Positions 1-64,000 of a DNA stretch of 64,000 nucleotides are shown piece by piece (position 1 is the first letter of the stretch; every line of letters begins with the position of its first letter). The notes under the pieces are model-generated. The model was not told the origin of the DNA. It worked only from the letters and a program-made list of their open reading frames with translations, and did not search any database. The translations under genes were made by a program, and so were the position numbers. Source of the stretch: Streptococcus oralis (GTDB lineage: Bacteria > Bacillota > Bacilli > Lactobacillales > Streptococcaceae); the NCBI RefSeq assembly GCF_001578945.1, contig NZ_KQ969550.1:403101-467100 (forward strand), written 5' to 3'.

Positions 1-134
1 GACCAAGGTGTTCCTAGGCCTCCCCAGCCTACTCCAATTCCACCGCCTGGGTTAACCACAGTGTTGCCTCCTCTAACATCTTGCAACTCAGCTTCTGTTA
101 GTTCCATCGTTTCTGCAAATTGTAAATTCAACAT
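1..134 (-). CDS. Double-glycine leader bacteriocin-like peptide, cut by window edge
   Basis: The gene runs off the left edge; 44 codons are visible. The N-terminus has a typical double-glycine leader of about 23 residues (acidic and hydrophobic, ending ELQDVRGG). The part after it is glycine-rich (NPGGGIGVGWGGLGTPW). Such leaders are removed by peptidase-containing ABC exporters such as ComAB or BlpAB. A clear ribosome binding site (GAAGGAG) lies 8 bases before the ATG. The gene is divergent from the shp gene at 349 and close to an Rgg regulator, so it is probably the regulated target of that circuit. Bacteriocin, immunity or signalling roles are all possible; the C-terminus and downstream genes are not visible. 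Confidence 0.75.
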   Translation of the reverse strand, partial: MLNLQFAETMELTEAELQDVRGGNTVVNPGGGIGVGWGGLGTPW

Positions 135-209
135 GTTCTACACTCCTTCAATTATTTTTTATAAACCACTTCTGCGACCTAGGATTTGCTTCAAATGTTT
201 TACAAGGAC

Positions 210-238
210 AGTATAACACGGAAATTGGCTTATTTTAA
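210..238 (-). promoter_or_regulatory. Promoter of the double-glycine peptide gene
   Basis: A TATACT -10 sits at 210-215. At 17 bases spacing the -35 position (233-238) reads TTAAAA, a poor match, as expected for an activator-dependent promoter. The left arm of an inverted repeat abuts the -35. Confidence 0.5.
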
Positions 239-290
239 AAAATCGCATATTTGATATTTTTTCTTATAGAATTTTCACATTTGCGATTTT
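239..290. promoter_or_regulatory. Inverted repeat between two divergent promoters, candidate Rgg operator
   Basis: The arms AAAATCGCA (239-247) and TGCGATTTT (282-290) are perfect inverted copies separated by 34 bases. Each arm directly abuts the -35 position of one of the two divergent promoters. This symmetry suggests one activator switching on both genes. Binding by the nearby Rgg protein is inferred. Confidence 0.5.
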
Positions 291-319
291 GATTGATTTG
301 ATTATTTCACTGATATAAT
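291..319 (+). promoter_or_regulatory. shp promoter
   Basis: The -10 is TATAAT at 314-319, extended by an upstream TG (311-312). The -35 position at 291-296 (GATTGA) is weak, and the right arm of the inverted repeat lies directly upstream. Confidence 0.55.
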
Positions 320-348
320 ATAGTTACAATTATGTAGGAGGACATGAA

Positions 349-414
349 ATGAAGAAACAAATCATAGCATTATTGACAATCGTTGCTGATATTATTATCA
401 TTTCCCATCTTTAG
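349..414 (+). CDS. shp: SHP-type short hydrophobic pheromone precursor
   Basis: This 21-codon gene starts MKKQIIALL and ends ADIIIISHL. A lysine start, a hydrophobic middle and an Asp followed by Ile residues near the C-terminus are the hallmarks of streptococcal SHP pheromones. From memory, S. pyogenes SHP3 ends DIIIIVGG. By analogy the active peptide would be DIIIISHL, made by membrane proteolysis (Eep), re-imported by the Ami/Opp permease and bound by Rgg. The ribosome site GGAGG lies at 337-342. The stop codon ends at 414, the base before the end of the convergent rgg gene, a placement known for one SHP/Rgg group. Secretion and activity are inferred. Confidence 0.8.
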   Translation: MKKQIIALLTIVADIIIISHL

Positions 415-1278
415 CTAATCGATAAGTTCTTCGTATTGCTGTAAGCGTAGTTCAAAAAGGGCTGTTAATTGAGGATTTTCCAATACTTGCAGAGATTGGA
501 TAAAGTGTTCAATCTCTTTTTGATTGCTTCCCTTGGTTTGAAGGAAAACATTCAATTTCTTTAAAAATTGCCACAATAATCTCTCAAAAACATCGTATGG
601 TCGGAGCATGCTCTCCAACTCAGCTTCAAAGATTGGGATGTAGGAGAAAAGTTTGCGCTCCATGAGCTCAGAGATGATATTAAGATAACCGCTTTTCATA
701 TACAGTCTATTGTGTGCCAATTCTTTAAATTCCTTGGATTTTTCAAGTAAAGAGGTGGATAAAAAAATCAGGTCTTGGTTGCTCAAGAAGGGCATGGTAT
801 TGCAAAAAAGATAGAGTTCAAACCAGGTCCAAGACTCGATAGCATAGAGGTAGCTAGTCAAAAACTCGCTATCCTCCTCTTCTAGCGGATAGTTTTTATC
901 CAGAGAATGGATAGCGTTTTTAATCACAATAGCGTTCAAACGACGATAAGTCTGTGCCATCTGTTCTTGCTCGACTTCCTCTAATAGTTGCTCTAAGCCA
1001 GCCATATCTTGATGGGCAAAGCGATCTACAACTTTTCGTCCAAATCGCATATGTGGGGATTCTTGATAATTGTTAAGCTTGTGTCCAAACTCGTCGAAGG
1101 TTACATTTATCCCTTGGATAGCTAGAATCAGTTTATCCGCAGACAACATAGACTGCCCCAGTTCAAACTTGGATAACTGAGAAGCTGTTAGACCCTCACA
1201 AGCCACATCTGACTGCTTGAGTTTCCTCGCCAAGCGTAATTCCTTGTAAAATTCTCCCAATTCCATCTTTTCAATCAT
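415..1278 (-). CDS. rgg: Rgg-family peptide-sensing transcriptional regulator
   Basis: The protein has 287 residues. The N-terminus is an XRE-type helix-turn-helix (about residues 5-60, with the SQLSKFELGQ stretch). The rest is a helical repeat domain typical of Rgg/MutR proteins that bind SHP peptides in the cytoplasm. The ATG at 1278 is chosen because GGGAG lies about 8 bases upstream; an in-frame TTG two codons earlier is less likely. It is convergent with, and abuts, the shp gene. It probably controls the divergent shp and double-glycine peptide promoters. Rgg proteins can activate or repress; activation is inferred from the weak -35 elements. Confidence 0.88.
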   Translation of the reverse strand: MIEKMELGEFYKELRLARKLKQSDVACEGLTASQLSKFELGQSMLSADKLILAIQGINVTFDEFGHKLNNYQESPHMRFGRKVVDRFAHQDMAGLEQLLEEVEQEQMAQTYRRLNAIVIKNAIHSLDKNYPLEEEDSEFLTSYLYAIESWTWFELYLFCNTMPFLSNQDLIFLSTSLLEKSKEFKELAHNRLYMKSGYLNIISELMERKLFSYIPIFEAELESMLRPYDVFERLLWQFLKKLNVFLQTKGSNQKEIEHFIQSLQVLENPQLTALFELRLQQYEELID

Positions 1279-1374
1279 GGCCAAACTCCCTTTACTATTC
1301 TATTCGTAAAAACTTTTACTTTTTTAGCATATTATAAAATATTTTAGCAAAAAAGCTAGCTCAAAGCTGACTCT

Positions 1375-2385
1375 TTATTCTATGGTATCAAAGGCGAGAC
1401 TCGGCTTGGCGTTGAGGTCCAAGTCTGCAAAGTTTTCTTTATTCCACTCGCTGACGCTGGCATAGGCAATCATACCTGCATTGTCTCCGCAAAGGCGTAG
1501 GGGTGGGATGATGACTTTGGCATCTGTGATTTCGGCTGCTAGGCGTTCTCTAAGACCTTTATTGGCCGCCACACCACCTGCGACAACAAGGGTTTTAACA
1601 GGGTATTTTTCTAAAGCCTTCTTGGTTTTTGCCATGAGAATATCCATGACAGCTGCTTGGAAAGATGCTGACAGGTCTTCCTTGGACAAGCTTTCTCCCT
1701 TTTGCTCGGCATTGTGGTGAAGATTGATAAAGGCAGATTTCAAACCTGAGAATGAAAACTCCAAATTGTCCTCCTTAATCATGGCACGAGGGAAATCATA
1801 AATATCCTGTCCCTGATGAGCCAGCTCATCAATCTCGCGACCTGCTGGATAGGTCAAGCCCATGACGCGGCCGACCTTATCATAGGCCTCACCAACCGCA
1901 TCATCCCGCGTTTCTCCAACAATCTTATAATCCCCAGCCTCAGAAACATAGACCAACTCCGTGTGCCCACCGCTGACCAAGAGGGCTAGCAAGGGAAACT
2001 CCAAAGGCTCTACGCTCTGAGCTGCCATGAGGTGGCCCGCCATGTGATTCACGGGGATCAGCGGAAGTCCATGAGCCCAAGCAAAGGCCTTGGCAGCTGA
2101 TAGCCCAACTAGCAGTGCTCCGACCAAGCCTGGTCCGTAGGTGACCGCAACAGCTGTTACATCCTCTTCGGTAATCCCTGCTTCTGCTAGCGCTTCCTCG
2201 ATGCAGGCTGTAATAACCTCGACATGGTGACGACTGGCCACTTCTGGCACTACGCCTCCAAAACGTTTGTGACTCTCAATTTGACTCGCAATGACATTGG
2301 ACAAGAGCTCATCGTCGTTTTTCAGTACGGCGACACTGGTCTCATCACAGGATGTCTCAAATGCTAAAATATATCTATCCTTCAT
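1375..2385 (-). CDS. tsaD: tRNA N6-threonylcarbamoyladenosine transferase TsaD
   Basis: TsaD transfers the threonylcarbamoyl group from TC-AMP to A37 of ANN-decoding tRNAs, acting in a complex with TsaB. The 336-residue length is normal. The ASKHA-fold ATPase motifs are clear: the N-terminal FETSCDET, the metal-binding HMAGH (residues 114-118) and [10 protein letters not shown]. The gene overlaps rimI by 11 bases and forms the operon tsaB-rimI-tsaD. It was formerly annotated Gcp, a sialoglycoprotease; that activity is not supported for the family. Function is essentially certain from the motifs and partners. Confidence 0.97.
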
Positions 2386-2812
2386 CTATTTCTCTCTTCA
2401 TGATGATGGCGTCCTCGACTGGGTCATGATAGTAGGACTTTCGCTCAGCAATGACCGCCATCTTTTCTTTCTTGTAAAATGCTTGCGCTCGTTGGTTTGA
2501 CTTTCTGACTTCTAGGAAAATATCCTTATCTGTCGGTAACTGAGCAAACAAGACTGACGCTATTCCCTGTCCCTGATAGGCTCCTTTGACAGCGATTTGC
2601 AAGACTTCTGCCTCAAATAGATTCTCCTGTACGGCTAGAAAGCCAATCACTTCTGCCCCGTCCAAAGCCACAGCATACCAAGTTTGGTTTTGGGACAGGT
2701 CCGCTTGGATTTGTTCCAGCGTCCACGGACTTACTGAGTAAACAGCTGCCATGACAGCATAGATAGATTGAGCCAGGTCAGGCTGTCTTTGGATTCTTTT
2801 GATTTCTATCAT
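2375..2812 (-). CDS. rimI: GNAT N-acetyltransferase, RimI-like
   Basis: This 145-residue protein has the single GNAT fold. The acetyl-CoA-binding motif A is visible as the [13 protein letters not shown] segment, followed by [17 protein letters not shown] (motif B). RimI acetylates the N-terminal alanine of ribosomal protein S18 in enterobacteria; the substrate in streptococci is less certain. Its ATG overlaps the tsaB stop by 4 bases and its end overlaps tsaD by 11 bases, so the three genes are translationally coupled. The tsaB-rimI-tsaD arrangement is widely conserved in Firmicutes and supports the name. Confidence 0.9.
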
Positions 2813-3492
2813 AGGCGTTTAATGTAGGACTCGCCAGACTCGGTGTGGTTCTTAAGCCAGTTTTCCTCTGCCTCAACACGTTTGAGGTAATTCGGCACAA
2901 AGTCATGCAAGGAGTCTGCTTCCTTGTCCCAGGCCCAAAGAGCAAGATTAGCTGCATTTGGTAAGGTTTCTTGGTAGCTAGCTTGTGGTAGCTGTTCTTG
3001 GATCTGCTCCACAAAGGGGCCAACTTCTCCGACAAAGGCTACCTGACTAGCACCCTTGACCTTTTCTAACACCTCTTCAAAAGACAGGTGTGCTTCTGGC
3101 ATGACAGGTTTGGCATTTTCATAAAATCCTGCATAAACATTGTTGCGACGCGCATCCATCAAGGGTACAATCAAGCCTTCTTTTTGGCGCGGCACCAGAG
3201 CCAATAGACTCGACATCCCAACCAACTCGATGTTCAGGGTATGAGCCAAGGTCTTGGCAGTTGCTACCGCGATTCGCAAGCCTGTGTAGCTACCCGGCCC
3301 CTCTGCCACCACGATTCGATCCAAATCCTTGGGTGTCCAATCCAAACTTGCCATCAAAAAATCAATGGCAGGCATGAGGGTAATACTGTGATTTTTCTTG
3401 ATATTGATCATGGTCTCGGCAAGGACCTGCTTGTCCTCTAAAATAGCGAGAGACAGAGCCTTGCTGGACGTATCAAAAGCTAATACTTTCAT
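2809..3492 (-). CDS. tsaB: tRNA threonylcarbamoyladenosine biosynthesis protein TsaB
   Basis: TsaB is the 227-residue ASKHA-fold partner that dimerises with TsaD and activates t6A synthesis; it has no transferase activity itself. The N-terminal LAFDTSSKALSLAI and the VAEGPGSYTGLRIA segment are typical. It is first of the tsaB-rimI-tsaD operon. A probable promoter (TATAAT at 3523-3528 on this strand) lies about 30 bases before the ATG. The intergenic region upstream is shared with the divergent cib promoter. Confidence 0.95.
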   Translation of the reverse strand: MKVLAFDTSSKALSLAILEDKQVLAETMINIKKNHSITLMPAIDFLMASLDWTPKDLDRIVVAEGPGSYTGLRIAVATAKTLAHTLNIELVGMSSLLALVPRQKEGLIVPLMDARRNNVYAGFYENAKPVMPEAHLSFEEVLEKVKGASQVAFVGEVGPFVEQIQEQLPQASYQETLPNAANLALWAWDKEADSLHDFVPNYLKRVEAEENWLKNHTESGESYIKRL

Positions 3493-3522
3493 AACACATT
3501 CCTATCTTTTTGTCTGTTTACT

Positions 3523-3528
3523 ATTATA
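3523..3528 (-). promoter_or_regulatory. -10 element of the tsaB operon
   Basis: A perfect TATAAT on the minus strand lies 31 bases before the tsaB ATG. The -35 position is not clear. Confidence 0.45.
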
Positions 3529-3628
3529 CTACAAAAGACAGCACATGGGAATTTTCTTTATCCCCAAACAATAGTGCCCTCACCTAACTAAAAATAATTT
3601 AAAAAAATGTTCACTTTTCCTTTTCTTT

Positions 3629-3636
3629 TCCGAATA
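3629..3636 (+). promoter_or_regulatory. SigX (ComX) box for cibABC
   Basis: TCCGAATA matches the cin/com-box consensus TACGAATA at 7 of 8 positions. It is preceded by the T-rich tract usual for late competence promoters and lies 33 bases before the cibA ATG. This predicts expression during competence. Confidence 0.75.
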
Positions 3637-3669
3637 TAAAGGTGAACAAGAAAAAAGGAGGAAAGTTCA

Positions 3670-3852
3670 ATGACAAATTTTGACGTTCTTGACAATCAAT
3701 TTTTATCCTTATCTGAAAACGAATTATCAGATATTGATGGCGGTATCGCTCCCTTAGTTATCTTTGGAGTAGCAGTATCTTGGAAAGCTATTGCAGGTGG
3801 AACAGCACTTGTAGGTTCTGGTTTGGCTGCTGGTTATTTTTTAGGAGGTTAG
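3670..3852 (+). CDS. cibA: Two-peptide competence bacteriocin, CibA-like component
   Basis: The 60-residue precursor has a double-glycine leader (residues 1-25, ending ELSDIDGG). The mature part has 35 residues, is hydrophobic and glycine-rich, and ends AAGYFLGG, with GxxxG-like spacings as in class IIb two-peptide bacteriocins. In pneumococcus, CibAB is made by competent cells and helps kill non-competent siblings (fratricide). The SigX box upstream, the immediately following second peptide and immunity gene, and the position between tsaB and rpoY-rnjA all match the pneumococcal cib locus. The ribosome site is AAGGAGG. Confidence 0.88.
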   Translation: MTNFDVLDNQFLSLSENELSDIDGGIAPLVIFGVAVSWKAIAGGTALVGSGLAAGYFLGG

Positions 3853-3853
3853 T

Positions 3854-3997
3854 ATGATCAAAGATTTGGACAAGTATCGCGCAATTTCTAATGAAGAGTT
3901 GCAAGAAATTAACGGTGGTTTTGGGTTAGGTGCTGGAATAGCTTTATTTATGGCAGCTTACACCATTGGGAAAGATCTCCGCAAGAAATTTGGATAA
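3854..3997 (+). CDS. cibB: Two-peptide competence bacteriocin, CibB-like component
   Basis: This 47-codon gene starts one base after the cibA stop; its ribosome site (TTAGGAGG) lies inside the cibA end. The leader is 22 residues (ending LQEINGG). The 25-residue mature peptide begins FGLGAGIALF and ends with the cationic KDLRKKFG, so a hydrophobic helix with a basic tail is likely. With CibA it should form a membrane-permeabilising pair. The leader is probably removed by ComAB or BlpAB outside this window. Confidence 0.85.
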   Translation: MIKDLDKYRAISNEELQEINGGFGLGAGIALFMAAYTIGKDLRKKFG

Positions 3998-4002
3998 GTG
4001 TT

Positions 4003-4203
4003 ATGCTAGATAAAAAACACATTTTTAGAAGAGTAAATTTTATTCTCTTCTTCTCTTATAGTTTACTCAGCATTCTTAATGATTTAAAAATTACCACTAT
4101 CCCGTTACCAGTTGATTTACCTGTTTGCATTGTTTTATTTTTATGTTTTAACTCTATTTTTGATGAGAGAAATCAGCAACGTAAAAATAAGGATATCATC
4201 TAA
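4003..4203 (+). CDS. cibC: CibC-like bacteriocin immunity membrane protein
   Basis: This 66-residue protein has two hydrophobic segments (about residues 11-27 and 36-54) between basic ends, which fits a small membrane immunity protein protecting the producer from CibAB. It starts five bases after cibB and is followed by a strong hairpin. The assignment rests mainly on position in the cib operon; the sequence itself has no catalytic motif. Confidence 0.75.
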   Translation: MLDKKHIFRRVNFILFFSYSLLSILNDLKITTIPLPVDLPVCIVLFLCFNSIFDERNQQRKNKDII

Positions 4204-4213
4204 AAACAGAAAA

Positions 4214-4247
4214 AGTCCATCTCGTCTATCAAGACGAGGTGGATTTT
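4214..4247 (+). terminator. Terminator after cibABC
   Basis: The hairpin arms TCCATCTCGTC (4216-4226) and GACGAGGTGGA (4233-4243) pair almost fully and are followed by TTTT. An A-run on the left means it could also end the convergent gene at 4274. Confidence 0.8.
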
Positions 4248-4273
4248 CTGTATATTTAGATGAATAATTGACT

Positions 4274-4489
4274 TTAGGCATTTAAACCAAAGTAAAAAAC
4301 GAGCCATACAACATAGGTGACAAGGAGGAGAAAAATTGAATAGAGCGTCACAAAAGCAAGCTTCCAAAGGAACTTTGTTTTGCGGTGTTCCAGATGCACA
4401 AACAGAGCATTTCCCCCATAGACACAAGCTACAAAGACTACAAACATCAAGAGGCGAACACCTATCGCAAATTCAAACAAACTAAACAT
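4274..4489 (-). CDS. Small membrane protein of unknown function
   Basis: This 71-residue protein has two strongly hydrophobic stretches (about residues 5-30 and 43-68) joined by a short polar loop, EHRKTKFLW. It is convergent with cibC and divergent from rpoY. AAGGAGGATTAAGA upstream gives a good ribosome site. I do not recognise a family. An overlapping frame at 4200-4427 on the same strand lacks such support and is left out. Confidence 0.6.
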   Translation of the reverse strand: MFSLFEFAIGVRLLMFVVFVACVYGGNALFVHLEHRKTKFLWKLAFVTLYSIFLLLVTYVVWLVFYFGLNA

Positions 4490-4631
4490 TCTTAATCCTC
4501 CTTATTTTAAAAACTATAGGAAATATTCCAACTTCCCTTTCTCTTTCCATTATAACACCTAACCGCTCTCCGACCAAATCCTACCTGTCTTTTTGCTCCT
4601 TCTTTCCCTCACGACTTTCTCATTTCCGACT

Positions 4632-4660
4632 TTTACTAATTGTTCATTTTATGGTATAAT
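4632..4660 (+). promoter_or_regulatory. rpoY-rnjA promoter
   Basis: TTTACT (4632-4637), 17 bases, then TATAAT (4655-4660) with an extended -10 TG at 4652-4653. It leaves a 5' leader of about 100 bases before rpoY that contains a CTATGG/CCATAG inverted repeat. Confidence 0.7.
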
Positions 4661-4769
4661 TGAAATAACTGTAACGAAATCACGGTCAATCTATTACACA
4701 GAATTTCATAGAAAAACCACCTATGGCTGCCATGTTCAATAGCCTGACCATAGAACAGAAAGGAAATCC

Positions 4770-5003
4770 ATGATTTACAAAGTTTTTTATCAAGAAACAA
4801 AAGAACGTAGCCCACGTCGTGAAACAACACGCTCACTTTACCTAGACATCGATGCCAGCTCAGAACTTGAGGGCCGTATCGCTGCTCGCCAACTTGTCGA
4901 AGAAAACCGCCCAGAGTACAACATCGAGTATATCGAACTCTTGTCTGACAAATTGCTAGATTACGAAAAAGAAACTGGCGCTTTCGAGATTACGGAGTTC
5001 TAA
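4770..5003 (+). CDS. rpoY: RNA polymerase epsilon subunit RpoY
   Basis: This 77-residue protein is the small Firmicutes RNA polymerase subunit (DUF1447). The opening MIYKVFYQ and the [13 protein letters not shown] segment are characteristic. It binds core polymerase and has been linked to protecting or recycling stalled polymerase. The ATG follows AGAAAGGAAAT. It is directly upstream of rnjA, a pairing conserved across Firmicutes, with one base between the stop and the next start. Confidence 0.93.
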
Positions 5004-5004
5004 T

Positions 5005-6684
5005 ATGGTCTACACTCTTAAACCTGAAGAAGTCGGCGTTTTTGCCATCGGTGGTCTGGGAGAAATCGGGAAAAACACATACGGAATTGAATACCAAGAC
5101 GAAATTATCATCGTCGATGCTGGGATTAAATTCCCAGAAGATGACTTGCTGGGTATCGACTACGTCATTCCTGATTACTCATACATCGTGGATAATATCG
5201 ACCGCGTCAAGGCCGTCCTGATCACACACGGACACGAGGACCACATTGGTGGAATTCCTTTCCTGCTCAAGCAAGCAAATGTCCCTATCTACGCCGGACC
5301 ACTTGCCTTAGCTTTGATCCGTGGAAAACTCGAAGAACACGGTCTCCTGCGTAACGCTAAACTTTACGAAATCAACCACAACACTGAGTTGACCTTTAAA
5401 AATCTCAAAGCAACTTTCTTTAGAACCACTCACTCTATTCCAGAGCCTTTGGGAATTGTCATTCATACCCCTCAAGGAAAAATCGTCTGTACGGGAGACT
5501 TCAAGTTCGACTTTACTCCAGTTGGGGAACCTGCAGACTTGCACCGTATGGCTGCCCTTGGTGAAGAAGGCGTGCTCTGTCTCCTCTCTGACTCGACAAA
5601 TGCAGAAGTGCCAACCTTTACCAATTCTGAAAAAGTTGTTGGTCAGTCCATCATGAAGATTATCCAAGGCATCGAGGGACGCATCATCTTTGCATCCTTT
5701 GCCTCAAATATCTTCCGTCTCCAACAAGCGACGGATGCGGCTGTGAAGACTGGACGCAAGATTGCGGTCTTTGGTCGTTCTATGGAAAAAGCCATTGTCA
5801 ACGGAATCGAGCTTGGCTACATCAAAGCTCCTAAGGGAACCTTTATCGAGCCAAATGAAATCAAAGACTACCCTGCAGGCGAGGTTCTTATCCTCTGTAC
5901 AGGTAGTCAGGGCGAGCCGATGGCAGCCCTCTCTCGTATCGCTAACGGAACCCACCGTCAGGTACAACTCCAACCCGGCGATACCGTTATCTTCTCTTCA
6001 AGTCCAATCCCTGGAAATACCACTAGCGTCAACAAGTTGATTAACATTATCTCAGAAGCTGGTGTCGAAGTCATTCACGGAAAGATTAACAATATCCACA
6101 CCTCTGGACACGGTGGGCAGCAAGAGCAAAAACTCATGCTCCGCTTGATTAAGCCAAAATACTTCATGCCTGTCCATGGTGAATATCGTATGCAGAAAGT
6201 CCACGCTGGACTAGCGGTGGATACTGGTGTCGAGAAGGATAATATCTTTATCATGAGCAATGGCGATGTGCTTGCCCTTACTGCAGACTCTGCTCGTATC
6301 GCAGGTCATTTCAATGCCCAAGACATCTATGTTGATGGAAATCGTATCGGTGAAATCGGTGCGGCTGTCCTCAAAGACCGTAGAGATCTATCTGAAGATG
6401 GTGTCGTTCTAGCAGTCGCAACTGTTGACTTCAAGTCTAAAATGATCTTGTCTGGTCCAGATATCCTCAGTCGAGGCTTTGTCTACATGAGAGAATCTGG
6501 AGACTTGATTCGTCAAAGCCAGCGCATCCTCTTCAATGCTATTCGTATCGCGCTGAAGAACAAGGATGCTAGCGTGCAATCTGTCAATGGTGCCATCGTC
6601 AACGCCATTCGACCATTCTTATATGAAAATACTGAACGTGAACCCATCATTATCCCAATGATCCTCACACCAGACGAAGACTAA
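5005..6684 (+). CDS. rnjA: Ribonuclease J1
   Basis: This 559-residue RNase J combines 5'-3' exonuclease and endonuclease activities in mRNA decay and rRNA maturation. The metallo-beta-lactamase zinc motif HGHEDHIGG is at about residue 75. The beta-CASP region follows, with SGHGGQQEQ and the later MPVHGEYRM motifs, and the C-terminal domain is complete. The downstream position next to rpoY marks it as J1 rather than J2. Translation probably uses CGGAG inside the end of rpoY. Confidence 0.95.
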
Positions 6685-6720
6685 AAAATCCTAGCTCAGT
6701 TGACTGAGCCAGGATTTTTC
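6685..6720 (+). terminator. Terminator after rnjA
   Basis: The stem AATCCT-GCTCAG pairs with CTGAGC-AGGATT around a TTGA loop, followed by TTTTTC. A-runs on the left suggest it also serves the convergent gene at 6733. Confidence 0.85.
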
Positions 6721-6732
6721 TATCTTCTGTTC

Positions 6733-7308
6733 TTAGTTCAAGACTGCAAAGCCACCCATCCAGCTGATTTCTTCACGGACAGCTAGAGTGATTTGCAAGA
6801 AGCCCATAGCTTCCAATTCACGAGAACGTTTAAGGCTTCCCGCATCAATAACATTCAAGCCAGCGTCTTTGATGTAAGCTGCCAAAGTCGTTTTAGCTCC
6901 CTCATCATCTGATGCCAGTTGCACAGTTGTGGTTTCTTGTCCGGCCACCTTTTGAGTCGCTAATGTTGCGGCAAAGGTAGTGTTAAATCCTTTGACTACA
7001 CGCGCTTCTGGAATCCGTTTAGCAATTTCCTCTGCTGCAGATGAACCAACTGGAGTTACGAGACTGTCCATGGTATTAAAGTCAACGGGATTTGAAATAT
7101 CTACCAAAATCTTGCCCGCAAGAGCTTCTTTGTTGCTGTCGATGATCCCTGCGACTGCCCCATAAGGAACTGCAAGAACCACTACTTCGCCTAGATCCTT
7201 GCTAGCACCATCATGACCAACAAAGTCAACGGTATGCCCACCAGCTGTGAAGACACTTGCGATTGCTTGCCCCATGTTCCCTTGTCCAAAAATTGTAATG
7301 TTTGCCAT
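6733..7308 (-). CDS. NADPH-dependent F420 reductase-like dinucleotide-binding protein
   Basis: This 191-residue protein has an N-terminal Rossmann motif GQGNMGQA (residues 8-15). It matches the COG2085 family, which includes archaeal F420:NADP oxidoreductase. VLVDISNPVD and VKGFNTTFA follow the NADP-binding pattern of this family. Streptococci are not known to make F420, so the physiological substrate is open; a flavin or another small redox partner is possible. It stands alone, with its own strong promoter and a shared terminator. Confidence 0.75.
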   Translation of the reverse strand: MANITIFGQGNMGQAIASVFTAGGHTVDFVGHDGASKDLGEVVVLAVPYGAVAGIIDSNKEALAGKILVDISNPVDFNTMDSLVTPVGSSAAEEIAKRIPEARVVKGFNTTFAATLATQKVAGQETTTVQLASDDEGAKTTLAAYIKDAGLNVIDAGSLKRSRELEAMGFLQITLAVREEISWMGGFAVLN

Positions 7309-7361
7309 TGTTCTTACCTCTGTTTCCTTATTTTGTTGTAATATTTTTATTTACATTAACC

Positions 7362-7389
7362 ATTATACTCGCTTTTGGTGTAATGTCAA
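7362..7389 (-). promoter_or_regulatory. Promoter of the reductase-like gene
   Basis: A perfect TTGACA (7384-7389) and a perfect TATAAT (7362-7367) are separated by 16 bases, about 55 bases before the ATG. Confidence 0.75.
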
Positions 7390-7647
7390 CAGCTACATCT
7401 TGTTTTTTTGAAATTTTTTTTGACAGAGAGGGAAGACTGCACAAAAGTTCATGGGATACCCGTTTTTGAAACACAAGTAACAAACTGCCAAAAACGCCTC
7501 GAAATGATTCGAAGCGTTTATTTCATTCTTGTCCTGTCAGCTTTTTACAATGAGCAGATTTAATTATAGCCAAAATCAGGGCGACCCTTTCATCCGCCAG
7601 GTGAGAATACTAATGATTAACCATATTTAGTCATTTCAGAACCTCTA
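7390..7647. other. Intergenic stretch with one hairpin
   Basis: No convincing gene is seen here. The inverted repeat AAACGC...TTCGAAGCGTTT (about 7492-7519) could act as a terminator or be a relic of a lost gene. Confidence 0.4.
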
Positions 7648-7752
7648 ATACTCAATGAAAATCAAAGAGCAAACTAGGAAGCTAGCCGTAGGCAGTACTT
7701 GAGTACGGCAAGGTGAAGCTGACGTGGTTTGAAGAGATTTTCGAAGAGTATA
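7648..7752 (-). repeat. BOX element (boxA plus boxC, no boxB)
   Basis: The left end ATACTCAATGAAAATCAAAG and the right end CGAAGAGTAT form the usual BOX termini. The TACGGCAAGG...GCTGACG segment at about 7703-7723 corresponds to the boxA region used in BOX typing. boxA lies at the right, so the element is in reverse orientation. It sits just downstream of mnmG. Confidence 0.85.
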
Positions 7753-7799
7753 AAATTAGCTTTGTGCCTTTCTCTTCTAACAGGCCGGCACACCTAATA

Positions 7800-9716
7800 C
7801 TAGAGTCCCTTCTTTTCTTGATTTTTAGAAATACTACGATTTTTACCTTCAAGATACACCATCAAAATAGAAATATCTGCTGGGTTTACCCCAGAGATCC
7901 GACTGGCTTGACCAATCGTTTCTGGGTTAATGAGTTTGAATTTCTGACGAGCCTCAGTCGCGATAGAATCAATATCATCCCAGTCAATATTGGCTGGAAT
8001 TCGTTTTTCTTCCATGCGTTTCATCTTGGCAACCTGATCCATAGCTTTGGAAATATAGCCTTCGTACTTGATTTCTGTTTCAATCAATTCGATAATCTTG
8101 TCATCCAGCTCCTCTGCAGCTGGCTCGATGAAGGCCACCACATCCTGGTAGGTCACTTCTGGACGGCGAAGGAATTCTTTGGCTGTCACCGCATCTGTCA
8201 ACGGCTTGAAGCCCATTTCCTCAACCTTGGCATTGGTTTCCTTGACTGGCTTGAGTTTGATACTGTCTAAACGCTTCATCTCATTGTCAAATTGATTTTT
8301 CTTGATTTCAAAGCGAGCCCAGCGTTCATCATCCACAAGTCCAATCTCGCGTCCCATCTCAGTCAAACGCATATCAGCATTGTCATGACGGAGGATGAGA
8401 CGGTATTCTGCACGACTGGTCAAGAGACGATAGGGTTCAATAGTTCCCTTGGTCACCAAGTCATCAATCATGACCCCGATGTAACCGTCGCTCCGCTTCA
8501 AGATCAACTCAGGCTTGCCTTGGATTTTTAGAGCCGCATTGATACCAGCGATAATCCCTTGACCAGCAGCTTCTTCGTAACCTGACGTTCCATTGGTCTG
8601 ACCAGCAGTGAACAGACCTGAGATTTTCTTGGTTTCCAGTGTCGCACGGAGTTGATGAGGAAGAACCATGTCGTACTCAATAGCATATCCTGTCCGCATC
8701 ATCTCAGCATTTTCCAGACCTTTAATGGAATGAACCAGCTCGCGCTGTACATCCTCAGGCAGACTGGTTGAAAGCCCTTGAACATAGACTTCCTCTGTAT
8801 TGCGCCCTTCCGGCTCAAGGAAGAGTTGGTGACGTTCCTTGTCCGCAAAGCGCACGATCTTGTCCTCAATCGACGGACAGTAACGAGGCCCCACTCCCTT
8901 GACCACACCTGTAAACATAGGTGCACGGTGGAGGTTGTTTTGGATAATCTCATGGCTGGTGCCGTTGGTATAGGTCAACCAACAAGGCACTTGGTTCTTG
9001 ACATAGTCCTCATCACGTGAAGTGTATGAGAAGTGATTAGGCGCTTCATCTCCTGGCTGAATCTCTGTCACATCGTAGTTGATAGAGGAAGCCTTGACGC
9101 GTGGAGGGGTTCCTGTCTTGAAACGACCGATTTCGAGGCCCAATTCCTTGAGGTTGTCAGCAAGGTTAATCGAAGCCAGACTGTGGTTAGGGCCAGACGA
9201 GTACTTGAGGTCTCCAATGATAATTTCCCCACGGAGGGCAGTCCCTGTGGTCACAATAACAGCCTTGGCAGCATACTCTTGATGGGTGGCTGTACGCACA
9301 CCGACAACCTTGCCATCTTCCACCAAAATCTCATCAATCATGGTTTGACGAAGGGTTAAATTTTCTTGATTTTCAACTGTCTTGCGCATTTCCTTAGAGT
9401 AAAGCTCCTTGTCAGCTTGCGCACGAAGGGCACGCACAGCTGGACCTTTCCCAGTGTTGAGCATCTTCATCTGGATGTAAGTCTTGTCAATATTCTTGGC
9501 CATTTCACCACCAAGGGCGTCCACTTCACGCACGACAATCCCCTTGGCAGAACCACCGATAGAAGGGTTACAAGGCATGAAAGCCAGCATTTCAATGTTG
9601 ATAGTCGCAAGCAAGACCTTACAACCCATACGGCTAGCTGCTAGGGATGCTTCTACCCCCGCGTGCCCCGCACCGATTACAATAATATCGTATTCTTCCG
9701 TAAAATTATAAGTCAT
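7800..9716 (-). CDS. mnmG: tRNA uridine-5-carboxymethylaminomethyl modification enzyme MnmG
   Basis: MnmG (GidA) is the FAD-binding partner of MnmE and installs the cmnm5 group on wobble U34. The 638-residue length is normal. The FAD-binding motif GAGHAGVEA is at residues 15-23, and [14 protein letters not shown] and the TGTALRGEI segment follow the family pattern. The C-terminal helical domain binds MnmE. Its start overlaps the end of the Nudix gene upstream by 11 bases. mnmA, which thiolates the same wobble base, lies two genes upstream on the same strand. Confidence 0.97.
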
Positions 9717-10137
9717 TTCTTAACCTTTCAAAAATTTCTCGCAAATAAGGAACTAACTTCTCCTCCTCTAGAGCTTGATCCATAGTAACCCATTTAAAGT
9801 GTGTATGCTCTTCAGGATCTAATCTGATAATTGGCTTCTCCCCAACCCACTCTGCTTTATAAACTAAGCGAGTAAAAACCGTATCCTTAGAGGTATCCAG
9901 TTGACTATCTTCGTGAAGAAGTTTGAGCGAACTGCTATCTAGCCTAACTCCCGCTTCTTCAATGCATTCTCTAAGAGCACCAGCTCGCGGAAGTTCACCC
10001 TTTTCAACCCCGCCACCAGGAATATCCCAGTAAGTTGGATAAACGTTGGGTTCTCCTCTTTTAATTTCCGAACGCTGAATGAGCAAATAATCACCACCAC
10101 TATGAATAAGTACATGGGCAATAAGCTTAACCATCAT
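9706..10137 (-). CDS. Nudix hydrolase
   Basis: This 143-residue protein has a complete Nudix box ([24 protein letters not shown], about residues 41-64) carrying the REXXEE metal-binding core as RECIEE. Nudix enzymes hydrolyse nucleoside diphosphates linked to another group; the substrate cannot be predicted here. The ribosome site AGGAGAG precedes two consecutive ATG codons. It overlaps mnmG by 11 bases, so the two are probably co-transcribed. Confidence 0.85.
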
Positions 10138-10145
10138 TTTCTCTC

Positions 10146-10601
10146 CTATTCCTCAAGATGAATGTGTCTTAGTGGGCCGTCCCAATCTGGTAGGGCTGTT
10201 TTTAAAAAGGCTGGAACTAGCTGGATATTTTGGAGTTCATCCAAGTCAATCCACTCACAAGGCTGCATTTTTTCGTCTTCCTGCATGGTCAATGGAGCTT
10301 CTTCAAGCAAATTCACCCGGTAATGAAACTCGATGTTGTGATAGGAAACACCGTCTTGTTCAAAACGATTTTCAACCACAAAAGCTAGGTGTCCAGCTTG
10401 AGCTCGGATACCTAATTCTTCCCTCACTTCACGAACTACTGCGTCTTCCGTTCTTTCATTGACGTGAATCGCACCGCCAATAGTATAATACTTGCCCTTA
10501 TCTTTGGTGACTAAGAGCTTGCCATTTTGGAGAATCAAGGCTGTCGCCCGAACCCCAAAAACCGTATTTCCCACTTTTGTCCGAAAGTCTTGCTGAGTCA
10601 T
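10146..10601 (-). CDS. Nudix hydrolase
   Basis: This protein has 151 residues from the ATG at 10601, chosen because AAAGGA lies 8 bases upstream; the frame extends nine codons further without such support. The Nudix box (GGAIHVNERTEDAVVREVREELGI, about residues 43-66) has an intact REVREE core. It differs clearly from the neighbouring Nudix protein, so this is not a recent tandem duplication. The substrate is unknown; the WDGPLRHIHLEE C-terminus has no motif I recognise. Eight bases separate it from the next gene. Confidence 0.82.
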   Translation of the reverse strand: MTQQDFRTKVGNTVFGVRATALILQNGKLLVTKDKGKYYTIGGAIHVNERTEDAVVREVREELGIRAQAGHLAFVVENRFEQDGVSYHNIEFHYRVNLLEEAPLTMQEDEKMQPCEWIDLDELQNIQLVPAFLKTALPDWDGPLRHIHLEE

Positions 10602-10741
10602 TTTTGTCCTTTCCCTTAAACGACACAAAAACAGTCAAAACTCGTAAGGAGTGCAGGACAAAAAAGCCTGCAACATCCATGAGCTTTGACCATCATTTCT
10701 ATTGCTTTTATTATTGTAGCAAATTAAGAAAATTTGTCAAT

Positions 10742-12159
<1,418 letters not shown>

Positions 12160-12165
<6 letters not shown>

Positions 12166-12188
12166 ACACGCTTGGTTGGAGAAGACAA
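12160..12188 (-). promoter_or_regulatory. mnmA promoter
   Basis: TTGTCT (12183-12188), 17 bases, then TATAAT (12160-12165). The -35 overlaps the foot of the argH terminator. Confidence 0.6.
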
Positions 12189-12225
12189 GAAAGAGGCTGA
12201 TAAATCATCTCAACCTCTCTTCCTT
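12187..12225 (-). terminator. Terminator after argH
   Basis: AAGAGAGGTTGAGAT pairs, with G-U and mismatch positions, with ATCAGCCTCTTTCTT around a short GATTT loop. It lies 15 bases after the argH stop. Confidence 0.65.
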
Positions 12226-12239
12226 ACTTTGCAAACGAA

Positions 12240-13631
12240 TCAATTTTCCCCTTTAAGTTCTTTCTTCGCTTGTTCTATCTGGCATTTCACTTGCTCAAAG
12301 CCGGTTCCTCCTAAGGAATTCCGTCTCTGAACAGCGGTTTCTGGGCGCAAGTAGATATAAATATCCTCTTCAATCAAGGGATGGTAGACTTGCAACTCCT
12401 CCAAATCCCAATCTTGGATATTTTTACCATTCTTGATAGAGTCTAGAACCAATTTCCCTACTATTTCATGCGCTTCTCTAAAGGGGAGGCCTTTTTCTGC
12501 CAAATAATCTGCCAGTTCGGTCGCATTCGAAAAATCATTCTCTGTGGATTGCTGCATTTTGGGCTTATTAACCTGCATGCTCAATAGCATACCTGCCAAC
12601 ACATCCAGAGAATTTAAAATCGTTTCTACTGTATCAAACAGGCCTTCCTTGTCCTCTTGCAAATCCTTATTATAGGCCAGAGGCAAAGACTTCATGACAG
12701 TCAATAGCCCCAGTAAGTGCCCGTAAACTCGTCCTGCCTTCCCTCGAATCAATTCGGCCATATCAGGATTTTTCTTCTGGGGCATGATAGACGAACCCGT
12801 TGAAAAGCTATCAGACAAGCTAATGTACTGATACTCAAAACTGCACCAATTGATGATTTCCTCACAAAAACGACTCATATGCATCATCAACATGCTGGCA
12901 TTTGACAGAAATTCTAAGATAAAATCACGGTCACTCACTGCGTCCAAGGAATTGGTATAGGGTTGTTGGAAACCCAGTAAATCACTCGATAATTGACGAT
13001 CGATTGGAAAAGTTGTCCCCGCCAAGGCAGCCGCACCCAGTGGAGATAGGTCCGTATGTTTTAGGTTAAATGCGAATCGTTCGCTGTCCCTTTGGAACAT
13101 ATTATAATAAGCCATGAGATGGTGGGCAAAACTAATCGGTTGGGCGTGCTGTAAATGGGTATAGCCTGGCATGATGGTTTCCACATGTTTTTCAGCCAAA
13201 TCCAGCAAAACACTGTTCAGATTTGCCAACTTATCCAAGACATGCCCAAGTTGCTCCTTTAGATATAAGTGCATATCCGTTGCGACTTGGTCATTCCGAG
13301 AACGAGCCGTGTGTAATTTCCCAGCCAGAGGACCGATTTTCTCTGTCAGCAACACTTCCATATTCATATGAATATCTTCATTTGCAATATCAAAATGAAG
13401 CTCTCCTGCCTCTAAATCTCGCAACAAAGCTTTCAGACCATCTTGGATCTGCTCTGCCTCTTCCAAGCTTAAAATGCCAGTCTGTCCTAGCATTTGAACA
13501 TGAGCTAAGGAACCCATCAAATCAAATTTTGCCAGCTGGTGGTCAAAGGAAATACTTGCACCGAACTGTTCTACCCACTCTTCCACAGTGCCTTCAAATC
13601 GACCACCCCATAATTTTGTATTTTTCGACAT
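12240..13631 (-). CDS. argH: Argininosuccinate lyase
   Basis: ArgH splits argininosuccinate into arginine and fumarate, the last step of arginine synthesis. The 463-residue length is normal. The fumarase/ASL signature [12 protein letters not shown] is at about residues 280-291, and TARSRNDQ is also present. It lies 27 bases after argG in the same operon. With no other arg biosynthesis genes here, the pair would convert citrulline to arginine. Confidence 0.97.
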
Positions 13632-13658
13632 ATCCTGTCGTCCCTTTCTATCGCGTCA

Positions 13659-14855
13659 CTACTCAACATTTTTCTGAACTTCTGAATAAACCTTAGTCGG
13701 AAGCCCCCAAAGCTTGATAAATCCAACAGCCGCATCTTGGTCAAAAGTATCCGCACTGGTATAAGTCGCCAAATTTTCATCGTAAAGAGAATTTGGGGAT
13801 TTCCGAGCCACTACCTGAGCATTCCCCTTATAAAGTTTAACTTTTGCAGTTCCATTGACAACTTTCTGTGTCTCCTTAATATAGGCAATCAAAGCCTGAG
13901 TTGCTGGGCTAAACCACAAGGCATTATAGATGAGATTGGACAACTCATTTTCGATAATGAGTTTGAAATGAGCCACTTCTCTCACAAGAGTCAAGTCTTC
14001 AATCTCCTTATGAGCTGCCAATAGAGTCACAGCACCTGGGCACTCATAAATCTCTCTTGACTTAATACCGACTAGGCGATTTTCCACATGGTCAATACGA
14101 CCAACACCGTGTTTGCCTGCAATTTCATTGAGCTTTTGAATCAAAGCCGACACTTTCATCTTCTCACCATTGAGGGAGATGGGCACCCCGCAGCTAAACT
14201 CAATGTCAATAAATTCTGGACTGTCTGGTGCCTCTTCTGGCGAAGACGTGATTCCAAATGCTTCTTCTGGTGCTTGGTTCCAAGGGTTTTCCAAAACACC
14301 ACATTCATTTGCACGTCCCCAAAGATTTTGATCGACAGAGTAAGGATTGTCAAGATCGGCAGGAACTGGGACGCCGTTTTCTTTGGCATATTGGATTTCT
14401 TCTTCACGAGACCATTTCCACTCACGAACAGGCGCAACTACCTTTAGATTGGGATCCAAAGCTGCAATAGAGACTTCAAACCGAACTTGGTCGTTTCCCT
14501 TGCCTGTACAACCATGGGCAATTGTGGTTGCCCCCGTCTGATGAGCTATTTCAACGAGTTTTTTTGAAATAAGAGGGCGACTCAGAGCAGATACCAAGGG
14601 GTACTTTTGTTCATAGTAGGCATGAGCTTGAAGGGCCACTAAAACATAGTCATTAGCAAATTCTTCCTTAACATCAATGACATAAGACTCAACAGCCCCA
14701 ACCTTGAGAGCTTTATCATGGATGAACTCCAAATCTTTTCCTTCACCCACATCCATACAAACAGCGATCACATCATAGTCTTTTTTTAACCATGTAATAG
14801 CAACTGATGTATCCAATCCACCTGAATAGGCTAAAATGACTTTTTCCTTACTCAT
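13659..14855 (-). CDS. argG: Argininosuccinate synthase
   Basis: ArgG joins citrulline and aspartate using ATP. The 398-residue length is normal. The N-terminal ATP motif AYSGGLDTS and the [14 protein letters not shown] segment are characteristic. The gene starts 15 bases after the binding-protein gene and is followed by argH, giving a three-gene operon. Expression is probably set by the ArgR-like palindrome at 15711. Confidence 0.97.
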
Positions 14856-14870
14856 TTCTCATCCTTCTTT

Positions 14871-15677
14871 CTATTTTTCGATAGAGGCTTTAAAAGCATC
14901 ATCAATCAATTTGCCCAACTCCCCAGAATCCTTCAGCTTCTGGATGGTTTTGTCAACCGCATCTTTCAATTCTTTACTATCTTTTTTCATCGCAACAGCG
15001 TAGGAATCTTCTTTATCATTATCAACATCAAACTCAGCGATGGCTAGGTCTGGATTATTCTCTACATATCCTTTAGCCACTGGTTCTTCAAAGATAACCG
15101 CATCCAGTTGCCCTGATTTCAAATCTGTTATCAAATTTCCATTTTTAGGAAGTGAAACGAGAGAAGAATCCTGCAAGGTTTCTTTGGCCAGAGTTTCCTG
15201 GATAGAACCCTTCTGCGCTCCAACCTTTTTCTGAGCCAAATCCTTCACTGATTGGTAATTCGTTAATTCAGATTTTCTTACGATAATCTTATTTTTCGAA
15301 GTGTAGTAGGGAATTGAAAAATCGTAAACTTGACTTCTCTCCTCCGTTTTAGAAACACCTGATATGGCGAGATCGGCCTTGCCTGAATCAAGACTAGCCA
15401 GTACATTGTCAAAGCTCATTGGAGAGAACTCCACTTCCACACCTAGTTCCTTTGCGATGGCTTTGGCTAGTTCAACATCTGAACCTACAATCTGATTTTT
15501 TCCATCGACCAATTTCTGGTATTCAAATGGAGCAAACTCTGGATTTAGGGCTACTACCAATTTTCCTTTAGCCTTAATGGCTTCAACACCTTGGGATTGA
15601 GTGCTACTACAAGCAAATAACAAGGGAAACATAAGCAAACCAAACATCGTCATCAGCACCTTCTTCACTTTATTCAT
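14871..15677 (-). CDS. Amino-acid ABC transporter substrate-binding lipoprotein
   Basis: This 268-residue family 3 solute-binding protein is a lipoprotein. The signal peptide MNKVKKVLMTMFGLLMFPLL is followed by a lipobox, LFAC, with the modified Cys at residue 23. The mature part has the usual polar amino acid-binding pattern (VALNPEFAPFEY near the start, ADLAISGVSKTEERS in the middle). ATG 15677 is chosen because GAGGAGG precedes it. Being first in an operon with argG and argH suggests a ligand such as arginine or citrulline. No permease or ATPase genes are adjacent, so it must use a transporter encoded elsewhere. Confidence 0.88.
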   Translation of the reverse strand: MNKVKKVLMTMFGLLMFPLLFACSSTQSQGVEAIKAKGKLVVALNPEFAPFEYQKLVDGKNQIVGSDVELAKAIAKELGVEVEFSPMSFDNVLASLDSGKADLAISGVSKTEERSQVYDFSIPYYTSKNKIIVRKSELTNYQSVKDLAQKKVGAQKGSIQETLAKETLQDSSLVSLPKNGNLITDLKSGQLDAVIFEEPVAKGYVENNPDLAIAEFDVDNDKEDSYAVAMKKDSKELKDAVDKTIQKLKDSGELGKLIDDAFKASIEK

Positions 15678-15710
15678 AGAAAACCTCCTCTTATTTTTAT
15701 ACTTTTGAAT

Positions 15711-15746
15711 TGTATAAATAATACACTTCTCAAAAACATTTGTCAA
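15711..15746 (-). promoter_or_regulatory. Promoter with ArgR-like palindrome for the binding protein-argGH operon
   Basis: A perfect TTGACA (15741-15746) and TATTAT (15718-15723) are spaced by 17 bases. The palindrome TGTATAAATAATACA (15711-15725) covers the -10 and resembles an ARG box, so ArgR/AhrC repression is likely. Confidence 0.65.
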
Positions 15747-15783
15747 GTCAAAACTGAATTTTATTTCATTTCAATTAAAAAAA

Positions 15784-15819
15784 GCTTAGGAATGTTACAT
15801 AAAAATGTTACTCCTAAGC
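15784..15819 (-). terminator. Terminator of the lactococcin 972-type operon
   Basis: The arms GCTTAGGA (15784-15791) and TCCTAAGC (15812-15819) form a stem, followed by a run of T on the minus strand (15777-15783). Confidence 0.7.
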
Positions 15820-15908
15820 GTATTTATGCTATTCATTTTTTGGAAAAATATAATCACCCTATTAAATGTCAGACGACAGAGAGGTAAACGAACTCCCCTC
15901 ATTCTCTT

Positions 15909-16538
15909 TCACAATTCAATGACTCGATGGCATTGTTGAGCTACATAGGCATCGTGGGTAACGATAATGACCGTTTTCCCTTCCTTGTTCATATCTAAGA
16001 GAAAGTTTAAAACCAAATCTCGATTTTCAGGATCTAGAGAACCGGTTGGTTCATCTGCTAAAAGGAGCTGACTGGGTTTTAAAATGGCTCTAGCAACTGC
16101 GATTCGCTGCTGTTCCCCTCCAGATAACTCTGAAACCTTCTGATGTAGAGTTGATGGCAACCCCACTCTCTCTAAAATTTCTTCTATCTTTTTGACTTTG
16201 TCCTTCTTGGACAATTTCACATACTTCAGAGCAAGCATGAGATTATACTCTACCGTTTCATTGTCAATCAGAGCAAAATTTTGAAATAGATAAGAGATAT
16301 GTTCGCGGATAATCGCTTGCGACTTAACAGAATTGACAGGTACATTTTGCTGACCAAAAATTTCATAACGTCCACTGTAATCGCCATCTATCAAACCCAA
16401 GAGATTTAACAAGGTTGACTTGCCACTACCACTCTTTCCAACTATCGCAACTAAATCCCCTTGGTTAATCTTTAGAGATAAGTTCTCCAAAATAACTTTT
16501 TTCCCAATGGTTTTCGTAACATTTTCCAACTTTATCAT
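15909..16538 (-). CDS. Bacteriocin-associated ABC transporter ATP-binding protein
   Basis: This 209-residue ATPase has Walker A GKSGSGKST (about residues 34-42), signature LSGGEQQR, Walker B LLLADEPTGSLD and switch VTHD. It resembles MacB/LolD-type ATPases that work with FtsX-like permeases. Its start overlaps the end of the membrane protein gene by 4 bases. With that protein it should form the export or self-protection transporter of the lactococcin 972-type bacteriocin. It is last in the operon, before a terminator. Confidence 0.88.
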   Translation of the reverse strand: MIKLENVTKTIGKKVILENLSLKINQGDLVAIVGKSGSGKSTLLNLLGLIDGDYSGRYEIFGQQNVPVNSVKSQAIIREHISYLFQNFALIDNETVEYNLMLALKYVKLSKKDKVKKIEEILERVGLPSTLHQKVSELSGGEQQRIAVARAILKPSQLLLADEPTGSLDPENRDLVLNFLLDMNKEGKTVIIVTHDAYVAQQCHRVIEL

Positions 16539-18643
16539 AAGATGTCCCCTTTCAATAACTGCGCTACATTTCGTTTTTCCATCTTAGAACCCAAGAAAAG
16601 TACAAACAGAATATCTAGGCATGTAAATCCTGCGAAAAGCAAGAGTGGAAAAAGAGCGTGGGCAAAGAATAACAAAACCATAAAAGGAAGGCTATAAACG
16701 GCTAATAGGAGACCCAGCAAGGAACGATACCGATCTATCAATTTCCAGCCCATAAACTTCTTGGTAATAATATCTGTTCGCTTCAACAAGAAAGTTGTTA
16801 CTAGTAAGAAGTAAGAAATCATCATGCTAAGGAGACCAAACAAAGCAAAGAGTAGGTTAAAATTCCGAACAGCATCTCGATAAGAATCTACTTTCTCTTG
16901 TTGAATAGCTTGAATAGATGAAAATTTTAAATAATTTCCATCTGACAATTTCTCAACTAACGCTGTCACCTCTTTTTGATGTTGAGCCGTATTTTCGATT
17001 TTAATCGGGTTATTTAAACCTGTTGTTGACAGGGAGGCTTTTTCATCCCACATCATATCGGAATCATTGACCAAGCTAATAATTGGATTGTAGAGATTTT
17101 CCTTTCGCTTATCATTATATGGAAAGAACGACCAATCTCCTTCATAATAGGCAATCTCGACATCCATCTCCTCTATCGTTCGTTTTTGCTGCTCTTCATA
17201 CTTCATCGAAAGATAGGCAATTAATTTCCCCAAGAGCTGATTTTTATCTTCTTCACCTTTCGTACTTGCTGGCATCAAAATAACTTTTTTAGTGCCGGTA
17301 TCTGGTAGCTTGAATCCCTTGCTCTTTAGGAAATTGCTATTAGCATAGTAAACATCCACCGTATCTGTTAACTGATATTGCTGAATCTGTTCTGATTTGA
17401 CAAAATTTTTTACAGGAAGACTGCTACTTTGCACATAGCCCGCCTGCGTTTTTTCTACCAAATCCTGATAAAATCGATAGAAATAATCCACTGCTTGCCC
17501 TGAGCCTGCCAACTGCTCTTGCCACAGGTTATCATTGAGTTGGAAGGTTTCTAAGGTCAGATAATTTCCTTGACTGATCCACTGTTTCTGATAATCCAAC
17601 TCTTTGTTTTCTTGCTCCAAACTTTTTCCCACCCCAATCAGTAAAACCGTCAATAAAATGGTGGTTCCAATTTTCATCAAATAATTAAATATCAAACCCA
17701 ATTTGAAAGATGAAAAACCTTTCAGCAGAGAGCTGATTGTCATTTTTTGGATTAAGAGATAGGTCAACCAACTGATAAAGAGATAAAGTTGCAAAAGCAA
17801 AAAATGCGACAACCATAACATAGGGAATAAATCTTTTGGCTTGTAATCAAGCAAGAAACACACGCCTAGATTGATCACAAGCGCCCCACCTAGGAGGAGG
17901 TAGAGGTTGCCTTTTACAACATCAGCTAAAACAGCCCTATCTTGAAAACCAAGTAATTTTTGTACCCCAACTCTTTTCATCCCCATCATCGGTTGATACA
18001 CTGTTACTAATACAAGCAACAAAATAGCCAAGACAAAAATAATAGCAGATAAAAGCAAATCTCGATTTATGACTTCCACTGCACTTTTGTAGGTCGGCTC
18101 TAACAAGGTAGTCTGGTCTATCTTGAAAAAATCGCTCCATTTCTGTACAATCCTATCCTTGTCTATCTCTTGTGTAGAAGTTATCGTATAGCGACCATTT
18201 AAACTACGAGATGTATCCTTGATATAGGTTTGAAAAGTCATAAGCTGAATAGGCTTGGCTTTTAGAAAAGTCGGAATCGTACCAAGTTTATTGGAATTTT
18301 CTTTATTACTGTAAACTCCCTCACCATCTGTGGTAAAATCAAGAGAAGAAATCCCAAACTCTTGGTAGGGGAAGGTATCTTTATCAAAAACACCAGACTT
18401 GACCACCTCATCACCACTGTCTGTTTTGATGATGGAGACTTTATACTCCTTTGATACATCCTCAAAAAATCGAAGAACAGATGCTGCAGGTTCATTAACA
18501 TCTTTCAAATATACATCCAAAGAAGCCGTTGTCTTTCCCATTTCCTGAATCCGAACCACTTCTCGTGTGTAGTTTACATTAAAAACAAAAAAAGTGGTGC
18601 AGAGAAGCAGTAGTAACATACAGAAATTACTGATTTTTTTCAT
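16535..18643 (-). CDS. Bacteriocin-associated integral membrane protein (DUF1430 type)
   Basis: This 702-residue protein has one N-terminal membrane helix, an extracellular domain (about residues 30-185), a group of helices (about 195-365), a second extracellular domain and three C-terminal helices (about 585-690). This FtsX/MacB-like layout is standard for the membrane partner found with lactococcin 972-family bacteriocins. ATG 18643 is chosen because TGGAGG lies 7 bases upstream. The role is presumed to be export or immunity and is not settled for the family. Confidence 0.82.
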   Translation of the reverse strand: MKKISNFCMLLLLLCTTFFVFNVNYTREVVRIQEMGKTTASLDVYLKDVNEPAASVLRFFEDVSKEYKVSIIKTDSGDEVVKSGVFDKDTFPYQEFGISSLDFTTDGEGVYSNKENSNKLGTIPTFLKAKPIQLMTFQTYIKDTSRSLNGRYTITSTQEIDKDRIVQKWSDFFKIDQTTLLEPTYKSAVEVINRDLLLSAIIFVLAILLLVLVTVYQPMMGMKRVGVQKLLGFQDRAVLADVVKGNLYLLLGGALVINLGVCFLLDYKPKDLFPMLWLSHFLLLQLYLFISWLTYLLIQKMTISSLLKGFSSFKLGLIFNYLMKIGTTILLTVLLIGVGKSLEQENKELDYQKQWISQGNYLTLETFQLNDNLWQEQLAGSGQAVDYFYRFYQDLVEKTQAGYVQSSSLPVKNFVKSEQIQQYQLTDTVDVYYANSNFLKSKGFKLPDTGTKKVILMPASTKGEEDKNQLLGKLIAYLSMKYEEQQKRTIEEMDVEIAYYEGDWSFFPYNDKRKENLYNPIISLVNDSDMMWDEKASLSTTGLNNPIKIENTAQHQKEVTALVEKLSDGNYLKFSSIQAIQQEKVDSYRDAVRNFNLLFALFGLLSMMISYFLLVTTFLLKRTDIITKKFMGWKLIDRYRSLLGLLLAVYSLPFMVLLFFAHALFPLLLFAGFTCLDILFVLFLGSKMEKRNVAQLLKGDIL

Positions 18644-18697
18644 AAAAGTACCTCCACTAAAGTTCTCCCTCTCCAAATAGGAGAGGGAAAATTCCAC

Positions 18698-19036
18698 TTA
18701 AAATCCATAGAAATATTCTAATCCTGTTGGCGGAATTTTAGTAAGGGAAGCTTGAGCCCAAACCTCAGGAGCTTCACGATCCTTAGAGATTCTACCACCA
18801 TGTCGGACTGTTGCTGTATGAGATCGAGTAGAATGTAAATAATCAGAATATCCAAAAGTTCCTGTCCAACCTACTCCATAATTCCATTGACCACCATCTA
18901 CCCATACTGCTAAAGCATTTGTAGTAGCAAGTAAATCACATGCCATTACGATTGCTACACCAATTTTTACTAATTTTTTCTTTTCCTCACATCTTATATC
19001 TTTAGCTGTTTCACAGAAACAGATGAATTGATTCAT
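18698..19036 (-). CDS. Lactococcin 972-family bacteriocin precursor
   Basis: The C-terminal 68 residues match lactococcin 972: they begin VWVDGGQWNYGVGW, contain SDYLHSTRSHTATV and end with WAQASL...YFYGF. Lactococcin 972 binds lipid II and blocks septum formation. The secretion signal LVKIGVAIVMACDLLA-TTNALA lies just before. The start is uncertain: family members usually begin close to a KKK stretch, but no ATG, GTG or TTG with a ribosome site is present there. The first in-frame ATG (19036) adds about 20 unusual residues (MNQFICFCETAKDIRC). An Asp also interrupts the usually smooth hydrophobic core. It may be poorly expressed or need coupled translation. Confidence 0.72.
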   Translation of the reverse strand: MNQFICFCETAKDIRCEEKKKLVKIGVAIVMACDLLATTNALAVWVDGGQWNYGVGWTGTFGYSDYLHSTRSHTATVRHGGRISKDREAPEVWAQASLTKIPPTGLEYFYGF

Positions 19037-19092
19037 TTGTAAACATTGAAGTCCATTGGACTCCCCTTCCTTTCTTTTACTTAATCAAAATT

Positions 19093-19170
19093 TTATAAGA
19101 ACCATCCCCAAGGGAAGAAAAGAGCCATCAATAACATAAATGACAACAGACGATATACTTTTTTATACAT
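19093..19170 (-). CDS. Short hydrophobic peptide with C-terminal Trp-Gly-Trp, candidate pheromone
   Basis: This 25-codon gene starts MYKKVYRLLSF and ends FFPWGWFL. The ribosome site AAGGGGG lies 6 bases before the ATG. Basic N-terminus, hydrophobic core and a C-terminal WxW motif resemble precursors of Rgg-sensed pheromones. From memory, the pneumococcal RtgS pheromone has a Trp-X-Trp motif and ComS-type peptides a Trp-Trp. It heads the bacteriocin operon and faces an Rgg-like regulator gene. The processed active form is probably the C-terminal 6-9 residues; this is inference. Confidence 0.68.
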   Translation of the reverse strand: MYKKVYRLLSFMLLMALFFPWGWFL

Positions 19171-19200
19171 TTGATACCCCCTTAGTACTTCATCATCTTT

Positions 19201-19229
19201 ATTATAAAATACAATATACCTTGTCGTAA
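19201..19229 (-). promoter_or_regulatory. Promoter of the WGW peptide/bacteriocin operon
   Basis: TATAAT at 19201-19206 lies about 30 bases before the peptide ATG. The -35 position (19224-19229, TTACGA) is weak and lies 3 bases from a 19-base motif that is repeated before the rgg-like gene. Confidence 0.5.
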
Positions 19230-19232
19230 AAT

Positions 19233-19253
19233 TTGTTAACCTTTTTCACAAAT
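19233..19253. promoter_or_regulatory. Putative operator copy 1 of the Rgg-like regulator
   Basis: The motif GTTAACYTTTTTCACAAAT occurs here just upstream of the operon promoter and again at 19321-19341. Over 21 bases the two copies differ at one position. Binding by the regulator at 19354 is inferred. Confidence 0.5.
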
Positions 19254-19320
19254 TTATTTTAGATTTCTTTTTTACTTTTTATATTACTATGATACAATAT
19301 TTTTAATAGAATTCAATTTA

Positions 19321-19341
19321 TTGTTAACTTTTTTCACAAAT
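19321..19341. promoter_or_regulatory. Putative operator copy 2 of the Rgg-like regulator
   Basis: Second copy of the motif, between the likely regulator promoter (TACAAT at 19293-19298) and its ribosome site. This placement suggests autoregulation by blocking elongation. Confidence 0.5.
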
Positions 19342-19353
19342 AAGGAGAAAATC

Positions 19354-20220
19354 ATGCGCTACGATTTTGGAAATGTTTATAAAGAAATCCGTGAGTCAAA
19401 AGGGTTAACTCAAGAAGATGTCTGTGGCAGCGTCCTTTCAAGAACCAGTCTATCAAAGATTGAAAGTGGCAAGACAACCCCAAAATATGAGAATATGGAG
19501 TTTCTTCTCCGGCAAATCAATATGAGTTTTGAAGAGTTTGAATATATTTGCTATCTCTACCACCCAAGTGAACGATCAACTATCATGCAGACTTTTCTAA
19601 AAATGTCTTCTATTAGTGGTACGAGCGACTTAAGTAAATTACTCAAAAAATGCCAACATTATCTAAAAACACACCATGATTTCCCCATCCAGCAGTTACA
19701 AGATATGCTCGAAATTGTTATCTACATCCGTGAAAATGGGATAGAAAAATTGTCAAGTAAGGTTGACAACATTGTAAACAGACTATGGGATAAGATTGAG
19801 AAACAAGATACTTGGTATGAGAGCGACCTCAAAGTCCTTAATACCATTCTCTTTGCTTTTCCTATGGAGTATATTCATCAGATTACCGAAAAAATTCTCG
19901 AACGAATAGAGGTTTATAAACACTATAGTCCTGTCTTTCAGCTTCGTATGATGTTGCTTCTAAATCTCTCAACTCTTTATCTTTACAATGGTGATAAGTT
20001 GCTTTGCAAACAGCTTTGCTACACTCTCTTAGAGGAAGCAAAAGTAAGCAAACAGTATGACACACTTGCGTTTTCCTATATTCGTATAGGCATTTGTACT
20101 AATGATGCTCAGTTGATACAAAATGGACTCTCCTTAGCTAAACTAGTTGAAGATGAACACTTACTAACAGAGCTAGAGCGAGAAGTTGACATCTTTGTAA
20201 ACAAAAAAGAAAGTCATTGA
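19354..20220 (+). CDS. Rgg/ComR-family transcriptional regulator
   Basis: This 288-residue protein has an N-terminal helix-turn-helix (about residues 5-60, with SRTSLSKIESGKTTP) and a helical repeat domain for peptide binding. ATG 19354 is chosen because AAGGAG lies 6 bases upstream. It is divergent from the WGW peptide and the lactococcin 972-type operon. In pneumococcus an Rgg-type regulator (RtgR) responding to a WxW peptide is known, so this gene is a candidate relative; the match is by architecture and context, not by alignment. Confidence 0.85.
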   Translation: MRYDFGNVYKEIRESKGLTQEDVCGSVLSRTSLSKIESGKTTPKYENMEFLLRQINMSFEEFEYICYLYHPSERSTIMQTFLKMSSISGTSDLSKLLKKCQHYLKTHHDFPIQQLQDMLEIVIYIRENGIEKLSSKVDNIVNRLWDKIEKQDTWYESDLKVLNTILFAFPMEYIHQITEKILERIEVYKHYSPVFQLRMMLLLNLSTLYLYNGDKLLCKQLCYTLLEEAKVSKQYDTLAFSYIRIGICTNDAQLIQNGLSLAKLVEDEHLLTELEREVDIFVNKKESH

Positions 20221-20241
20221 GACTTCCTTTTCTATATCTTC

Positions 20242-20868
20242 TTAATACCAACCGTTGTTAAGCCAGAAGTTCTTGGCAGCTGTCCATGAACCGTAACGTC
20301 CTGCAACGTAAGCATCTGCTACACGTTCTTGGTTTTCAGCTGAGTAGTCACCGTTCAAGTATGAATCTGTCAATTGGTAACGTCCGATGTAACGTCCGTT
20401 TGTCGCTGTATAGCTACCGCCTGATTCTTTTTGAGCGATCCATTCTTTGGCTTCTGCTTCAGATCCACTTACAGTTGAAGCTGTGTAGCTTTCTTCTTCA
20501 TAAGAAATGCTAGATGTAGCAGCTGGTGCTTCGTAAGTTGTCATTTCAGTTATTTCTTCGTAAGTCGTAGTCTCTTCGATTGTTTCTCCTGTTGCAGCTG
20601 GTGCTTCATAAGTTTTCTCAGCTGGAGCTGTCCCTTCGATGACCAAAACTTGATCCACAAAAATCAGATGGATATCCTCTATTTTGTTTTTCTCTGCCAA
20701 TTTTTCAACAGTAGTGTTGTACTTCTCAGCAATTTCTGAAAGAGTGTCACCTGATTTAACTGTATAAGTGACTATTTCATCTGCAAAAGCAAGTGATGGT
20801 GCAAGGAAAGCAAGGAAAGTTGCTGCTCCTGCAATAGTTAGTTTAATTTGTTTGGTTGTTAATGTCAT
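20242..20868 (-). CDS. Secreted LysM-domain protein with transglycosylase-like C-terminus
   Basis: This 208-residue protein has a signal peptide (residues 1-29, ending AFA). A LysM domain follows (about residues 33-77, YTVKSGDTLSEIAEKYN), then a Thr/Glu-rich linker with repeated YEAPAAT units. The C-terminal domain of about 65 residues carries AKEWIAQKESGGSYTA and GRYIGRYQL, like small lysozyme-like cell wall enzymes. In pneumococcus the protein at this place belongs to the WalRK regulon as I recall. A role in peptidoglycan remodelling is likely; the catalytic Glu would be that of QKESGG. Confidence 0.85.
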   Translation of the reverse strand: MTLTTKQIKLTIAGAATFLAFLAPSLAFADEIVTYTVKSGDTLSEIAEKYNTTVEKLAEKNKIEDIHLIFVDQVLVIEGTAPAEKTYEAPAATGETIEETTTYEEITEMTTYEAPAATSSISYEEESYTASTVSGSEAEAKEWIAQKESGGSYTATNGRYIGRYQLTDSYLNGDYSAENQERVADAYVAGRYGSWTAAKNFWLNNGWY

Positions 20869-20899
20869 TTCTAAAAATTCTCCTTTTTACTATGCTTCT

Positions 20900-20936
20900 A
20901 TCATACCGTTTGAATATTACCGTTTCTTAACGGTTT
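20900..20936 (-). promoter_or_regulatory. LysM gene promoter with repeated TACCGTTT
   Basis: TATGAT (20900-20905, minus strand) may be the -10. On the plus strand TACCGTTT occurs at 20904-20911 and 20918-20925, and its inverse AACGGT at 20929. These repeats could bind a regulator. No clear TGTWAH-N5-TGTWAH WalR box was found. Confidence 0.4.
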
Positions 20937-21069
20937 CGTGTAGAAATATTACAAAAATATTTTATATTTACTGAAACGATGATGTTTTTGTCATAAAAGA
21001 CAAGATTTTATACCATTTTTATCCATTTTACCAATTTTATGAGGGAAACAAGCGCAGAGGCTCATTCTT

Positions 21070-21078
21070 TGATATAAT
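21070..21078 (+). promoter_or_regulatory. Extended -10 promoter of the serine dehydratase genes
   Basis: TGATATAAT gives a TATAAT with an upstream TG, 30 bases before the sdaAB ATG. No -35 is evident, as is common with extended -10 promoters. Confidence 0.55.
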
Positions 21079-21108
21079 AGTTATAAGAATCTTTGTAGGG
21101 GGAAACAG

Positions 21109-21780
21109 ATGCAATCACTTCGTTTTCAATCTGTCTTTGATATTATCGGACCTGTCATGATTGGCCCATCTAGTAGCCATACAGCTGGGGCGGTTCGTAT
21201 CGGGAAAATTGTCTCTTCTATCTTTGGTGAGACACCAACAGAGGTGGAGTTCCAACTATTTAATTCGTTTGCCAAGACCTACCGTGGTCATGGGACAGAT
21301 CTTGCTCTCGTCGCTGGCATTTTGGGTATGAATACGGATGATCCTGATATCCCAAATAGTCTTGAGATTGCCCATAAACGTGGTATCAAGATTGTCTGGA
21401 CCATTCAAAAAGACAGCAATGCTCCTCACCCTAACACCACTAAGATCACCGTAAAGAATGATCACAAGACCATTAGTGTGACAGGGATTTCCATCGGTGG
21501 AGGAAATATTCAGGTTACGGAACTCAATGGCTTTGCCGTCTCTCTCAGCATGAATACACCGACCATCATCATTGTCCACCAAGATGTTCCAGGTATGATC
21601 GCCCATGTTACTGAAGCCCTCTCTCGTTTCGGTATCAACATCGCCCAGATGAATGTGACTAGGGAAAAAGCTGGAGAAAAAGCCATCATGATTATCGAAG
21701 TCGATAGTCGAAATTGCGAAGAAGCTATTGAGGAGATTCGCAAGATCCCTCACCTGCACAATGTTAATTTCTTCAAATAG
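21109..21780 (+). CDS. sdaAB: L-serine dehydratase, beta subunit
   Basis: This 223-residue subunit joins SdaAA to form the iron-sulfur L-serine deaminase that makes pyruvate and ammonia. The N-terminal domain carries MIGPSSSHTAGAVRIG. The C-terminus is an ACT domain (about residues 148-220), a likely serine-sensing site. GGGGG gives the ribosome site. It precedes the alpha subunit by eight bases; the two-subunit form is typical of Firmicutes. Confidence 0.95.
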   Translation: MQSLRFQSVFDIIGPVMIGPSSSHTAGAVRIGKIVSSIFGETPTEVEFQLFNSFAKTYRGHGTDLALVAGILGMNTDDPDIPNSLEIAHKRGIKIVWTIQKDSNAPHPNTTKITVKNDHKTISVTGISIGGGNIQVTELNGFAVSLSMNTPTIIIVHQDVPGMIAHVTEALSRFGINIAQMNVTREKAGEKAIMIIEVDSRNCEEAIEEIRKIPHLHNVNFFK

Positions 21781-21788
21781 GAGGGGTC

Positions 21789-22661
21789 ATGTTTTACTCT
21801 ATTAAAGAATTAGTCGAGCAAGCAGAGCTGGATTTCCAAGGAAATGTAGCTGAGCTCATGATCGCCACTGAATACGAACTAACAGGACGGGAGCGCCCCG
21901 AAGTCCTGCTCCTCATGGAGCGCAATCTAGAAGTCATGAAAGCCTCAGTTGAGCTAGGGCTGAGTGAAAATAAATCCCGCAGTGGCCTGACGGGCGGAGA
22001 CGCTGCTAAGCTTGATCGCTACATCAAGGAAGGCAAGGCTCTGTCTGACTTTACCGTCCTGTCTGCCGCTCGAAACGCTATCGCTGTCAATGAACACAAT
22101 GCTAAAATGGGCCTAGTCTGTGCGACGCCAACAGCAGGAAGTGCTGGGTGTCTGCCTGCTGTTTTAACAGCTGCTATTCAAAAGCTCAACCTCAGCCAGG
22201 AACAACAACTCAATTTTCTCTTTGCGGCGGGTGCCTTTGGTCTAGTCATTGCTAACAATGCCTCCATTTCAGGTGCTGAAGGCGGATGCCAAGCAGAGGT
22301 TGGATCTGCCTCAGCTATGAGTGCAGCAGCCCTAACCTTGGCAGCTGGAGGAAGCCCTTATCAGGCTAGTCAAGCTATCTGCTTTGTCATTAAAAATATG
22401 CTGGGTTTGATTTGTGACCCTGTGGCAGGTCTGGTCGAAGTTCCTTGTGTCAAGCGCAATGCCATGGGGGCGAGTTTTGCCTTTATCGCAGCAGATATGG
22501 CCCTAGCAGGGATTGAGTCCAAAATCCCTGTGGATGAAGTCATTGATGCCATGTATCAGGTCGGCTCTAGCCTTCCAACTGCCTTTCGAGAAACAGCCGA
22601 AGGAGGTCTCGCTACGACACCAACCGGTCGCCGCCTCCAGAAGGAAATCTTCGGCGAATAG
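21789..22661 (+). CDS. sdaAA: L-serine dehydratase, alpha subunit
   Basis: This 290-residue subunit holds the catalytic 4Fe-4S cluster. Conserved cysteines lie in VCATPTAGSAGCLPA (about residues 114-127), ICDPVAGLVEVPCVKRN and EGGCQAEVG. It converts L-serine to pyruvate with SdaAB, which is encoded immediately upstream. GGAGGGG is the ribosome site. The HAD phosphatase gene follows after 30 bases and may be co-transcribed. Confidence 0.95.
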   Translation: MFYSIKELVEQAELDFQGNVAELMIATEYELTGRERPEVLLLMERNLEVMKASVELGLSENKSRSGLTGGDAAKLDRYIKEGKALSDFTVLSAARNAIAVNEHNAKMGLVCATPTAGSAGCLPAVLTAAIQKLNLSQEQQLNFLFAAGAFGLVIANNASISGAEGGCQAEVGSASAMSAAALTLAAGGSPYQASQAICFVIKNMLGLICDPVAGLVEVPCVKRNAMGASFAFIAADMALAGIESKIPVDEVIDAMYQVGSSLPTAFRETAEGGLATTPTGRRLQKEIFGE

Positions 22662-22691
22662 TTTATTCAATAGTCTATATAAGGAGAAATG

Positions 22692-23333
22692 ATGTCAGCT
22701 ATTACCGCTATTTTCTTTGACCTAGATGGAACACTGGTCGATAGTTCCACTGGGATCCACAATGCCTTTACCCACACCTTTGAACAGCTCGGGGTTCCTG
22801 TTCCCGATGCAAAGACCATTCGGACCTTTATGGGACCGCCACTTGAGGTCAGCTTTTCCAGCATCCTTGACGCAGAATTGGTTCCACAAGCTATCCAAAT
22901 TTACCGTTCCTACTACAAGGAAAAAGGCGTGCACGAAGCCCATCTCTTTCCACAGATGGAGGACTTATTGGTCGAGCTAGGAAAGACCTATCCTCTCTAT
23001 ATCACCACAACTAAGAATGCACCAACAGCCCTTGAAATGACCCGTAATTTTGGAATCGATAGCCTATTTGACGGCATCTATGGTTCGACTCCAGAAACAC
23101 TTCACAAGGCTGATGTCATTCGACAAGCTCTCAAAACCCATGCCCTAACACCCGAACAAGTAGTCATTATCGGCGATACCAAGTTTGATATGAGCGGGGC
23201 TGAGGAGACTGGCATCAAAAAAATGGCTGCTACTTGGGGCTTTGGCGAAACCCAAGAACTACTCAGCTACCAGCCAGATTGGGTTGCGGACACAACCACC
23301 GACGTTTTAAAAATCCTACAAAAGAAAAACTAG
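22692..23333 (+). CDS. HAD-family phosphatase, phosphoglycolate phosphatase-like
   Basis: This 213-residue protein shows the HAD motifs in order: FFDLDGTLVDS (motif I, about residues 8-18), TTTKN (motif II) and GDTKFDMSGA (motif IV). The cap insert after motif I is of the Gph/PpaX type. The substrate could be phosphoglycolate, pyrophosphate or another small phosphate ester. The second of two adjacent ATG codons is chosen because it lies at a better distance from AAGGAG. Confidence 0.85.
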   Translation: MSAITAIFFDLDGTLVDSSTGIHNAFTHTFEQLGVPVPDAKTIRTFMGPPLEVSFSSILDAELVPQAIQIYRSYYKEKGVHEAHLFPQMEDLLVELGKTYPLYITTTKNAPTALEMTRNFGIDSLFDGIYGSTPETLHKADVIRQALKTHALTPEQVVIIGDTKFDMSGAEETGIKKMAATWGFGETQELLSYQPDWVADTTTDVLKILQKKN

Positions 23334-23355
23334 CAAGGGCATCCCTGCTAGTTTT
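23326..23355. terminator. Bidirectional terminator
   Basis: ACTAGCA-GGG pairs with CCC-TGCTAGT around a short loop, with A-runs on the left and T-runs on the right. It separates the convergent HAD and dehydratase genes. Confidence 0.85.
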
Positions 23356-23357
23356 CT

Positions 23358-25208
23358 TTATTCACAATGAGTGGTCTCATTAGCAAAAGCGATAATAGCT
23401 TGTTTCAATTCATCTCCGCTGAGTGAACGGAACTCTTTAATCTTTTGATCAATAGCTTCTAGAGGCATGATGTTTACCTTACCAACGAAAATCTTGTCCA
23501 TGACTTGATTATCAACCAATTCGGTCGAAACCAAGAGTTCTTCATAGAGTTTTTCACCTGGTCGGATACCGACCTCAACGATTGGAATTTCACTTTCTGT
23601 GTGCCCGCTTAGAAGGACCATTTTCTTAGCCAAGTCATAGATCTTAACTGGTTTGCCCATGTCGAGGATAAAGACTTCTCCGTCCTTGGCATAAGCGCCC
23701 GCATGGATTACCAGACGGCTGGCTTCTGGAATGGTCATGAAGTACCGTGTCATACGGAAGTCTGTCACCGTTACGGGACCGCCTTCAGCAATCTGACGTT
23801 CAAAGACAGGAATCACACTACCACGACTACCAAGAACATTCCCAAAACGAACGGCACAGTAGGTTGATTGGCTACGTTGGTTAAAACCAGTGACAATCAA
23901 CTCTGCCACGCGCTTAGTCGCACCCATAACATTCGGTGGATTGACCGCCTTGTCAGTCGAAATCATGACCATCTTAGGTACTTTGGCCTCATCAACAGCC
24001 TTGGCAACATTGTAGGTCCCGAGGATATTGTTCTTGAAGGCTTCTTTTGGATTGCGCTCCATCATCGGAACATGTTTGTGGGCTGCAGCATGATAGACGA
24101 TGGCTGGTTTGTACTGTTTAAACACCTGCAAGAGACGATCATAGTCCTGAATATCTGCAATAACAGGAACATAATCAATCCCTTGGAATGTACGGATCAA
24201 TTCATGATAAACGAGGTAGATGGAGTTTTCACCATGTCCAAGCAAGACGATACGCTCGGGATTGAAGCGACTAACCTGACGGCAAATCTCCGAACCAATC
24301 GAACCACCAGCTCCTGTCACCAAGATAGTCTTACCTGTAAGCTCTGCACCAAGGCGGGATTCGTCAAGACGAATTTCCTGACGGCCCAAAAGGTCTGTGA
24401 TGTCAATTTTCTGGAAACCACTACCTGGTTGGTGAAGCCCCTGAACAACTGTCTCAACCTTGGGCATCTTGTAACATTTGATACCTAGTCTGTTACACAT
24501 CTGCAAGATGCGTTCATACTCTGACGGATCAAGCGAAGGGATGGCTACGATAACACGCTCGATTTGATGACGCTTAGCTAATTCAGGCAGATTATCATAA
24601 GAACCCAAAACTGGGATTCCACCAAGCTTTTGCCCTTTTTTCTTTTCATCATTGTCCAAAATCCCTACTAGCTCAAGGTCGCTAGTTGGATGTTGGTAGC
24701 TGTTCATAAAGAGAGCCCCACCATCACCAGCACCGATCAAGAAGGTACGGCGGTGTTCGCCATCCCCACTTCCCTGCTTGCGCTTAGAATAAATCAACTG
24801 CCAAGTGATACGAGGGAGCAAGATCAGGAAGGTACTCAATAAGATAAAGAGTATGATGAACCGGATAGAAAATAGGGGAAGAAAAGCGTAGCAAAGTCCG
24901 TAAGAGACAATGCTACTGACCGTTACGCCAAAAAAGATTTTTAAGAAATCTGTGATTTTACTATAGCGACTAATACTCGCATTGAGCCCCCAAAATCCAA
25001 TCATGATTTGATAGAAGAGGAAAGCCAAACCAGTATAGATAACATAGTCCACAGGCGCTGGGTTAATCAAGCCATAAAAGAGAATGTAAGACACGATGAT
25101 GGAAACCACCATACTAATAATGTCAAATACACCCCAAAACACCTGCTTTTGCTGTTTATTTAAAATTTCAACCAGATCAATCACGTAATCTGTTAGTTTT
25201 TTATTCAT
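23358..25208 (-). CDS. Membrane-bound nucleotide-sugar 4,6-dehydratase (CapD/PglF type)
   Basis: This 616-residue protein has four N-terminal membrane helices (about residues 22-130), a first Rossmann-like domain (GAGDGGALFM near 158) and a catalytic SDR domain with GAGGSIGSE near 297. It contains STDKAVNPPNVMGATKR, the active site signature of UDP-GlcNAc 4,6-dehydratases, in which the usual YxxxK Tyr is replaced by Met. Such enzymes start synthesis of bacillosamine- or FucNAc-type sugars for surface polysaccharides or glycoproteins. The neighbouring glycosyltransferase supports a surface-sugar role. Confidence 0.9.
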   Translation of the reverse strand: MNKKLTDYVIDLVEILNKQQKQVFWGVFDIISMVVSIIVSYILFYGLINPAPVDYVIYTGLAFLFYQIMIGFWGLNASISRYSKITDFLKIFFGVTVSSIVSYGLCYAFLPLFSIRFIILFILLSTFLILLPRITWQLIYSKRKQGSGDGEHRRTFLIGAGDGGALFMNSYQHPTSDLELVGILDNDEKKKGQKLGGIPVLGSYDNLPELAKRHQIERVIVAIPSLDPSEYERILQMCNRLGIKCYKMPKVETVVQGLHQPGSGFQKIDITDLLGRQEIRLDESRLGAELTGKTILVTGAGGSIGSEICRQVSRFNPERIVLLGHGENSIYLVYHELIRTFQGIDYVPVIADIQDYDRLLQVFKQYKPAIVYHAAAHKHVPMMERNPKEAFKNNILGTYNVAKAVDEAKVPKMVMISTDKAVNPPNVMGATKRVAELIVTGFNQRSQSTYCAVRFGNVLGSRGSVIPVFERQIAEGGPVTVTDFRMTRYFMTIPEASRLVIHAGAYAKDGEVFILDMGKPVKIYDLAKKMVLLSGHTESEIPIVEVGIRPGEKLYEELLVSTELVDNQVMDKIFVGKVNIMPLEAIDQKIKEFRSLSGDELKQAIIAFANETTHCE

Positions 25209-25289
25209 AGGAATTTACTCTTTCTTAAAAGAATGCAAATAAATATACTGTCATTATAACATTTTTTGGCTATTTTATCTTTTACAATA

Positions 25290-26120
25290 CTATTTATTTT
25301 TTCTTAATAATTTCACAAAAATAAACTGACGTACAAAGCCTGGACAAAGTGCAACAATGGACTGAATAACTATGCTTTCCGCATATTCCATGTAGGAAAT
25401 TTGCCCTCTTTCAAGCATGCGCTGACGAGCCTGACGATAGAGTTTGAGGTAGCGCAAACCACCACGACGTTCAAACATCCCTGCACCTACACGAACCTTA
25501 CACAAAATCTGATCGAGATTTCCAGTCTTGGCACCTGCAGCAATCATATTGAGCCAGAGGAGATCATCCTCCATATAAAGCCCATCTTCATAGTTGCCTG
25601 CCTTGAGGACCATGTCCTTTTTGAACATGACTGTCATATGGTTAAAGGCGCTTCTCATTCTCTGATAGGCCACAATGTCTGCGTGCTGAGTAGGAACACG
25701 ACGATAAGACACAATCTCATCTGGATTGTCAATGAACTCTGCGATATGCCCGCCTAAGAGATCGAGATCTTCTTTCTCCATTAGCTGAAGCTGTTTCTCA
25801 AAACGATCTGGAACGGCTAAATCATCCGTATCCATGCGGGCAATAATGTCATACTGGCACTGTAAAACACCGTATCGAAGAGCCAAACCTAAACCTTGAT
25901 TTTCTTCTAAGGGGCAACGCTTAACTGGAATCTCTGACTGAGCTTCCACTTCATCTAGCACCTGATAGAGTTCGGGGGTGAGTTGCCCGTCCTCAACAAG
26001 AACAAGTTCGCTCGGTTTAAAGGTCTGATTTTGAACACTCTTGATGGCATCTCTCAAAAATGCCGGATTTTCCTTTACATAGACCGACATCAAGACGCTG
26101 ATTTTTTGCTTTTCAGGCAC
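25290..26120 (-). CDS. Family 2 glycosyltransferase
   Basis: This 276-residue GT-A fold transferase begins KISVLMSVYVKENPAFL. The nucleotide-sugar-binding DxD appears within ARMDTDDLAVPDRF (about residues 94-106), and MEDDLLWLNM supplies the catalytic-base region. No clear membrane anchor is seen except the hydrophobic, basic C-terminus. It lies 81 bases before the dehydratase gene on the same strand, so the two may act on one surface glycan. Donor and acceptor are unknown. Confidence 0.87.
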   Translation of the reverse strand: MPEKQKISVLMSVYVKENPAFLRDAIKSVQNQTFKPSELVLVEDGQLTPELYQVLDEVEAQSEIPVKRCPLEENQGLGLALRYGVLQCQYDIIARMDTDDLAVPDRFEKQLQLMEKEDLDLLGGHIAEFIDNPDEIVSYRRVPTQHADIVAYQRMRSAFNHMTVMFKKDMVLKAGNYEDGLYMEDDLLWLNMIAAGAKTGNLDQILCKVRVGAGMFERRGGLRYLKLYRQARQRMLERGQISYMEYAESIVIQSIVALCPGFVRQFIFVKLLRKNK

Positions 26121-26341
26121 AGTTTTTCTCCAATGTATAGATTTCCTTCCACTATTTTATCACAAAATTTCCTAGTTTCCTATTTTTATATCAAATCAAG
26201 GAAAATTCTAGTAAAGAAATCCGTCCCTTTTCACTTTATTTTCACTTCCATTGATTGTACTGTCTTGGCTGTCATTACTTGACATTATAAGGAAAAAACC
26301 TTAAAATAAGCTGTTATTAAAATCATCCTATCGAGGTTTTT

Positions 26342-27508
26342 ATGAAAAAACAATCACTCTTTTTTGTTCTAGGAATTGTCTTAATCGGGACCGTTTTACG
26401 CTCTCCTTTTACTGCTCTGCCAACCATTTTAGGAGATATCGCTCAAGGACTAGGAGTGGAGGTTAGCTCTCTTGGGATTTTAACCAGTCTCCCTCTCTTG
26501 ATGTTTGCTCTTTTCTCTGCTTTTGCAAGCCGCTTGGCACAAAAAATCGGGTTGGAACATCTCTTTACTTACTGTCTCCTCCTCTTAACTGTTGGCTCTG
26601 TCATTCGTATCTTCAATCTTCCCCTTCTCTATCTAGGGACCCTGATTGTGGGAGCAAGCATTGCGATCTTCAATGTACTCCTCCCAAGTATGATCCAGGC
26701 AAATCAGCCTCAAAAGATTAGTTTCCTAACAACTCTCTACGTCACTGCCATGGGAATTTCGACAGCCATCGCTTCTTATCTTTCTGTCCCTATCACCAAG
26801 GCCAGTTCTTGGAAGGGCCTTATCCTCGTTCTCAGCTTTCTCTGTCTGGTCACTCTGCTAGTCTGGTTGCCAAATCATCACCACAACCACCACCTAGAAA
26901 ACCAAAAAGAAAAGCAAGTCAAAGAGAATATTCTAAAAAGTAAAGATGTCTGGGCTATCATTATCTTTGGCGGGCTTCAGTCCTTGCTCTTTTATACAAG
27001 TATGACCTGGTTGCCAACTATGGCTGTTAGTGCTGGTATTTCTAATAGTGATGCAGCTCTCCTCGCTTCTATTTTTTCACTGATTAGCATTCCTTTTTCA
27101 ATGACTGTTCCAAGTCTGACGACTCGTCTATCAGATGCCCACCGTCGAATTATGCTGGCAATCATTTCCTTCTCTGGAATGACAGGAATTGCCATGCTCT
27201 TGTATCCAACCAACAACTTCCTCTACTGGCTAGTCGCCCATCTCTTGATTGGAACGGCCTGCAGTGCCCTCTTCCCCTACCTCATGGTTTGCTTTTCTCT
27301 TAAAACCAGCTCTCCTGAAAAGACAGCCCAGCTGTCAGGACTGGCGCAAACAGGGGGCTACATCTTAGCAGCTTTTGGTCCTGCCTTGTTTGGTTATAGT
27401 TTTGAACTTTTCCAATCTTGGATCCCAGCTGTCCTTGCCCTTCTAGCCATTGATATCATCATGACCGTCTCGCTCTTTATGGTGGATCGAGCTGAAAAAA
27501 TCCTCTAA
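26342..27508 (+). CDS. Major facilitator superfamily transporter, CynX/NimT type
   Basis: This 388-residue protein is predicted to span the membrane 12 times, with a His-rich central loop (HHHNHHLE, about residues 180-188). The opening VLIGTVLRSPFTALPTIL is typical of the CynX/NimT branch, which includes cyanate and 2-nitroimidazole transporters. The substrate here is unknown. The gene stands alone, with a hairpin downstream and nothing recognised in the 220 bases upstream. Confidence 0.85.
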   Translation: MKKQSLFFVLGIVLIGTVLRSPFTALPTILGDIAQGLGVEVSSLGILTSLPLLMFALFSAFASRLAQKIGLEHLFTYCLLLLTVGSVIRIFNLPLLYLGTLIVGASIAIFNVLLPSMIQANQPQKISFLTTLYVTAMGISTAIASYLSVPITKASSWKGLILVLSFLCLVTLLVWLPNHHHNHHLENQKEKQVKENILKSKDVWAIIIFGGLQSLLFYTSMTWLPTMAVSAGISNSDAALLASIFSLISIPFSMTVPSLTTRLSDAHRRIMLAIISFSGMTGIAMLLYPTNNFLYWLVAHLLIGTACSALFPYLMVCFSLKTSSPEKTAQLSGLAQTGGYILAAFGPALFGYSFELFQSWIPAVLALLAIDIIMTVSLFMVDRAEKIL

Positions 27509-27536
27509 ACTTCTAGTTTTTACTAGGAGTTTTTTA
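27509..27536 (+). terminator. Terminator after the MFS gene
   Basis: CTAGT/ACTAG arms around TTTT, extended by imperfect pairing, followed by GTTTTTTAT. Confidence 0.6.
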
Positions 27537-27625
27537 TATGTAAAATTTTTACACATATTTCTTGACAGGGCTTTCAACTTGAGATACAATATATTTGAAA
27601 AGAGTATATATAAAATTTTTATATA
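27537..27625 (+). promoter_or_regulatory. padR operon promoter flanked by two similar palindromes
   Basis: The promoter is TTGACA (27562-27567), 17 bases, TACAAT (27585-27590). Palindromes TGTAAAATTTTTACA (27539-27553) upstream and TATAAAATTTTTATA (27609-27623) downstream share the pattern TRTAAAATTTTTAYA. They are probable operators for the PadR protein. Confidence 0.65.
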
Positions 27626-27643
27626 ATATAAAGGAGGTTTCCC

Positions 27644-27970
27644 ATGTACTTCCCAACATCCTCTGCCTTGATCGAGTTTCTCATCTTGGCTGTACTGGAG
27701 CGGGGAGATTCTTATGGTTATGAGATTAGTCAAACCATTAAGCTCATCGCCAATATCAAAGAATCTACGCTCTATCCCATTCTCAAAAAATTGGAAGCCA
27801 GTGGCTTTCTGACCACCTACTCTAGAGAGTTTCAGGGGCGTATGCGCAAATACTACTCCTTGACCAATCGGGGCGTAGAGCAGCTCGTTACTCTAAAGGA
27901 AGAGTGGACGCTCTATACCGACACCGTCAACGGCATCATAGAAGGGAGTATCCGCCATGACAAGAACTGA
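27644..27970 (+). CDS. PadR-family transcriptional regulator
   Basis: This 108-residue protein is the small PadR type: a winged helix (about residues 8-80, SYGYEISQTIKLI and STLYPILKKLEASGFL) with a short C-terminal dimerisation helix. It usually represses its own operon and responds to membrane or phenolic stress. AAAGGAGG lies before the ATG. It overlaps the DUF1700 gene by 14 bases and heads a four-gene operon. Two palindromes flank its promoter. Confidence 0.93.
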   Translation: MYFPTSSALIEFLILAVLERGDSYGYEISQTIKLIANIKESTLYPILKKLEASGFLTTYSREFQGRMRKYYSLTNRGVEQLVTLKEEWTLYTDTVNGIIEGSIRHDKN

Positions 27971-28550
27971 CTATCTGACTCAGTTAGAAACCTATCTCCA
28001 TAAACTGCCTGAAGCTGACCGCATCGAAGCCATGGACTACTTTAAGGAACTATTTGACGATGCAGGTACAGAGGGTGAAGAGGAGCTCATCGCCAGTCTG
28101 GGAACTCCAAAAGAAGCAGCTCATGATGTCCTCTCTAACCTCCTCGACAAGAAAGTCAATGAGGCACCCGCTCAAAAGAATGATCGCCAACTCCTACACA
28201 TTGCCCTCTTGGCCTTACTAGCAGCCCCTATCGGCATTCCTGTTGGAATTGCAATTATCTTAACCATTATCGGGCTTTTTATCGCGGCGACCGCTGTCAT
28301 TCTAGCTTTTTTCACCGTTTCGGTGACGGGAATCCTGCTGGGTGGACTTTTTATCGTAGAGAGCTTTAGTGTTCTGGTCGAAGCTAAATCTGCCTTTATC
28401 TTGATTTTTGGGGCTGGTTTGCTTTCTATCGGTGCTTCTTCTCTTGTTCTACTGGGTATCTCCTATGTAGCTCGTTTCTTTGGCCTCCTAGTCGTCCGCT
28501 TGGTGCAATGGATTCTTAAAAAAGGAAAGAGAGGTGACAGACATGCGTAA
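27957..28550 (+). CDS. DUF1700 (HAAS domain) membrane protein
   Basis: This 197-residue protein has a soluble N-terminal HAAS helical domain (about residues 1-65, with LPEADRIEAMDYFKELFDDA). Three or four hydrophobic segments follow (about residues 78-185). Such proteins are commonly encoded next to PadR regulators and DUF4097 proteins and are thought to take part in envelope stress responses. Its start lies inside padR and its end overlaps the next gene by 8 bases. Confidence 0.9.
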   Translation: MTRTDYLTQLETYLHKLPEADRIEAMDYFKELFDDAGTEGEEELIASLGTPKEAAHDVLSNLLDKKVNEAPAQKNDRQLLHIALLALLAAPIGIPVGIAIILTIIGLFIAATAVILAFFTVSVTGILLGGLFIVESFSVLVEAKSAFILIFGAGLLSIGASSLVLLGISYVARFFGLLVVRLVQWILKKGKRGDRHA

Positions 28551-29463
28551 ATTGACAAAAGGATTTCTCATTTTTGGTGTGGTTGCTACTATTCTTGGTT
28601 TTATCATGATAGTTGTCGGCGCCCAGTCCAATGGTATTCAAAGTTTACTTGCCATGTCAAAAGACCCCGTCTATGACAATCGTATCGAAGAAGTGACCTT
28701 TGGAAATGAAGTGGAAAAACTTGATTTAGCCCTTGAGGAACACAGCCTGACCATCACAGAGTCTGTAGATGACAAGATCCACATCACCTATCATCCGTCT
28801 ATGTCTGGTCGTCACGATCTAACTACTGGCATGAGTGACAAAACACTGAGCGTCACTGACAAACAAGCCTCCCAACATCGTTTTCTCGGTTCAGGAATCG
28901 AAGGCCTACTTCGTATTGCCAGTAGTTATTCTCACCGTTTTGACGAAGTCATTCTCTCCCTCCCTAAAGGAAGAAGGCTGCAAGCTATCACCGTCTCAGC
29001 CAATCGTGGACAAACCAATATTCGTCAAGCCAATCTTGAAAATGCGACAATCAAAACAAAAGGCTACCTCTTAAGACTAACAGAAAGTTCTATCAAGAAC
29101 AGCACACTAACGACACCTCATATCATCAATATCTTTGATACCGAATTGACAGATAGTAAACTAGAGTCAACAGAAAATCACTTCCACGCCGAAAAAATCC
29201 AAGTACACGGTAAGGTGGAATTGGTGGCGAACACAGACCTAAATCTACTACTTTCCGAAGAAGAAAAACAAAGAATCAACTTAGATCTTTCAACAAAACA
29301 TGGTTCTATTATCCATTTTCAGAGAGAAGGAAGACGTTCGTTTAAAAATGAAGAAAACAAAGATGAACGTTTAAGCAATCCTTATAAAACAGAAAAAGCT
29401 GATGTGAAAGATCAACTCATAGCAAGGGCTGATCAGGATATCTATCTACTCAAAGCAGAGTAA
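28543..29463 (+). CDS. DUF4097 beta-helix membrane-anchored protein
   Basis: This 306-residue protein has one N-terminal membrane helix (about residues 6-28). A long domain of regular short strands follows (IRQANLENATIKTKG, LTESSIKNSTLTT), as in DUF4097 adhesin-like beta-solenoid domains. The ATG at 28543 follows AGAGGTGA; an in-frame GTG three codons earlier is less likely. It belongs to the padR-DUF1700-DUF4097 module, often linked to envelope stress. The C-terminus is highly charged (KNEENKDERLSNPYKTEKAD). Confidence 0.85.
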   Translation: MRKLTKGFLIFGVVATILGFIMIVVGAQSNGIQSLLAMSKDPVYDNRIEEVTFGNEVEKLDLALEEHSLTITESVDDKIHITYHPSMSGRHDLTTGMSDKTLSVTDKQASQHRFLGSGIEGLLRIASSYSHRFDEVILSLPKGRRLQAITVSANRGQTNIRQANLENATIKTKGYLLRLTESSIKNSTLTTPHIINIFDTELTDSKLESTENHFHAEKIQVHGKVELVANTDLNLLLSEEEKQRINLDLSTKHGSIIHFQREGRRSFKNEENKDERLSNPYKTEKADVKDQLIARADQDIYLLKAE

Positions 29464-29552
29464 CACAAGTCTTCTTCTATAAATCATTGACAAAAACGCT
29501 TTCATCTGCTAGTCTAAAGATAGAAAACAACCATAAAAAAGGAGGTTCCATC

Positions 29553-30506
29553 ATGACACAAGAATGGTTTGAAAGTGCTGATCTTGAGAAGAAATCACCT
29601 CAGACGAAATCGGAAATCCAACCCGACGAGCCTGAGACTTCAGAAACTGTGGAGACCGAACTACAAGTAAACGAAGAAACTTCTGTCTCACCTAAAGAGC
29701 TGGAAAGGCATGAGGAGGAAGCTCCCGAAATGACTGAGGAAACCCAAACCGAGGAAGAGGGAGAAGGGAAAGTTGAAGAGGAACAAACCCCTGCAAAAGA
29801 GAAAAGCATCCTCAGCAAGTCTTTAGAAAGCCCCTATATCCCAGATATTGACCCTCGTAAAACTGCCCGATTCAAAGAAGAAATCGCACTTTTTTGGGTT
29901 TGGCTGCTGGATGCTATCCAAGAACCAACTGCTAGCAAGACTACGGACCAAAAGCATCGTTATAGTGTCTTTGGCCTGCTCACTTTGTTATCCTCGATTA
30001 ACCTTTTCTTTAGTATCTACCATATCAAGCACCTCTACTATGGCTATATGATTTCTATGGCTAATAGTTATCCTAACCAGCTTCCACCTTTAGATCTTTT
30101 TGCTGGACTTTCGATTCTGGTCGCTAGCGCTCTATTTTACTTTTCTATTATTTTGGGAGGCTTTACTGTCCGACGTGTGTTGGATCAGGAGAACGACTTC
30201 ACATTCCAAGAAGCTTGCAATCGTTACAGCAGACTCTTTGCTATCCCGCTTGTCCTAACAGCTCTAGCAAGTTTCTTTGCACTTTTTGGTGGCTTGCGAT
30301 TTGCTGGTATCCTCACTCTTCTAAGCATGGCCATCTTTGCCCTTGGAAATCTCTTTGTGATTAGCAAGCCAAGTAAGACCAGTAACCTGGACCCATTTTA
30401 TCGATTCTTGCTAGCTGTCTTACTTGATGGCGCCATTCTCTTACCCTTCTTCATTGCAGAGTTAGCGCTGACAGTGGACTACCTTCGCATCCTGACATTC
30501 TTTTAA
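29553..30506 (+). CDS. Membrane protein with acidic cytoplasmic N-terminus
   Basis: This 317-residue protein begins with about 95 residues very rich in Glu, Thr and Pro, probably disordered. Five or six hydrophobic segments follow (about residues 145-315). It resembles DUF6574-type streptococcal membrane proteins, but I am unsure of the family. ATG 29553 is chosen because AAAGGAGG precedes it; the open frame starts 22 codons earlier without a ribosome site. It lies 89 bases after the DUF4097 gene and ends at a terminator, so it may be the last gene of the padR operon. Confidence 0.75.
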   Translation: MTQEWFESADLEKKSPQTKSEIQPDEPETSETVETELQVNEETSVSPKELERHEEEAPEMTEETQTEEEGEGKVEEEQTPAKEKSILSKSLESPYIPDIDPRKTARFKEEIALFWVWLLDAIQEPTASKTTDQKHRYSVFGLLTLLSSINLFFSIYHIKHLYYGYMISMANSYPNQLPPLDLFAGLSILVASALFYFSIILGGFTVRRVLDQENDFTFQEACNRYSRLFAIPLVLTALASFFALFGGLRFAGILTLLSMAIFALGNLFVISKPSKTSNLDPFYRFLLAVLLDGAILLPFFIAELALTVDYLRILTFF

Positions 30507-30545
30507 CCAAAATCCCTGCCATTTGTTAATGACAGGGATTTTTAT
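30507..30545. terminator. Bidirectional terminator
   Basis: AAAATCCCTG-CATT pairs with AATG-CAGGGATTTTT around a TTGTT loop, with A- and T-runs on the two sides. Confidence 0.85.
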
Positions 30546-30568
30546 GCTTACTCTTTTTTAGACAAGGC

Positions 30569-31429
30569 CTACTTGACGGCTGCCAATTCTTCAAAGTCTT
30601 TTCCAAAAATGGCTTGTACTTCTAATTGATTAGCATCTAGTTGCTGATAAAACGCTTTTGGTAGTAACTCTAGAAATCTTGCATAGTCCAAGCGAGCGAT
30701 GGCTTCGTAGTCTTCTGCTTTGGACCCATCACCAGAAATCGTCACTAGGTCAATCTCCCAAACAAGTTCCTTGCCTGCTAACTGCTCGGTGTAAGGTGCT
30801 GGTACAAAGGGTTCCTTAGGCAAAATTGTCTTGGCTCCCTGAGCTAGGTGGTAGATACCGTGTACCTTGCCTTGGGCGTCCGGGTAAAATTTCACACTGG
30901 CAAGATAGGCATCCGAACCTTGAACCTTCTTGACCAACTCTTCAAAACGTGCCAATCCGTCCTCAGCCAAAAAGCTCTCTAGGTATTCCTTGTTCAAATA
31001 GATAGGGGACAAGAGCCCTTGGCAGTATACTAGACGAGCTGCCTTATCCGCTAGATAATTCTGAACTTTTTGTCGGAAATAAGCTTCAAAGTCAAATCCT
31101 TCTAGCCCTTCTACCACTTGCCCCAACTTGTTCGATAGGGCTTGAAGGAGAGCTTCTACAATCTCCCAGTCCGCTCTGGTAAGGAAGTCTGGAATCACCA
31201 CTTGATAGCCTTTTCGACTATCCGCATAGTTCACTTTGAAGAGAAATTGTGATTGCCCCACTATCCCACACTCGATATACTCGAGACGATTGAGGGGCTG
31301 ACGGAGATAGACCGCATCATAACTATGCGACTCCAAGCCCTCCACCAAGGCCAAGATGGATTTGGCAGTCAAGACCTCCTGTTGTCCTAGAATGCTTTCT
31401 TTATTTGGGATAAAAAATGTTTTCGCCAT
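30569..31429 (-). CDS. DUF4299-like cytoplasmic protein
   Basis: This 286-residue protein has no signal peptide or membrane segment. It begins MAKTFFIPNKESILGQQEV, which I associate with a streptococcal family of unknown function, DUF4299. No catalytic motif is visible. GGAGG precedes the ATG at a good distance. It is a single gene between terminators; neighbouring genes give no hint of function. Confidence 0.65.
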   Translation of the reverse strand: MAKTFFIPNKESILGQQEVLTAKSILALVEGLESHSYDAVYLRQPLNRLEYIECGIVGQSQFLFKVNYADSRKGYQVVIPDFLTRADWEIVEALLQALSNKLGQVVEGLEGFDFEAYFRQKVQNYLADKAARLVYCQGLLSPIYLNKEYLESFLAEDGLARFEELVKKVQGSDAYLASVKFYPDAQGKVHGIYHLAQGAKTILPKEPFVPAPYTEQLAGKELVWEIDLVTISGDGSKAEDYEAIARLDYARFLELLPKAFYQQLDANQLEVQAIFGKDFEELAAVK

Positions 31430-31519
31430 AACTGGCCTCCTTTGAAATCGTTTACATATAGTATATCCTATTTTCCTGAAAGATACAGAAACAAATTTTA
31501 GATTTTTAGATAAAAAGCA

Positions 31520-31549
31520 TAGAAAAACAGCCCCTAGGGGCTGTTTGCT
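31520..31549 (-). terminator. Terminator after trhO
   Basis: AAACAGCCCC pairs perfectly with GGGGCTGTTT around TA, followed by TTCT on the minus strand. It lies directly after the trhO stop. Confidence 0.85.
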
Positions 31550-32536
31550 TTATACTGTAGCGACTTGATCCAAGCTTTCACCGATAGCTGCTAGGCGCTC
31601 GATCACTTCTGCTTGTGTCAATTCATTTTCTGAGACATAGCGGTTACGTGGGTGAACACGGCACTCATGCGAGCAGCCACGAAGGTACTTGTCTTCATTT
31701 TCTTCTGATGTCAAGATACGACGGTTACAGAAGGGATTTCCACAGTTGACATAACGTTCACATGGTGTTCCATCAAACCAGTCTTTCCCTACGATGGTTG
31801 GATTGACATGGTTGACATCGACTGCAATACGCTCGTCAAAGACGTACATTTTCCCATCCCAAAGCTCACCTTGGACTTCTGGGTCTTTACCGTAGGTTGC
31901 GATTCCTCCGTGCAATTGACCGACATCTTTGTAGCCTTCACGGACCATCCAGCCTGAGAATTTCTCACAGCGAACTCCACCTGTACAGTAAACCACGACA
32001 CGCTTGTCCATGAATTTTTCCTTGTTGTCACGTACCCATTGTGGCAACTCACGGAAGTTGCGAATGTCTGGGCGGATAGCCCCACGGAAGTGCCCTAGGT
32101 CGTACTCATAATCATTCCGAGTGTCCAAAACAACGGTATCTTCGTCAAGAAGGGCTTCTTTGAACTCTTTTGGAGACAAGTAAGCACCTGTAGTTTCAAG
32201 TGGGTTGATGTCGTTGTCGAAGTCGTTGTCTTCCAAACCAAGGTGGACAATTTCTTTCTTATAGCGAACAAACATCTTCTTGAAGGCTTGTTCATTTTCT
32301 TCGTCAATCTTGAACCAGAGGTCTTCCATACCTGGGAGGCTGTGAACGTAGTCCATGTATTTTTGAGTTGTTTCGTAGTCACCTGAAACGGTTCCGTTGA
32401 TTCCCTCATCAGCGACTAGGATACGACCTTTAAGGCCGATTGATTTACAGAAAGCCAAGTGGTCTGCCGCAAATTGCTCTGCGTTTTCAATTGGAGTATA
32501 AAGGTAGTAAAGTAAGACACGAATATCTTTTGCCAT
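31550..32536 (-). CDS. trhO: tRNA uridine(34) hydroxylase TrhO, rhodanese family
   Basis: TrhO (YbfQ/YceA family) makes 5-hydroxyuridine at wobble position 34. The product has 328 residues from ATG 32536, which starts with the family's usual [11 protein letters not shown]; the frame extends 15 codons upstream without family similarity. The N-terminal half holds an acylphosphatase-like domain with [11 protein letters not shown]. The rhodanese domain carries the active Cys in [13 protein letters not shown] (about residues 177-189). The C-terminus has a Cys-rich, probably zinc-binding region ([19 protein letters not shown]). Confidence 0.93.
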
Positions 32537-32650
32537 AAGATTTCTTCTCTTTTCTATTCTTAAATTTTCAGAATTTTTCATCTAGCATTACTAGTATACT
32601 CTCTCTAGAAAACGAATGCAATTTATTTGACCGGAAGTTTCTAAAAGAAG

Positions 32651-34396
32651 CTAACTAGCCATTTTTAGTTTATTTTCCCTCATCATCTCAGTAGAAGTTC
32701 GATACAATTGATTTCTAATAAAAAGTTCCTCGTGACTTCCCTGGTCTTCTAAAACTCCTCCTTCATTTAACACCAAGATGAGTTCTGCATCTTGAATCGT
32801 AGCCAAGCGATGAGCAATGGTAATGCAAGTTTTTCCAGCCGTTAATTCTCTAATTGCCTTCATGATCACTCTCTCTGTGACAGAGTCCAAGCTTGCAGTG
32901 ATTTCGTCCAGCAGATAAATTTCAGCAGGAACCATTAGAGTACGCGCAATCGTAAATCGTTGCTTCTGCCCTTCAGACAATCCCTGCTCTCCATCTAGTA
33001 TGGGTGTATCTAAACCATTTGGTAGTTGATTTACTAGGTCTAACAACTCTAATTTCTCTAAAACAAATTCTAAACGCTCTTTCGATACATTCCTATTTTT
33101 CCCATAGCACAAATTTTCTCTGATAGTTCCTTGGAACAGAGTGTTGGTTTGAGAAACATAACTAATCTTCTGTCTAACTTCCTCAGTAGAAAGGGACTTG
33201 AGAGAGTGCTTTCCGATGAAAATTTCCCCGTGTTCATAGGAATAAAATTTCATTAATAACGAAAACAGGGTCGTTTTCCCAGAACCACTCGGTTCAATAA
33301 GAGCAATTTGTTTTCCAAATGGTAGCTGGACAGTTACATTCTTTAAGGTCGGATTTCCCTTGTTTTGATAAGAAAAAGAAAGATTCTTCAGCGAAATTGA
33401 CAAATCCGAATTTTGAGAAATCTGAGAAGGAGGTTCCTCCTCTCTTGAGAGATTCTGCAACTCTGAAATGCGTACTGCTACCCCTCGCACCTCTGCCAGA
33501 TCATCCAGTGAGTGCATGAGTTCTGAAACTGGTTCTAATAGCTGCATGACATATAACACAAAAGTCGTTAAAGCTACCATCGTCATAAAACCATTTTGAA
33601 CTTGCCAGGTAGCTAGGGCGATAATCCCTAAAATCAAACACATAACTAAACTACTCAACAAGGTATTTTGAAAAGAAGTCAGCCTTAAAATTCTCCTAAA
33701 ATTGACAGACAAATTCTGCGCCATTTTAGAAAACTGCTCTTTCTCGTCTACTTCTCCCTTTAGTGATTTTATCAATTGCATCCGTGAAAATTTATGACTC
33801 AATTTTCCTGTTAGGTTTCCTAAGAGTTCCTGGTGTCTTAAAAAATAAATCTCTAACTTTTGATCTATAGGAAGGGATACAAGCACTAAGCAAGCAATTA
33901 AAACAAGACTCCCCAATGTTAAAAAGAGATGGATGGAAAAGAGAAAGTAAAAAGTGCCTATTACAAGAAATAAGTTTAGTAACACTTGTGGCAAGGTAAT
34001 TGCAACTAGGCGTAGCACTACCGACATATCATTGGTCAGTCTACTTGCCAAATCACCTGCTTGGTACTTTTCAATCGTTTCAAGAGGAAGGGATAAGAGC
34101 TTTTGATGCAATTGAAGTTGCATGTTCTTCATTGCTTCATTTCCACTCCTGCCTAATAAATACGAAGATAAAGACTGTAAAGAGTAGACAAAAATAAAAA
34201 ACAAGGGGAGAAAGAAAAGCATCCAAGGATTTGACAGAAGCCACTGTAAAAACGAAGGTTCTACCATTCTTCCGATGACTTGTGGAATCATCAATCCTAA
34301 ACTTGCTCCGACAAAACCGAGGATTAAACCACTAAAAAACTTGAATTTGTCTAAACATTGAAATAGCGCGCGATAAAATAAAGCCTGATTCTCCAT
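32651..34396 (-). CDS. ABC-type exporter with fused membrane and ATPase domains
   Basis: This 581-residue half-exporter has six membrane helices (about residues 18-300) followed by an ATPase domain. Walker B is IYLLDEITASLD and the switch is TIAHR. The Walker A reads EPSGSGKTT, with Glu where the first Gly normally stands, and the signature reads LSEGQ instead of LSGGQ. These are modest departures; Lys and Thr are intact. It abuts the upstream permease gene (no gap) and closes the operon headed by the 30-residue peptide. It could export that peptide or give immunity; no peptidase C39 domain is present. Confidence 0.85.
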   Translation of the reverse strand: MENQALFYRALFQCLDKFKFFSGLILGFVGASLGLMIPQVIGRMVEPSFLQWLLSNPWMLFFLPLFFIFVYSLQSLSSYLLGRSGNEAMKNMQLQLHQKLLSLPLETIEKYQAGDLASRLTNDMSVVLRLVAITLPQVLLNLFLVIGTFYFLFSIHLFLTLGSLVLIACLVLVSLPIDQKLEIYFLRHQELLGNLTGKLSHKFSRMQLIKSLKGEVDEKEQFSKMAQNLSVNFRRILRLTSFQNTLLSSLVMCLILGIIALATWQVQNGFMTMVALTTFVLYVMQLLEPVSELMHSLDDLAEVRGVAVRISELQNLSREEEPPSQISQNSDLSISLKNLSFSYQNKGNPTLKNVTVQLPFGKQIALIEPSGSGKTTLFSLLMKFYSYEHGEIFIGKHSLKSLSTEEVRQKISYVSQTNTLFQGTIRENLCYGKNRNVSKERLEFVLEKLELLDLVNQLPNGLDTPILDGEQGLSEGQKQRFTIARTLMVPAEIYLLDEITASLDSVTERVIMKAIRELTAGKTCITIAHRLATIQDAELILVLNEGGVLEDQGSHEELFIRNQLYRTSTEMMRENKLKMAS

Positions 34397-35152
34397 CTAA
34401 AATTCTACCTTTCTAAATTTGTTGAGACTCATCCAAAAGCAAGGAAGAAGGATACAAAGAGTTACAGTTGTGCAACCCAGATAAGCCAATGTAAACTCAC
34501 CCTTTTCAGCTAGAAGGCGATAGCCACTTGGAAAAAGAAACCCCACTTGACCCAACAAAGGTAGAACAGTACTAATCACGACTAGCCCAATCCCACTGAT
34601 CATTCCTGCAACGGGACTCATCAAAAAAGAGAATAAGGTTAAGGCAAATACATAGGTAACCTGCACCATCATGGTTCCGAATACTGAAAAAAGTGCAAGA
34701 AGACCTTCTGTTCCCAGCAATTCTCCCGAGCCATAAGGTAGGTGTACCACCCTTAAATAGTAGACTCCTGCCATACAGATGCTAAAGAGCAACAAATAGA
34801 TGACCAAGATTAGTAGTAGGCTCATCAATTTTGCAACTAAAATTTTTCCTCTTTCAATGTCCTTATAGAGAAAGAGCTGATGCTCCTGGATTTCTTTTTT
34901 AAAAACGGATAAAACTAATAGAAACAGGGCTAGGCTCGGCAAGGTTGAGTTGAAGGTCAGATTAAAAATCCCATCGTACATCTCTAAAAAACTAAACTGT
35001 AGGTTTGCTTCTGTAGGGATTATGTTCATAAAACTTGTTTTCATAAAAGTTGTCATGAGATAAAGGAAAGGCATCAAACTAAAAACCAAGAAAAGTTTGC
35101 TTTCCTTCCGTTTCCAGGTTGTTGCAAATACAGCTTTGAAAATCGAATTCAT
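34397..35152 (-). CDS. ABC-2 type permease protein
   Basis: This 251-residue membrane protein has six hydrophobic segments. It has the general layout of ABC-2 permeases, with an N-terminal helix, an extracellular loop and a basic loop EIQEHQLFLYKDIERGK. It resembles the 37036 permease in this layout (both carry LFLYKD near residues 97-115). It lies one base after the ATPase gene and should pair with it. In bacteriocin loci such transporters often give self-immunity. Confidence 0.75.
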   Translation of the reverse strand: MNSIFKAVFATTWKRKESKLFLVFSLMPFLYLMTTFMKTSFMNIIPTEANLQFSFLEMYDGIFNLTFNSTLPSLALFLLVLSVFKKEIQEHQLFLYKDIERGKILVAKLMSLLLILVIYLLLFSICMAGVYYLRVVHLPYGSGELLGTEGLLALFSVFGTMMVQVTYVFALTLFSFLMSPVAGMISGIGLVVISTVLPLLGQVGFLFPSGYRLLAEKGEFTLAYLGCTTVTLCILLPCFWMSLNKFRKVEF

Positions 35153-35153
35153 C

Positions 35154-36029
35154 TTAGTCTCCTTTTAGGAAAATCTCTTTTAATTGGTTTTCCTTCAACC
35201 CAATTGAGGAAATCCAATCCTTTTCACCTAATTGACGAAAGAGGCGATTCAAGGTAACTGATGGACAGGAAGTCGCAACTTCAATCGTGTCTTCTTTGAG
35301 TGAAATAGTATCTGAAAGAAAGGTCTCAAGAATTTCTCTATCCGCTTCTTCTGTTAATGTAATTAAAAGACTAGCACCATTTGAATGAGCAAACTGATCC
35401 ACCAAACGCCCTGACTCAATATACAAATAGCGATCACAAAGGGCTTCCAATTCACTTAATTGATGACTAGAAATGAGCATTGAAATTTGTCTCTCTGTCG
35501 CCCATTCCTTTAGAATGGTAATCAATTTTTGAACACCAACTGGATCTAGCCCTACAAAAGGCTCATCCAAAATAAGAAATTCTGGCTCAGAAACAAGGGC
35601 AATCGCAAGTGCTGTGCGTTGCTTCATCCCAAAGGAGAAACTTTTGGGTTTTCGTTTCCGAACTTCCCAAAGTTCAACCAATTTGAGAGTCTCTTCGATG
35701 TTTGTGAATTTCTCCTCTTGATTGTGAAGAGTGAGATAAAATTTTAAGTTCTCCTCCACTGTTAGATCCGGATAAAATACAGGCTCAATCATGATACCAA
35801 CATCTTGTAAAATATGATGTTTCGACTGGATATCCACTCCCTTATAATAAATTGTTCCCTGACTAGGTTTGAGAGATTTGGCAATCAACTTCATCAAGGT
35901 CGACTTTCCTGCGCCATTTTTACCAACTAAACCAACAATCTCTCCCTTTTCAATCTCAAGCGTGACATCCGATAAAGAGTAAAAATCATTTCCTGCAAAT
36001 TGCTTAGATAGTTGCTGAATACTGAGCAT
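35154..36029 (-). CDS. ABC transporter ATP-binding protein, immunity/export type
   Basis: This 291-residue ATPase has Walker A GKNGAGKST (about residues 36-44), a signature region SFGMKQR, Walker B FLILDEPFVGLD and the switch SSHQ. The C-terminal extension is typical of CcmA/BcrA-type ATPases that energise ABC-2 permeases for drug or lantibiotic resistance. It overlaps the small membrane protein gene upstream by 26 bases. It probably serves one or both ABC-2 permeases of the operon (34397 and 37036). Confidence 0.88.
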   Translation of the reverse strand: MLSIQQLSKQFAGNDFYSLSDVTLEIEKGEIVGLVGKNGAGKSTLMKLIAKSLKPSQGTIYYKGVDIQSKHHILQDVGIMIEPVFYPDLTVEENLKFYLTLHNQEEKFTNIEETLKLVELWEVRKRKPKSFSFGMKQRTALAIALVSEPEFLILDEPFVGLDPVGVQKLITILKEWATERQISMLISSHQLSELEALCDRYLYIESGRLVDQFAHSNGASLLITLTEEADREILETFLSDTISLKEDTIEVATSCPSVTLNRLFRQLGEKDWISSIGLKENQLKEIFLKGD

Positions 36030-36441
36030 TTTGTTTCTCCTTTTTCATCTTTTGTAGTTTAACATAGTAGTTAACGACTGAAATAACAATATATAGGATG
36101 AACACAAAAGTAAGTTGAGAAAGAGCTAGGGGAGATTCTGCAATCTGTACTGTCATCTCTTCTGTCGCAATTGTATTACGGGCTACAAACGAGGCCCAAA
36201 GGGAGAATTTTTCAGCTAAAAAAGCAAAAACTAGGTAGGATAAGAAGGATAAGCTTGCCAAGGAAAGACCATTGAAAAGCAATTCTTTCTGATGACGCCC
36301 CTTTTGTAAGACATAGGTATTGAGAAGTAAGGGGAAAAGGTAAAAGACTAGGGCAAGGACTGGAAGAGGTAAGGAGGGTAACAAGACCAGCATTATAGCT
36401 GTTGATACCAAGTAATAAACGAACGATAATAAAAGTAACAT
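36004..36441 (-). CDS. Small polytopic membrane protein in the peptide-transport operon
   Basis: This 145-residue protein has four hydrophobic segments (about residues 1-25, 27-45, 55-76 and 106-126) and a basic C-terminus (KLQKMKKEKQN). I recognise no family. It starts 12 bases after the CPBP gene and overlaps the ATPase gene by 26 bases, so it belongs to the operon. A membrane partner or immunity factor is possible. Confidence 0.65.
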   Translation of the reverse strand: MLLLLSFVYYLVSTAIMLVLLPSLPLPVLALVFYLFPLLLNTYVLQKGRHQKELLFNGLSLASLSFLSYLVFAFLAEKFSLWASFVARNTIATEEMTVQIAESPLALSQLTFVFILYIVISVVNYYVKLQKMKKEKQNAQYSATI

Positions 36442-36453
36442 CTGATTTCTCCT

Positions 36454-37032
36454 TTAAGAAAAGATAGCAGCAAGCAGGTTCAAAAACCAATGACTAATAA
36501 TCGAAGCCTGTAAGCCAAAGCGTAAACTAATGGATCCTAATAGAAAGCCAACTGAACTACGAATGAATAGATTGTCTAATAAGCTATAATTAAGATGAAG
36601 GATGAGCCCAAAAGCCAGTGAGCATAGCAACAAAGAAGTAAATTTAGAAAAATTTTTTCTCAAGATGTGATAAAGACAATAACGAAACAAGAACTCTTCA
36701 CATGTAGCAATCAGCATTTGATGCCAGAATTCCTCTCCCTTTATCACAAAATGATTGATTGCAAATAGCATTAAAAACAAAACTAGAAACTGTTTCAAGG
36801 AAAAACTAACTTCTAACTTCTTGGAATATAAGTCGCATCTTTTTGAGATAAGATTGGGCAAAATGATAAAGCAAGGAGGCATGAGAAAGAGTAAAAAATA
36901 AAAGTAGTTTGAAACTAAATGATTGGACTTTACCAGAACCAGCCCTGTCATTCCAAGGCTATACAAAACAACCGCTCCCATCAAAACACCTGCAAAGGAA
37001 ATAAGAGTCCCCATTTTTTCTTGTTGATTCAT
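36454..37032 (-). CDS. CPBP-family intramembrane metalloprotease
   Basis: This 192-residue protein has about six membrane segments. The CPBP (Abi/Rce1) motifs are visible: EEFLFRYCLYH (motif 1, EExxxR, about residues 112-122), FGLILHLNYS (motif 2, FxxxH) and SHWFLNLLAA (motif 3, HxxxN). Members in bacteriocin loci give immunity or process peptides. It lies three bases after the upstream permease gene, and its position in a peptide/ABC operon fits either role. Confidence 0.85.
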   Translation of the reverse strand: MNQQEKMGTLISFAGVLMGAVVLYSLGMTGLVLVKSNHLVSNYFYFLLFLMPPCFIILPNLISKRCDLYSKKLEVSFSLKQFLVLFLMLFAINHFVIKGEEFWHQMLIATCEEFLFRYCLYHILRKNFSKFTSLLLCSLAFGLILHLNYSLLDNLFIRSSVGFLLGSISLRFGLQASIISHWFLNLLAAIFS

Positions 37033-37035
37033 ACT

Positions 37036-37779
37036 CTAAAACTCCATCCTTGAAAAGTTCTTGCGACTTCCTCTATAAAAGAAAAGTCCGTAAAGAATAC
37101 TAACCATGAGTGCCAGAAAAGAAGTCCATCCAAAGCCAATATCAGAAATCTTCGTGACATATCCATTAGGAAAGAGATAACTGAGATATTCCAGTCTAGG
37201 AGCAATCGCTGACAGCAAGACAAGGCAGCTGTTGACGAGAACCGTTAGAGCACGATTATGTCTCAAAGACAGCCAAGTTGCCGCTAGAATGGTTAAAACA
37301 TTAAGACTAATAGTACTAAGGAGATCAAGTAGCTCTCTCTGTAAAAGAAGGGAATCTGATAGCCAAGTAATTGTCTGATTAAAAAACAAACAGTAACTAA
37401 GAAAACTAGTGAGAACACTAAGCATCGTATAAAGAACATAAATTAGTATCACGGAAAGGAGTTTGATATTAAAAATAGCAGAGCGACTCAAATCCTTGTA
37501 TAGAAATAGGATCCCCGAACGAAACTCTTCACGAAAGACTTCGTAAACAAGATAGGACAATACAAGGGACGGAAGAACCAACTTGAATTGCGACTGAAGA
37601 ACGATACTAAGAAAGGAGCTAAAACTACCAGAAGCGTTTGTCGCATAGAAAGCTTCCATATCCGGGCTACTAGTTAAGAAGGGGATTACGAAGGGAAGGA
37701 AGGAAAAGGCCAGTAGAAAGAGAATCTCTCGTTTGGACCAAATACTTTTAAAAATTGGAATCATCATTTTTTTCATCAT
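37036..37779 (-). CDS. ABC-2 type permease protein
   Basis: This 247-residue membrane protein has six hydrophobic segments and an ABC-2 layout similar to the 34397 protein. It is the first large gene after the 30-residue peptide. TAGGAGG lies 4 bases before the first of several ATG codons; the second ATG (37776) has slightly better spacing. The partner ATPase is probably the 35154 product. Confidence 0.75.
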   Translation of the reverse strand: MMKKMMIPIFKSIWSKREILFLLAFSFLPFVIPFLTSSPDMEAFYATNASGSFSSFLSIVLQSQFKLVLPSLVLSYLVYEVFREEFRSGILFLYKDLSRSAIFNIKLLSVILIYVLYTMLSVLTSFLSYCLFFNQTITWLSDSLLLQRELLDLLSTISLNVLTILAATWLSLRHNRALTVLVNSCLVLLSAIAPRLEYLSYLFPNGYVTKISDIGFGWTSFLALMVSILYGLFFYRGSRKNFSRMEF

Positions 37780-37799
37780 TTTACCTCCTATCGAATCAT

Positions 37800-37835
37800 C
37801 AATAAGACAAGATTACAATCACATCTTATCTTATT
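37800..37835 (-). terminator. Intercistronic hairpin, possible attenuator
   Basis: AATAAGACAAGAT and ATCTTATCTTATT can pair with one mismatch around a nine-base loop. No T-run follows on the minus strand, so partial read-through or mRNA stabilisation is more likely than full termination. It lies between the peptide and its transport genes. Confidence 0.5.
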
Positions 37836-37872
37836 GATAACCAATCATATTCGACTCGTTATCAAGCACTCA

Positions 37873-37965
37873 CTAAATAGTCACACGGTAGTTGACTTTG
37901 TAGCTGATGCTCATAATGCCAAAGTTAAAAGTATGGCGTTTGAATAATGATTTAATTACTTTCAT
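37873..37965 (-). CDS. 30-residue cationic peptide, candidate bacteriocin or signal
   Basis: The ORF is 30 codons: it starts MKVIKSLFKRHTFNFG and ends with ISYKVNYRVTI. AAAGGAG lies 8 bases before the ATG. The peptide is basic (four Lys, two Arg, one His), has no acidic residue, no double-glycine leader and no Cys, so a leaderless peptide or RiPP-like precursor is possible. It heads an operon of ABC-2 permeases, ATPase, CPBP protease and ABC exporter, separated by a hairpin. I do not recognise it. Confidence 0.6.
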   Translation of the reverse strand: MKVIKSLFKRHTFNFGIMSISYKVNYRVTI

Positions 37966-38023
37966 TTCAATTTCTCCTTTCTATGATATGAGTTGTAGAA
38001 TTATTTTTACCTCTCACTTATAT

Positions 38024-38031
38024 TATTCGAA
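38024..38031 (-). promoter_or_regulatory. Possible SigX box before the 30-residue peptide gene
   Basis: TTCGAATA on the minus strand matches TACGAATA at 7 of 8 positions, 59 bases before the ATG. A TATAAG just downstream could instead be a sigma-A -10. Confidence 0.45.
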
Positions 38032-38325
38032 ACAAATCCTAAGTTTTACAAATTTTCCAGAAAATCTATTTCTGCATTGAACGCTCAAGAAATAATCCAT
38101 CATTTCAATAGTAGGTAAAGACCCCCTAAGAATGATAGAGCTTCCTTTGTTGTGGAAAAAACCTGTAAGACCTATAATGAGAAGTATCATATAAAACGTA
38201 TGAGAGTTTGGTTAAAATCAAAAGGAGCTCCTTGTAAATCGTCCTTAGTTCAGTATTGGAGAAAATAGAAAAGTAGTAAAAATCCAATAAATACCACTCC
38301 TAGGCACACATTGATTCAAAAACTA
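38032..38325. other. Intergenic stretch with a possible gene fragment
   Basis: No intact gene is seen. A 49-codon open stretch on the plus strand (38119-38268) contains YNEKYHIKRMRVWLKSKG and could be the tail of a lost gene. It has no start codon with a ribosome site. Confidence 0.3.
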
Positions 38326-38382
38326 TCAAAAAATCACCGCCCTCCCCAGATAAGTTTGGAGAAAACAGTGATTTTTATTTTA
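38326..38382 (-). terminator. Terminator after the N-glycan transporter operon
   Basis: AAAATCAC...GTGATTTT arms plus internal TCTCC/GGGGAG pairing, followed by TTTTTTG on the minus strand, 36 bases after the ngtS stop. Confidence 0.65.
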
Positions 38383-38417
38383 GGAATGAATACATGAAAT
38401 CAATCAGGAGCTATTGA

Positions 38418-39896
38418 TTATTTATTTTTCAAAAATTCATCGTATTGTTTTTGCATTTCGGTCAATACTTTATCGTAGGCACCTTCAGATTTCAATTTTT
38501 CCATCAATTCTGGAATTGCTTTTTCTGGGTCTACAGTACCTGTGTTGATAGCTGTATCGAATTGTTGCATTGTGTTAGAGATAGCAGAAATTTCAGATTT
38601 TACATTGTCAGTGTTAAAGATGAATCCAAGTGCTGGTGATTCTTTAGCTTCTGCCAATTCTTTCTTAGAATCTTCAATTTGTTTGTCTGTAACGTTTTCG
38701 TTAATGTAAAGGATCCAGTTGTTACCAGTGTTCCAACCTGACATGTGAGTGTTTCCTTTGTATCCGTCAAGAACTTTCACACGATTTTCTTTACCTTCAA
38801 CTTTTTCCCAGTTCTTGCCTTCTGGACCATAAACAAGTCCGTTCAAGAGTTCTGGGTTAGTGTTCAAGAGGTTCAACACTTCCATTGATTTTTCTTTGTT
38901 CTTAGAGTTGTTCGAAATAACAAAGTTAGCAACCTGTGTTGTTTGGTTTTTCTTGATGAAGTTTGTGATTGGTTTGATTTGGATATCTTTGTTAGCAACA
39001 CGTGAAAGGAGGCTGCTACCGTAGTCAGCTGGTCCTACTGTTTCTTCACGAACGAACCAGGTGTCTTGTTGAAGGTCAAAGGTTGTGTCACTTGTTGCAA
39101 CGTCTTTTGGAATGTAACCGGCTTCGTAGAATTTATGAAGAGTCTTCAAGTGTTCTTTGAAGCGAGGCACTTCGTAACGGTTGACGATCTTAGTAGTGTC
39201 GCCTTCAAGGTCGATAACAAATGGAAGTCCATTTGGTACTGGATAGTCAAAGTTATCTGATGGGATGTAGTTCTTAGTAACTGCAAATGGTGTTACATCT
39301 GGAGCCTTTTCTTTGATTTCTTTCAAAACTGGTTCAAGTGTTTCGTATGAAGTAACGCCTGAGATGTCGATACCGTACTTAGCAAGGAGAGTTCCGTTGA
39401 AGGCAAAGTTCTGTGATGATGCAACGTTAGCCGCTACTGGAACAGCATAGATCTTACCATTTACAGTATTCCCTTTAATGTAAGCTGGGTCAAGTGCTTT
39501 GTAAAGTTCTGCTCCTTCTTTCTTGTACAAATCAGTTAAGTCAGCATAAGCACCTTTTTGAGCATTTACAACATAGTTAGATGCAAAGGCGATATCATAG
39601 TTTTCACCAGATGATGTGATAACTGACATTTTCTTATCATAGTCACCCCATCCAAGGTATTGAATATCTAGTTTAGCACCAACTTTTTCTTCGATGATTT
39701 TATTTGCGTTTTCTAGCAATTCATCTAAGTTGTCTGGTTTGTCACCGATTTGGTACATTTTGATAACAGGTTTGTCGCCTGAAGTTGAGTCAGCAGCTTT
39801 CTTGCTGTTTCCTTGCAAGTTTCCACAAGCAGCAAGACCAGCAGCCAAGGCAACTAAGCTAGCAGATGCAAAAGCATATTTTTTCCAGTTTTTCAT
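38418..39896 (-). CDS. ngtS: N-glycan ABC transporter substrate-binding lipoprotein, NgtS-like
   Basis: The protein has 492 residues from ATG 39896 (AAAGGAG upstream). A lipoprotein signal runs to AAGLAAC, followed by a family 1 solute-binding domain. MYQIGDKPDNLDELL and WGDYDKKMSVITSSGENYD match my memory of pneumococcal NgtS, which captures host complex N-glycans after EndoD action. The two permease genes lie upstream, but no ATPase; such importers borrow the shared ATPase MsmK. The cytoplasmic glycosidases at 51934-58886 would process its cargo. Confidence 0.85.
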   Translation of the reverse strand: MKNWKKYAFASASLVALAAGLAACGNLQGNSKKAADSTSGDKPVIKMYQIGDKPDNLDELLENANKIIEEKVGAKLDIQYLGWGDYDKKMSVITSSGENYDIAFASNYVVNAQKGAYADLTDLYKKEGAELYKALDPAYIKGNTVNGKIYAVPVAANVASSQNFAFNGTLLAKYGIDISGVTSYETLEPVLKEIKEKAPDVTPFAVTKNYIPSDNFDYPVPNGLPFVIDLEGDTTKIVNRYEVPRFKEHLKTLHKFYEAGYIPKDVATSDTTFDLQQDTWFVREETVGPADYGSSLLSRVANKDIQIKPITNFIKKNQTTQVANFVISNNSKNKEKSMEVLNLLNTNPELLNGLVYGPEGKNWEKVEGKENRVKVLDGYKGNTHMSGWNTGNNWILYINENVTDKQIEDSKKELAEAKESPALGFIFNTDNVKSEISAISNTMQQFDTAINTGTVDPEKAIPELMEKLKSEGAYDKVLTEMQKQYDEFLKNK

Positions 39897-39997
39897 GATA
39901 AAAACTCCTTTTTTTATTTTTAAAGTTATAAACGATATGATAATAAAATTTGTTGACAGTACGAACTCACAACGCTCGCTTTTTGTCAAAAATAATT

Positions 39998-40921
39998 CTA
40001 TTCCTTGACACCACCGATGGTCAAACCTTTTACAAAGTAGCGTTGGAAGAATGGGTAAAGAACGGCGATTGGAAGGGTGGCAACAACCACCATGGCCATA
40101 CGACCGGTTTCTTTTGGTAAGGCAACCGCAATCTGACTAGATATCCCAACCGATTTTGAAATGTAGTCCATATTGTTTTGGATTTGCATGAGCAAATATT
40201 GGAGTGGGTAGAGGTTATCACTCTTGATGTAGAGAAGTGCGTTAAACCAGTCATTCCAAAAGCCAAGAGCTGTCAGTAAGGTAATAGTCGCAATACCCGG
40301 TAGGGACAAGGGCAAGCAAATCTGGAAGAAAATCCGTGTTTCACTAGCACCATCGATCCGAGCAGATTCCAAAATAGCTTCTGGAATAGTCTTTTTAAAG
40401 AAGGATCTCATCAAGATGATATTAAATGGAGAGAGAAGCGGTGGGATAATCATCGCCCAAACTGTATCACCAAGGTTCAGCAACTGAGTCACCACGATAT
40501 AGCCCGGTACCAAACCGGCGTTGAACAACATACTAAGAAGTGCAAAGATGGTGAAGAAGCGACGGTATTTAAAGGTTGACCGTGAAATTGCATAGGCATA
40601 AGTCGTTGTGATAAAGACGTTCGTCACCGTTCCCACTACTGTAACAAAAACAGAGATGAAGAGAGATTGGAGAATTTTGTCTTTAAATTGTCCCAAGAAG
40701 ACGAAGCCGTCTAGCCCAAATTTAGATGGGAAGAAACTATAGCCAACTTGTTGAAGAGTCGTTTCATCTGTGATCGAAATCATGATAACAAAGATGAAAG
40801 GTAAGATACAGGAAAGGGCAATCAAACCTGCAAGAATACTAAAGAAGATATCTGCTTTTTTACTAAAGGAGTGAATGCCTACATTATCAATTTTTTCTTT
40901 GACGATTTTTGATTTTGCCAT
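39998..40921 (-). CDS. Sugar ABC transporter permease (NgtP-type, CUT1, LplC-like)
   Basis: This 307-residue permease has six membrane segments. The EAA loop is in the EAILESARIDGASETRIFFQICLP region (about residues 184-207, with the EAA-G spacing). ATG 40921 follows GAAAGGAGG; the frame opens 13 codons earlier inside the upstream gene. It pairs with the 40935 product to form the channel for the NgtS-type binding protein. The 102-base gap to ngtS contains only its ribosome site. Confidence 0.88.
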   Translation of the reverse strand: MAKSKIVKEKIDNVGIHSFSKKADIFFSILAGLIALSCILPFIFVIMISITDETTLQQVGYSFFPSKFGLDGFVFLGQFKDKILQSLFISVFVTVVGTVTNVFITTTYAYAISRSTFKYRRFFTIFALLSMLFNAGLVPGYIVVTQLLNLGDTVWAMIIPPLLSPFNIILMRSFFKKTIPEAILESARIDGASETRIFFQICLPLSLPGIATITLLTALGFWNDWFNALLYIKSDNLYPLQYLLMQIQNNMDYISKSVGISSQIAVALPKETGRMAMVVVATLPIAVLYPFFQRYFVKGLTIGGVKE

Positions 40922-40934
40922 GACGTCCTCCTTT

Positions 40935-41864
40935 CTAGAATAGGGCTGAGTTTGGATCAATTCGTCTTGCCCAGAGGTTTGAAAGAATCACCAGAATCAA
41001 ACCGACGACTGATTGATACAGACCGGCTGCGGACGCCATCCCGATATCGGCTGTTTGAGTCAAGCCGTTATAGACATAAACATCCAATACGTTAGTTACA
41101 CTGTAGAGTTGTCCTGCATTGTGAGGAATTTGGTAGAAGAGACCAAAGTCTGCGCGGAAGATATTGCCGACTGCAAGGATGGTCAATACGGTCACAAGTG
41201 GTGTTAACTGTGGAATAGTTACGTTGCGAATCCGTTGCCATTTGCTAGCTCCATCCACTGTCGCTGCTTCGTAGTAGGTTGGGTCAATTCCCATAATGGT
41301 CGCATAGTACATAACACTGCTATAACCAAAACCTTTCCAAATCCCTAGGAACAAAAGCAAATATGGCCAAATTCCTAAGTCGGCATAGAAGTTAATTTCT
41401 TTGAGACCGAGGGAAGAAAGTAGATGATTGAGAACCCCTTTATCAATGTTTAGGAAAGCATCTGTAAAGAAACTGATGATAACCCAAGACAAGAAGTAAG
41501 GGAACAACATGGAAGTTTGGAAGATTTTAACCATTCTCTTAGAGCGAAGCTCACTGAGAATAATGGCAATCCCAACCGCCACAACCAAACCGATAAAGAT
41601 AAAGCCAAGGTTGTAGAGAACGGTATTTCGAGTAATGATAAAGGCGTCTTTTGAACTAAACAAGAACTTAAAGTTATCTAACCCGACCCATTTACTATTT
41701 ACGATACTATCTATGAAACCATTACTGGTCATATGGTAGTCCTTGAAAGCAACCACGTTCCCAAATACAGGGATGTAGAAGAATAGAATCAACCACAAGG
41801 CACCTGGTAAAACCATCAAGAGGAAGATCCAGTTGTCTCTTAAGGTTTTTGAAAACTTTTTCAT
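40935..41864 (-). CDS. Sugar ABC transporter permease (NgtP-type, CUT1, LplB-like)
   Basis: This 309-residue permease has six membrane segments. The EAA-type loop is YYEAATVDGASKWQRIRNVTIP (about residues 195-216). It is the first gene of the operon, behind a promoter with a cre site, so carbon catabolite repression by CcpA is expected. GGGAGG precedes the ATG. With the next two genes it forms an importer for long oligosaccharides. Confidence 0.88.
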   Translation of the reverse strand: MKKFSKTLRDNWIFLLMVLPGALWLILFFYIPVFGNVVAFKDYHMTSNGFIDSIVNSKWVGLDNFKFLFSSKDAFIITRNTVLYNLGFIFIGLVVAVGIAIILSELRSKRMVKIFQTSMLFPYFLSWVIISFFTDAFLNIDKGVLNHLLSSLGLKEINFYADLGIWPYLLLFLGIWKGFGYSSVMYYATIMGIDPTYYEAATVDGASKWQRIRNVTIPQLTPLVTVLTILAVGNIFRADFGLFYQIPHNAGQLYSVTNVLDVYVYNGLTQTADIGMASAAGLYQSVVGLILVILSNLWARRIDPNSALF

Positions 41865-41915
41865 AATTTCCTCCCATTTTATTCCTAAAAACTGATTTCA
41901 TCGAATTTTTAGGTT

Positions 41916-41929
41916 TGATAACGATTACA
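41916..41929. promoter_or_regulatory. cre site (CcpA operator)
   Basis: TGATAACGATTACA, read on the minus strand as TGTAATCGTTATCA, fits the cre consensus TGNAANCGNWNNCA fully. It lies just downstream of the operon's -10. Confidence 0.8.
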
Positions 41930-41935
41930 TAATTA

Positions 41936-41964
41936 GTATACTCCTATTTTAAGGATATTTTAAA
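41936..41964 (-). promoter_or_regulatory. Promoter of the N-glycan transporter operon
   Basis: TTTAAA (41959-41964), 17 bases, TATACT (41936-41941). The -35 is weak. Confidence 0.5.
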
Positions 41965-41981
41965 CTACTAATTATAGAAAA

Positions 41982-42008
41982 AACTCCACAAATTATTTTA
42001 TGTGGAGT
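41982..42008 (-). terminator. Relic terminator hairpin
   Basis: ACTCCACA and TGTGGAGT arms, followed by TTTTTT on the minus strand. No minus-strand gene now ends here, so it may be left over from a lost gene. Confidence 0.5.
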
Positions 42009-42137
42009 GTAAAAAGTAGCGTAGATGGCATCAGAGCTTGGAAGAGAAGGGATGAAGGCAGAAGAGTCTCCCAAAAATTTTTCCAAATAATATCAATTAA
42101 TACGACAAAATACTAGAAAGGAAGCTTTACAGACAAA

Positions 42138-42525
42138 GTTATCAAACGATTTTACGGAATTTCTGATCCTTTAGACGAATAAAAACGGCGGGAAGCAGAT
42201 CGCATTGGCAACAGAGCCTTTATGATGCTCTTTTATATCCTGCTGATTGGCAATTTCCTTTCTCTTCCATTTGTGGAGCGCTATCCAGTGATTCTGGCAC
42301 AAGCTTATCCCGTCGCGATGCTGATCATCACCCTACTTCTAGCCTTCTACGTGGCCAATCAAGCCCGAAAGGCTGGGCTCACTGCCATCGGCCCTGAAAA
42401 TCTCAAACCCAAGGAAAAAGAACCTGCACTATGCTGGAATCAACGCTCTTTTGTTTGGCATCCTGATCCAGGTTCTCATCACCCTGCGAATTTCTAAGGC
42501 CAAGAGAGATCCAGAAGACGAGTAA
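42138..42525 (+). pseudogene. Broken DUF3278-like membrane protein gene
   Basis: The reading frame IKRFYGISDPLDE is stopped by TAA at 42180-42182, then continues KRREADRIGNRAFMML in the same frame. This is followed by two hydrophobic segments. A one-base shift near 42420 is needed to reach the final part (HYAGINALLFGILIQVL...RDPEDE, stop at 42523). The start codon also seems lost. The IKRFYGI...DE-KRREADRIG pattern is that of DUF3278 proteins, usually paired with an XRE regulator. No such regulator is present. Confidence 0.75.
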
Positions 42526-42534
42526 ATGAAAAAT

Positions 42535-42576
42535 AAGGCTTAACGTCAACGCCTTAAACGGTTGATGTTAAGCCTT
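42535..42576. terminator. Terminator between the DUF3278 pseudogene and the LacI-type gene
   Basis: AAGGCTTAAC-TCAAC pairs with GTTGA-GTTAAGCCTT, followed by TTGATTTTTT on the plus strand. Confidence 0.8.
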
Positions 42577-42636
42577 TTGATTTTTTCTCTATTTTACTGA
42601 AATGCTGATCTCCCAACCCTCTTGATTTGAATCAAC

Positions 42637-44715
42637 TTACGAAGGCTCTTGCTTTTGCTCCTGCATTCGGTCGAGTTCGTTGGTCACGCGCGCACCCATT
42701 TCTCTCTCTGCTTCAAAGGTCATTTGCAAGTCTCCCAGCAAAAAGCGACTGCCCTTACTCATTTTCTCAGTCATGTCTTTTAACCAAGGATAACTATTTA
42801 ACAATGAAATCTTCTGGGATAATTGCTTGGTAACAATAAAACCACCTAAATGCGCAAGCATTTGCAGAACCTGATCCGAGTATAGCCAGCTTAGAAATTC
42901 TTCTGCCAAGTGCGTATCTTCCTTGGCTAAAACAGCTAAGCAACCACCTCCTAGCAAGGGTGAAGAGCCTGGTAAATCAGCTACTCCAATCATGTGACTG
43001 GTCAGAACACTCTGATCCCCCAAAAAACGAAAGGCATAGTTAGAGTAGATAATCTCCATGGCAGTCTTCCCCTTGGCAAAATTATCCGCAACCTGTCGCC
43101 AATGATCCTCGGAGTTCTTCAAGGATGTTTCCCGACTCTTGCCATATTGATCCAGGGTTTCCTTAAATAAGGCTTCCGAGTAGGGTTTGTCTTTGATTTT
43201 TTCTTTTAAACGTGGGATAAAATCGCTATAAGACAAAATTGGGTTATGATCAGAAATGGTATGGCCATAAAGGTCATAATCTTTTTGGATACTTTCCTGT
43301 CTAAAAAAGGCTGTCAGCGCATCAAACTCTGCAAAAGTCTGTGGCAGTTGAAACTGCTTTTTAGTCTCCTCATAATAACGCCGTTGAAAGAAGGTGTCTT
43401 CAAAGAGATCCCGTCGGTAAAAGAGCAACTGCATACTACTATCCAAAGGCAAAGTGTAGAGCTGATCATCAATGTAGATATACTCTGAAAAGACATCACA
43501 ATCAAACTGCTCTACCAGCGAAGCAACTGAATCTAAGCCTTTTAGCAGACTCAAGTCTATGCTTCGTAGCCAAGCTACATCGAGACGAATAAGGTCGTAC
43601 TTTTCTAACTTTGGCGAGCGATTGGTCACCAAATCATAGAGAGTATGATAAGGAAGGGTATCGATTCGAAGCTCAACTCCAGCACTTTGGCGGTACTTGT
43701 CGGTCAAAGTTCGCAGGGCCTCCGTCATAGGACTCTCAATAGTCAACAGACGAATGACTGGCCGTCCTGGATGAAACTGGGTTTGAGCATCCTGTTGGTA
43801 AATACCCTCTACTAAAAACTCCTGATTCTGTCTTTCGCCAGACTCAATCATCAGAGCCAACTTTTCTGCTACCCTTTCAATATCCAGTTCGATTGCATCC
43901 AGCTGAGGATCATGAAAGAGTTGCTTACTCCCGATGGTCACCAAATGAAATTTCATATCCAGCCCATTCCACTTGAGGACATCTAACAAGAGCTGAGTTA
44001 GAGTCTCGTTTGTCGATAGGATCAAGGTGTTTTCCTTGGCCTTTTTGAGCAAGTTAAAGATAGGGAGCAGCATCTCCGTATCGTGCAAGCGCGTCACTGC
44101 AATGGACTCGTCCAGATCCAAGTAATTTTCTAAATCATGAATAAACTGGCGATCCCTCTCCAGTTTGTGGGTCAAAAAATGCAGGTCTGTTATCTGATAG
44201 CGATCCATCAAATCAGACAAGTCCTGAAGAGTTTGACTGTGATCGAAGATCAGATTTGTGACGGGAGCTAATTTTTTAGATCCCCAAAAATCCACTGAAT
44301 AGAGATTTTCCGGCTTGCGTTGACTCAAAAATTGATGACTGAGCCGGACTCCACAACAGACAATGGCCTTGGGCGTATTTGCAATCAAGCGTTCCAAAAC
44401 AGCATCAACATCTTTTTTCTCAAACACATAGATCGGCTCTACCTGGGTGGTTTGAGCATAAAAATGACGGGTAAAAATCTCCAAGAATACTTGGTATTTA
44501 TCTCCTAAACCCACTGGCAAGAGCAAGATAATCTGATCCGAATTGCGCTTACGAAGGAGCTGGGCTTGGGCATTTAATTGGTAGCCTAACTGGGCTGCTG
44601 CAGCTTCAACAAGCTGAATCTTTTTGGTACTAACATTACCTTTTTTATTGAGCACATTGGAGGCAGTTCCATGCGAGACACCTGCCATCTTTGCGATATC
44701 TTTTATCGTAACCAT
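42637..44715 (-). CDS. LacI-family regulator fused to a solute-binding-protein domain
   Basis: At 692 residues this is about twice the usual LacI length. Residues 1-55 are a LacI helix-turn-helix (TIKDIAKMAGVSHGTASNVLNKKG). Residues 60-330 are a LacI-type periplasmic-binding-like sensor. Residues 340-690 resemble a family 1 extracellular sugar-binding protein (YTLPLDSSMQLLFYRRDLFED, GKTAMEIIYSNYA, AEEFLSWLYSDQVLQ). There is no signal peptide, so both sensors are cytoplasmic. It is last in the GDPD/ABC importer operon and may bind the two LacI-type operators at 50768 and 50843. I infer sensing of two ligands. Confidence 0.82.
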   Translation of the reverse strand: MVTIKDIAKMAGVSHGTASNVLNKKGNVSTKKIQLVEAAAAQLGYQLNAQAQLLRKRNSDQIILLLPVGLGDKYQVFLEIFTRHFYAQTTQVEPIYVFEKKDVDAVLERLIANTPKAIVCCGVRLSHQFLSQRKPENLYSVDFWGSKKLAPVTNLIFDHSQTLQDLSDLMDRYQITDLHFLTHKLERDRQFIHDLENYLDLDESIAVTRLHDTEMLLPIFNLLKKAKENTLILSTNETLTQLLLDVLKWNGLDMKFHLVTIGSKQLFHDPQLDAIELDIERVAEKLALMIESGERQNQEFLVEGIYQQDAQTQFHPGRPVIRLLTIESPMTEALRTLTDKYRQSAGVELRIDTLPYHTLYDLVTNRSPKLEKYDLIRLDVAWLRSIDLSLLKGLDSVASLVEQFDCDVFSEYIYIDDQLYTLPLDSSMQLLFYRRDLFEDTFFQRRYYEETKKQFQLPQTFAEFDALTAFFRQESIQKDYDLYGHTISDHNPILSYSDFIPRLKEKIKDKPYSEALFKETLDQYGKSRETSLKNSEDHWRQVADNFAKGKTAMEIIYSNYAFRFLGDQSVLTSHMIGVADLPGSSPLLGGGCLAVLAKEDTHLAEEFLSWLYSDQVLQMLAHLGGFIVTKQLSQKISLLNSYPWLKDMTEKMSKGSRFLLGDLQMTFEAEREMGARVTNELDRMQEQKQEPS

Positions 44716-44757
44716 AAATCACGCCTTTTAGTTGTTTTTTCTTATTTTATCATATTT

Positions 44758-45384
44758 TTAAAATTTCCCAAAACGCTCGAGATATTTCCCTAATTCTTTA
44801 ATCGCAGTCTCTTCATCCGATACTTGAAGGGTATGAAAGCCAAGGTCTTCTGCAGCCTTTAGATTTTCAGAAATATCATCTAAAAAAATGGCTCTTTTGG
44901 GGGATAACTGGTAGCGATCTAGCAAGATTTGGTAGAGTTTTTGATCGGGTTTCATGACCTTTTCTTCAAAGGACAAAACCCGACCATCGAGAACTTCTCG
45001 AATCGGTAGATAGCCTTCCTGCTCCAAGGTGTAATAAACTTCTGAGGTATTGGAGAGTATATAAACCTGATAGCCACGCTCTTTGCAGGAGCGCGCAAAA
45101 TCCTGCATCTTATGCTTGATGGCCAGAGCCTGGTACCAGTTACGATAGATGGCTGCGACAGTTGGAGAAAAGGAAGCATCGAGTTGTTCTAAGGCTAACT
45201 TGATTGCTTCTTCTATGGAAAGGAGCCCATGATCCACCTTGGTCCAGAGGCCACTTTCAAAGATAGCGGTTCATAGCTGGGCTTGCCGGTCGAAGTCAGA
45301 TTCAAAGAAGGCCACAACCTTGTCAGAATCCCACTCAATCAGCACATTACCCATGTCGAACACGATAGTATTTATTTTCATCAT
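44758..45384 (-). pseudogene. HAD hydrolase gene interrupted by an in-frame stop
   Basis: The full frame starts ATG-ATG at 45384 after AAAGGAA and encodes KINTIVFDMGNVLIEWD (HAD motif I). A TGA at 45271-45273 stops it after about 38 codons. The same frame then continues TAIFESGLWTKVDHG and includes motif II (ILSNTSE), the conserved Lys and motif IV (FLDDISEN) to the end. No frameshift is present, so a single base change would restore a normal YihX-like phosphatase of about 208 residues. An internal start at 45237 would give a fragment without the catalytic Asp. Confidence 0.8.
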
Positions 45385-46089
45385 CTATTCCTTTATTTCT
45401 TCAATGTATTTTACACCGGGTTGTTGGTGGATTTCCTCGATAAATTTCAAATGGTTAAAGGTTTCTGTTAGCGTCAGAGAAAAATAGCAACCCAGCTCAC
45501 CCTGATCATGGTTGGCTTGATAAAGGGTATCAATATCAATCAGTCCATTTTGAATAGCATTGACCTTGATCTGGTGGCTTGAGAGGTAGATTAAGATACG
45601 GTTAAAAGCCTCCAAAGAGGTTAATACCACGTAGACCTCCACTTTGCGTGAGCGCCTTTGGATATAACTCTTTAGAGGCTGAAAAATGGTCATAATGGTA
45701 ATCAGAGCAAGGGCGCAGGCAATGGCACCGCTATAAAAGCGAATCCCAATAGCCAGACCAATCGTTGCTGAAGTCCAAATCCCCGCAGCAGTGGTTAAGC
45801 CTTTGACACGGTTATTTTTCGTCACTAGAATGGTTCCAGCTCCTAAAAATCCAATGCCACTGATAACCTGAGCCCCCATTCGAGTCGGGTCTCCAGTTCC
45901 GTATTGACTGATGACATATTCATTGGTCATCATGACCATAGCTGAGCCGAGACAGACGAGGATATAGGTCCGAAATCCTGCAGACTGAGCCTTTCTCCCC
46001 CGCTCAAGACCAATAATGCCACCAATAATCACCGAAAGCAAAATACGAAATAAAATGGAATAGAGGGTGGTATGATCAAATGCAATCAC
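45385..46089 (-). CDS. MgtC/SapB-family membrane protein
   Basis: From the GTG at 46089 (AGAGG upstream) the product has 234 residues. Four or five membrane segments include the MgtC signature SVIIGGIIGLERGRKAQSAG (about residues 20-39) and GFLGAGTI. An ACT-like C-terminal domain follows. MgtC proteins are linked to magnesium limitation, membrane potential and survival in macrophages. An open extension of 17 codons upstream overlaps the permease gene and lacks a ribosome site. Its stop codon overlaps the HAD start, so it is part of the operon. Confidence 0.87.
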   Translation of the reverse strand: MIAFDHTTLYSILFRILLSVIIGGIIGLERGRKAQSAGFRTYILVCLGSAMVMMTNEYVISQYGTGDPTRMGAQVISGIGFLGAGTILVTKNNRVKGLTTAAGIWTSATIGLAIGIRFYSGAIACALALITIMTIFQPLKSYIQRRSRKVEVYVVLTSLEAFNRILIYLSSHQIKVNAIQNGLIDIDTLYQANHDQGELGCYFSLTLTETFNHLKFIEEIHQQPGVKYIEEIKE

Positions 46090-46102
46090 ACAGAACCTCT
46101 TT

Positions 46103-47788
46103 CTAGTTTTTCTTTCGATATTGGGTAACAAATAAAGCAAGTGAGGACATAATCATCAAAACGACTGTGTAGACAAAGCTCATGGCTTGAGCATTGGAAG
46201 TCGCAGTTTCGTCACTCGCCGCCTTGATCACAATTCCCAAAGGTTGGAAGAGCGGATGGTAGAGAAAGACTGATAAATCATAATCCGCTAGGAGGGAATT
46301 AAAGTTCAGAACAATAACCGATAAGACGGTTGGCATGATAAAAGGAATAATGACCTTCACCATAGTATAGAAGGTGGAAGCCCCCATACTCTTTGCAGCT
46401 TCTTCCATATTGTCATCAATGCTGAAAAAGACAGCCTTAATCATCCGATAAGAAAAGGGAAGTTTAATGACGATGTAGGCAATCAACATGATGATTAAGG
46501 TTCCTACCAAGACTTGATTCAAGACTAAGAATCTTGGCTCATTGTAGGTGAATAAGAGTCCGATTGCAATCAAGGTTCCGGGCAGAACCCAAGGAAGCAA
46601 AGCACCGTATTCAAAGACCATATTCCACTTGCTCTTAGATTTGTGAACGATCCGAGCTATGACAATAGCTAGGAAGGTTACAATGACAGCTGCTAGAAGG
46701 GAGTAGACCAAGCTGACCAAATAAGGCATAAAGGCTGATGAATTTTCAAACAACTGTGCATAATTGTCAAAGGTCAGAGCTGACAGGTCTAGACGTCCGG
46801 TCTTAATGGCAAGCGAAGAGCTAAAGGAGTAAAGAATAACTAGCACAATCGGCATCATGTAGATCAAGAACAAGACATAAGCCAAGATGTGTGTTAGGAC
46901 ATTCCAAACTGGAGACGTAATCTTTTGCTTGTGCAAGCGAGCTTTGGTCTTGCTGACCGAGATATAGTTGCCTCCACGTTCCACACGATTTAAAATTGCC
47001 AGCAATATAATAGTTGCAACCCCAAGAACAATCGCCAAGAAGGCTGCAATATCCCTAGAAGCCGTTGTTTTTGCAAAGGTAATAATCATCGGGTTGATGG
47101 TTTGAAACTCCGTTCCACCAACAATCAAGGGTGCAGAAACAGCAGACAAACCTGTCAAGAAAGTCAGGATGGTCAAAGCAAAGAGGGTTGGTTTTAGGGT
47201 TGGAAGAACGATTTTCCAAATAACCGTGGAGGGCTTGGCTCCCATATTGCGGGCTGCTTCGATGGTATGGTAATCCAGGGAGCGAACCGCATTGGTCAAA
47301 AACATGATATGGTTGGAAGTACAGGCAAAGGTCATGATAAAGAGCACTGCCCCGTAACCGTGGAACCAGTTATTGTCGAGATTGGGTAAAACTGTTTGGA
47401 ACAAGACTGTCATCAACCCCTTTGGTCCGTAGACAAACTTGTAACCTGCAACCAGCACCACGCCTCCATAGATCAAGGAAGTCATGTAACCTAAGCGAAG
47501 AATTTTGGCCCCCTTGATGTCCCAATATTCGGTCAGGAGAACGACTAAGGTTCCGACTACATTGACCGTAACAACCATGGATACGGCCAAGATAAAACTA
47601 TTGATGATGCTGTTGACCGCTCGTTCTGAATTAAAAACCTTGGTCACAGCTGAAAAAGTGAGACTGCCCCCTTTAAAAAAGACGTCTTTTAAAAGGTTGA
47701 GATTAGGAAAGACGATAAAGGCAGCAATAATCCACAAAAGAACAAGCTTAACGAGAAGCTGTTGCCAGTTAATGGTTCGTTTTTTCAT
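46103..47788 (-). CDS. Double-length ABC importer permease (AfuB/FbpB type)
   Basis: This 561-residue permease has 12 membrane segments in two halves, each with an EAA loop ([21 protein letters not shown] near residue 180 and [22 protein letters not shown] near 460). This fused form is typical of the ferric iron, thiamine and sugar-phosphate (Afu) importers. It works with the 47798 ATPase and 48812 binding protein. The GDPD and HAD genes in the same operon favour an organic phosphate over iron. Confidence 0.88.
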
Positions 47789-47797
47789 AGCCTCCTC

Positions 47798-48793
47798 CTA
47801 GTATTGCAAGACATCATCAGGGCTCAAGTAAAGAGTCATTTCGTCCCCGATCTTTCTATTGGAGAAGCCATCGTTTTTGTCCAAAACATGGATCACATCT
47901 CCTGTTTGCACTTTGAGTGTATATTTGATGAGGACACCTTCAAATTCAAAATCCATAACCTTGGCCTGAACCATCAAATCCTTTTCATTTTCTTTACTAA
48001 AGCGAACCCGTTCTAAACGAATATAACCTTCCTTGTCCTTAAAGGATGGATGGAGTTCTTTTAGGAGTTGACTGGAAAGAACATTGGTATCCCCTATAAA
48101 TTCACAGACAAATTGTGTTTGGGAAGCATTGTAGATTTCCTTTGGTGTGCCAATCTGCTCGATGTAACCATTGTTAAAAACAGCGATGCGATCAGACAAG
48201 GTAAGGGCTTCTTCTTGGTCATGGGTAACGTAAAGCGTAGTGATTTTGAGTTCTTTTTGAAGACGCTTCAACTCTTTTCTCAGATCAATCCGGAGTTTGG
48301 CATCCAAGTTTGACAAGGGTTCATCCAAACACAAGATTTTTGGTTCTAAGACCAGAGCCCGTGCCAAGGCAACCCGTTGTTGCTGGCCACCTGAGAGTTC
48401 AGAAACGTTGCGCGTTAACTGTTGATCGGAAATCTTGATCTTTGCTGCAACCTCATGAACCTTGGCCTTGATAATATCTGGGCTGATTTTTTTCACTTTT
48501 AGTCCAAAGGCAATATTGTCATATACCGTCATGGTTGGAAAGAGGGCATAGGACTGAAACACGATCCCAATACCACGTTTCTCAGGTTCTAGATGCGTGA
48601 TGTCCTGATTATCTACCAAAATGGCTCCCTTACTCGGAGTCAAAAATCCAACTAAGGCCCGCAAGGTCGTCGATTTTCCACATCCACTAGGACCAAGGAA
48701 GGTGAAAAATTCACCTTCTTTGATCTCCAGATTGAGATTTTCAATCGCGACAAAATCGCCATAGGAAATTTCAACTGTATCAAATTTAATCAT
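47798..48793 (-). CDS. ABC importer ATP-binding protein (PotA/AfuC type)
   Basis: This 331-residue ATPase has Walker A GPSGCGKST (about residues 35-43), signature LSGGQQQR, Walker B ILCLDEPLSNLD and the switch VTHDQEE. The C-terminal TOBE-like domain (about residues 240-331) is that of importer ATPases. It lies 9 bases before the permease gene. Spermidine and iron ATPases look alike, so the substrate must come from its partners. Confidence 0.9.
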   Translation of the reverse strand: MIKFDTVEISYGDFVAIENLNLEIKEGEFFTFLGPSGCGKSTTLRALVGFLTPSKGAILVDNQDITHLEPEKRGIGIVFQSYALFPTMTVYDNIAFGLKVKKISPDIIKAKVHEVAAKIKISDQQLTRNVSELSGGQQQRVALARALVLEPKILCLDEPLSNLDAKLRIDLRKELKRLQKELKITTLYVTHDQEEALTLSDRIAVFNNGYIEQIGTPKEIYNASQTQFVCEFIGDTNVLSSQLLKELHPSFKDKEGYIRLERVRFSKENEKDLMVQAKVMDFEFEGVLIKYTLKVQTGDVIHVLDKNDGFSNRKIGDEMTLYLSPDDVLQY

Positions 48794-48811
48794 GTTTCTG
48801 TCTCGCTATTT

Positions 48812-49867
48812 CTATTGAACAAATTCAAGTTCTGCTTTTTCGACCCATTTATCAATATTTTCAGCGATAAAGGTCCAGTCCAACTCTTGTGGATTGACTG
48901 CTGCTCTAAAGGTTTTCACAGCATCAGACGCTTTTTCAAGTGCTTTTGTGTTGGCTGGAATGGTTCCAAATTTTTGACTCCACTCAGCTTGTACTTCTTC
49001 ACCACCAAACCAGTTGATAAAGTCTTTGGCCAATTCTTGTTTCTTAGAAGACGCAATCACTCCAGCTTGCTCTGTGACAAAAGGAACACCAACTTTTGGA
49101 CTCATTACTTGAAGATCGACGGATCGTTCTGTTTCTGTTTGCAAGAAACCAGAACCCCAAAGCATGGTGTAGTCGATTCCCTTGTCTCCTTCTAGGAGAG
49201 TCGTTGCATAGTTTTCATCCTTGCCATAGATATAGGCATTTTGGATGTACTTTTTAGCTACATCCCATCCTTCTTTGGAAACTCCAAGCTCCCCGCTAGT
49301 GTCTTGGTAACGTGAAAGGATACTTGAGAGGATGATTTTAGAAGTACCACCACCGAGGCTGAAGATTCCATATTTCCCTTTATACTGACTGCCGGTCAAG
49401 TCTGTCCAATCACTTGGCATGGTCACTTCTGGTTTTCCTGCTAGAACCAGTGGTTGAACAACAGTTGGATAGAAGTAGCCATCCTTATCTCCAAGGCTCA
49501 AATCAACATCAGAAGACCAACTAGGATTGTACTTCACTAGAAGTTCTGCCACTTTTAGTTTATTGTATTCCAAATTGTTGAGACCATAAACAAGGTCAGC
49601 GATCCCATTATTTTTCTCCGCAATCAAGCGGTCTACTAATTCTCCTCCGGGAATGTCTACCACTTGGATATTGTAGCCTGCTGCTTTTGCTTTTTCTTCG
49701 ATCCATTCCTTGCGGCCTTCAGAGGCAGAGTTAGAATAGATAACCAATTGTTGGCTCTTATCTAGAGAACCACCTGCTTCACTATTAGAAGCGTTTGATT
49801 GGCCTGCTCCACAAGCGGCTAAGGTCAAGGCTGATACTGCTACGAACATGCTCCATACTTTTTTCAT
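48812..49867 (-). CDS. ABC importer substrate-binding lipoprotein (FbpA/AfuA type)
   Basis: This 351-residue lipoprotein has the signal MKKVWSMFVAVSALTLAAC, with the lipidated Cys at residue 19. ATG 49867 is chosen for GGAGG upstream. The mature protein is of the FbpA/FutA fold (LVIYSNSASEGRKEWIEEKAKAAG). The paired tyrosines that bind iron in FbpA are not evident to me, and the Afu subgroup binds sugar phosphates. Together with GDPD, this suggests uptake of glycerophosphodiesters or sugar phosphates. Confidence 0.85.
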   Translation of the reverse strand: MKKVWSMFVAVSALTLAACGAGQSNASNSEAGGSLDKSQQLVIYSNSASEGRKEWIEEKAKAAGYNIQVVDIPGGELVDRLIAEKNNGIADLVYGLNNLEYNKLKVAELLVKYNPSWSSDVDLSLGDKDGYFYPTVVQPLVLAGKPEVTMPSDWTDLTGSQYKGKYGIFSLGGGTSKIILSSILSRYQDTSGELGVSKEGWDVAKKYIQNAYIYGKDENYATTLLEGDKGIDYTMLWGSGFLQTETERSVDLQVMSPKVGVPFVTEQAGVIASSKKQELAKDFINWFGGEEVQAEWSQKFGTIPANTKALEKASDAVKTFRAAVNPQELDWTFIAENIDKWVEKAELEFVQ

Positions 49868-49871
49868 CTGT

Positions 49872-50702
49872 TTATCCTCCAATAGTTTCTTTGTGTTGAA
49901 TATAGTTTTTCAAGTAAAGTGGCCAATCGGTTTGAATAATGTCAAACCCTAAATCAATCAATCGTCCCCAACTTACTTCTGGTCCTTCTGTAATGGCTAA
50001 ATTGTCATCCAAACCTGCAGATAAAAGGATGGAATCATTTAAGGTCAAAGCGTTAACCCAGAGAAGGATGCCTTTTGCTTTTAGTTCTTCGAGTAAAGAT
50101 GCTTCTAGCAATTCCGAATCAAAATGTTCAAAGATCAACTCTACTGCTGCAATTTGCAGATTTTCATAAGAAAGGGCTAGGTCTAACTCTTCCTTGGTTG
50201 CGACAATGGGCATAAACTGAATGTCTAAGCCAGACGCTGCCAACTGGTCCAAGTATTCTTTCTTGGCAGGGGCCTTTAAGAGGAGCTGAGGGAGAGCCTT
50301 GGAGCTTTTCAACTCATCCAAGAAAGTATCCCAGTAAAACCAGCTACGATCTACGTTAATCCAGGTTTTTCCGAGGAGCTTGTGAAAAATCAATTCCAAA
50401 CTTTCAACCTTTTGATCAATAGGCTCTCCTGAAGTATTTTGAACTTGCTGGTTTTGGATTTCTTCAGCTGACATTTTTAAAATATCCACCGCTTCTCCAA
50501 ATACAATCTTTTCTTGACCATCATGAAAGCCAAAGAATTTTCCATCCGTGCTGCGGACAACATCGACCTCCACCATATCCGCCCCATGTCTAAGAGCATT
50601 CAGATAGGCTAGGCTGGTATTTTGGATCACGTTGCCCCCACTCGTTCCACGGTGAGCAGCCACTAGAACCCCTTTTTTTCGTAAGTCTGCTAATGTTTCC
50701 AT
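49872..50702 (-). CDS. Glycerophosphodiester phosphodiesterase family protein
   Basis: This 276-residue GDPD-fold protein has AAHRGTSG near residue 16, MVEVDVVRSTDGKFFGFHDGQE near 38-59 and a C-terminal IIQTDWP. GDPD enzymes normally carry HRG...PENT with a metal-binding Glu; here the segment reads NVIQNTSLAY, with Gln in place of that Glu. The catalytic His pair (HRG and HDG) is kept. There is no signal peptide, so it acts in the cytoplasm, presumably on a phosphodiester brought in by the importer. It is first in the operon, behind a strong promoter with LacI-type operators. Confidence 0.85.
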   Translation of the reverse strand: METLADLRKKGVLVAAHRGTSGGNVIQNTSLAYLNALRHGADMVEVDVVRSTDGKFFGFHDGQEKIVFGEAVDILKMSAEEIQNQQVQNTSGEPIDQKVESLELIFHKLLGKTWINVDRSWFYWDTFLDELKSSKALPQLLLKAPAKKEYLDQLAASGLDIQFMPIVATKEELDLALSYENLQIAAVELIFEHFDSELLEASLLEELKAKGILLWVNALTLNDSILLSAGLDDNLAITEGPEVSWGRLIDLGFDIIQTDWPLYLKNYIQHKETIGG

Positions 50703-50753
50703 TTAAAGCATTCCTTTCTGCTGTTCTTTGGTTTTTGTAAACCCTTCCATTTC

Positions 50754-50781
50754 ATTATACACCATTTTTGGAACGTGTCAA
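50754..50781 (-). promoter_or_regulatory. Strong promoter of the GDPD/importer operon
   Basis: A perfect TTGACA (50776-50781) and a perfect TATAAT (50754-50759) are spaced by 16 bases. Confidence 0.85.
50768..50781. promoter_or_regulatory. LacI-type operator O1
   Basis: TTGGAACGTGTCAA has the central CG and the near-symmetry of LacI-family operators and overlaps the -35. A second copy lies 75 bases upstream. Confidence 0.65.
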
Positions 50782-50842
50782 TTATTTTTTGTAAAAATTT
50801 AAGAATTTCCTGCATTTATTTTATCTTTTAGACTCCAAATGA

Positions 50843-50856
50843 TTGGAACGTATCAT
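50843..50856. promoter_or_regulatory. LacI-type operator O2
   Basis: TTGGAACGTATCAT matches O1 at 12 of 14 positions. The 75-base centre distance is about seven helical turns and could permit DNA looping. Confidence 0.6.
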
Positions 50857-50996
50857 TTATATCCTGTATTTCTGCCCTAATAGACAGTAAAAATCATCTG
50901 CAAATTAGAAAACTAGGCACAGATTGCTCAAAAGACTCTTGTGGGACTATATAGGACTAAACGCTGCTGACCTGCTTTGAAAAGATTAAGACCCAT

Positions 50997-51023
50997 CAAA
51001 AAACATCAAGGAAAACCTTGATG
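50997..51023 (-). terminator. Terminator of the decayed transporter locus
   Basis: CATCAAGG and CCTTGATG arms (51004-51023) with an AAAA loop, followed by TTTTTT on the minus strand. Confidence 0.75.
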
Positions 51024-51064
51024 AGATCTTGTCTGATATTGGGACTGGTTTGGGGGAGTTTTCC

Positions 51065-51517
51065 CTATAAGAAAACTGAAAAAACTAGTAGGAGAGTCGT
51101 TGCCAGCAAGCCACTCATAAAAATCTGAGAAAGAGTTACCAAGCGATTACTTTTGTACTTCTCTATAGGTAGGGGTAACAGATAATGGATTCCCAAAAAA
51201 ATCAAAACAGGTAACAAGTAGTCTAGCAAATAACTAAAATATGCGCCTGTTAAAAAGGCTAAAATCAGCCCATAGGGTAAAAAGATGAGCGAAAAACAAG
51301 CAATGAAGCGAAGCAGATCGTAGCGAAGATTGTTTAATTTTCTGGGATGATAAAACAGAGTAACATCCCCCTCTTGAGTCCGTAAAATCCCGTAATAGGC
51401 AAGATAGAGAATTCCCAAAATGCTGATAGAAAACAAAACCCTATCTGACAAATGATCTTGACTAATATAAGAAATGATTGACAAAAAATAGAAGGAGAGT
51501 AGTTCCAATCCCCGCAA
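51065..51517 (-). pseudogene. Remnant of an ABC-2-like membrane protein gene
   Basis: The open frame gives 150 residues with four hydrophobic segments and a polar loop EGDVTLFYHPRKLNNLRYD. Upstream another frame encodes a better-looking start of the same kind of protein (LLIILAGIGTTLLLFFVNHF), preceded by stops. This suggests frameshifts near 51480 and nonsense changes. No convincing ribosome site precedes the ATG. It could be an ABC permease relic or a small membrane protein. Confidence 0.5.
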
Positions 51518-51883
51518 GGATGATTAGGAGTTCTTACCAGCTTGAGAAGCGACGAAAGAGCCCAAATAGCTACTGCGTCATTCGTTTATTACGAAACTCA
51601 TTTGGAAGCTGAAGACTTTGAACCAGCTTCTCTATTTTCTTAACCGCCAAAGGCATATCGAATCATGCGATAGACCAAATCGCCAGCCTTCAGTAATTCC
51701 CACTGATGATTCCAGATTCAAAAAAAACTCTGACTCAGGTGGAAATCTTTGGGAAGTTTCTGAAAACTTCAGTTGCATTTTCAATTATAACTCAAGGCCA
51801 TCATAGTGTAAATTGCTGTTCAGGCGCTATTTCGTGCATTTCAGGAACTGGTTTGAGAAAAGGAAAAATTATCTGTTTCACAA
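51518..51883 (-). other. Decayed coding remnants
   Basis: Short open stretches on the minus strand resemble gene ends, for example WELLKAGDLVYRMIRYAFGG before a stop near 51643 and KKIEKLVQSLQLPNEFRNKR before a stop near 51573. They are broken by stops and frame changes. No intact gene is seen. Confidence 0.45.
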
Positions 51884-51920
51884 GAAACATCCTGCAGTTG
51901 ATTTCCTGCAGGATGTTTTT
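51884..51920. terminator. Terminator after the GH20 gene
   Basis: AAACATCCTGCAG pairs with CTGCAGGATGTTT around a short loop, with TTTTT on the plus side and a weaker T stretch on the minus side. Confidence 0.65.
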
Positions 51921-51933
51921 CTAGATTGTTTTC

Positions 51934-53814
51934 CTAGGTTGTGTAGATAGTCGAAGCTGTCGCAATGGTATGCCACTGATTAGCTGTAGTTGCTGAGAAA
52001 TCCTTGTCTGCGTAGAAATCAGTAAATGGTAGGATTTCAACCTCTAGTTCGTCGATGCGGTCAATCTGTCCTGCCAGATAAGCCTCGATGCGGCTTTCTG
52101 CTCGTTTGATACGTTGCAAAAGTCCGCCCATTCGGATATCGACTGTATCCAAGCCAAAGACCTTATTTTCTTTTAGCCATTGGTGGCTAAAGGTTTGGTG
52201 GAAATCTTCGATCTCGCTTCTGAGTTTTGGTAATTCTTGTCTGACGATTTGCTGCAAGCTGACTTTGTCACCGGCTTTATAAGCTTCACGAATGCGTCGT
52301 CCTACATCGACTTTGCTACTTAAAATCTGGTTCAACTGGGCCTGAGTTTCAAAAAGGTAAGCATAAGGCCCTGCTTGTTGGGAAATAACTGTCAAGCCTG
52401 CTGCGGCCTTTTCAAAGTGTGCTCGGTCTTGTTCAGGATTGATATGCTGATCCAAAAGCGGGCAGAGAATATCCTGATAAAAGACATAGCGATTGGGGTT
52501 GATCCCACTGAGATTGGCTGGCAGATCTGGCAAGAGATTGGCCAAGTCAATCTGCATGAAATCCTCAACAGATAGACCTGTATTAGTCTTAAAATGAGCA
52601 GACAAACGGTCTAAATCATTGCGGTAGCTGAGTTCTGCCCAGATTTGCAAGCTTGGTAGGATAGAGAACTGGGCTGTTTCACCACCATTGTCCCCCCAAC
52701 CCGTTACAATGACTTCTTTGATGTCATTGGCACGACAGGCTTTATTGGCCTCGATAGCAATCAGGCTGCTAAAGTGATTATTGGGTGTAAAGCCGATCCA
52801 TTTCCAAGCGCCCCCTGCAAAGGCAATATCTTGGCTAATCTTGTGATGGTTGCGGAAATTGCGGTTGTATTTTTCCTCGCTATCCTGATAATAATCCCAG
52901 TAAACCAAGGTTACACGGTCTTTGAGACGGTCTAGGTAGACACGAGTTTCCTCTGGAATTTCCACGTCACGGTCGTACTGGCCATCTGCTGACATGAGTT
53001 TGAAGAACATATCGCTCCACATCTGGCAGTGGAAACCATACTTGTCAGCAATATCCAGCACACGCTCCAAGTGTTGGCACATGAGAAGACTGCGGTCCAC
53101 AACGCCGTTTAAGATGAGATAGCGTCCCAAACCAACTAAGTGAGCCTCATCCATACCGATATTGACCTTGCGAGTCTGCAGTTTAGATAGAGTGGCAAAC
53201 ATGCCATCAATCAAGTCATAAACCTTGTCTTCTCCGATCAGGAGAATGTCCTCTACATCGCGCAAGACCTGTACTTCCTTGACACCCCATTTGACAAAGG
53301 CCGACAAGTGGGCCAAGGTCTGGATACAGGGCACAAAGGTCATATCAAACTGCTGGGCGTAGGCTTCGATTTCCTGTAATTCCTCAGCTGAATAAGCCCC
53401 GCGGAAGTAACCAAAGTAAGGTTGCCCCTCAATCTGGTAGGTGTCCTCCATATAGAGCTCAAAGGTTGAGTAGCCCATGAGAGCCAAGACCTCAATCATC
53501 TGCTTGGCAGAAGCCACATTCAGTACCGCATTTCGAGAACAGTCTGCCATGTAGGCCAAATCTTCATAAGCCGCCTGCTCCTCAATCGCTACTTTGTCAT
53601 CTTCTACTAGAGTTGTCGCTAACAAGGACAAGGCGCGGTAGAGTTGATGAGGTTTGCGATAGGTTAGTTGATACTGTCCCCCCTCACCCTTAATAGAGAT
53701 AGAGGCTTGATCAGACTGAGCGACTGCAACTTCCACATCTGGTAAAGAGATATGTTTTGTCAGCAAGTCGATTGCCTGAGTTTGTTTGGGACTAAGTCCT
53801 GTAAAAATTACCAT
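51934..53814 (-). CDS. Cytoplasmic beta-N-acetylhexosaminidase, family GH20
   Basis: The product has 626 residues from ATG 53814 (AGGAGG upstream) and no signal peptide. The GH20 catalytic Asp-Glu pair is in [11 protein letters not shown] (residues 222-223), with MWSDMFFK and VYWDYYQ further on. It resembles the pneumococcal intracellular GH20C enzyme, which trims terminal GlcNAc or GalNAc from imported glycans. Its start overlaps the ROK gene end by 7 bases. The enzyme set around it degrades N-glycans after import. Confidence 0.9.
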
Positions 53815-54677
53815 TCTTTTTCCTCCTGTAACCAATTGACTAAAGCACCGTAAAGATTGGCATCTGCATGATAAGTACAGGCCCGAATAAGGGGTGCAAC
53901 AGTATATTCTTCATAGTCTTCTACAAGTTTGTCAACAGCTTTTTTGACACCTGCGATAAAATCAGAATTTTGACTGATAGAACCACCCAAACTAATCACA
54001 TCAGGATCGATAAGATATTGGATATTAAGCAGTCCTTGAGCCAAATTGCGATTCATGCGGCCAATAGCTTCTTGACAAAGGGCATTGCCTGCCGCCGCCT
54101 CTTGGTAAATCTTGCGACCGTCCCAATCGGTTCGACCAGATTTTTCAATCACATGCCGAACAAGGCTACCTGTTGAGGCTAATTGCGACCAGTTATTGAG
54201 ATTTTCAGCAGGTGCAAGAGTAGTCATATAGCCAAATTCTCCTCCCAAGCCGTGGCGACCCCGATGCAACTTACCATTGATAATCATAGCACCGCCAATC
54301 CCTGTCCCGACGACAACACAAGCTGCATTTTCAATCTCTGGATGAGCTAGTAATTCACTGAGTCCGACACAGTTGGCATCGTTTTCCAGATGAACAGGAA
54401 TCTGGTAGCGCCTGAGTGTTTCATACCAAGAAAATCCGTGTATATAAGGAACAGCACTAAATCCGTCAATCACACCTGTCTCTTGATTTACCGCTCCTGG
54501 GACACTCATGGCAATCCCACGGTAAGTTTGCGCTGATAAGTGTTGGTCTAGCCAAGTAAGTAAATCCTCCAAACTTTCTGGTGTTGGGGTACTTGCCTTA
54601 TCCAGTATTTTTCCATCAGGAGTTAGACTGGCAAACTTAATGCCAGTTCCTCCAATATCAATCGTTGCGATAGTCAT
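53808..54677 (-). CDS. ROK-family sugar kinase-like protein
   Basis: This 289-residue protein has the N-terminal ATP motif [13 protein letters not shown] (residues 4-16) and the sugar-binding ENDANCVG with the catalytic Asp. No helix-turn-helix is present, so it is a kinase-type ROK protein and not a repressor. The usual zinc motif CxCGxxGCxE is missing; the region after GLGGEFGYM reads [12 protein letters not shown]. In the pneumococcal cluster the equivalent protein is predicted to phosphorylate mannose or a related sugar. It overlaps the GH20 gene by 7 bases. Confidence 0.85.
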
Positions 54678-54881
54678 TATTTTTACCACAATAAGGAGCG
54701 AAAACATTCATTTTTGTATTTTCGCTCCCCTTTCTATGTCATAGTGTCTATTCCGTATTTTCATCCAGCTTATCTTTGTAGTTCACATATCAGAAATATA
54801 TGCTTGCATGCTACAACAAAAACTGTTTGCCTACAAGATTAGTAAATAACTACTGCGATGGCTGGAATCCTTTAGAAAAGT

Positions 54882-57527
54882 TTAGATTTCTTCTTTTTTA
54901 ATCAATTCTGTACGAATTTCTTGTGGCGAGAGAAGCCCTGAATGAACTGGATATGGGCGCTCAAGCAAGTCAAGGATTGTTTGTTGTTTTTCTGAAACAC
55001 GCACATTTTCTTGACTCATATTGTAGTAACGAAGTACATATCCTTCTTCGTTTTCAGCAACTTTAAAGGCTGTCGGGCAGACTTGTGGCAAGCTGAGAGC
55101 CGCATGATTCAATAGACTACCTGTCGTAGCAACACTACCTTCTTGTTTGGCAACTTGAAGGCTAGTAAATGGCGTTTGGAAAGCCTTAGCACGACGGAAA
55201 GCTGAGAAGCGTTCTCCTGCTTGGTGGCATTCAAGCGCAAACTCGACTTCAAACTCACGCAAGCACTGAGCCTCTGGTGTTGGGAAATAACCCCAGTCAC
55301 CTAACTCACCTGAGGCACGAAGAATGGTCACTGCAATGGTGTCGTCTCTAAGGATTTCGTATTCGTGCAATCCTTTATTAGCCACTGTAACCCCTTTTTC
55401 ATCATCATACAGACTGACAAAGGCTTGTTGGTGTTGAGGATTTTCAGGATTTTCCCATACAGGAGCTGGTTGGTTAGGGCGGGTCACGACTTCATAGATG
55501 CTTTCAGAATCATTGGTCTTGCTTTGGTTATGGGTGTTAACCAAGAGACGGATTCGGTGGTCTTTAGCAGTATTGGTAAAGCGAGTCTTGAAGCGAATCT
55601 GTGGATTATCAACAAAAATAGTCATTTCAGTTTCAAGAGGGATGGTTGTCAACTCCTCTGAACGTCCGGCTTCACGCGTCATAAACTCGATGATGCCTCT
55701 TTGTTCCGCATCTAGTTTTTCATCTGCACTGACAGGTATGGTCAATTCATGCTTGAGCAAAACTTTAGCAAAGCGAGCTGTATTTTCCAAGACTTCATAA
55801 CCTTTAAGCTCTGCATAGATTGGCTCTGTACCTTTTGGTTGGAAGTAAATGTACTCATTCCCGATGTCCCCGCGGTCTTCAAAGCGGATAAAGTCTTCAT
55901 AGGCTTCGTGAGTTGTTTTATCATAAACCGTTACGCCCTCATCCACACTTACCGTTACAAATGGCGTATCAATCACTCCGTTTTGGTAAATCCCATCATG
56001 ATGCACTTGGTCACCTTCAAGCAATTGGAAGGTTGTCCACGAAAGTGGAGCTAAGTGAACGGGGACTGTCACGCGCACTTGACGAGCGATACGAGCTTGG
56101 CGGAACTTGTCTTTTGGCAAATCATACTCAAAATTAGCTCCTAAATCTTCAATTTTCGCTTCTACAGCATGCCCCTCCAAATCTTCGACACGGTAGCTTG
56201 GCAAGGTAAGAGCGGCCATCTTCTTGTAACCTTCTGTTGGGTGCAATTCCTTGAAATCACAAGTCGCAACATCAATCACTGTGCTGACAGTATCGACCTT
56301 GTCATGCAAGCCTGTATTGATGACTGTAAAAAGATGATCGCTTTGCGCTTCGTGAGTTGCGATTTTGCCCTTCCATTCGTTGAGAAGGTTGATCTTAACA
56401 AAGTTTCCAACTTGGTTGACCTTGGCAAAACGTGTTTCCATCTCACGGTGAACCTCGTCCACGCTACAGCCACAGATACTGTCATGTGGCGCATTTTGGA
56501 GAAGGATCTTCCAAGCATAGGTCAACTGGTCCTTATGGTTGTGCCCACCAGTGATGACAGTCAATGGCTCCACTACTTGTTCTAGGAGGTTGCTATTTTC
56601 TTGGAAGGCTTGTTTGAGGTAAATGCGTGATGAAGAAGTGTTGGCAAGTGTGTACCAACCATCTGTTTCTTGACTGGTCAACTCACCTGTAACCGTAGAT
56701 AGTTGCTCAGGTAGGGCACTCTCTACTGCGTGGACATAGTCATCAAAAGAACTATGGATAAAGGTCACATCTGGGAAGAGTTCATTGGCCACACGAATGG
56801 CTTCGCTCAGATTTCGCTGTACAGGCTGGTGGTCGCAACCATTCATCATGAGCCATTGGTTGGTCGAAGCATAGTCCCGTACGTCTGACAATTTCTGTTT
56901 CCAAAAGGTTAGGGCTTCATCCTTATCAACTGGGATTTCATTTCCATTACTGTACCAGTTGGCAAAGAGGATACCGAGGACACGACTTCCGTCTGCACCC
57001 TGCCAGTACATTTCTGAAAATTGTGAAGTAAATTGCTCGTCTTCTAACACTTGGTTGTCAAAACCAATTGGTTTGACCCCACGACCAAAGGCTGCCACGT
57101 GGATGCCTGATTTTTGTAGGATTTGCGGAGCTTGGCCCATATTTCCAAAGGTATCTGGGAAGTAGCCAATCTGGGTAGATTTGCCCCACTTGGCTGTTTC
57201 TTGCTGCCCGATTAAGGTATTGCGGACATTTGCTTCACTAGAGATCAGGTAATCATCCTGCAAGATGTAAAAAGGCCCAATTTTAAGCTTGCCCTCATCA
57301 ATGTAACGCTGTACCTTGTCACGGTTTTCAGGGCGAATTTCCAAATAATCATCTAAAACAATGGTTTGTCCATCTAGGTGAAAACTCTTGAACTCTGGGT
57401 CATTTTCAAAGAGATCAAAGAGATTGTCAAAAAGCTCCACCAACTGCATGCGGTGGCTTTCAAAGGGTAGGTACCACTCACGGTCCCAGTGACTGTGAGA
57501 AATAATGTGTACAACAACGTTTTCCAT
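54882..57527 (-). CDS. Alpha-mannosidase, family GH38
   Basis: This 881-residue GH38 enzyme has no signal peptide. The zinc-binding HSHWDREW is at residues 11-18, and the nucleophile is D125 in YFPDTFGNMGQ. The C-terminal beta domains are complete. It resembles the pneumococcal alpha-1,3-mannosidase of the N-glycan cluster. It lies 204 bases upstream of the ROK gene start on the same strand, and GH125 precedes it. It removes mannose from imported N-glycans in the cytoplasm. Confidence 0.92.
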   Translation of the reverse strand: MENVVVHIISHSHWDREWYLPFESHRMQLVELFDNLFDLFENDPEFKSFHLDGQTIVLDDYLEIRPENRDKVQRYIDEGKLKIGPFYILQDDYLISSEANVRNTLIGQQETAKWGKSTQIGYFPDTFGNMGQAPQILQKSGIHVAAFGRGVKPIGFDNQVLEDEQFTSQFSEMYWQGADGSRVLGILFANWYSNGNEIPVDKDEALTFWKQKLSDVRDYASTNQWLMMNGCDHQPVQRNLSEAIRVANELFPDVTFIHSSFDDYVHAVESALPEQLSTVTGELTSQETDGWYTLANTSSSRIYLKQAFQENSNLLEQVVEPLTVITGGHNHKDQLTYAWKILLQNAPHDSICGCSVDEVHREMETRFAKVNQVGNFVKINLLNEWKGKIATHEAQSDHLFTVINTGLHDKVDTVSTVIDVATCDFKELHPTEGYKKMAALTLPSYRVEDLEGHAVEAKIEDLGANFEYDLPKDKFRQARIARQVRVTVPVHLAPLSWTTFQLLEGDQVHHDGIYQNGVIDTPFVTVSVDEGVTVYDKTTHEAYEDFIRFEDRGDIGNEYIYFQPKGTEPIYAELKGYEVLENTARFAKVLLKHELTIPVSADEKLDAEQRGIIEFMTREAGRSEELTTIPLETEMTIFVDNPQIRFKTRFTNTAKDHRIRLLVNTHNQSKTNDSESIYEVVTRPNQPAPVWENPENPQHQQAFVSLYDDEKGVTVANKGLHEYEILRDDTIAVTILRASGELGDWGYFPTPEAQCLREFEVEFALECHQAGERFSAFRRAKAFQTPFTSLQVAKQEGSVATTGSLLNHAALSLPQVCPTAFKVAENEEGYVLRYYNMSQENVRVSEKQQTILDLLERPYPVHSGLLSPQEIRTELIKKEEI

Positions 57528-57602
57528 AAAGGTAAACCTCTATCTAAATCAAATTTTTCTAGTTATATATTTGTTATTCTGTACTAATTTGAACCTAGCC
57601 GA

Positions 57603-58886
57603 CTAGCGAATATCCAAGTAATCCAAAACCAGTTCACAGAACATCATATTGGCCCAGGAGAACCATTCCCGTGAGAAGAGGGTTGGATCGTCTACGTGAA
57701 AACTTTCATGCATGACACCGGTTCCCCCATCGCAAGCGACTAGTTGATCCAAAATCGCTTTTTTTTCAGTCTTGTCCGTCGTGGTCAAACCTTGGATCAC
57801 GAGACCAATCGGCCAAATATAGCGGTAAAAAGTGTGAGGACTGCCCAGCCCCTTGGCCTGGGTTCCCTCATAGTAGTAGGGATTTTCTGGGCTAAAAATG
57901 GTGCGACGAGTCGCTTGATAGACCTCGTCTTCGATGCTACAATATCCCAGATAAGGGGCGGCTAGAAGGCTCGGAACATTGGGATCATCCATGATCCGGG
58001 CATGACCCAAGCCGTCTACTTCAAAGGCATAGATCTTCTCACCCTTTTGGTTGGTGGTGTAAGCATAGGTTTCAATTCCTTCCTGAATTTCAGCTTGGAG
58101 GCGTTTGGCTTCTGCAAGGATGCTCTTGGGATCAGCTACTATGTCCAGCTCTGAAAAGATTTCCTGCACATAGCCCAAGACCACAACCGCAAACATATTG
58201 GACGGGATCAAGTAGCTGTATTCACAGCGGTCGTCACTAGGACGAAAGGCCGACCAGGTCATCCCTGTCACCGCAAAATCTGGACCAAAACCATCATTTT
58301 CCAGCGTATCTTCCTTGCGGTCAGTATCACGGACAAAACGGTAAGGTGAGTTCTTATGATCCTGCTCTACTGTCCAGAGATGGAGGACCTCCTGGGTTGC
58401 TGTGACAAAGGTTTCATCAAACTGACTGGTCTCTCCTGTCTCCTTCCAAAGAAGATAAGCCAACTGCAAGGGATAGCACAGCGAATCCACTTCGTATTTG
58501 CGCTCCCAGATCCAGCCATTAAGATCCGTATGGTCGGTCTCATGGTGTCCCTTCCAGTTGTCTGTAATATTAAAAGAATTGGCATAGGGATCTTTGAGAA
58601 TCAAGGTCATCTGGCGTTTGACCAACCCAGCAATGGTCTTTCTGAGCTTTTCATCCTTTTTTGCTACATGGAGATAGGGCCGTAACTGGGCTGTCGAGTC
58701 TCGCAACCACATGGCTGGAATATCCCCAGTCAAGACAAAGGTCGAGCCGTCTTCTAAAATCTCCACTGTATTGTCCAAGGTATCGGTGTAGCAGCGTTCA
58801 AAAACTGCTACCCACTCTGGATGCTCCTTGGCCTTTTCCGCCACTTGATCCAGCCAGTCTCTTACGATTTCTTTTGTATAAACCAT
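57603..58886 (-). CDS. Exo-alpha-1,6-mannosidase, family GH125
   Basis: The product has 427 residues from ATG 58886, giving the family's usual MVYTKEIV start. AMWLRDSTAQLRPY (about residues 55-68) and HHETDHTDLNGW are characteristic GH125 active-site segments. The pneumococcal enzyme (SP_2144 from memory) is an inverting exo-alpha-1,6-mannosidase. It is followed by GH38, so the two act in order on the mannose core. It starts 46 bases after the end of the nrd terminator and needs its own promoter; only a TATACT (58928-58933) is suggested. Confidence 0.93.
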   Translation of the reverse strand: MVYTKEIVRDWLDQVAEKAKEHPEWVAVFERCYTDTLDNTVEILEDGSTFVLTGDIPAMWLRDSTAQLRPYLHVAKKDEKLRKTIAGLVKRQMTLILKDPYANSFNITDNWKGHHETDHTDLNGWIWERKYEVDSLCYPLQLAYLLWKETGETSQFDETFVTATQEVLHLWTVEQDHKNSPYRFVRDTDRKEDTLENDGFGPDFAVTGMTWSAFRPSDDRCEYSYLIPSNMFAVVVLGYVQEIFSELDIVADPKSILAEAKRLQAEIQEGIETYAYTTNQKGEKIYAFEVDGLGHARIMDDPNVPSLLAAPYLGYCSIEDEVYQATRRTIFSPENPYYYEGTQAKGLGSPHTFYRYIWPIGLVIQGLTTTDKTEKKAILDQLVACDGGTGVMHESFHVDDPTLFSREWFSWANMMFCELVLDYLDIR

Positions 58887-58931
58887 GGCCAACAAACTCT
58901 CTTTCAAACAAACATTTTTTCATTTTCAGTA

Positions 58932-58978
58932 TAAAAAAAAACGCCCCTAAAAGATATACACAAACTAAAGGCGTTTTG
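58932..58978 (-). terminator. Terminator of the nrd operon
   Basis: AAAACGCCTT pairs with AGGGGCGTTTT (allowing one bulge) around a long loop, followed by TTTTTT on the minus strand, 57 bases after the nrdF stop. Confidence 0.75.
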
Positions 58979-59034
58979 AAACAAACTTATGAAAAAATTA
59001 AATAGAATTTCCCGCTAAAATCACTTCGTTCATT

Positions 59035-59985
59035 CTAAAAATCATAGTCATCATCTAGCATTGCTTCTGCATTTCCCATTAAATAGCCCGCACCCACTTG
59101 AGAAAAGAAATCATGATTGGCTGTTTCAATCGAAATGCCATTCATAACAATTGGATTAACATCAGATGCTGTAATATCTGAAAAATAACTTTGAAAGCCC
59201 ATATTTTGTAGTGCTTTATTCGCATTGTATTTCACAAATACTTTTACCTCCTCCGCCAAACCCAGTGGCGCATAGACTTCATCTGTATATGCAAACTCAT
59301 TTTCTAAAAGATCATCCAAAAAGCGATACATCCATGTCGTAAACTCCTGTTGTTCTGCTTCTGTGAGCTCGTCAAAGGTCAAGCGAAATTTATAACCTAG
59401 GTAAGTTCCATGTACAGATTCGTCTCGAATTACCAATTTGATTAACTCTGCTAGATTAGCCAGTTTATTTTGTCCACGATACCAAAGCGGTATGAAAAAG
59501 TTGCTATAATATAGAATTCCCTCTAAAAACACACTCGCTACCATCACCTGTAAAGGGGTTCCGTGCTGGTACATTTCATTTACCCTTTGAGCCTTATATT
59601 GCATTTTGGGATCCTGATTCATCCAGTTATATATTTCCTCAATTTCCTTAAAGGTACTTAATGAAATCAATATGGTCCCGTATGTCTTAGCATGGATGGA
59701 TTCCATAAATGTAAAATCACTCAGAACCGCTCTCTCCTTACGAGTGCGAACGTGCTGTTTAATAGAATACAACCCTTCTTCCGATTGAAGCGTATCGAGT
59801 AAAGCTAGCCCCCCAACCGCTTTTTTGACTACTTCTTTTTCCGGATCTGATAGTCGCTTCCAGTCAAGTAAGTCATTTGATACAGGGACACGAGTATCAA
59901 TCCAAAATTGTGCTGTGGCTTTATCCCAAACATAGTCGTCTAGCTCATCCTCAACTTCTTTCCAATTCAATGTCTGATGTAACAT
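59035..59985 (-). CDS. nrdF: Class Ib ribonucleotide reductase small subunit NrdF
   Basis: This 316-residue protein keeps every ligand of the dimanganese-tyrosyl centre when compared with E. coli NrdF: D64, E95, H98, E155, E189 and H192, plus the radical Tyr at Y102 (in FMESIHAKTY). W28 of the radical path and the C-terminal DDDYDF tail for NrdE docking are present. It should be a normal active subunit, assembled with help of NrdI. AAAGGAGG precedes the ATG. It is last in the operon nrdI-nrdE-nrdF'-nrdF, 11 bases after the divergent paralog. Confidence 0.95.
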   Translation of the reverse strand: MLHQTLNWKEVEDELDDYVWDKATAQFWIDTRVPVSNDLLDWKRLSDPEKEVVKKAVGGLALLDTLQSEEGLYSIKQHVRTRKERAVLSDFTFMESIHAKTYGTILISLSTFKEIEEIYNWMNQDPKMQYKAQRVNEMYQHGTPLQVMVASVFLEGILYYSNFFIPLWYRGQNKLANLAELIKLVIRDESVHGTYLGYKFRLTFDELTEAEQQEFTTWMYRFLDDLLENEFAYTDEVYAPLGLAEEVKVFVKYNANKALQNMGFQSYFSDITASDVNPIVMNGISIETANHDFFSQVGAGYLMGNAEAMLDDDYDF

Positions 59986-59996
59986 ATAAATCCTCC

Positions 59997-60944
59997 TTAA
60001 AAGTCATAGTCATCGTCATGTGATTTCTCTATCCTATGAGCCGACATTTGTCCGAGGAGTTCGTGCTTTCTCAGTCTACTCAATACGCGATCAAGTGTGG
60101 AGAGAAGCTCCGTATCAACTGGGTACTTCGCTTCAACTCCGATACTCTCTAACAAATGATTGGCCTCTCTCTGTACAAGATTTTGAATCAGTTCTTGAGT
60201 AACAGGAGCCGTATAGAGCTCGCAAATAATCTTCTTCTCTGTTTTTAAAATCTGGTCAATCATTTCAAGGGCCCATGATTGAAATGAAATTTGATCAACT
60301 TTGTTCATTTTTGCTAAAAGTACATTCACTTTGTGTAGTAAATACTCGCAATGCAAGGACTCATTCAAGAGGATCATTTTCACCATTTCACCAAGATTGG
60401 TAAATCCCTTTTGAATCCACAACTTCATTAAAAAGGTGAGTTGGCTATAGGTCATAATCCCTTCAACACAGGTGGCCATAAAGCGCTTCTGAATCGCATT
60501 TTTGCTATGATATACCGTATCTACTCTCTCTAGTCGCTCTACTACCAATTTATGTTGGTCTACCCACTCAAATAAGGATGCCACCTCCTGTTCATCCTCA
60601 TTAAAGGAGTATAAAATAGTATTATAGGCCTTGGTATTTACCATTTCAGTGAACTGTAGATTGTTTACAATAGCAACCTCCTGTTGTGAGCGTTCACTAT
60701 GCCGTATAAACTCCTCTGCCTCCAACGACTGGTAAGTTGATAAATTTGCAAGAAAGATAAGCGAACGATTTAATTCTTGCTTTTCCTCTACCGACAAACG
60801 ATTAAAAGCAGGTTTGTCATTTTCAATTGGAATTCGATTGTCTAGCCAAAATAACGATGTCGCTCTCTCCCACGTAGCGTTATCCAATTCATCCTCAATC
60901 TCATTCCAGTTGATTGCTTTGTAATATAGAAATTTTTTTGACAT
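59997..60944 (-). CDS. Divergent second NrdF-like small subunit (nrdF') lacking two metal ligands
   Basis: This 315-residue protein aligns along its length with the neighbouring NrdF. The segment from ligand 1 to ligand 2 has identical length, so the comparison is firm. The first-site Asp becomes S69 and the first-site His becomes N103, while E100, E161, E195, H198 and the radical Tyr (Y107 in FTEMVNTKAY) remain. W33 (FWLDN) and the C-terminal DDDYDF tail are kept. It lies between nrdE and nrdF with gaps of 9 and 11 bases and has its own AAGGAGAG. It may form a beta-beta' heterodimer, or assist cofactor assembly, or bind a different cofactor. I infer; no activity is known to me. Confidence 0.85.
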   Translation of the reverse strand: MSKKFLYYKAINWNEIEDELDNATWERATSLFWLDNRIPIENDKPAFNRLSVEEKQELNRSLIFLANLSTYQSLEAEEFIRHSERSQQEVAIVNNLQFTEMVNTKAYNTILYSFNEDEQEVASLFEWVDQHKLVVERLERVDTVYHSKNAIQKRFMATCVEGIMTYSQLTFLMKLWIQKGFTNLGEMVKMILLNESLHCEYLLHKVNVLLAKMNKVDQISFQSWALEMIDQILKTEKKIICELYTAPVTQELIQNLVQREANHLLESIGVEAKYPVDTELLSTLDRVLSRLRKHELLGQMSAHRIEKSHDDDYDF

Positions 60945-60953
60945 CTTCTCTCC

Positions 60954-63128
60954 TTAAATCATACAAGATTCACAGCTATTTACACTGTTAAATTCGTCAT
61001 CCTCTGTATAGGTTCTGACATAATAAAGTGATTTTATCCCTTTTCGCCATGCGTAATTCCGAAGACGGTTTAAGTCACGTGTAGTTAGCATTGTGTTCCC
61101 TTTAGTTTTCCATTCATACAGTCCTTCAGGTAATTGTGAACGCATAAAGAGAGTCAAACTCATCCCCTGATCAATGTGTTTTTGCGCAACTGCATACACA
61201 TCAATAATTTTACGCTGATCCATGTCATAAGCGGTCGTATAAAATGGCAAGGTATCATTTGATAGATACGGAGCAGGATAAAAGAGCGATCCCACCTTTT
61301 TTTCCTGCCGATTTTCTACCAACTGAGTAATCGGATGAAGAGAAGCGCTCGTTTCATTGATATAAGAGATAGAACCATTAGGTGCCACCGCCAAACGATT
61401 CCGATGGTAGAGACCATCTTTCATGACTTTTTCCCTTAGTACTTTCCAATCTTCTTTTGTTGGAATAGGAATATTCTTAAAAATTGCTGCTATTTTAGGA
61501 AATCTAAATACAAACTCCTGCTCCACATATGGTGAAAAGTAACTTCCATCAGCATAGCGTGAATCTGCAAATTCGTAAAACGTTTCATGTCGTTCTTGTG
61601 CGATTTTATTGCTAGATACTAAAGAATGATAATTCAATGCTAAGAAGTAAGCTTCTGTAAATTCTAAAGACTCTTTTGAACCATACTTGATTTGATGCAA
61701 AGCGAGGGCTGTATGTAATCCCATCGCTCCGAGTCCTATCGTATGATAGAGACGATTTCCCTTATTTACTGTAGGCACCTCTTCAACAGACTCTAGATCC
61801 GTAACAGTTGTTAAGGCACGAACCATTGTATCAACAGAGGCAGCAAAATTCTCAGATTTCAACAAATTAACAATATTGGTTGACCCGAGATTGCAACTAA
61901 TATCCGTTCCCACCTCATGATAGGACAGATCATTATTTAATACAGATGGAGTCTGTGGTTGTAAAATTTCTGAACAAAGGTTACTCATGATGATTTTTCC
62001 TTTGACGGGATTCTCACGATTGGCCACATCAATGTTTAGAATATAAGGATATCCAGATTCCTGTTGCAAGCGAGAAATTTCCTGTTCCAATTCTCTTGCT
62101 TGAATAACAGTCTTTTCAATAGCTGGATTTGCAACCAATTGATCGTATTCAGCCGTGATATCTACGTACGAAAAAGGCTTCCCATAAACTTTTTCAACAT
62201 GATAAGGATTAAACAGATACATGGGTTGATTTGTTTTAATCAGCTCGTAATATTTATCAGGAACAACCAACCCCAGAGAGAGGGTTTTGACACGAATTTT
62301 TTCATCCGCATTCTCCTTCTTAGTTGATAAAAAGGCGAGAATATCCTGATGAAAGACATTCAAGTAAACGACCCCTGCTCCATTTCTCTGTCCTAGTTGA
62401 TTGCTATAGCTAAAAGAGTCTTCTAATAGCTTCATTACAGGAAGTACTCCCGAAGAAGCATGCTCAATTCCTTTTATAGGAGAACCACTCGCACGTAAGT
62501 TGGATAAATTAACTCCAACCCCACCGCCTAGTCTAGAAAGTTGCAAAGCAGAATTAACTCCTCGACCGATAGATAACATAGAATCATCGAGGTCTATTAG
62601 GAAACAAGAGACCATCTCACCACGCCGTTTCTTTCCTGCATTTAAAAACGTTGGTGTTGCGGGTTGGTATCGTTGGCTAATCATTTCCTCTGCAATTTTC
62701 ATCGCCAAACTCTGATCGCCATTTCCTAAATAGAGAGCATTAAGAAACACACGATCCTCAAACGATTCCAAGTAGGTTTTTGAGTCATTGGTCTTTAGTG
62801 CATATTGATTATAAAATTTATAGGCTCCCATAAAACTCTTAAAGGCAAAACCATATTCTTTGATTTTTTGATATAAGGCCTCTAAAAAATCACTGTCAAT
62901 CCTACCAACCTCATCGCGATACAAACCTACGACCTCTTCATCCACATAGTCCTCGCTAATCAAATACTGGAGGCGTTCTTTCAAACTTGAAAAATGCAAG
63001 GTATGAGGTTCAATTTCATTCTTTAAATAATTTGTTAGTGCTTCTCTATCATAATGAAGAGGAATTTCTCCATCAACTGGAATGTTCACCATATTGTTCA
63101 AAACAAAATAATCCTTAGTAGCTGACAT
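60954..63128 (-). CDS. nrdE: Class Ib ribonucleotide reductase large subunit NrdE
   Basis: This 724-residue protein (start chosen at ATG 63128 for GGAGG upstream; an open extension of eight codons overlaps nrdI further) is catalytically complete. The active Cys pair lies in EMVSCFLI and DISCNLGS. The thiyl radical Cys, with its Asn and Glu, is in MSNLCSEI. The radical-path tyrosines are in SLYYVRTY, and the C-terminal CESCMI accepts electrons from a NrdH-type redoxin. No ATP-cone regulatory domain is present, as usual for NrdE. It overlaps nrdI by 14 bases. No nrdH is in this operon. Confidence 0.96.
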   Translation of the reverse strand: MSATKDYFVLNNMVNIPVDGEIPLHYDREALTNYLKNEIEPHTLHFSSLKERLQYLISEDYVDEEVVGLYRDEVGRIDSDFLEALYQKIKEYGFAFKSFMGAYKFYNQYALKTNDSKTYLESFEDRVFLNALYLGNGDQSLAMKIAEEMISQRYQPATPTFLNAGKKRRGEMVSCFLIDLDDSMLSIGRGVNSALQLSRLGGGVGVNLSNLRASGSPIKGIEHASSGVLPVMKLLEDSFSYSNQLGQRNGAGVVYLNVFHQDILAFLSTKKENADEKIRVKTLSLGLVVPDKYYELIKTNQPMYLFNPYHVEKVYGKPFSYVDITAEYDQLVANPAIEKTVIQARELEQEISRLQQESGYPYILNIDVANRENPVKGKIIMSNLCSEILQPQTPSVLNNDLSYHEVGTDISCNLGSTNIVNLLKSENFAASVDTMVRALTTVTDLESVEEVPTVNKGNRLYHTIGLGAMGLHTALALHQIKYGSKESLEFTEAYFLALNYHSLVSSNKIAQERHETFYEFADSRYADGSYFSPYVEQEFVFRFPKIAAIFKNIPIPTKEDWKVLREKVMKDGLYHRNRLAVAPNGSISYINETSASLHPITQLVENRQEKKVGSLFYPAPYLSNDTLPFYTTAYDMDQRKIIDVYAVAQKHIDQGMSLTLFMRSQLPEGLYEWKTKGNTMLTTRDLNRLRNYAWRKGIKSLYYVRTYTEDDEFNSVNSCESCMI

Positions 63129-63588
63129 GTATTTTTTCCTCCACCTTCTCAAAACTAGCTAGTATATTTTTAGAAATTCTCTCCACATCTTCATCTGTTC
63201 CCCGTAATTCAAAAACATCAATAACAGGAAAACCAAACTGCTCTGCATATTGAAAAGCTGTCAAACAAAATTGCTTATTAAAATTTCGATTGCCACTCCC
63301 CACAATTCCTAAGCAATAACAGAAATTTTCTTGGTACTCCAGAAATTTTCGGAGATTCCCTGTCAGAATTTCTCGAAAACCAGTATCAATTCCATTCCCC
63401 CCCTCTAGATAAGATGGCAAAAAACTGACAAAAGGATCATCCACCGTGATTAGTTCCCCCTTCAAATCCTTTACATTCAGAGACTCAACTTCCCTATGGT
63501 ATGTTGTCTGTATATGTTGACTAACTCGTTGAACAAAGGAACTTGTGTTTCCACTCAAACTAATATAATAAAATCTAATTTTTTGCAC
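63115..63588 (-). CDS. nrdI: Flavodoxin-like NrdI
   Basis: NrdI supplies the oxidant that builds the manganese-tyrosyl centre of NrdF. This 157-residue protein has the flavin-binding ISLSGNTSSF near residue 9 and GIVGSGNRNFNKQF near 94, typical of NrdI. Translation starts at a GTG (63588) after AAAGGAGAAG. It is first of the operon; paired NrdR boxes lie just upstream. Confidence 0.93.
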   Translation of the reverse strand: MQKIRFYYISLSGNTSSFVQRVSQHIQTTYHREVESLNVKDLKGELITVDDPFVSFLPSYLEGGNGIDTGFREILTGNLRKFLEYQENFCYCLGIVGSGNRNFNKQFCLTAFQYAEQFGFPVIDVFELRGTDEDVERISKNILASFEKVEEKIHVSY

Positions 63589-63604
63589 GACTTCTCCTTT
63601 TTTG

Positions 63605-63620
63605 GTACAATATATTGTAT
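63605..63620. promoter_or_regulatory. NrdR box 1
   Basis: GTACAATATATTGTAT fits the NrdR-box pattern ACACWATATATWGTGT closely. It lies 17 bases before the nrdI GTG and is paired with box 2 at a 32-base distance. Confidence 0.8.
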
Positions 63621-63636
63621 ATCAACAAAATTGCAT

Positions 63637-63652
63637 ACGCTATATGTTGTGT
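63637..63652. promoter_or_regulatory. NrdR box 2
   Basis: ACGCTATATGTTGTGT matches the NrdR-box pattern at most positions. The 32-base start-to-start distance (three helical turns) to box 1 is typical of NrdR-repressed nrd promoters. Confidence 0.75.
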
Positions 63653-63731
63653 TTTTATTTTACTGTATCTAGTTGATTAAAAAATTGACATTCGTCAAGT
63701 TCCCGTAATTTTTTCAATGTTAGGAGTTTCT

Positions 63732-64000
63732 ATGTCCCAATCATGTTTTTATACTATTCCCCTTTTTAGCACGCTCTCATATGATGAACTTCAGAGTATC
63801 CATAGTCTGTTTCACCATAAGAAATTTAAAAAGGGCGAGTTGATTTTCTCACCCTTTGACGAGGAAAGTTTAATCATTGTAAATAGAGGACAATTTAAGG
63901 TCTATCGTCTGACGAATGATGGAACCGAGCAATGCATTCGTATCATCGACAAAGGAAATTACGAAGGAGAAAACTATCTCTTTGAAGAGAACAATCAGGA
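63732..64000 (+). CDS. Crp/Fnr-family regulator, N-terminal part
   Basis: The gene runs off the right edge; 89 codons are visible. The sequence has the cyclic-nucleotide-binding beta-roll pattern: KKFKKGELIFSPFDEESLIIVNRGQFKVYRL and then RIIDKGNYEGENYLF. This is typical of Fnr/Flp-like regulators in streptococci. GGAG lies 6 bases before the ATG. It is divergent from nrdI; the NrdR boxes lie between them. The effector and the DNA-binding half are not visible. Confidence 0.8.
   Translation, partial: MSQSCFYTIPLFSTLSYDELQSIHSLFHHKKFKKGELIFSPFDEESLIIVNRGQFKVYRLTNDGTEQCIRIIDKGNYEGENYLFEENNQ

Follow-up and report, generated by a model that had tools for sequence, protein, structure and literature searches.

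A nrdI-nrdE-nrdF'-nrdF operon of Streptococcus oralis and other Lactobacillales: a probable second class Ib ribonucleotide reductase with a beta-beta' small subunit

Ribonucleotide reductase beta' subunits have been described in complex with beta in yeast and Plasmodium (PMC2704937, PMC3824934); here and below, what we say of cited papers refers to the sections of text available to us. In published accounts of yeast, Rnr2 depends on Rnr4 for its activation, folding or stability (PMC2704937, PMC3267527), and PfR4 is reported in an alpha2-beta-beta' complex (PMC3824934). In Candidatus Liberibacter asiaticus, a short NrdB is encoded by a second small-subunit gene, and a heterodimer has been speculated (PMC5154197). 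In class Ie R2 proteins (VPK and QSK types) it is three Glu ligands that are replaced (PMC11846895), as an earlier note made from the DNA sequence analysed here also stated. A tail Tyr is described as essential and as conserved in all characterised class I enzymes, and only one half of their alpha2-beta2 interface is described as engaged at any one time (PMC8463856). A bacterial NrdF that is full-length yet cofactor-less was not mentioned in the available sections of the literature searched, the scope of which stopped short of subscription papers and preprints.

The window, i.e. the whole stretch of DNA analysed, is 64,000 nucleotides of S. oralis contig NZ_KQ969550.1. Four genes on its minus strand lie in the order nrdI-nrdE-nrdF'-nrdF, and their coordinates agree with the operon described in the earlier note. 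The first, nrdI (63115..63588; P0004, 157 aa, GTG start), encodes the flavoprotein activase; its product scored 193.4 bits with NF002714 (cut-off 190) and 122.3 with PF07972 (cut-off 27), and fell below the cut-off of TIGR00333 (67 bits versus 74.65). The class Ib large subunit is encoded by nrdE (60954..63128; P0003, 724 aa), scoring 1049.9 bits with TIGR04170 (cut-off 750) and carrying Cys, YY and CxxC motifs that we take to be those expected. A TTG start further upstream would give an NrdE of 732 aa. Downstream are nrdF' (59997..60944; P0001, 315 aa), a relative of the small subunit that lacks the usual cofactor ligands and that we call beta', and its partner nrdF (59035..59985; P0002, 316 aa), an ordinary class Ib small subunit.

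Alignment of the pair placed the NrdF ligand set at D64, E95, H98, E155, E189 and H192, with the radical Tyr at 102. The assignment of individual NrdF ligands to metal site 1 or site 2 is assumed here. At the same columns NrdF' has S69, E100, N103, E161, E195 and H198, with Tyr107. The replacement of the first Asp by Ser (codon 60738..60740, minus strand) and of the first His by Asn (60636..60638, minus strand) was thus read correctly in the earlier note, as were the equal spacings in the two proteins (31 residues from ligand 1 to 2, 34 from ligand 4 to 5) and the retention of the Tyr, three Glu, the second His and the C-terminal hexapeptide DDDYDF (60000..60017, minus strand), the NrdE-docking tail. 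Two further differences, both on the radical-transfer route, had been overlooked there. The Asp that precedes the third Glu (D188 in the 'RDES' of NrdF), presumably a transfer-path residue by equivalence to D237, is Asn194 in NrdF' (60363..60365, minus strand), and the tail Tyr of NrdF (Y301 in 'AGYLMG'), which we take to be Y356 in E. coli numbering, is absent from NrdF'. The profile scores separate the two proteins: against TIGR04171 (class Ib NrdF, cut-off 355), NrdF scored 420.9 bits and NrdF' only 170.3. NrdF' nevertheless belongs to the R2 fold family (PF00268, 149.8 bits versus a cut-off of 33.6), and an AF2 model of beta' (pLDDT 86) matches solved NrdF structures with Z of about 35.

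To survey the residues across orthologues, we compared 41 distinct beta' with 112 distinct ordinary NrdF. NrdF-like ORFs shorter than 270 aa (five) and rows in which the first ligand was masked (L002, L146, L150) were left out of the counts, and a class Ie row (L108) and four orphan rows (L141, L142, L147, L148) were set apart. The full D-E-H-E-E-H ligand set was present in 112/112 ordinary NrdF, which had all ten checked residues, and in 0/41 beta'. The first Asp was absent from all 41 (A in 23, S in 13, Y in two, and N, T and F), which is how beta' was defined, the independent part of the ligand test being the path and tail residues; judged from the sequences, its absence in every orthologue is more than chance. 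At the first His column, 26 have H, 13 have N and one each has S and A, and the lineages that keep this His have either lost other ligands or lost the first Asp alone. Conservation of S69/N103, which the earlier note had proposed to look for, therefore holds for the loss of the Asp but not for the exact letters, nor for the His.

Amongst the remaining ligands, the second Glu was kept in 39/41, whilst the third Glu and the second His were each lost in 19/41. These last two are kept in the Streptococcus type, which retains four of the six ligands and the radical Tyr, whereas the Lactobacillaceae/Enterococcus type (for example AKHESF and YEHESY) has neither. The radical Tyr column holds C, I, V or F in 13/41. 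In place of the path Asp every beta' has either N (22) or G (19), and none has Tyr at the tail column. In eight of the 41 a Tyr occurs at another tail position, 7-32 residues from the end, and in the beta' of L060 the string YLAG lies 34 residues from the C-terminus. By comparison, the path Trp was kept in all 41, and all 41 end in the docking peptide DYx[F/L], for which binding to NrdE is predicted from the sequence. The best-conserved blocks are the N-terminal 30 residues, the QQE segment and this docking tail, in a group where pairwise identity falls as low as 25%. There were no internal stops in any beta' match listed; since the later comparison took full-length ORFs only, intactness within the 41 is partly by selection.

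A whole ordinary NrdF follows on the same strand for 69 of the 72 beta' ORFs in loci (several of which are re-fetches), and in the other three the partner is present but cut by the end of the locus. In the loci examined, a sister R2 without ligands is thus accompanied by an intact partner R2, the arrangement of a beta-beta' small subunit. nrdF' immediately precedes nrdF, and in some loci the two genes overlap by 4 bases. nrdI is upstream in 43/72, the others having at most 1501 bases upstream except for L102, where the upstream part is cut by an insertion sequence. One genome (G405) has nrdI-nrdF'-nrdF without nrdE and encodes two NrdE elsewhere; as the pair persists there without an adjoining nrdE, the tightest unit is beta' plus beta.

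Orthologues of beta' occur in Streptococcus, Lactococcus, Enterococcus and Lactobacillaceae, in five Lactobacillales families altogether, and are often plasmid-borne. A scan of genome contigs found beta' in 31/36 loci (the five without are L062, L064, L065, L066 and L068). Outside Lactobacillales, none was seen in a class-level search of 398 genomes at E<=1e-55, a threshold that diverged ones could escape; four genomes outside the order matched, of which L140, an ordinary NrdF, was the one read residue by residue. Each of 15 beta' carriers in the order sample had at least three NrdF-like matches, so the beta'-containing enzyme is probably an extra reductase of its carriers. In annotated plasmid records the beta' gene is labelled simply as a second 'subunit beta'. 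Similarly, Lundin et al. 2010 entered pGdh442 as 'NrdE, NrdF, NrdI' (PMC3019208), and in a Lactobacillus pentosus plasmid paper the two genes are each listed as a beta subunit having reductase activity (PMC6662855).

An earlier set of loci, without those added later, was used for the tree and for the dN/dS and distance tests. In a 61-row tree, made after removing redundancy at 93% for beta' and partners and 85% for other NrdF, the beta' formed one group (99/99) and the partner NrdF another (100/100). With either beta' type removed, the remaining type was still placed near the partner clade. The tree thus points to a single origin of beta'. Partner NrdF have 19 partner-specific residues. Distances among beta' and among partners, with redundancy removed at a beta' distance of 8%, correlated with r=0.935 over 24 pairs, a value not reached in 10000 permutations, which indicates that the two clades co-evolved. 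The mean distance was 0.611 for beta' and 0.258 for beta, i.e. ~2.4-fold more divergence in beta'. Of 19 pairs picked by hand, 14 gave beta' dN/dS values of 0.087-0.237 and five were not computable for beta' because synonymous changes were saturated; the values obtained indicate purifying selection on beta'.

Upstream of nrdI, two NrdR-box-like 16-mers are candidate sites in the promoter region (63607-63622 and 63637-63652, together spanning 63607..63652, minus strand). Paired AT-rich boxes resembling these can be made out before nrdI in several other loci; a strict NrdR-box pattern matched in only 9/42 upstream regions, and that of the window had no match. A candidate Crp/Fnr-type palindrome, TTGACATTCGTCAA (63685..63698), lies between nrdI and a divergent gene on the plus strand (63717..63998), of which the window holds the start before the gene runs past its edge. 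For both kinds of site the consensus is an assumed one. In four Streptococcus-type plasmid loci, the position of the divergent gene is occupied by an annotated Crp/Fnr-family regulator.

We consider it likely that the operon encodes a second class Ib reductase with a heterodimeric beta-beta' small subunit in which beta' is inactive. The Mn or Fe site, the tyrosyl radical and the full transfer route to NrdE would all reside in NrdF (beta), which NrdI would mature. NrdF' would be a permanently inactive sister: although its R2 fold, N-terminal segment, path Trp and docking tail are retained, it would be unable to assemble a normal cofactor or a normal transfer chain. Its role would probably be structural: it may fold, stabilise or asymmetrically load beta, and by sitting where a second beta would otherwise dock on the NrdE dimer it would leave one cofactor and one radical route per holoenzyme. 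Several observations speak against a heterodimer. Correlated distances would also be expected if the operon is simply inherited as one piece and its products never touch, the divergence of beta' exceeds that expected if its dimer face were tightly constrained throughout, and both the Tyr that some beta' have at another tail position and the ligands and radical Tyr of the Streptococcus type sit awkwardly with an inactive subunit. The larger proposition, that this is a hard-wired asymmetric class Ib reductase carried by plasmids through the lactic acid bacteria as a conditional second enzyme, under NrdR-like and Crp/Fnr-like control and with an origin separate from those of the yeast and apicomplexan beta', is one that we would as readily doubt as believe.

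The earlier note had offered a heterodimer, a chaperone-like subunit or a one-metal or other-metal variant, and had allowed for a decaying copy. Constant pairing, co-evolution, the docking tail, the residue losses and purifying selection give the first two good, if indirect, support. A functionless, decaying nrdF duplicate would account for lost ligands, for evolution faster than that of NrdF and for the truncation of the operon next to insertion sequences on two plasmids (L102, L109). We nevertheless reject it as scarcely credible: the listed ORFs are intact and under purifying selection, and a single tree group spread over five families, with identities down to 25%, shares a common core of losses and an invariant form of docking tail. 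A radical-generating subunit with one metal, another metal or no metal is conceivable for the Streptococcus type, where E100, E161, E195, H198 and Tyr107 could form a mononuclear site. As a common function it is very unlikely, given the loss of the third Glu and second His in the Lactobacillaceae/Enterococcus type, the replaced radical Tyr in 13/41, the missing path Asp and tail-column Tyr throughout, and the full-site partner that always adjoins it. Nor is NrdF' a class Ie variant, as loss of the first Asp in 41/41 and retention of the second Glu in 39/41 do not match the class Ie pattern, in which Asp and His stay and three Glu are replaced.

The alternative to which we give most weight, though still an unlikely one, is a maturation factor that meets NrdF or NrdI during cofactor assembly only and stays outside the holoenzyme. 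The frequent upstream nrdI and the G405 locus, where nrdI adjoins the pair and nrdE is elsewhere, would suit such a factor, and yeast Rnr4 aids Rnr2 folding and diiron stability (PMC2704937, PMC6277125). However, a protein that does not meet NrdE has no need of the docking peptide, so its retention in 41/41 counts against a maturation-only role. Retention of the tail with the catalytic residues gone is also what a decoy or brake would show, competing with NrdF for the docking site on NrdE. We think this improbable, since a protein encoded directly before nrdF, in some loci with overlapping genes, would be made in constant proportion to the very enzyme that it inhibits, and in G405 NrdF' stays with NrdF rather than with NrdE. 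A phage origin was rejected as well: 281 and 326 phage records matched, every best place amongst the best 15 listed of each having <60% identity, and with 281 and 328 matching places hardly any record has two.

If the heterodimeric reading is true, the half-of-sites behaviour of class I enzymes would here have been turned into a fixed architecture, and a bacterial enzyme lacking one of its two cofactors would offer a natural, easily handled test of class I asymmetry. It would also be an independent bacterial parallel to Rnr2/Rnr4, with its genes in food bacteria and on plasmids.

Ordinary class Ib NrdF are the nearest tree relatives of beta' and share its fold and operon context, but beta' fails on the ligand set, the path Asp, the tail Tyr and the TIGR04171 cut-off. 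Class Ie proteins are likewise NrdF relatives in which metal ligands are replaced, and they too accompany nrdE and nrdI and occur in Lactobacillales; the class Ie example L108 (DVHPKH) keeps the Asp, both His, the Tyr and the path residues, whereas in beta' the Asp and the path are gone and an intact partner lies alongside. The short NrdB of Liberibacter is, in the sections available, a 125-residue form in that species, whereas beta' is a full-length co-evolving clade. The apicomplexan R2_e2/PfR4 proteins resemble beta' as a long-branched, non-canonical R2 clade with the C-terminal docking motif kept; in these eukaryotic proteins the iron ligands are described, in the same partial sources, as kept and the radical Tyr as varying, whereas beta' has always lost the first Asp. 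Yeast Rnr4 resembles beta' in having several ligands replaced, in lacking a cofactor and in being the sister of an intact R2, but it is a eukaryotic R2 of separate origin, whereas beta' is a bacterial class Ib protein encoded in an operon with NrdI, and its set of lost ligands differs and is more variable. Membership of the Rnr4 family by descent was rejected: phmmer matches in the PDB were led by bacterial NrdF, and beta' branches among Lactobacillales NrdF (in a tree without eukaryotic R2). A physical heterodimer is established for Rnr2/Rnr4 and predicted for the bacterial pair; by analogy, the best reading is that the beta' pair would work like Rnr2/Rnr4, from an independent and bacterial origin.

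The operon occupies the minus strand as four closely spaced genes: nrdI (63588-63115), nrdE (63128-60954), nrdF' (60944-59997) and nrdF (59985-59035). The NrdF has all six ligands and passed the 355-bit cut-off of the class Ib NrdF model with 420.9 bits. NrdF' scored 170.3 bits against that model, under the cut-off, and 149.8 bits against the Pfam R2 family (cut-off 33.6); its closest named relatives (89-90%) are from S. oralis strains and one Streptococcus sp. The NrdE carries the motifs expected of this subunit: the Cys, the Tyr-Tyr and, in the tail, the CxxC. A second nrdE and nrdF are found on another contig of the same genome (86.6% complete), and the window operon is therefore an additional one; the readable columns of the second NrdF are ordinary, its first ligand being masked. 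Downstream of the operon, at 54882-58907, are two genes, presumably for glycoside hydrolases of the alpha-mannosidase type (GH38-like and GH125-like); at two other loci (L005 and L006), too, nrdF is followed by a gene of similar kind.

Alignment of NrdF' with the neighbouring NrdF bore out the earlier note: the first Asp is replaced by Ser69 and the first His by Asn103, the 31- and 34-residue spacings are equal in the two proteins, and E100, Tyr107, E161, E195, H198 and the DDDYDF tail are retained. Two further losses had not been noted. The Asp of 'RDES', which corresponds to E. coli D237, a residue of the transfer path, is Asn194 in NrdF', and the Tyr of 'AGYLMG' is absent. We equate this Tyr with E. 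coli Y356, which a review describes as conserved in all characterised class I enzymes and as essential, since it hands the radical from one subunit to the other (PMC8463856).

Residues were counted across all loci in the final set, in 41 beta' and 112 ordinary NrdF, all of them distinct sequences. All 112 ordinary proteins have D, E, H, E, E, H, the radical Tyr, the Trp, the path Asp and the tail Tyr. The first-ligand column of beta' holds A (23), S (13), Y (2) or, in the others, N, T or F, although a missing first Asp is the defining criterion of beta' and this column is thus not independent. The path Asp is N in 22 and G in 19. None of the 41 has Tyr in the tail column, in a region that is hard to align; eight have a Tyr at some other position 7-32 residues from the C-terminus, and in one beta' (L060) the string YLAG occurs 34 residues before the end. 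The path Trp and a C-terminal DYx[F/L] are present in all 41, and the radical Tyr in 28, with C, I, V or F in the other 13. The 22 beta' of the Streptococcus and f2 types retain the third Glu and the second His; the 19 of the Lactobacillaceae/Enterococcus type (e.g. AKHESF, YEHESY) have lost both. Judged from the alignments, these varied losses converge: the normal cofactor and normal transfer chain would be gone, with docking retained.

The fold appears to be preserved. The predicted model of NrdF' (mean pLDDT 86.3, pTM 0.84; 38-row alignment) matched solved class Ib NrdF structures, with TM at 0.80-0.90 for the top class Ib rows and Z close to 35 across 268-288 residues. The Lactobacillaceae-type beta' also gave a confident helical predicted model (pLDDT 84.9). 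Among 25 beta' representatives, conservation is highest in the first 30 residues, in a QQE segment at about residue 88, and in the docking tail; the stretch preceding the tail, where NrdF has the transfer Tyr, varies freely.

Beta' is present in 7 of 147 genomes of the genus (at least 296 bits; next match 170.6) and in 15 of 395 genomes of the order, eight with the Streptococcus/f2 type (model A2, at least 287 bits) and seven with a more divergent type (model A6, at least 349 bits; next 275). These 15 carriers, all with beta' inspected at residue level, fall in five families by family codes, and named carriers include Streptococcus oralis, S. henryi, S. alactolyticus, Lactiplantibacillus, Loigolactobacillus, Levilactobacillus and Enterococcus gallinarum. 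Each of the 15 gave three or more NrdF-like matches, which would fit the presence of an ordinary NrdF in addition to the pair, and two NrdE were found in all seven carriers tested. Of 440 matching plasmid records, 165 have a protein at least 80% identical to the Lactobacillaceae-type beta', and the Streptococcus type is present in six inspected plasmids from E. faecium and Lactococcus.

The loci contain 72 beta' ORFs; some places, among them that of the window, enter this number more than once. A whole ordinary NrdF lies downstream on the same strand in 69; the other three (L009, L010 and L149) do have the partner, cut by the locus end. At one extreme the two genes overlap by 4 bases, at the other they lie about 930 bases apart. 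A thiol peroxidase gene, tpx, lies between them in L101 (8316-8807, annotated) and, 94% identical, in L009 and L010 (2819-3307) and L039 and L040 (7319-7807), hinting at a peroxide-related role; the operons with intervening tpx are from some Streptococcus and one Enterococcus faecium. The order nrdI, nrdE, nrdF' is seen in 41 of the 72 loci, and nrdE alone is upstream in 29, of which 28 have at most 1501 upstream bases and one (L102) is disrupted by an insertion sequence. The remaining two are one place in a single genome (G405) with nrdI-nrdF'-nrdF and no nrdE; thus, in this one genome, beta' has remained together with beta in the absence of nrdE. Its two NrdE sit elsewhere and are 64-65% identical to that of the window; in six other carriers the second NrdE is 64-68% identical and the operon NrdE 73-75%. 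Some rearranged or differently labelled loci were also seen. In L102 just the end of nrdE is left, after an IS6-family element; on the plasmids of L100 and L101 the nrdI upstream of nrdE is recognisable by tblastn (~55% identity) and is not annotated under that name, the listed product there being a DUF1971 protein; and on an E. faecium plasmid (L109:5001-5324) all that follows nrdI is a fragment resembling an NrdF-like protein, adjoining an IS30 transposase gene.

In a tree of 61 rows, beta' formed one group (99/99) and the partners another (100/100), separate from other NrdF. The program warned of long branches; when one or other beta' type was removed, the remaining type still fell near the partners, with the exact branching weakly supported. 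Pairwise distances of beta' and partner were correlated across 24 non-redundant pairs (r=0.935; 0 of 10000 permutations as high) and also within three lineages (1, 0 and 52 of 5000 permutations). The dN/dS of beta' was 0.087-0.237 (computable in 14 of 19 pairs) and that of the partner 0.019-0.098, apart from a single pair with hardly any synonymous change, which gave 0.265. Nineteen residues are peculiar to the partner clade. The pairing, tree, distances, dN/dS and partner residues are all compatible with a single ancient duplication, after which both copies were maintained together.

Upstream of nrdI, several operons have two AT-rich boxes resembling NrdR sites. The window has such paired boxes plus a Crp/Fnr-type palindrome at 63600-63700, between nrdI and a divergent gene. 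These are resemblances to the NrdR and Crp/Fnr consensus sequences. A strict NrdR-box pattern matched 9 of 42 upstream regions, the window's not among them. The palindrome TTGA-N6-TCAA lies 110-117 bases before nrdI in all eight Streptococcus loci inspected with long flanks (the window and L034-L040), with one match among the other 34 regions. A Crp/Fnr-family gene is divergent beside the operon in four annotated Streptococcus-type plasmid loci and absent there in both Lactobacillaceae plasmid stretches inspected.

Two other arrangements were encountered. In L141, L142, L147 and L148 (genomes G154 and G161, of one Lactobacillales genus code), an orphan nrdI precedes an NrdF-like gene with the ligand set S-E-N-S-T-N and neither transfer-path residues nor docking tail; nrdE was absent within the 4.8 kb inspected. 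In L142 the two form one 465-aa open frame, an NrdI-NrdF-like fusion. The arrangement at these four loci is possibly a repurposed NrdI-NrdF module. A Lactobacillus paragasseri plasmid (L108) carries a class Ie-like nrdF-nrdI-nrdE operon (VPK-type, DVHPKH).

On the best reading, NrdF' would have a structural role, as the beta' of a putative beta-beta' dimer. The review cited above describes an asymmetry in the active class Ia complex, of which one half at a time is engaged, and reports a crystal structure of class Ib to be similar (PMC8463856); a dead beta' in a putative heterodimer would fix that asymmetry. The passages covered by our literature search yielded no bacterial full-length beta'; a short NrdB in Liberibacter is the subject of a speculation (PMC5154197). 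They did yield yeast and apicomplexan beta', and these known subunits are the parallels for NrdF': yeast Rnr4, with three ligands missing, pairs with Rnr2 in a heterodimer and there stabilises the cofactor of Rnr2 (PMC2704937, PMC3267527), and Plasmodium PfR4 joins PfR2 and R1 (PMC3824934).
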